This document shows positions 1 to 11,629 of a stretch of 11,629 nt of DNA, in pieces. Location of the stretch: positions 1 to 11,629 of the forward strand of contig DATKZS010000170.1 of NCBI GenBank assembly GCA_035527835.1. Direction: 5' to 3'. The position numbers and the translations under genes were made by a program. The stretch's first letter is position 1. Each line of letters starts with the position of its first letter. A model generated the notes under the pieces. That model saw only the letters and a program-made list of their open reading frames with translations. It did not search any database and had not been told where the DNA came from. Origin of the DNA: DATKZS01 sp035527835 [NCBI: bacterium]. GTDB lineage: Bacteria > RBG-13-61-14.

Positions 1-33
1 TTCCAACGTCACCTTGTACTTGATTGTCGGCAT
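1..33 (-). CDS. Transposase N-terminal fragment, probably IS630 family (partial)
   Basis: Only 11 residues are visible (MPTIKYKVTLE) from an ATG at 33-31, continuing past the left edge. A strong Shine-Dalgarno (AAGGAGG, complement of 40-46) lies 6 nt upstream, so this is a real translation start. The KYKVTL opening matches how many IS630 transposases begin, ahead of their helix-turn-helix DNA-binding domain; these enzymes cut and join DNA with a DDE catalytic core that would lie outside the window. The assignment rests on a very short peptide plus the insertion context. Some other protein beginning with a beta strand of this kind cannot be excluded. Confidence 0.4.
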   Translation of the reverse strand, partial: MPTIKYKVTLE

Positions 34-103
34 GGCGTTCCTCCTTCCCACAGAAAGGAATTATACGCCATTCTTTACGACATTTCAAAGTTGACATGAC
101 ACT
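1..103 (-). mobile_element. IS630-like insertion sequence, one end only (partial)
   Basis: Probable left end of an IS630/Tc1-mariner-type element running off the window. A transposase-like N-terminus starts about 70 nt inside it. Its presumed outer boundary falls in a CTAG (102-105), exactly where the adjacent DUF6883-like reading frame loses its family similarity. Known for the family: IS630 elements duplicate TA and several prefer CTAG. Read inward on the minus strand the end begins GTGTCATGTCAACTTTGAAA. The matching inverted end and second TA lie outside the window, so the element cannot be closed here. The boundary is inferred from gene truncation and target preference, not from an observed terminal repeat pair. 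Confidence 0.45.
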
Positions 104-366
104 AGGGGCCTGCGTCCATCCGGAGTTTCTAATTCTCCCTCAATCGTATACCTGGTTCCAAACTGATTTTCCTCAACAGTGGCCACCTCATTGACCGCAG
201 CATGGGTGACCAATGCCCTTGCCAAGCGGTCCCATCGCTCTGAAGAAAAGCCAAAACCAGAAAAGAACTCAGCCTTGCCGCGTCCCGTTCGATGGCTGGG
301 AGACAGCAGATAGCCGGCTATCTTATCCTTTTTGACTTCAGCTTGGTCTAATCCCGGCAGTTTCAT
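85..366 (-). pseudogene. DUF6883-like protein, C-terminus lost to IS insertion
   Basis: The 93-residue frame opens MKLPGLDQAEVKKDKIAGYL and continues through LSPSHRTGRGKAEFFSGFGF, a central HA-containing helix, then FGTRYTIEGELETPDGRRP. This order (YLLSP.H, KA.FF..FGF, FG.RY, TPDGR.P) resembles the small uncharacterised DUF6883 family as I remember it. Family members normally run on for roughly 15-20 residues after the PDGR motif, usually with a V.TVW-like strand. Here only LVSCQL follows before the stop, and those codons lie within the presumed IS end (102 and below). The gene therefore looks complete at its 5' end and cut at its 3' end. Only a weak ribosome site (AGGGAT) precedes the start. 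It follows the acyl-CoA ligase on the same strand after 66 nt. Its function is unknown. Confidence 0.6.
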
Positions 367-432
367 TTCTATCCCTAAAAGAGCGGGTCGCTATCCCCCA
401 CTGAACTTTTTACCTATAGAGTGGCGGTGTTT

Positions 433-2313
433 CTACCCCATCGCCTCCCCGAACATGGCCACGTCGGCCTCGTTGCCCTCGACCTGGATCATGCCGGAGT
501 TCATGCCGGTGAGCGCGTCCATCTTGCCCTCGATCAGCTTCCTGAGCGCGATGTCGGTCATCTTGACCACGGCGGTGGCGTCGGGGTCCTTGCCGGGCTT
601 GACCTCGATCTTGCCGTCGCCGATGACGAAGGTGGCGGCGCCGGAGGTCCCGCCGAAGATTTCATAGGCGACCTTGGCCTTCCAGGCCCCGGCCTTCTGC
701 GGGTTGAAGCGGCCGGCCATGGCCTTCCACACGATTTCGAGCGGCAGCGGGTCCACCTTCTCGTCCATGCGGAAGATGCCCTCGCCGTTCCGGAGCTTCC
801 GCTTCAGCGACTTGCCCACGGCGCTGGTCGGGATGCCGAGCACGAACTCGACCTCCTTGGGCACCTTGAAATCGGCCAGGTGCTTCTTGCAGTGCGCGAT
901 GATGAGGTCCGGGCTGAGCTCGTGGCCGATGTGCGGGACCACGAAGGCCTTGACCTCCTCCCCGGAAAGCTCGTCGGGCATCCCGATCACGGCCACGTCG
1001 TGAACGCCCGCGACCTGGCTGATCACCTCCTCGATCTCCTTGGGGTAGATGTTCTCGCCGCCCTTGATGATCATGTCCTTCTCGCGGTCCACGATGTAGA
1101 AGAAGCCATCGTCGTCCACCTTGCCCACGTCGCCGGTGTGCAGCCACCCGTCGCGCAGCGTCTTCTTCGTCTCCTCGTCCTTGCCGAAGTACTCCTTCAT
1201 CACGGCGGCGCCGCGGATCACGATCTCGCCCGCCTCGCCGGGCGGCAGCAGCTCCCCGTCCGGGCCCATGATCGCGACCTCCTGCCCGTCCAGGGCCGGG
1301 CCGATGGACCCGATCTTTTTCTTGCCGCCGCGGCGGTGCAGCGTGCTGGCCACGGTGGCCTCGGTCAGCCCGTAGCCCTCCAAAATCTCGAAGCCGAACT
1401 CCTTCTCGAAGCGGTTGATGGTCTCGACCGGCATGGGCGCGGCGCCGCAGACCCCGAACTTGAGCGACGACAGGTCGTGCTTTTTCACGGTGTCCTTGGC
1501 CTCCAGCAGGATCTTGTAAACCTTGGGCACGGCGGAGAAGAACTCGGGCTTCTCCTTTTCCACGGTGGGCCCGAACTCGCGCACGCTGAACCTCTTGAGC
1601 AGCGCGATCTTGAGGCCGCGGCTCACGGCGCTTAGCATGCTCATCATGGCGTTGACGTGGAACAGCGGCAAAAAGATGAGGCCCGCGTGCTGCACGCTCT
1701 CGTCCTCCCCTTCCGGCGGGTTCAGCGCGGTCCGAAGCGCCGCCATGACCGAGACCACGTTGCCGTGGGTGAGCAGCGCGCCCTTGGGCTTGCCCGTGGT
1801 GCCGGAGGTGTAGAAGATGAAGGAAAGGTCGGAGGGCGAGATTTTCACCTTCTTCAGCTTCACGCTCTCCTTGGCGACCAGGTCGGCGTACTTGAGGTTC
1901 CCGGCCGTGACCTCGGTCCCCAGCTCGATCACGTTCTTCACCGCCGCGAACTTGTCGCGCACCGAGGCCACCACCTTGCTAAGCGCGGTCTCGGTGATGA
2001 CGGCCACGCCCTTCGAGTCGTTCACCTGGTAGAGCAGCTCGTCGGGGGTGAGCTGGACGTTGACCGGGCCGCAGACGGCGCCGATCTTGAGGGCGGCCAG
2101 GCAGGCGACGAGCTGCTCGGGCCGGTTGACGAGGTGCACGTACACCACGTCGCCCTTTTTCACGCCGAGCTTGAGGAGCGCGTTGGCCAGGCGGTTGGCC
2201 TGTTCGTTGAACTGCCCGTAGGTCAGGTACTCGCCGTAATAAGCGACGTAAACCCAATCCGGCGTCTCGGCCGCGCGGCTCTCCACCATCTCCCTAATGT
2301 TCCTTGCATCCAT
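433..2313 (-). CDS. AMP-forming acyl-CoA ligase fused to SCP2 sterol-carrier domain
   Basis: A 626-residue class I adenylate-forming enzyme, which activates a fatty or other carboxylic acid to acyl-CoA through an acyl-AMP. Visible motifs: P-loop YTSGTTGKPKG (168-178), GYGLTEAT (313-320), HTGDVG (392-397), hinge region DREKDMIIKGGENIYPKEIE (409-428), and the PTSAVGK catalytic lysine loop (K501). About residues 518-626 form an added SCP2-like lipid-binding domain (FGGTSGAATFVIGDGKIEV, then PDATAVVKMTD). Most ligases of this type end near residue 510-560, so this is a fusion that could hand lipid substrate to the catalytic part. I chose the ATG at 2313 because AAAGGAGA sits 6 nt upstream and the protein then opens as the family does. 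An in-frame ATG at 2388 would add 25 unsupported residues. Substrate chain length cannot be read from sequence. Confidence 0.93.
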   Translation of the reverse strand: MDARNIREMVESRAAETPDWVYVAYYGEYLTYGQFNEQANRLANALLKLGVKKGDVVYVHLVNRPEQLVACLAALKIGAVCGPVNVQLTPDELLYQVNDSKGVAVITETALSKVVASVRDKFAAVKNVIELGTEVTAGNLKYADLVAKESVKLKKVKISPSDLSFIFYTSGTTGKPKGALLTHGNVVSVMAALRTALNPPEGEDESVQHAGLIFLPLFHVNAMMSMLSAVSRGLKIALLKRFSVREFGPTVEKEKPEFFSAVPKVYKILLEAKDTVKKHDLSSLKFGVCGAAPMPVETINRFEKEFGFEILEGYGLTEATVASTLHRRGGKKKIGSIGPALDGQEVAIMGPDGELLPPGEAGEIVIRGAAVMKEYFGKDEETKKTLRDGWLHTGDVGKVDDDGFFYIVDREKDMIIKGGENIYPKEIEEVISQVAGVHDVAVIGMPDELSGEEVKAFVVPHIGHELSPDLIIAHCKKHLADFKVPKEVEFVLGIPTSAVGKSLKRKLRNGEGIFRMDEKVDPLPLEIVWKAMAGRFNPQKAGAWKAKVAYEIFGGTSGAATFVIGDGKIEVKPGKDPDATAVVKMTDIALRKLIEGKMDALTGMNSGMIQVEGNEADVAMFGEAMG

Positions 2314-2458
2314 GTCACGTCTCCTTTCCGAATGGCTGGTTTCCAACTGATTGACCGGGGCCCAAAGGCGTGACTTATTACTTAGCAAAATTCGGGGCGT
2401 GGTTCCAATTAGTGGTTTGACCTGTTATAAAGGGGCAACTTCCGGGGCTGGCAAGGAT

Positions 2459-2542
2459 TGGTTTCGCACAGAGGCACGGAGAACACAGAGAAAAAATAAT
2501 GTAAAAAATTCTCTGTGTTCTCCGTGCCTCTGTGCGAAACCA
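2459..2542. repeat. Perfect 34-bp inverted repeat, CAGAG family (copy 1)
   Basis: Arms 2459-2492 and 2509-2542 are perfect reverse complements around a 16-nt loop made only of A, T and one G. The 5' arm is built from near-copies of an 8-9 nt unit: ACAGAGGC, ACGGAGAAC, ACAGAG. There is no U-tract directly after the stem, so it is not a standard intrinsic terminator. It lies between two divergent genes. A related copy is at 8999-9073. The type resembles intergenic palindromes scattered through many deltaproteobacterial and candidate-phylum genomes; its function is unknown. Confidence 0.95.
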
Positions 2543-2604
2543 GAACTCTTCCCATCAACCCATGCTTTTTAACAGCAAGGAAAATGGCGCGGCGCGCGGG
2601 GAAT

Positions 2605-2613
2605 TGGTATAAT
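2605..2613 (+). promoter_or_regulatory. Extended -10 promoter for a leaderless methyltransferase mRNA
   Basis: The sequence TGGTATAAT is a full extended -10 element (TG, one base, TATAAT at 2608-2613). The expected transcription start, about 7 nt downstream, falls on or next to the GTG at 2621. There is no room for a Shine-Dalgarno site, which implies a leaderless mRNA. A -35 box at 17-nt spacing (2585-2590, TGGCGC) is poor, which extended -10 promoters tolerate. Confidence 0.6.
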
Positions 2614-2620
2614 CCGTTTC

Positions 2621-3442
2621 GTGAGCATCGTTGATAAAATCCGGGCTGCGCTCGGCGGCAAAGAGGCCGCGCCGGACGCGGAGGCGCCGGTGGAGTTGTG
2701 GAGCCCGAAGCTGGGTGAGGACTACAAGAGCTTCTGGGACAACATGGCCAAGGACCGGGCGGGCGCGTATCTGGCGGTGGCGGGCGAGCCGTTCGGCCGG
2801 CCGGCGACGGAGGAGAGCCTGTCGGCGCACGGCAAGGACACGGCCGCGATCATCGCGAAGGTGCTGTCCATCGGGAAGGATGACCGGGTGCTGGAGGTCG
2901 GGGTTGGGGTGGGCCGGATCGCCGAGCACGTGGCGCCATTGTGCCGGAGCTTCACCGGGACCGACATCGCCGAGAACATGATCAAGTTCGCGCGCGAGCG
3001 GATGAAGGGCCGGGATAATGTCACGCTGGTGTCCCGCGACCGGAGCGACCTGGCCCCTTTTCCGGACGCGAGCTTTGACAAGATTTATTTGCAAGTGGTG
3101 CTGATCCACCTGGACCGCGAGGACGCGTTCCATTACATGCGGGAGGCGTATCGCGCGCTGGCGCCCAAGGGGCTGGCGTGGTTCCAGTTCTACAACCTGC
3201 TGCATCCGAAGGGGTTCAAGGAGTTCCGGTTCGCGGTGGACTACATGGTGGAGAAGGGGCAAAAGACGCGGGGCCGGGTGCACTGCTACACGGCGGCCGA
3301 GGTCAGGGAGCTGGTGACGCGGGCGGGGTTCAGGGTCCGGGAGGACCTGTCGCACCTTGGGGAGCGGGAGCAGAAATTCGGCTTCCAGATTCCGGACACG
3401 GACTGGGAGTTTTATTTGATCGCGGTGGGGGAGAGGCCTTAA
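2621..3442 (+). CDS. Class I SAM-dependent methyltransferase
   Basis: A 273-residue protein with a Rossmann methyltransferase core. The SAM-binding glycine motif VLEVGVGVGR is at 90-99, the acidic residue after strand 2 is D115 (FTGTDIAENM), and the post-catalytic strand is FDKIYLQVVLIHL (152-164). About 70 residues precede the core and the C-terminus is an added beta segment. The methyl acceptor is not evident. Its position 1 nt before a glycosyltransferase suggests a sugar or glycolipid substrate, but that is inference. The start is GTG at 2621, directly behind an extended -10 box with no ribosome site. No other start codon gives a better family-like opening. Confidence 0.9.
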   Translation: MSIVDKIRAALGGKEAAPDAEAPVELWSPKLGEDYKSFWDNMAKDRAGAYLAVAGEPFGRPATEESLSAHGKDTAAIIAKVLSIGKDDRVLEVGVGVGRIAEHVAPLCRSFTGTDIAENMIKFARERMKGRDNVTLVSRDRSDLAPFPDASFDKIYLQVVLIHLDREDAFHYMREAYRALAPKGLAWFQFYNLLHPKGFKEFRFAVDYMVEKGQKTRGRVHCYTAAEVRELVTRAGFRVREDLSHLGEREQKFGFQIPDTDWEFYLIAVGERP

Positions 3443-3443
3443 G

Positions 3444-4409
3444 GTGGCGGCGCCGATCGCCAGCGTGGTGATCCCGAGCTTGAACGGGGGATCGCGCTTC
3501 CGGACCTGCCTGGATGCGGTGGCGGCGCAGGAGTTGCCCGGCGGGTTCGAGATTATTGTGATAGACTCTGGATCGGACGACGGGAGCGCGGAGCTGGCCG
3601 GGCAATACGGCCGGGTGATCCGGATCGCCCGCGCCGAGTTTAACCATGGCCTCACCCGGAACCGGGCGATCGGCTCTGCCGCGGGCCGGGCGGTGGCGCT
3701 GCTCACGCAGGACGCGGTGCCGGTGGGGAAGGAGTGGCTGCGGCCGCTGGTGGAAGCGGCGCTCGAACCGGGAGTGGCCGGCGCGTACAGCCGCCAGGTC
3801 CCGCGGCCGGACTGCCCGCCGTTCATCAAGGCGCGGCTGACGCGGTGGATGGCGGGCCGGACCGAGCGGGAGGTGAAAAGGCTTCTCGACGAGGCTGAGC
3901 TGATGGCGCTCCCGGTGCTGGAGCGCATCCGGCGGCTGTCGTTCGACAACGTGAGCTCGTGCCTCAGGAAAGAGGCGTGGGAGAAGCGCCCGTTTCTTGA
4001 GCGCCGGTTCGGGGAGGACGCGGCGTGGGCACGGGAGGTGCTGCTGGCCGGGTACGCGCTGGTGTACGAGCCGGCGTCGGTGGTCGAGCACTCGCACGCG
4101 AACTCCTTGTGGTACGAGTTCAAGCGGGTGTACCTGGACCACCGCAACTGGCGGGAGGTGGCCGGGGGCGCGCTGTTCAATAATCCGCTCGAGGTCTTGC
4201 AGGCGAGCTGGAACGGCGTGGGCGAGCGGTGGCAAGAGCTCGGGGAGCAGGACGTGCGGGGGGCGGCGCTGTGGTATTGGCGGGCGTATGCGCTGCCGTG
4301 GTCGTTCAGCCAGAACGCGGCGCAGTTCCTGGGCGCCCGGTCCATGAAGGCGGCGCGGAAGTTCAAGTGGTGGGAGCGGGTGGACGATTTTTTGGCCCGA
4401 GGGGTATGA
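3444..4409 (+). CDS. Family 2 glycosyltransferase, rhamnosyltransferase-like
   Basis: A 321-residue GT-A fold enzyme transferring a sugar from a nucleotide donor, probably on the cytoplasmic side. The N-terminal strand is VVIPSLNGG (8-16), and the nucleotide-binding acidic motif is DSGSDDGS (41-48). FNHGLTRNRA (66-75) followed by LTQDAVP (87-93) is the signature of rhamnosyltransferase-type GT2 proteins, where TQDA stands in the place of DXD. SFDNVSSCLRKEAW (166-179), the ED pair at 191-192 and VVEHSHAN (213-220) complete the acceptor side. The GTG start is 1 nt after the methyltransferase stop, with a purine-rich GGGGAGAGG upstream, so the two are almost certainly co-transcribed. The donor sugar is not proven. 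Confidence 0.9.
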   Translation: MAAPIASVVIPSLNGGSRFRTCLDAVAAQELPGGFEIIVIDSGSDDGSAELAGQYGRVIRIARAEFNHGLTRNRAIGSAAGRAVALLTQDAVPVGKEWLRPLVEAALEPGVAGAYSRQVPRPDCPPFIKARLTRWMAGRTEREVKRLLDEAELMALPVLERIRRLSFDNVSSCLRKEAWEKRPFLERRFGEDAAWAREVLLAGYALVYEPASVVEHSHANSLWYEFKRVYLDHRNWREVAGGALFNNPLEVLQASWNGVGERWQELGEQDVRGAALWYWRAYALPWSFSQNAAQFLGARSMKAARKFKWWERVDDFLARGV

Positions 4410-4424
4410 TGGACAAATATCTTT

Positions 4425-4509
4425 CAGACAGGATTAACAGGATTTACAGGATAAAAACAAGAAAAAGTGCTTCCTCTTATTATCCTGTAAATCCTGTTAA
4501 TCCTGTCTG
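4425..4509. repeat. Perfect 30-bp inverted repeat, ACAGGATT family (copy 1)
   Basis: Arms 4425-4454 and 4480-4509 are exact reverse complements around a 25-nt loop. The 5' arm is three near-copies of a 9-nt unit: ACAGGATTA, ACAGGATTT, ACAGGAT. It fills most of the gap between the two glycosyltransferase genes. In the reading frame of the GT4 gene's strand it would be translated as NPVNPV-like peptide, which is an artefact. A decayed relative lies at 7181-7259. No U-tract follows the stem, so terminator function is not evident. Confidence 0.95.
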
Positions 4510-4532
4510 CAAATTCTCCAGGTATAAATAGA

Positions 4533-5831
4533 ATGCGCATCGTTTATGTCACCCAGAGTTATCCGCCGGAGCGGGTGGGCGGCGTCGAGGTTTACGTCAA
4601 GGGCCTGGCGCGCGAGCTCAGCCGCGGTCACGAGGTTTTCGTGTTCAGCCGGGGGCTGAAGTCCGGGCTTGGGCACGGCGAGGTCTATGAAAGCGACGAC
4701 GGGCCGGTGCGGGTGACGCGGGTGCACGTTGACCTTGGCCGGGTCAATGAGTTCCGCGACAAGTACATGCGGCCGTGGCTCACGGGCCTGTTCCGGGAGT
4801 ATTTGAAGCGGATCGGTCCGGACGTGGTGCACGTCCAGCACCTGGGCGGGATGAGCCTGGACATGGTGCGCGCGGCGGCCGAGCTGGGAGCGCCGGTGGT
4901 GATGACGCTCAGCGACCATCAGCCCTATTGCCCGCGCGGGCAGCGGATCCGGAACGACAAGCGGGTGTGCAAGAAGATCGTACCGGACGAGTGCCTGGAG
5001 TGCCTGAAGCCGCAGACCGTGGGCATCCACGGCCGGCCGGGCAAGCTCGCGGCCTACCTGATGGGCAAGGCGAAGGGGAAGGAGATGCTGGAGCGGATGC
5101 GGGAGGACATCGCGGAGCAGTTCGGATCGGTCTCGTGCTTCATCATGCCCTCCGAGTCTCACCGGCGGATCATGGTGGAGGAGGGGGTGCCGGGGGAGCG
5201 GTCGCGGGTGCTGGCTTACGGTCTCGACCTGTCCGAGCTGGACAAGGTGCCGCGGCGGCCGGCCGGGGAGCCGGTGCGCAAGTTCGGCTACCTGGGCACG
5301 CTGATCCCGTCGAAGGGAGTGGAGGACGTGATCCGGGCGTTCAAGAAGCTGAAGACGCCCGGCTGCTCCCTGCACATGCACGGGGAGGCGGTCCCGTACC
5401 ACGGAATCACGGACTATGACAAGCGTTTGGTCGAGCTCGCCCGGAGCACGGAGATCAGCTTTTACGGGGCCTACCAGCCGGCGGACCTGCCGCGGGTGCT
5501 GGCCACGGTGGACGCGATCATCATGCCGTCGCGGTGGTACGAGTCGTACGGGATCACCATCCGGGAGGCCTTCCGGGCGAGGCGGCCGGTGATCGTGTCG
5601 GACGTGGGCGCGTTTTCCGAGGCGGTGGAGCACGAGGTGAACGGGCTCACGTTCCGGCCGGGCGACGTGTTCGAGCTGGCGGCGGCCATGGACCGCCTGG
5701 CGGGCGACCCGGCGCTGGCCGACAAGTTCGCGGCGGCCGGCGGGCCCATCGAGGGGCTCGCGGAGCACGCGGCCAAGCTGATCGAGGTGTATGAAGGGGC
5801 GAGGTCCTCAATGCAGTCCGAAAAGAAATGA
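4533..5831 (+). CDS. Family 4 (group 1) glycosyltransferase
   Basis: A 432-residue GT-B fold retaining glycosyltransferase. The N-terminal domain opens MRIVYVTQSYPPERVGGVEV, with the paired glycines (16-17) before the first helix. A cysteine cluster (C133, C146, C154, C157) around the DHQPYCPRG loop matches a GT4 subgroup and may bind metal. The C-terminal nucleotide-sugar domain begins at FGYLGTLIPSKG (251-262), and the EX7E motif is E337/E345 in ESYGITIREAF. It follows the GT2 gene on the same strand after 123 nt holding a hairpin, so it may belong to the same glycan pathway. No good ribosome site precedes the ATG; TATAAA (4523-4528) lies 4 nt upstream and could act as a -10 for a leaderless transcript, though more weakly than at the methyltransferase. 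Confidence 0.93.
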   Translation: MRIVYVTQSYPPERVGGVEVYVKGLARELSRGHEVFVFSRGLKSGLGHGEVYESDDGPVRVTRVHVDLGRVNEFRDKYMRPWLTGLFREYLKRIGPDVVHVQHLGGMSLDMVRAAAELGAPVVMTLSDHQPYCPRGQRIRNDKRVCKKIVPDECLECLKPQTVGIHGRPGKLAAYLMGKAKGKEMLERMREDIAEQFGSVSCFIMPSESHRRIMVEEGVPGERSRVLAYGLDLSELDKVPRRPAGEPVRKFGYLGTLIPSKGVEDVIRAFKKLKTPGCSLHMHGEAVPYHGITDYDKRLVELARSTEISFYGAYQPADLPRVLATVDAIIMPSRWYESYGITIREAFRARRPVIVSDVGAFSEAVEHEVNGLTFRPGDVFELAAAMDRLAGDPALADKFAAAGGPIEGLAEHAAKLIEVYEGARSSMQSEKK

Positions 5832-5910
5832 GCCGCAGATGAACGCAGATGAACACAGATAAGAAAATATATTTCCTTTTTATCTGCGTTCATCTGCGTT
5901 CATCTGCGGC
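5832..5910. repeat. Near-perfect 34-bp inverted repeat, CGCAGATGAA family
   Basis: Arms 5832-5865 and 5877-5910 pair along their length with one A-C mismatch and one G-U pair. The 5' arm is three copies of a 10-nt unit: CGCAGATGAA, CGCAGATGAA, CACAGAT. The mismatch comes from the third unit, which has CAC where the 3' arm still specifies CGC. The repeat starts on the base right after the GT4 stop codon and ends in a run of seven A. With no U-tract downstream it does not look like a terminator for the plus-strand gene. Confidence 0.95.
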
Positions 5911-5958
5911 AAAAAAACAAACTCCAACATTCTTGTCGCCAAAACAATTGGACGGTGA

Positions 5959-6495
5959 ATGATGCCGGGAGATGAAAAGGGCTACGTGCAGGTCTACACC
6001 GGGGCCGGCAAGGGCAAGACCACGGCGGCGCTGGGGATGTGCCTGCGGGCGGCGGGCCACGGGCTGACCTCGCATATCATCCAGTTCATGAAGGGCCGGA
6101 TTGATTACGGCGAGCTCGAGGCGGTGAAGCGCTTCGAGGGGTTGATAAAGCTCACGCAGGGCGGGCGGGAATGCTTTGTTTCCAAGAGCTGCCCGGACCC
6201 GGAGGACAAGAGGCTCGCCCAGGAGACGCTGAAGCTGGCGCGGGAGGCGATGCGGGAGGGCAAGGTTGACATCCTGGTGCTGGACGAGATCAACGTGGCG
6301 CTCGACTTCGGGCTGATCGAGCTGGAAGACGTGCTCGGTCTGATCCGGGAGAAGCCGGAGCGGATGGAGCTGGTGCTGACCGGCCGCAACGCTCATCCGA
6401 AAGTTATCGAGGCCGCGGACCTGGTGACGGAGATGCGGGAGGTCAAGCACTACTGGGAAAAGGGCGTGACGGCGCGGACGGGCATAGAATGCTGA
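5959..6495 (+). CDS. cobO: Cob(I)alamin/cob(I)yrinic acid a,c-diamide adenosyltransferase
   Basis: A 178-residue CobO/BtuR-type (CobA of Salmonella) ATP:corrinoid adenosyltransferase, which attaches the 5'-deoxyadenosyl group to reduced cobalt and yields coenzyme B12. The P-loop GAGKGKTT (15-22), VLDEINVALDFG (107-118), LVLTGRNAHPKVIEAADLVT (138-157) and the closing VKHYWEKGVTARTGIE (163-178) are all family landmarks, and the length is typical. Two ATGs are adjacent (5959 and 5962); GGTGA abuts the first, so either may be used. Two genes downstream lies an adenosylcobalamin-dependent mutase, the obvious consumer of the product. No other B12 synthesis gene is in view, so a role in salvage or cofactor maturation is plausible. 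Confidence 0.95.
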   Translation: MMPGDEKGYVQVYTGAGKGKTTAALGMCLRAAGHGLTSHIIQFMKGRIDYGELEAVKRFEGLIKLTQGGRECFVSKSCPDPEDKRLAQETLKLAREAMREGKVDILVLDEINVALDFGLIELEDVLGLIREKPERMELVLTGRNAHPKVIEAADLVTEMREVKHYWEKGVTARTGIEC

Positions 6496-6500
6496 GATTT

Positions 6501-6553
6501 TCGGTAGGCCCGACACTCTTGTCGGGCGGCGCGGAACAAGAGTGGCCTACCGA
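6501..6553. repeat. Bistable inverted repeat, TCGGTAGGCC family
   Basis: The outer arms 6501-6522 and 6536-6553 are reverse complements except for a 4-nt insertion (CGAC, 6510-6513) in the left arm. The left arm also forms a compact hairpin of its own: 6508-6515 (GCCCGACA) pairs with 6520-6527 (TGTCGGGC) around a CTCT tetraloop. The two folds share bases and exclude each other. The sequence lies between cobO and the PH-like membrane gene and is unrelated to the other repeat families in the window. No U-tract follows. Confidence 0.85.
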
Positions 6554-6617
6554 TGAGCAAATATTTACGTCGCGATGTACGGCAACCAGCAGCCAGGGAG
6601 AGGGCGGGGTAGTGGAC

Positions 6618-7145
6618 ATGGAGCCGGGCGGGAAGATTTACGAGTGCGGGATGAGGCGGTTCGAGATTTCCGCGCTGCTTTACGAGCTGCCGCTCCTGGT
6701 CGGCGCGCTGGTGATGGCGTGGGCGCTGCTCGGAGCGTATAACCTGATCCTGGTCCGCTGCCTCGGCGACAGCCGGAATGCGGCGTTCGCGATGCTCGCG
6801 GTCCTGGACCTGATCGGGCTGGCCATTGTCTTCTGGGCCGCGAGCTTCTTCCCGAAGCGGATCACGGTGTACGCCGACCGCATCCGCTTCAAGATGATCT
6901 TCAGGGACCGCGACATCATGATCGCCGACGTCAGGGAGCTGAGGCCGTTCGCGGCGGGCGAGGTGCGCCGGGCCTTTTTCGCGCCGGGCAAGCTCTGCCT
7001 CTCGCTGTCGGTTCGCGGCGCCTTGCTGCTCCGGAAGGCGCGGGGGCGGGCGTGGGTGTTCAGCCCGGCGGACGCGGACACTTTCGTGGAAGCGGTGGAG
7101 AAGGCGAGGCGGGAGGCCGGGTCCAGGCCGGAGGGTGATTCCTGA
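6618..7145 (+). CDS. Two-helix membrane protein with bacterial PH-like domain
   Basis: Unnamed 175-residue inner-membrane protein. Two hydrophobic segments (about 19-46 and 55-78) are followed by a soluble domain starting PKRITVYADRIRFKMIFRDR and ending in WVFSPADADTFVEAVEKA. That pattern (short strand, turn, strand, then an F/ISP.D...F..A helix) resembles bacterial PH (bPH2-type) domains, which bind lipid or partner proteins. I set the start at the ATG 6618, with GGGGT about 7 nt upstream; the GTG at 6612 behind GGGAGAGG is an equally possible start. The frame is open back to 6489, but the extra 43 residues would be translated from the repeat at 6501-6553 and are unlikely to be real. No specific role can be given. 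Confidence 0.75.
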   Translation: MEPGGKIYECGMRRFEISALLYELPLLVGALVMAWALLGAYNLILVRCLGDSRNAAFAMLAVLDLIGLAIVFWAASFFPKRITVYADRIRFKMIFRDRDIMIADVRELRPFAAGEVRRAFFAPGKLCLSLSVRGALLLRKARGRAWVFSPADADTFVEAVEKARREAGSRPEGDS

Positions 7146-7180
7146 TGGACAGCGCCAGGCGGTCATTAAAATATTTCGAG

Positions 7181-7259
7181 ACGGGATTAACGGGATTTAC
7201 AAGATGAAGAAAAAATAAGCGGCGTCCTCGGAAAATCCTGTTGATACTGTTAATCCTGT
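7181..7259. repeat. Decayed inverted repeat, ACAGGATT family (copy 2)
   Basis: Arms 7181-7205 and 7235-7259 match as reverse complements at 19 of 25 positions. The 5' arm has the same three 9-nt units as copy 1 at 4425 and differs from it at three positions, all A/G changes. The 3' arm has drifted further (TTGATACTG where copy 1 has TAAATCCTG). It lies between the PH-like gene and the mutase gene, well upstream of the mutase ribosome site. Confidence 0.85.
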
Positions 7260-7318
7260 AAAAAAATCTTCTAAGCAGTACAGCAAGGGGGAGACGGGTT
7301 TCAGGGAAGGAGGGAGTA

Positions 7319-8989
7319 ATGAGCAGTAAGGATTCGGGCCATACCCGGCGCAACGAGTGGGAAGAAGAAGTATTGAAGCCGTTCCTCTCGCGTTCGGCCG
7401 AGTGCAAGGAAAAATTCGAGACGGTGTCCGGCCGCGAGATCCCGAGGCTTAGCGGGCCGGAGGACCTCGCGGACTTCGATTACGAGCATGACCTCGGTTA
7501 CCCTGGCGCGTACCCTTATACCCGCGGCGTTTACCCGACCATGTACCGGGGCCGGCTGTGGACCATGCGGCAGTTCGCGGGGTTCGGCACGGCCACCGAG
7601 TCCAACCAGCGCTTCCATTATTTGATGCGGCAGGGCGTTACCGGGCTGTCGGTGGCGTTCCACCTGCCGACGATCATGGGCCGCGACTCGGACAGCCCGC
7701 GCTCGCAGGGCGAGGTGGGCAAGGTGGGGGTGGCGGTGGACACGCTCGCGGACATGGAGACGCTGTTCGCGGGCATCCCTCTTGACCAGGTCACGACCTC
7801 GATGACCATCAACGCGCCGGCGTCGGTGCTGCTCTCGATGTACATCGTCGCGGGCGAGAAAAGCGGCGTTGCGATGGACCGGGTGGGCGGCACCATCCAG
7901 AACGACATCTTGAAGGAGTACATCGCGCAGAAGTCGTGGATCTTCCCGCCGCGGCCGTCGCTCCGGATCATCACCGACATCATGGCGTTCTGCGCGGAGC
8001 GGGTGCCCAAGTGGAACACCATCTCCATCTCCGGCTACCACATCCGCGAGGCCGGCTCCACGGCGGTGCAGGAGCTGGCGTTCACCATCGCCGACGGCAT
8101 CGGCTACGTGCAGGCGGGGATCGAGGCGGGCCTGGACGTGGACCGGTTCGCGCCCCGGCTCTCATTCTTCTTCAACGCGCACAACGACTTTTTCGAGGAA
8201 GTGGCCAAGTACCGCGCGGCCAGGCGGATGTGGGCCCGGATCATGAGGGACCGGTTCCAGGCCAAGAAGCCGGAGAGCTGGAAGCTCCGGTTCCACACCC
8301 AGACCGCGGGGTGCTCGCTCACCGCGATGCAGGCGCAGAACAATATCATCCGGACCACCATCCAGGCGCTGGCCGCGGTGATGGGCGGGACCCAGAGCCT
8401 GCACACCAACTCCATGGACGAGACGCTGGCGCTGCCGACCCAGCAGGCCGTGACCATCGCGCTGCGCACGCAGCAGATCATCGCCAACGAGTCGGGGGTC
8501 GCGGCGAATATTGACCCCCTGGGCGGATCGTACTACGTGGAGAAGCTCACCAACGAAATGGAGGCCGAGGCCTATGCTTACCTCGACAAGATCGAGGCGC
8601 TGGGCGGGATCGTGGACGCAATCGAGAAGGGCTTTCCGCAGCGGGAGATCGCGGACGCCAGCTACCGCTACCAGCTCGCGGTCGAGAGCGGCGGCCAGGT
8701 CGTGGTCGGCGTGAACTATCACGCCACCGAGGACTACCCTCCGATCCCCACTTTGCGGATCGGCTCCGAGGTGGAAGCACAGCAGGTGGAGCGGCTCCGG
8801 AAGCTGCGCCGGACCCGCGACCAGGCCGCGTGGGCCACGAGCCTCACGCGCCTGGAAAACGCCTCGCGGGGCAAGGACAACCTCATGCCCTTCGTGCTCG
8901 ACGCGGTCCGGGCCTATGCCTCGGTCGGAGAAATCTGCGACGTGTGGAGAAAGACGTTCGGCGAGTATCGGGCGGTGGAATACTTTTGA
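7319..8989 (+). CDS. icmA: Coenzyme B12-dependent acyl-CoA mutase large subunit, isobutyryl-CoA-mutase-like
   Basis: A 556-residue TIM-barrel catalytic subunit of the methylmalonyl-CoA mutase superfamily, which rearranges acyl-CoA carbon skeletons by an adenosylcobalamin radical mechanism. Landmarks: [13 protein letters not shown] (80-92), [20 protein letters not shown] (109-128), [20 protein letters not shown] (191-210), [11 protein letters not shown] (236-246; Y240, H241) and [19 protein letters not shown] (324-342). Compared with the Propionibacterium methylmalonyl-CoA mutase, Y89 and R207 are replaced by F86 and Q204, the pair found in isobutyryl-CoA mutase. The constant offset of 3, also seen at H244/H241, supports the alignment. 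The B12-binding domain is absent, so a separate small subunit is needed. A strong ribosome site (GGAAGGAGGG, 7305-7314) fixes the start. Most databases would label it methylmalonyl-CoA mutase; the family is certain, the substrate inferred. Confidence 0.9.
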
Positions 8990-8998
8990 GGGGGGATT

Positions 8999-9073
8999 AA
9001 CCGCAGAGGCGCAGAGAACGCAGAGGATAATTTTTAAATAAATATCTCTGCGTTCTCTTAAGTCTCCGCGGTT
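8999..9073. repeat. Inverted repeat, CAGAG family (copy 2), abutting hisA
   Basis: Arms 8999-9025 and 9046-9073 pair over 27-28 nt with one bulge and a few mismatches around a 20-nt A/T-rich loop. Over 24 aligned bases the 5' arm differs from copy 1 (2459) at four positions, each an A/G transition. The unit CGCAGAG recurs three times in the arm. The repeat begins 10 nt after the mutase stop and ends 7 nt before the hisA ATG, so it occupies nearly the whole gap, including where a ribosome site would be. Confidence 0.9.
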
Positions 9074-9080
9074 TAAAAAA

Positions 9081-9815
9081 ATGCTTGTTATACCGGCGAT
9101 AGATTTAAAAGCGGGCAAGGTGGTGCGGCTGGAGCAGGGCCTGATGGAGAAGGACACGGCTTATTCGGACGATCCGGCGGCGATGGCGAAGAAGTGGGCG
9201 GAGATGGGGGCGGAGCTGATCCACGTGGTTGACCTGGACGGCGCGTTCGCGGGGAGGCCGGTGAACGACGCCGCGGTCCTGGAGATCGCGCGGGCCGCGG
9301 GCGTGCCCATCGAGCTGGGCGGCGGAATCCGCGACCTGGCCACCATCGCCCATTACCTGGAGCGCGGCGTGGGCCGGGTGATCCTGGGCACGGTGGCGCA
9401 TAAGGACCCCAAGCTGGTGCGGGAGGCGTGCCGGAAGTTCCCCGGCAAGATCGTGGTCGGGATTGACGCGAAGGGCGGGCTGGTGTCGGTGCGGGGCTGG
9501 GCCGAGGTCACGGACCTGCCGGCTGCGGACCTGGCGCGGCGCTACGAGGACATGGGGATCGCCGCGATCATTTACACGGACATCGCGCGCGACGGCATGC
9601 TGACGGGCCCGGCGGTGGAGGCCACGGCCAGGCTGGCGCGGTCGGTCAAGGTCCCGGTCATCGCGTCGGGCGGGGTCGCGGACCTCGGCCACGTGCGCGA
9701 GCTGATGAAGCACGAGCGCGACGGGATCGTGGGCGTGATCACGGGCAAGGCCATCTACGAGGGCAAGCTGGACCTGAGGGAAGCGATCCGGGTGGCGAAG
9801 GGGAGCGGGGGATGA
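9081..9815 (+). CDS. hisA: ProFAR isomerase of histidine biosynthesis
   Basis: A 244-residue (beta/alpha)8 barrel isomerase, which opens the ribose ring of ProFAR to give PRFAR in the fourth step of histidine synthesis. The catalytic acids are D8 in [10 protein letters not shown] and D129 in VVGIDAKGG. The two half-barrel phosphate-binding motifs are ELGGGIRD (78-85) and ASGGVADL (195-202), with [13 protein letters not shown] (165-177) between. Length is standard. The DGML context and a single catalytic pair favour HisA over its paralogue HisF. It is not among other his genes in this window. No Shine-Dalgarno precedes the ATG: upstream is GTTTAAAAAA and then the arm of a hairpin. Its 3' end overlaps the lipoprotein gene by 4 nt (ATGA). 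Confidence 0.96.
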
Positions 9816-10819
9816 AGAACGGCCCGCGGCTTGCGCCGCTCCCGCATCTGATGCTGGTGTTGTTATTGGCCGGCGCGGCGGGTTGCGGGGTCAAGGGCCC
9901 GCCCAAGCCGCCGACGCCGCCGGCGCCGGACGCGCCCGGCAAGCTCCAGGCCCGGGTGCGCAACGGGTGCCTGGAGATGAGGTGGACGGCGCCGGAGGCG
10001 ACGGGACCGGAGCAGCCGGCGGCGGTGGCGTACGAGGTCATGGAGGCGGAGGTGGTGGATGGCTCGACGCCGGTATACCGGGTGGCGGACCGGACCCGCG
10101 ACCCGCAGTACCAGACGTGCGCGCCGGCGCCGGGCGGGCGCCAGCTGTTCAAGGTGCGGGGCATCTCCGATGACGGCCGGCGGGGGGCGGAGACCGAGGC
10201 CGTGGCAATGACGAACGCTCCTCCCCCTCCGGCGCCCTCCAATCTCCAGGCCCGGGGCGGCGACGGGTTCGTGGAGCTTTCGTGGGACACGCCGCCGTTC
10301 ATGCCGGCGGGAACCGGGTTCAATATTTACCGGTCAGAGGCCGCGACGCGGTTTCCGTGGCGTCCGGTCAACATCGAGCCGGCGCCGGGCGGCGGCTTCG
10401 TTGACGGCCCGGTCAAGAACGGCACGCGCTATTATTACGAGGTGCGGGCGGTGGCGCCGGTCCCGGGCGCGCGGCCGGTGGAGGGTCCGGCGGCGCCGCT
10501 CACGAGCGCGGTGCCGGCGGACCTGAGCCCGCCCGCGCGGCCGGAGGGCCTGACCGGGATCTGGACCGGCCACGGGGTGGAGCTGCACTGGCTCCGGAAC
10601 CAGGACCCGGACCTGAAGGGCTACGTGCTGGCGCGGAGACTGCGGGGCCGGGCCGAATGGCGGGAGCTGTTCCTGGACCCCATCCCACAGACCATGTACA
10701 TTGACCGGACGGCGCGGTCAGGCGCGGAGTATGAGTACGCGGTTTACGCGGTGGATGAGGCCCAGCCGCCCAACCGGAGCGCGGCATCGGAGGCGCTGTC
10801 CGTTTTCTGCGGGCCGTGA
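9812..10819 (+). CDS. Lipoprotein with CGxKGPP start and three fibronectin type III-like domains
   Basis: A 335-residue predicted lipoprotein. A short charged N-terminus and hydrophobic stretch ([12 protein letters not shown]) lead to the lipid-attachment cysteine C25. The mature protein starts CGVKGPP and a proline-rich linker. CGxKGP is the opening seen in LptM/YifL-type small outer-membrane lipoproteins, but those end shortly after, whereas here three beta-sandwich repeats follow (about 41-135, 141-236, 240-333). Each has a conserved L-x-W strand (LEMRW, VELSW, VELHW) and an F/Y-K/E-V strand ([18 protein letters not shown]), as in fibronectin type III folds. Similar lipoproteins occur in Geobacter-like bacteria. 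It overlaps hisA by 4 nt and is probably translationally coupled, with no evident functional link. Its partner is unknown. Confidence 0.85.
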
Positions 10820-10859
10820 TCTTCCTCCGGCAATTCAGAATAACGACGGGAAAAATTTA

Positions 10860-10913
10860 ACGCCAAGGGCGCCAAGTAGAAATTTTTTTCTTCCTGCTTG
10901 GCGTCCTTGGCGT
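10860..10913. repeat. 20-bp inverted repeat, CGCCAAGG family
   Basis: Arms 10860-10879 and 10894-10913 pair over 20 bp including two G-U-type pairs, around a 14-nt loop containing seven T. The 5' arm is CGCCAAGGG plus CGCCAAG, a 9-nt unit almost twice. The 3' arm extends into CTTAGCG (10914-10920), a third unit with no counterpart left in the 5' arm, suggesting a truncated copy. It lies between the convergent lipoprotein and minus-strand hypothetical genes, where termination in both directions is needed, but there is no U-tract after the stem in either direction. Confidence 0.88.
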
Positions 10914-10946
10914 CTTAGCGCTAATTTCTTCAGCTCATGGTTCCCT

Positions 10947-11318
10947 TCAGTTAGCGGATATGGCTAAGGGGACGGTGAGAACGACTTCATCCATCCATTT
11001 TCCGAAGCCGCGCTTCATCCCGCAGGCCGGGATTTTGGCGTCCACCCAGATCATTCCGGGGGCGGTGACCTTGAGGTGGATGGTGCTGAGCCCGCCCTCT
11101 AAGTGGGTTACCGGTCCGGAAATGTCGTAGCGCGTTCCCGGCCCGTATGACCCGTCGCCGCCGAGGAGGACTGCCCTTCCGGTGCTGGAGGGATCAATGG
11201 AAAAGACCACGGAGAAGCCGGCGGAGTAGGCAATGCTGCTGCTGCTGTTGCGCACGCGCAAATATTTTGGCCGGTCAATAGGTTGATAAGGTTTTCTATC
11301 TGCGCCCGGCCGGCGCAT
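10947..11318 (-). CDS. Hypothetical protein, paralogue of the adjacent right-edge gene
   Basis: A 123-residue protein of unknown family. It has no transmembrane segment or signal peptide. Residues 49-58 (AVLLGGDGSY) are identical to the neighbouring partial gene, and the C-terminal part matches it loosely: RYDISG versus RFDVSG, an EGG.STI/DGGHATI strand, IPACG versus IPHCG, and KWMDEV versus RWMNDV. The pattern of alternating hydrophobic residues suggests an all-beta fold. The start is doubtful: the ATG at 11318 comes directly after the T-run of a terminator, with no ribosome site. Either translation starts inside (TTG or GTG codons near residues 20-23), or this copy is degenerating. Its stop faces the lipoprotein gene across a hairpin. 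Confidence 0.6.
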   Translation of the reverse strand: MRRPGADRKPYQPIDRPKYLRVRNSSSSIAYSAGFSVVFSIDPSSTGRAVLLGGDGSYGPGTRYDISGPVTHLEGGLSTIHLKVTAPGMIWVDAKIPACGMKRGFGKWMDEVVLTVPLAISAN

Positions 11319-11324
11319 AAAAAG

Positions 11325-11362
11325 AAAATCGGGAGCGGGTTTTGAGGCCCGCTCCCGATTTT
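11325..11362 (-). terminator. Intrinsic terminator, possibly bidirectional
   Basis: Perfect 15-bp stem (11325-11339 with 11348-11362), GC-rich core CGGGAGCGGG, and an 8-nt loop. Read leftward it lies 18 nt after the stop of the right-edge gene and runs into TTTTCTTTTT, a good U-tract. Read rightward it ends in six T, so it may also work on the plus strand. It would stop transcription just before the 10947-11318 gene. Confidence 0.85.
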
Positions 11363-11379
11363 TCGTTGTCAGGCGGGGA

Positions 11380-11629
11380 TCAAGGTATCACGGCATTTAA
11401 GGTGAACGCCGGCAACAGGTCAACGTCATTCATCCATCGGCCTTTTTCTTCGGCGAGCAAAAGACCGCAATGGGGGATTTGAGCGTTGACGATGATGAGG
11501 CCGGGGCCGGTGATGGAGAGGACGATGGTGGCGTGGCCGCCGTCAAGTTTGCCGTTGACGCCGGACACGTCGAAGCGGTTGCCCGCGGGGCCTCCGCTGT
11601 AACTGCCGTCGCCGCCGAGCAGCACGGCC
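11380..11629 (-). CDS. Hypothetical protein, C-terminal part (continues past right edge)
   Basis: The C-terminal 82 residues of a gene whose start lies outside the window, entering the frame as AVLLGGDGSYSGG and ending TLNAVIP. It is a paralogue of the 10947-11318 gene: identical AVLLGGDGSY, then RFDVSG, DGGHATI, GPGLIIVNAQIPHCG and RWMNDV at matching positions. No known domain is recognised. A single conserved IP.CG cysteine appears in both copies. A strong terminator follows its stop codon. The two genes look like a tandem duplication that has diverged considerably, so the array may continue to the right. Confidence 0.65.
   Translation of the reverse strand, partial: AVLLGGDGSYSGGPAGNRFDVSGVNGKLDGGHATIVLSITGPGLIIVNAQIPHCGLLLAEEKGRWMNDVDLLPAFTLNAVIP

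Follow-up and report, generated by a model that had tools for sequence, protein, structure and literature searches.

Inverted repeats between the genes of the window

We analysed a stretch of 11,629 nucleotides, hereafter the window, from contig DATKZS010000170.1 of the bacterial assembly GCA_035527835.1. The methylmalonyl-CoA mutase of the window has relatives with a top identity of 71% among the best 80 of at least 584 loci, and the gene order of the window recurs at 0 of these 80. An inverted-repeat search places repeats at 2459–2542, 4422–4512, 5832–5910, 9013–9058 (core) and 10860–10913. The best ungapped stem score in each gap was compared with those of 200 dinucleotide shuffles of the same gap. 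The observed scores of 34, 30, 28, 13 and 14, respectively, all exceed every shuffle (maxima 9–11), and the hairpins in these five gaps are genuine. The preliminary description had reported an inverted repeat in each of seven gaps. The five above stand, whereas the stems at 7181 (score 8, shuffle maximum 10) and in the gap 6496–6617 (10 and 10) do not rise above their shuffles; the latter also differs in design from the other six. Stems of 20–34 bp had been assigned to six hairpins, which does not hold at 7181. Because its stem is no better than shuffles, the 7181 hairpin is taken to be a decayed copy, recognisable by its units alone.

The hairpins are built from 7-nt units at a spacing of 8–10 nt, which follow one of two patterns, CRCNRAN or ACNGGAT. 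The solo hairpin at 2459–2542 carries units of class AG (CACAGAG, spacing 8 and then 9) in a perfect 34-bp stem, with 34/34 positions paired, around a 16-nt A/T loop. Class B units (ACAGGAT plus 2 nt, period 9) form the solo hairpin at 4422–4512, and class AT units (CGCAGAT plus 3 nt, period 10) the one at 5832–5910; units similar to both are found in other genomes. The decayed hairpin at 7181–7259 was assigned to class B by unit match (ACGGGAT), and its right arm is heavily altered. Class AG appears again in the solo hairpins at 8997–9076 (CGCAGAG, spacing 8 and then 9), where the outer limits, from TTAACCGC to GCGGTTTAA, were set by eye, and at 10860–10913, as the variant CGCCAAG. At least four separate families without common sequence had been proposed for these repeats. 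Instead, the hairpins earlier placed at 2459 and 8999 belong to one family (CRCAGAG) and those at 4425 and 7181 to another (ACRGGAT), while the CGCCAAG units at 10860 grade into CRCAGAG through CGCAAAG in other genomes. Every unit type in the window except ACRGGAT fits C-R-C-N-R-A-N.

All six hairpins sit between protein genes and not in an rRNA helix. A scan of the window against Rfam gave no family at gathering score; plant and animal microRNA families, all below that score, were discarded, as any long perfect stem yields them.

Unit arrays in other genomes

Arrays of such units are present in several phyla. The earlier view that architecture rather than letters is conserved is therefore half right: the architecture holds, but the letters recur as well. 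Chance or base composition was rejected as the source of the arrays, since patterns read backward matched 0 of 47 and 0 of 82 genomes (3 mismatches each); with 2 mismatches, backward-read patterns matched 0, 0, 0 and 2 of 198 genomes. Plasmids do carry class AG arrays, but neither the 2459 nor the 10860 hairpin as a whole gave a plasmid match. Spread by phage was rejected on searches of a phage collection, in which neither the 5832 hairpin nor one protein of the GxxExxY family, described below, found a match. Pattern searches recovered 109 array loci, comprising 15 strict hairpins, 6 arrays bracketing a GxxExxY gene and 88 that are neither. In a looser test an inverted partner lies on the inner side at 36/108 of the pattern-found arrays and on the outer side at 9/109. 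A two-unit version of the partner test proved too permissive and was dropped, since reversed letters matched too often (48/109).

Several comparisons suggest that the units may be mobile. Copies of a class B unit of about 130 bp, 93–99% alike, lie in unrelated surroundings at 7 sites across three genomes (G217, G246 and G274), and one identical 27-nt class AT array lies at 15 places in another genome, G248, among the matches listed. Gene-less inverted-repeat units with near-identical copies at unrelated sites, as in MITEs, are thus found in genomes other than that of the window. One locus (L437) has an insert of 174 nt, with arms of class AG, that is missing from the matching site (L439). A gene-bearing unit is present in G182, truncated in G274 and absent from G144, where the matching site is not clean and holds a class AT hairpin; in G182 the gene-bearing AG unit is apparently nested within an AT hairpin. 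Two gene-bearing copies in G212 are 88% alike over 645 nt, after which their flanks differ. Read by eye, target-site duplication is ambiguous for the pair L432/L313 and none is obvious for L437/L439. At locus L440, the insert at 1777–1907 at first resembled a class AG element but has GAGCCTCTTGCAAAA ends; it is a different small element and was dropped.

A nuclease gene between inverted arrays

The GxxExxY (PF13366) and PF05635 families came in as candidates and were then tested; of 10 ORFs selected by eye on their size and position, 4 are GxxExxY. In a sample of 198 genomes of one phylum-level group, PF13366 is present in 69. It occurs in 48 of the 75 genomes with any array pattern versus 21 of the 123 without, and in 33 of the 37 with two or more patterns. 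Array-bearing genomes without PF13366 number 27/75, and 21/69 PF13366 genomes have no array by the strict patterns. When genome size, PF05635 and PF01797 are included in a model of array presence, PF13366 retains a likelihood ratio (LR) of 23.7 (p = 1e-6) and PF05635 some weight (LR 6.0, p = 0.014). The preliminary description had suggested searching for a protein gene whose presence tracks the repeats across genomes, and GxxExxY is such a gene in this sample. The window itself contains no GxxExxY gene.

From the matches listed, a set of 30 GxxExxY loci was joined by 80 further places chosen by score and length, with short fragments and some others left out; removal of L307, which has a stop inside the frame, from these 110 gave n = 109. 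We defined the expected orientation as a + array upstream and a − array downstream of the PF13366 gene. Among these listed loci, 78/109 have an array in the expected orientation and 52/109 have arrays on both sides. The opposite orientation gives 24 loci with an array and 6 with arrays on both sides, and reversed unit letters give 0. In control tiles from the same genomes, an array is found in 6/1140 and arrays on both sides in 0/1140. No array of the defined classes is seen at 31 of the 109 listed loci, and of the GxxExxY loci on named plasmids 3/8 are clearly bracketed. In 47/51 cases the two arms of a unit match each other more closely than they match arms of the same class from other units (p = 7e-10). 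The presence of arrays on both sides of the gene suggests that the full unit is a hairpin in which the nuclease gene replaces the loop, and the double-sided loci provide the ends common to a gene-bearing parent that are expected of MITEs.

GxxExxY proteins are about 130 residues long and belong to a Cas4/RecB-like PD-(D/E)XK nuclease family. The catalytic residues E, D, E, K, Q and Y are kept in 109, 108, 106, 107, 103 and 101 of the 109 listed proteins, respectively. A structure model has a pLDDT of 91.5, and its top structural matches are Cas4, all weak (best E 2e-3, none under 0.001).

PF05635 (four-helix-bundle) genes were followed in an early flank comparison, in which dropping truncated loci from the 30 listed for each family left 24 for PF13366, 29 for PF05635 and 17 for PF01797. 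Inverted repeats across the PF05635 gene score at least 14 in 26/29. The flanking repeats have period 7 in 19/23, and their letters differ from those of the window units. The layout is the same as that of the GxxExxY elements, with other 7-nt units.

Unit class and protein clade

Inspection of the flanks, after which the classes were defined, yielded six unit classes: CRCNRAG, CRCNGAT, ACNGGAT, CRCAGAC, CACGRAA and NCAGGAA. On a tree of 78 labelled proteins, built from few columns and with many open forks, the six classes require 7 changes (minimum 5), compared with a mean of 36 and a least value of 32 in 300 shuffles. A subset of 43 proteins below 65% identity also requires 7 changes, versus a shuffle mean of 18.2 and a least value of 13. 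Among protein pairs drawn from two genomes and at least 60% identical, 137/138 have the same class, whereas among pairs within one genome below 50% identity 8/41 do. Unit type tracks the GxxExxY clade, not the genome.

A proposed element with gene-bearing and gene-less forms

On these observations the window hairpins are likely to be copies, lacking the gene, of small selfish elements in whose full form the arms flank a GxxExxY gene; we read them as solo members, probably mobilised in trans, of at least three classes of GxxExxY element. The full element would consist of inverted arrays of 7-nt units flanking a single GxxExxY gene, which takes the place of the loop, with each nuclease clade paired with its own unit. 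A genome visited by several clades would therefore display several ‘families’ of one design. The earlier suggestion that a single machinery recognises several unit types agrees with these results, as GxxExxY genes are bracketed by arrays and their clades have differing units. We infer that the GxxExxY protein reads the units and cuts them, probably as a folded-back single strand or cruciform, and that the unit thereby moves or spreads. Gene-less hairpins would arise by gene loss and then be moved in trans.

On balance we lean towards a broader reading, in which these are members of an unrecognised and widespread minimal transposable element: a Cas4-like nuclease gene sits between inverted word arrays, its clade determines which word they use, and hairpins without the gene are dispersed in trans into the gaps between genes of several phyla. 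PF05635 genes with their 7-nt words show the same end design, so a single small gene flanked by inverted word arrays would be a general mode of minimal element. Such an element would provide a class of so far unexplained hairpins between genes with a partner and with a mechanism open to test, and would give a setting to GxxExxY, a common family to which none of the papers we found assigns a function. With protein clades each having their own 7-nt words, a protein-DNA code would be readable from sequence.

Alternative explanations

The arrays might instead be pre-existing dispersed sites, spread by other means, with GxxExxY a nuclease gene of the homing type, inserting itself into arrays that match its own class. 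The nested unit in G182, the absence of the gene from most pattern-found array loci and the identical layout of PF05635 genes with other units would all suit homing. The gene-less units, however, are themselves discrete blocks of about 130 bp at unrelated sites, the unit goes with the nuclease clade rather than with the genome, and the nested case mixes classes (AG in AT), which is not expected from homing to an own unit. We consider homing unlikely. It is less probable still that the units act as RNA, with transcript stems cut by RNase III in the manner of intervening sequences in 23S rRNA, and with RNA as the target of the encoded proteins. A precedent is described for these intervening sequences, which have complementary ends and patchy spread, can contain a gene of the PF05635 type (S23) and are cleaved by RNase III (PMC4990558). 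Consistent with this, inverted repeats span most PF05635 genes and the GxxExxY arms, which flank a domain of about 350 nt, remain complementary; against it, the motif and fold of GxxExxY resemble those of a DNA nuclease, and the window hairpins occupy gaps between protein genes and match no Rfam family at gathering score.

That the hairpins are host transcription terminators or mRNA 3'-end stabilisers, spread by selection for such use, would agree with their intergenic position and with the strong stems of most, and three terminator-like sites overlap hairpin parts (5833–5848, 10857–10875 and 10907–10924). Yet the terminator-like sites of the window are at shuffle level (10 vs 9.0) in a scan of loops of 3–8 only, in which the full hairpin stems therefore cannot appear, and a terminator does not require letters that are common to several phyla and linked to a nuclease clade; we regard this use as highly improbable. 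We give the least credence to the hairpins being REP-like palindromes that depend for their movement on a Y1 (RAYT) transposase, the partner named in the preliminary description. REP/RAYT is the best known system of such shape, and PF01797 is common (134/198 genomes) and, taken alone, associated with arrays (61/75 array genomes vs 73/123 without). Arrays, however, lie at 0 of the 17 untruncated PF01797 loci (of 30 listed), and PF01797 adds nothing once PF13366, PF05635 and genome size are in the model (LR 0.3, p = 0.55).

Relation to known systems

In REP/REPIN systems with RAYT (TnpA-REP, Y1), short palindromes, with a GTAG or CGTC tag at one end, are dispersed between genes, and the nuclease gene is flanked by the same palindromes. 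The elements proposed here resemble them in their dispersed intergenic palindromes and in a single-domain nuclease gene flanked by these palindromes, but the nuclease is PD-(D/E)XK and Cas4-like, the arms are 2–3 tandem 7-nt units and the gene forms the hairpin loop. Short gene-less versions also exist among 23S rRNA intervening sequences. Further points of likeness are complementary ends, a small gene between the ends in some, and patchy spread (PMC4990558). The protein family, in contrast, is a different one, the PF05635 units have a 7-nt period and other letters, with the unit classes defined here at 2/29 PF05635 loci, and the window hairpins lie outside rRNA. MITEs are likewise similar, among them the hupL MITE of Thiomargarita, which is tied to a PD-(D/E)XK_2 ‘Yhg-A’ gene: small gene-less inverted-repeat units that possibly derive from a PD-(D/E)XK-carrying element (PMC4853749). 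Here, in contrast, arrays of units make up the arms, PF13366 is the partner and the unit type tracks the clade of the partner.

Short tandem units between genes are also described for the TAACTGA heptamer repeats of Beggiatoaceae, patchy across phyla, and the GGGAATC inverted pairs of Xanthomonas (PMC4679880, PMC4692102). They differ in their 7-nt period, which brings them nearer to the PF05635 arrays. Neither ‘S23’ nor ‘four helix’ appears in the main text of PMC4679880 or of PMC4692102, and ‘GxxExxY’ is likewise absent from the main text of PMC4679880. The layout of the PF05635 genes may bear on the spread of both 23S rRNA intervening sequences and heptamer repeats.

Inverted repeats of the window

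The genes of the window are ordinary bacterial ones (AMP-binding enzyme, methyltransferase, two glycosyltransferases, CobO/BtuR, methylmalonyl-CoA mutase, HisA and others), and an Rfam search of it gave no match at gathering score. The preliminary description placed one inverted repeat in every longer intergenic gap. Five stems exceed all 200 dinucleotide shuffles: 2459–2542 (unit CRCAGAG), 4422–4512 (ACRGGAT), 5832–5910 (CGCAGAT), 8997–9076 (core 9013–9058; CRCAGAG) and 10860–10913 (CGCCAAG). For two other gaps the claim is weaker: the hairpin at 7181–7259, with the same ACRGGAT units as at 4422, lies within the shuffle range, and the inverted repeat at 6501–6553, in the gap at 6496, is at shuffle level and lacks the unit-array design. 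This last repeat, which lies inside ORF 6489–7145 close to its start, has arms TCGGTAGGCC and GGCCTACCGA with a CCGACACTCTTGTCGG palindrome inside. At 11325–11362, a perfect 15-bp terminator-like hairpin whose T run is on the minus strand separates minus-strand ORFs 10947–11318 and 11380–11628, which are alike by eye.

The units are 7 nt long with spacers of 1–3 nt in all four unit types. The families had been thought to have no sequence in common; CRCAGAG occurs at both 2459 and 8999, and ACRGGAT at both 4425 and 7181. In other genomes CGCAGAG, CGCAAAG, CGCCAAG, CGCGAAG and CGCTAAG all occur in identical 8-then-9 spacing, and the hairpins at 2459, 8999 and 10860 therefore form one class (AG, CRCNRAG).

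Arrays were counted in genomes other than the window's own. At up to three mismatches, the class B pattern (ACNGGAT) was found in 4 of 47 genomes, among them G032 with a poor match, and that of class AT (CRCNGAT) in 6 of 82; the reversed patterns were found in none. The larger set comprised 198 genomes of one phylum-level group, the one to which G002 belongs. Here, at up to two mismatches, CRCAGAG was present in 50 genomes, CGCCAAG in 34, B in 29 and AT in 20, with reversed patterns in two genomes for CGCCAAG and none for the others. Plasmid matches, some to part of the query only, comprise one record each from Gemmatirosa, Spirosoma and Rhizobium for the B hairpin and from Skermanella, Bacteroides, Anabaena, Dolichospermum and Thiodictyon for the AT hairpin.

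Arrays bracket GxxExxY genes

Four of ten ORFs between arrays, picked by eye, encode GxxExxY (PF13366/TIGR04256), beside AG and B arrays. This protein was taken as a candidate partner. PF13366 is present in 69 of the 198 genomes and 1 of 14 well-known control genomes. Genomes in which any array pattern is found have it in 48 of 75 cases, those without one in 21 of 123, and those with at least two in 33 of 37. In a model of array presence that includes genome size and all three genes, PF13366 has an LR of 23.7 (p 1e-6), PF05635 an LR of 6.0 (p 0.014) and the Y1 transposase PF01797 an LR of 0.3 (p 0.55). The latter value, together with the absence of these arrays from all 17 PF01797 loci, speaks against the Y1/REP partner suggested earlier.

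From the matches listed, 110 GxxExxY loci were taken, of which 109 were retained after one was dropped for a stop. An array was called from three units within 280 nt, with at least 93% of its fixed letters matched if it lay on one side, or 86% if arrays lay on both. Arrays in the expected orientation lie at 78 of the 109 loci (both sides, 52), versus 24 in the opposite orientation (both sides, 6) and none with reversed letters. Same-genome control tiles have an array in 6 of 1140 cases (both sides, 0), and PF05635 loci in 2 of 29 (both sides, 1). Because the arrays bracket GxxExxY in set orientation, the full unit is a hairpin with the gene in place of the loop. Arms across the ~350-nt domain match their own partner better than same-class arms elsewhere in 47 of 51 cases (p 7e-10). 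No array of the six classes was found at 31 of the 109 loci. Loci found by array pattern (n=109) comprise 15 strict hairpins, 6 gene-bracketing pairs and 88 that are neither; a looser partner test was positive on the inner side in 36 of 108 and on the outer side in 9 of 109. Many of the arrays elsewhere are thus decayed or consist of one arm.

On named plasmids, three of eight GxxExxY loci are clearly bracketed (Bacteroides finegoldii, Bernardetia, Gemmatirosa). On a Sphingomonas parapaucimobilis plasmid (L449, 1495–1923), GxxExxY lies between fabD and fabG in a row of fatty-acid synthesis genes, with an array-like CGCGAAG stretch upstream only.

Unit class follows the protein clade

The strongest result of the analysis is that unit class goes with protein clade. 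Class labels on 78 GxxExxY proteins (AG 38, AT 21, AA 7, AC 5, GGAA 4, B 3) change 7 times on the protein tree (minimum 5), compared with a mean of 36 and a least value of 32 in 300 shuffles; classes were set after flank inspection, and the tree was built from the protein domain alone (117 columns, 47 of 105 inner branches open). For 43 proteins below 65% identity, there are 7 changes versus a shuffled mean of 18.2 (least 13). Cross-genome pairs at 60% identity or more have their class in common in 137 of 138 cases, and same-genome pairs below 50% in 8 of 41. At least two classes occur together in 15 genomes.

The residues of the PD-(D/E)XK...QxxxY motif are kept in most of the 109 proteins (E 109, D 108, E 106, K 107, Q 103, Y 101). 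The AlphaFold2 model has a mean pLDDT of 91.5. Its top structural matches, none at E <0.001, are Cas4 (4r5q, E 2e-3) and SSO0001 (4ic1, a Cas4), followed by AddAB, lambda exonuclease and, lower, MGME1. Of two proteins run through PADLOC, one had weak matches to Cas4 (best E 6e-4), and 2f8l was the sole match under E 1 (E 0.11) among solved chains searched by sequence.

Mobility

Three genomes carry a class B unit of ~130 bp at seven sites in all, 93–99% alike; the flanks of these sites are unrelated. In G248, one 27-nt class AT array is found in at least 15 places, many of which have like ends in the contexts compared. Among 307 array clusters checked, there is one clear empty site: locus L437 carries a 174-nt insert that has CGCCAAG/CGCAAAG-type arms, and L439 lacks it (flanks 93 and 90% identical). 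Two further size differences are less clear. At the site in G144 that matches a gene-bearing AG unit of genome G182 (flanks 90 and 94%; L268 vs L458), the unit is missing and a class AT hairpin is found. The AG unit appears nested in an AT hairpin, so that one class may sit inside another. The counterpart of this AG unit in G274 is truncated to about one third of the domain. For another gene-bearing unit (L266), the same search turned up no site that was clearly empty. G212 has two copies with the gene, 88% alike over 645 nt and different beyond. No target-site duplications were established at the compared insertion sites. The best reading of the window hairpins is that they are solo members, without the gene, of a mobile element linked to GxxExxY, and that they represent at least three of its unit classes; we infer that the GxxExxY protein acts on the units.

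By eye, the class B unit (G217, G246 and G274; L428–L434) and that of class AT in G248 (L162–L180) have an outer end in common, approximately TAAYTTRATWGTATAGGAATTTCC, with different inner units. At 1777–1907 of L440 (G246) there is a different small mobile element, whose inverted ends read GAGCCTCTTGCAAAA; L442 lacks it at the matching site. These end letters also occur next to units of class AT in L162 and L168.

In the literature searched, which takes in few subscription journals and preprints, no paper that names GxxExxY is, by its title, on such repeats. Within the same bounds, the six unit strings do not occur, and no account joins four or more of PDDEXK, four helix bundle, inverted repeats, tandem repeats, palindromes and 23S rRNA IVP; to that extent these elements are undescribed. 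None of the terms looked for occurs in a stem-loop survey (PMC2267715). Papers on heptamers provide TAACTGA (PMC4679880) and GGGAATC (PMC4692102) as comparison repeats, and the Coxiella IVS (PMC4990558) and Thiomargarita (PMC4853749) papers are further sources for comparison.

PF05635 genes have the same layout

PF05635 (four-helix bundle, 23S rRNA IVP) is present in 106 of the 198 genomes, and its loci form a second element family with a layout like that of GxxExxY. An inverted-repeat score of at least 14 across the gene was obtained for 26 of 29 untruncated PF05635 loci, 18 of 24 PF13366 loci, 3 of 17 PF01797 loci and 16 of 1127 control tiles. The PF05635 repeats have other units, with period 7 in 19 of 23, whereas those of PF13366 have a period of 8–10 in 55 of 62. 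The PF05635 loci L346–L375 are mostly bracketed by inverted 7-nt arrays of many types, such as TAGTGAY, ATCGTRA, AGGATTA and GGGGRTC.
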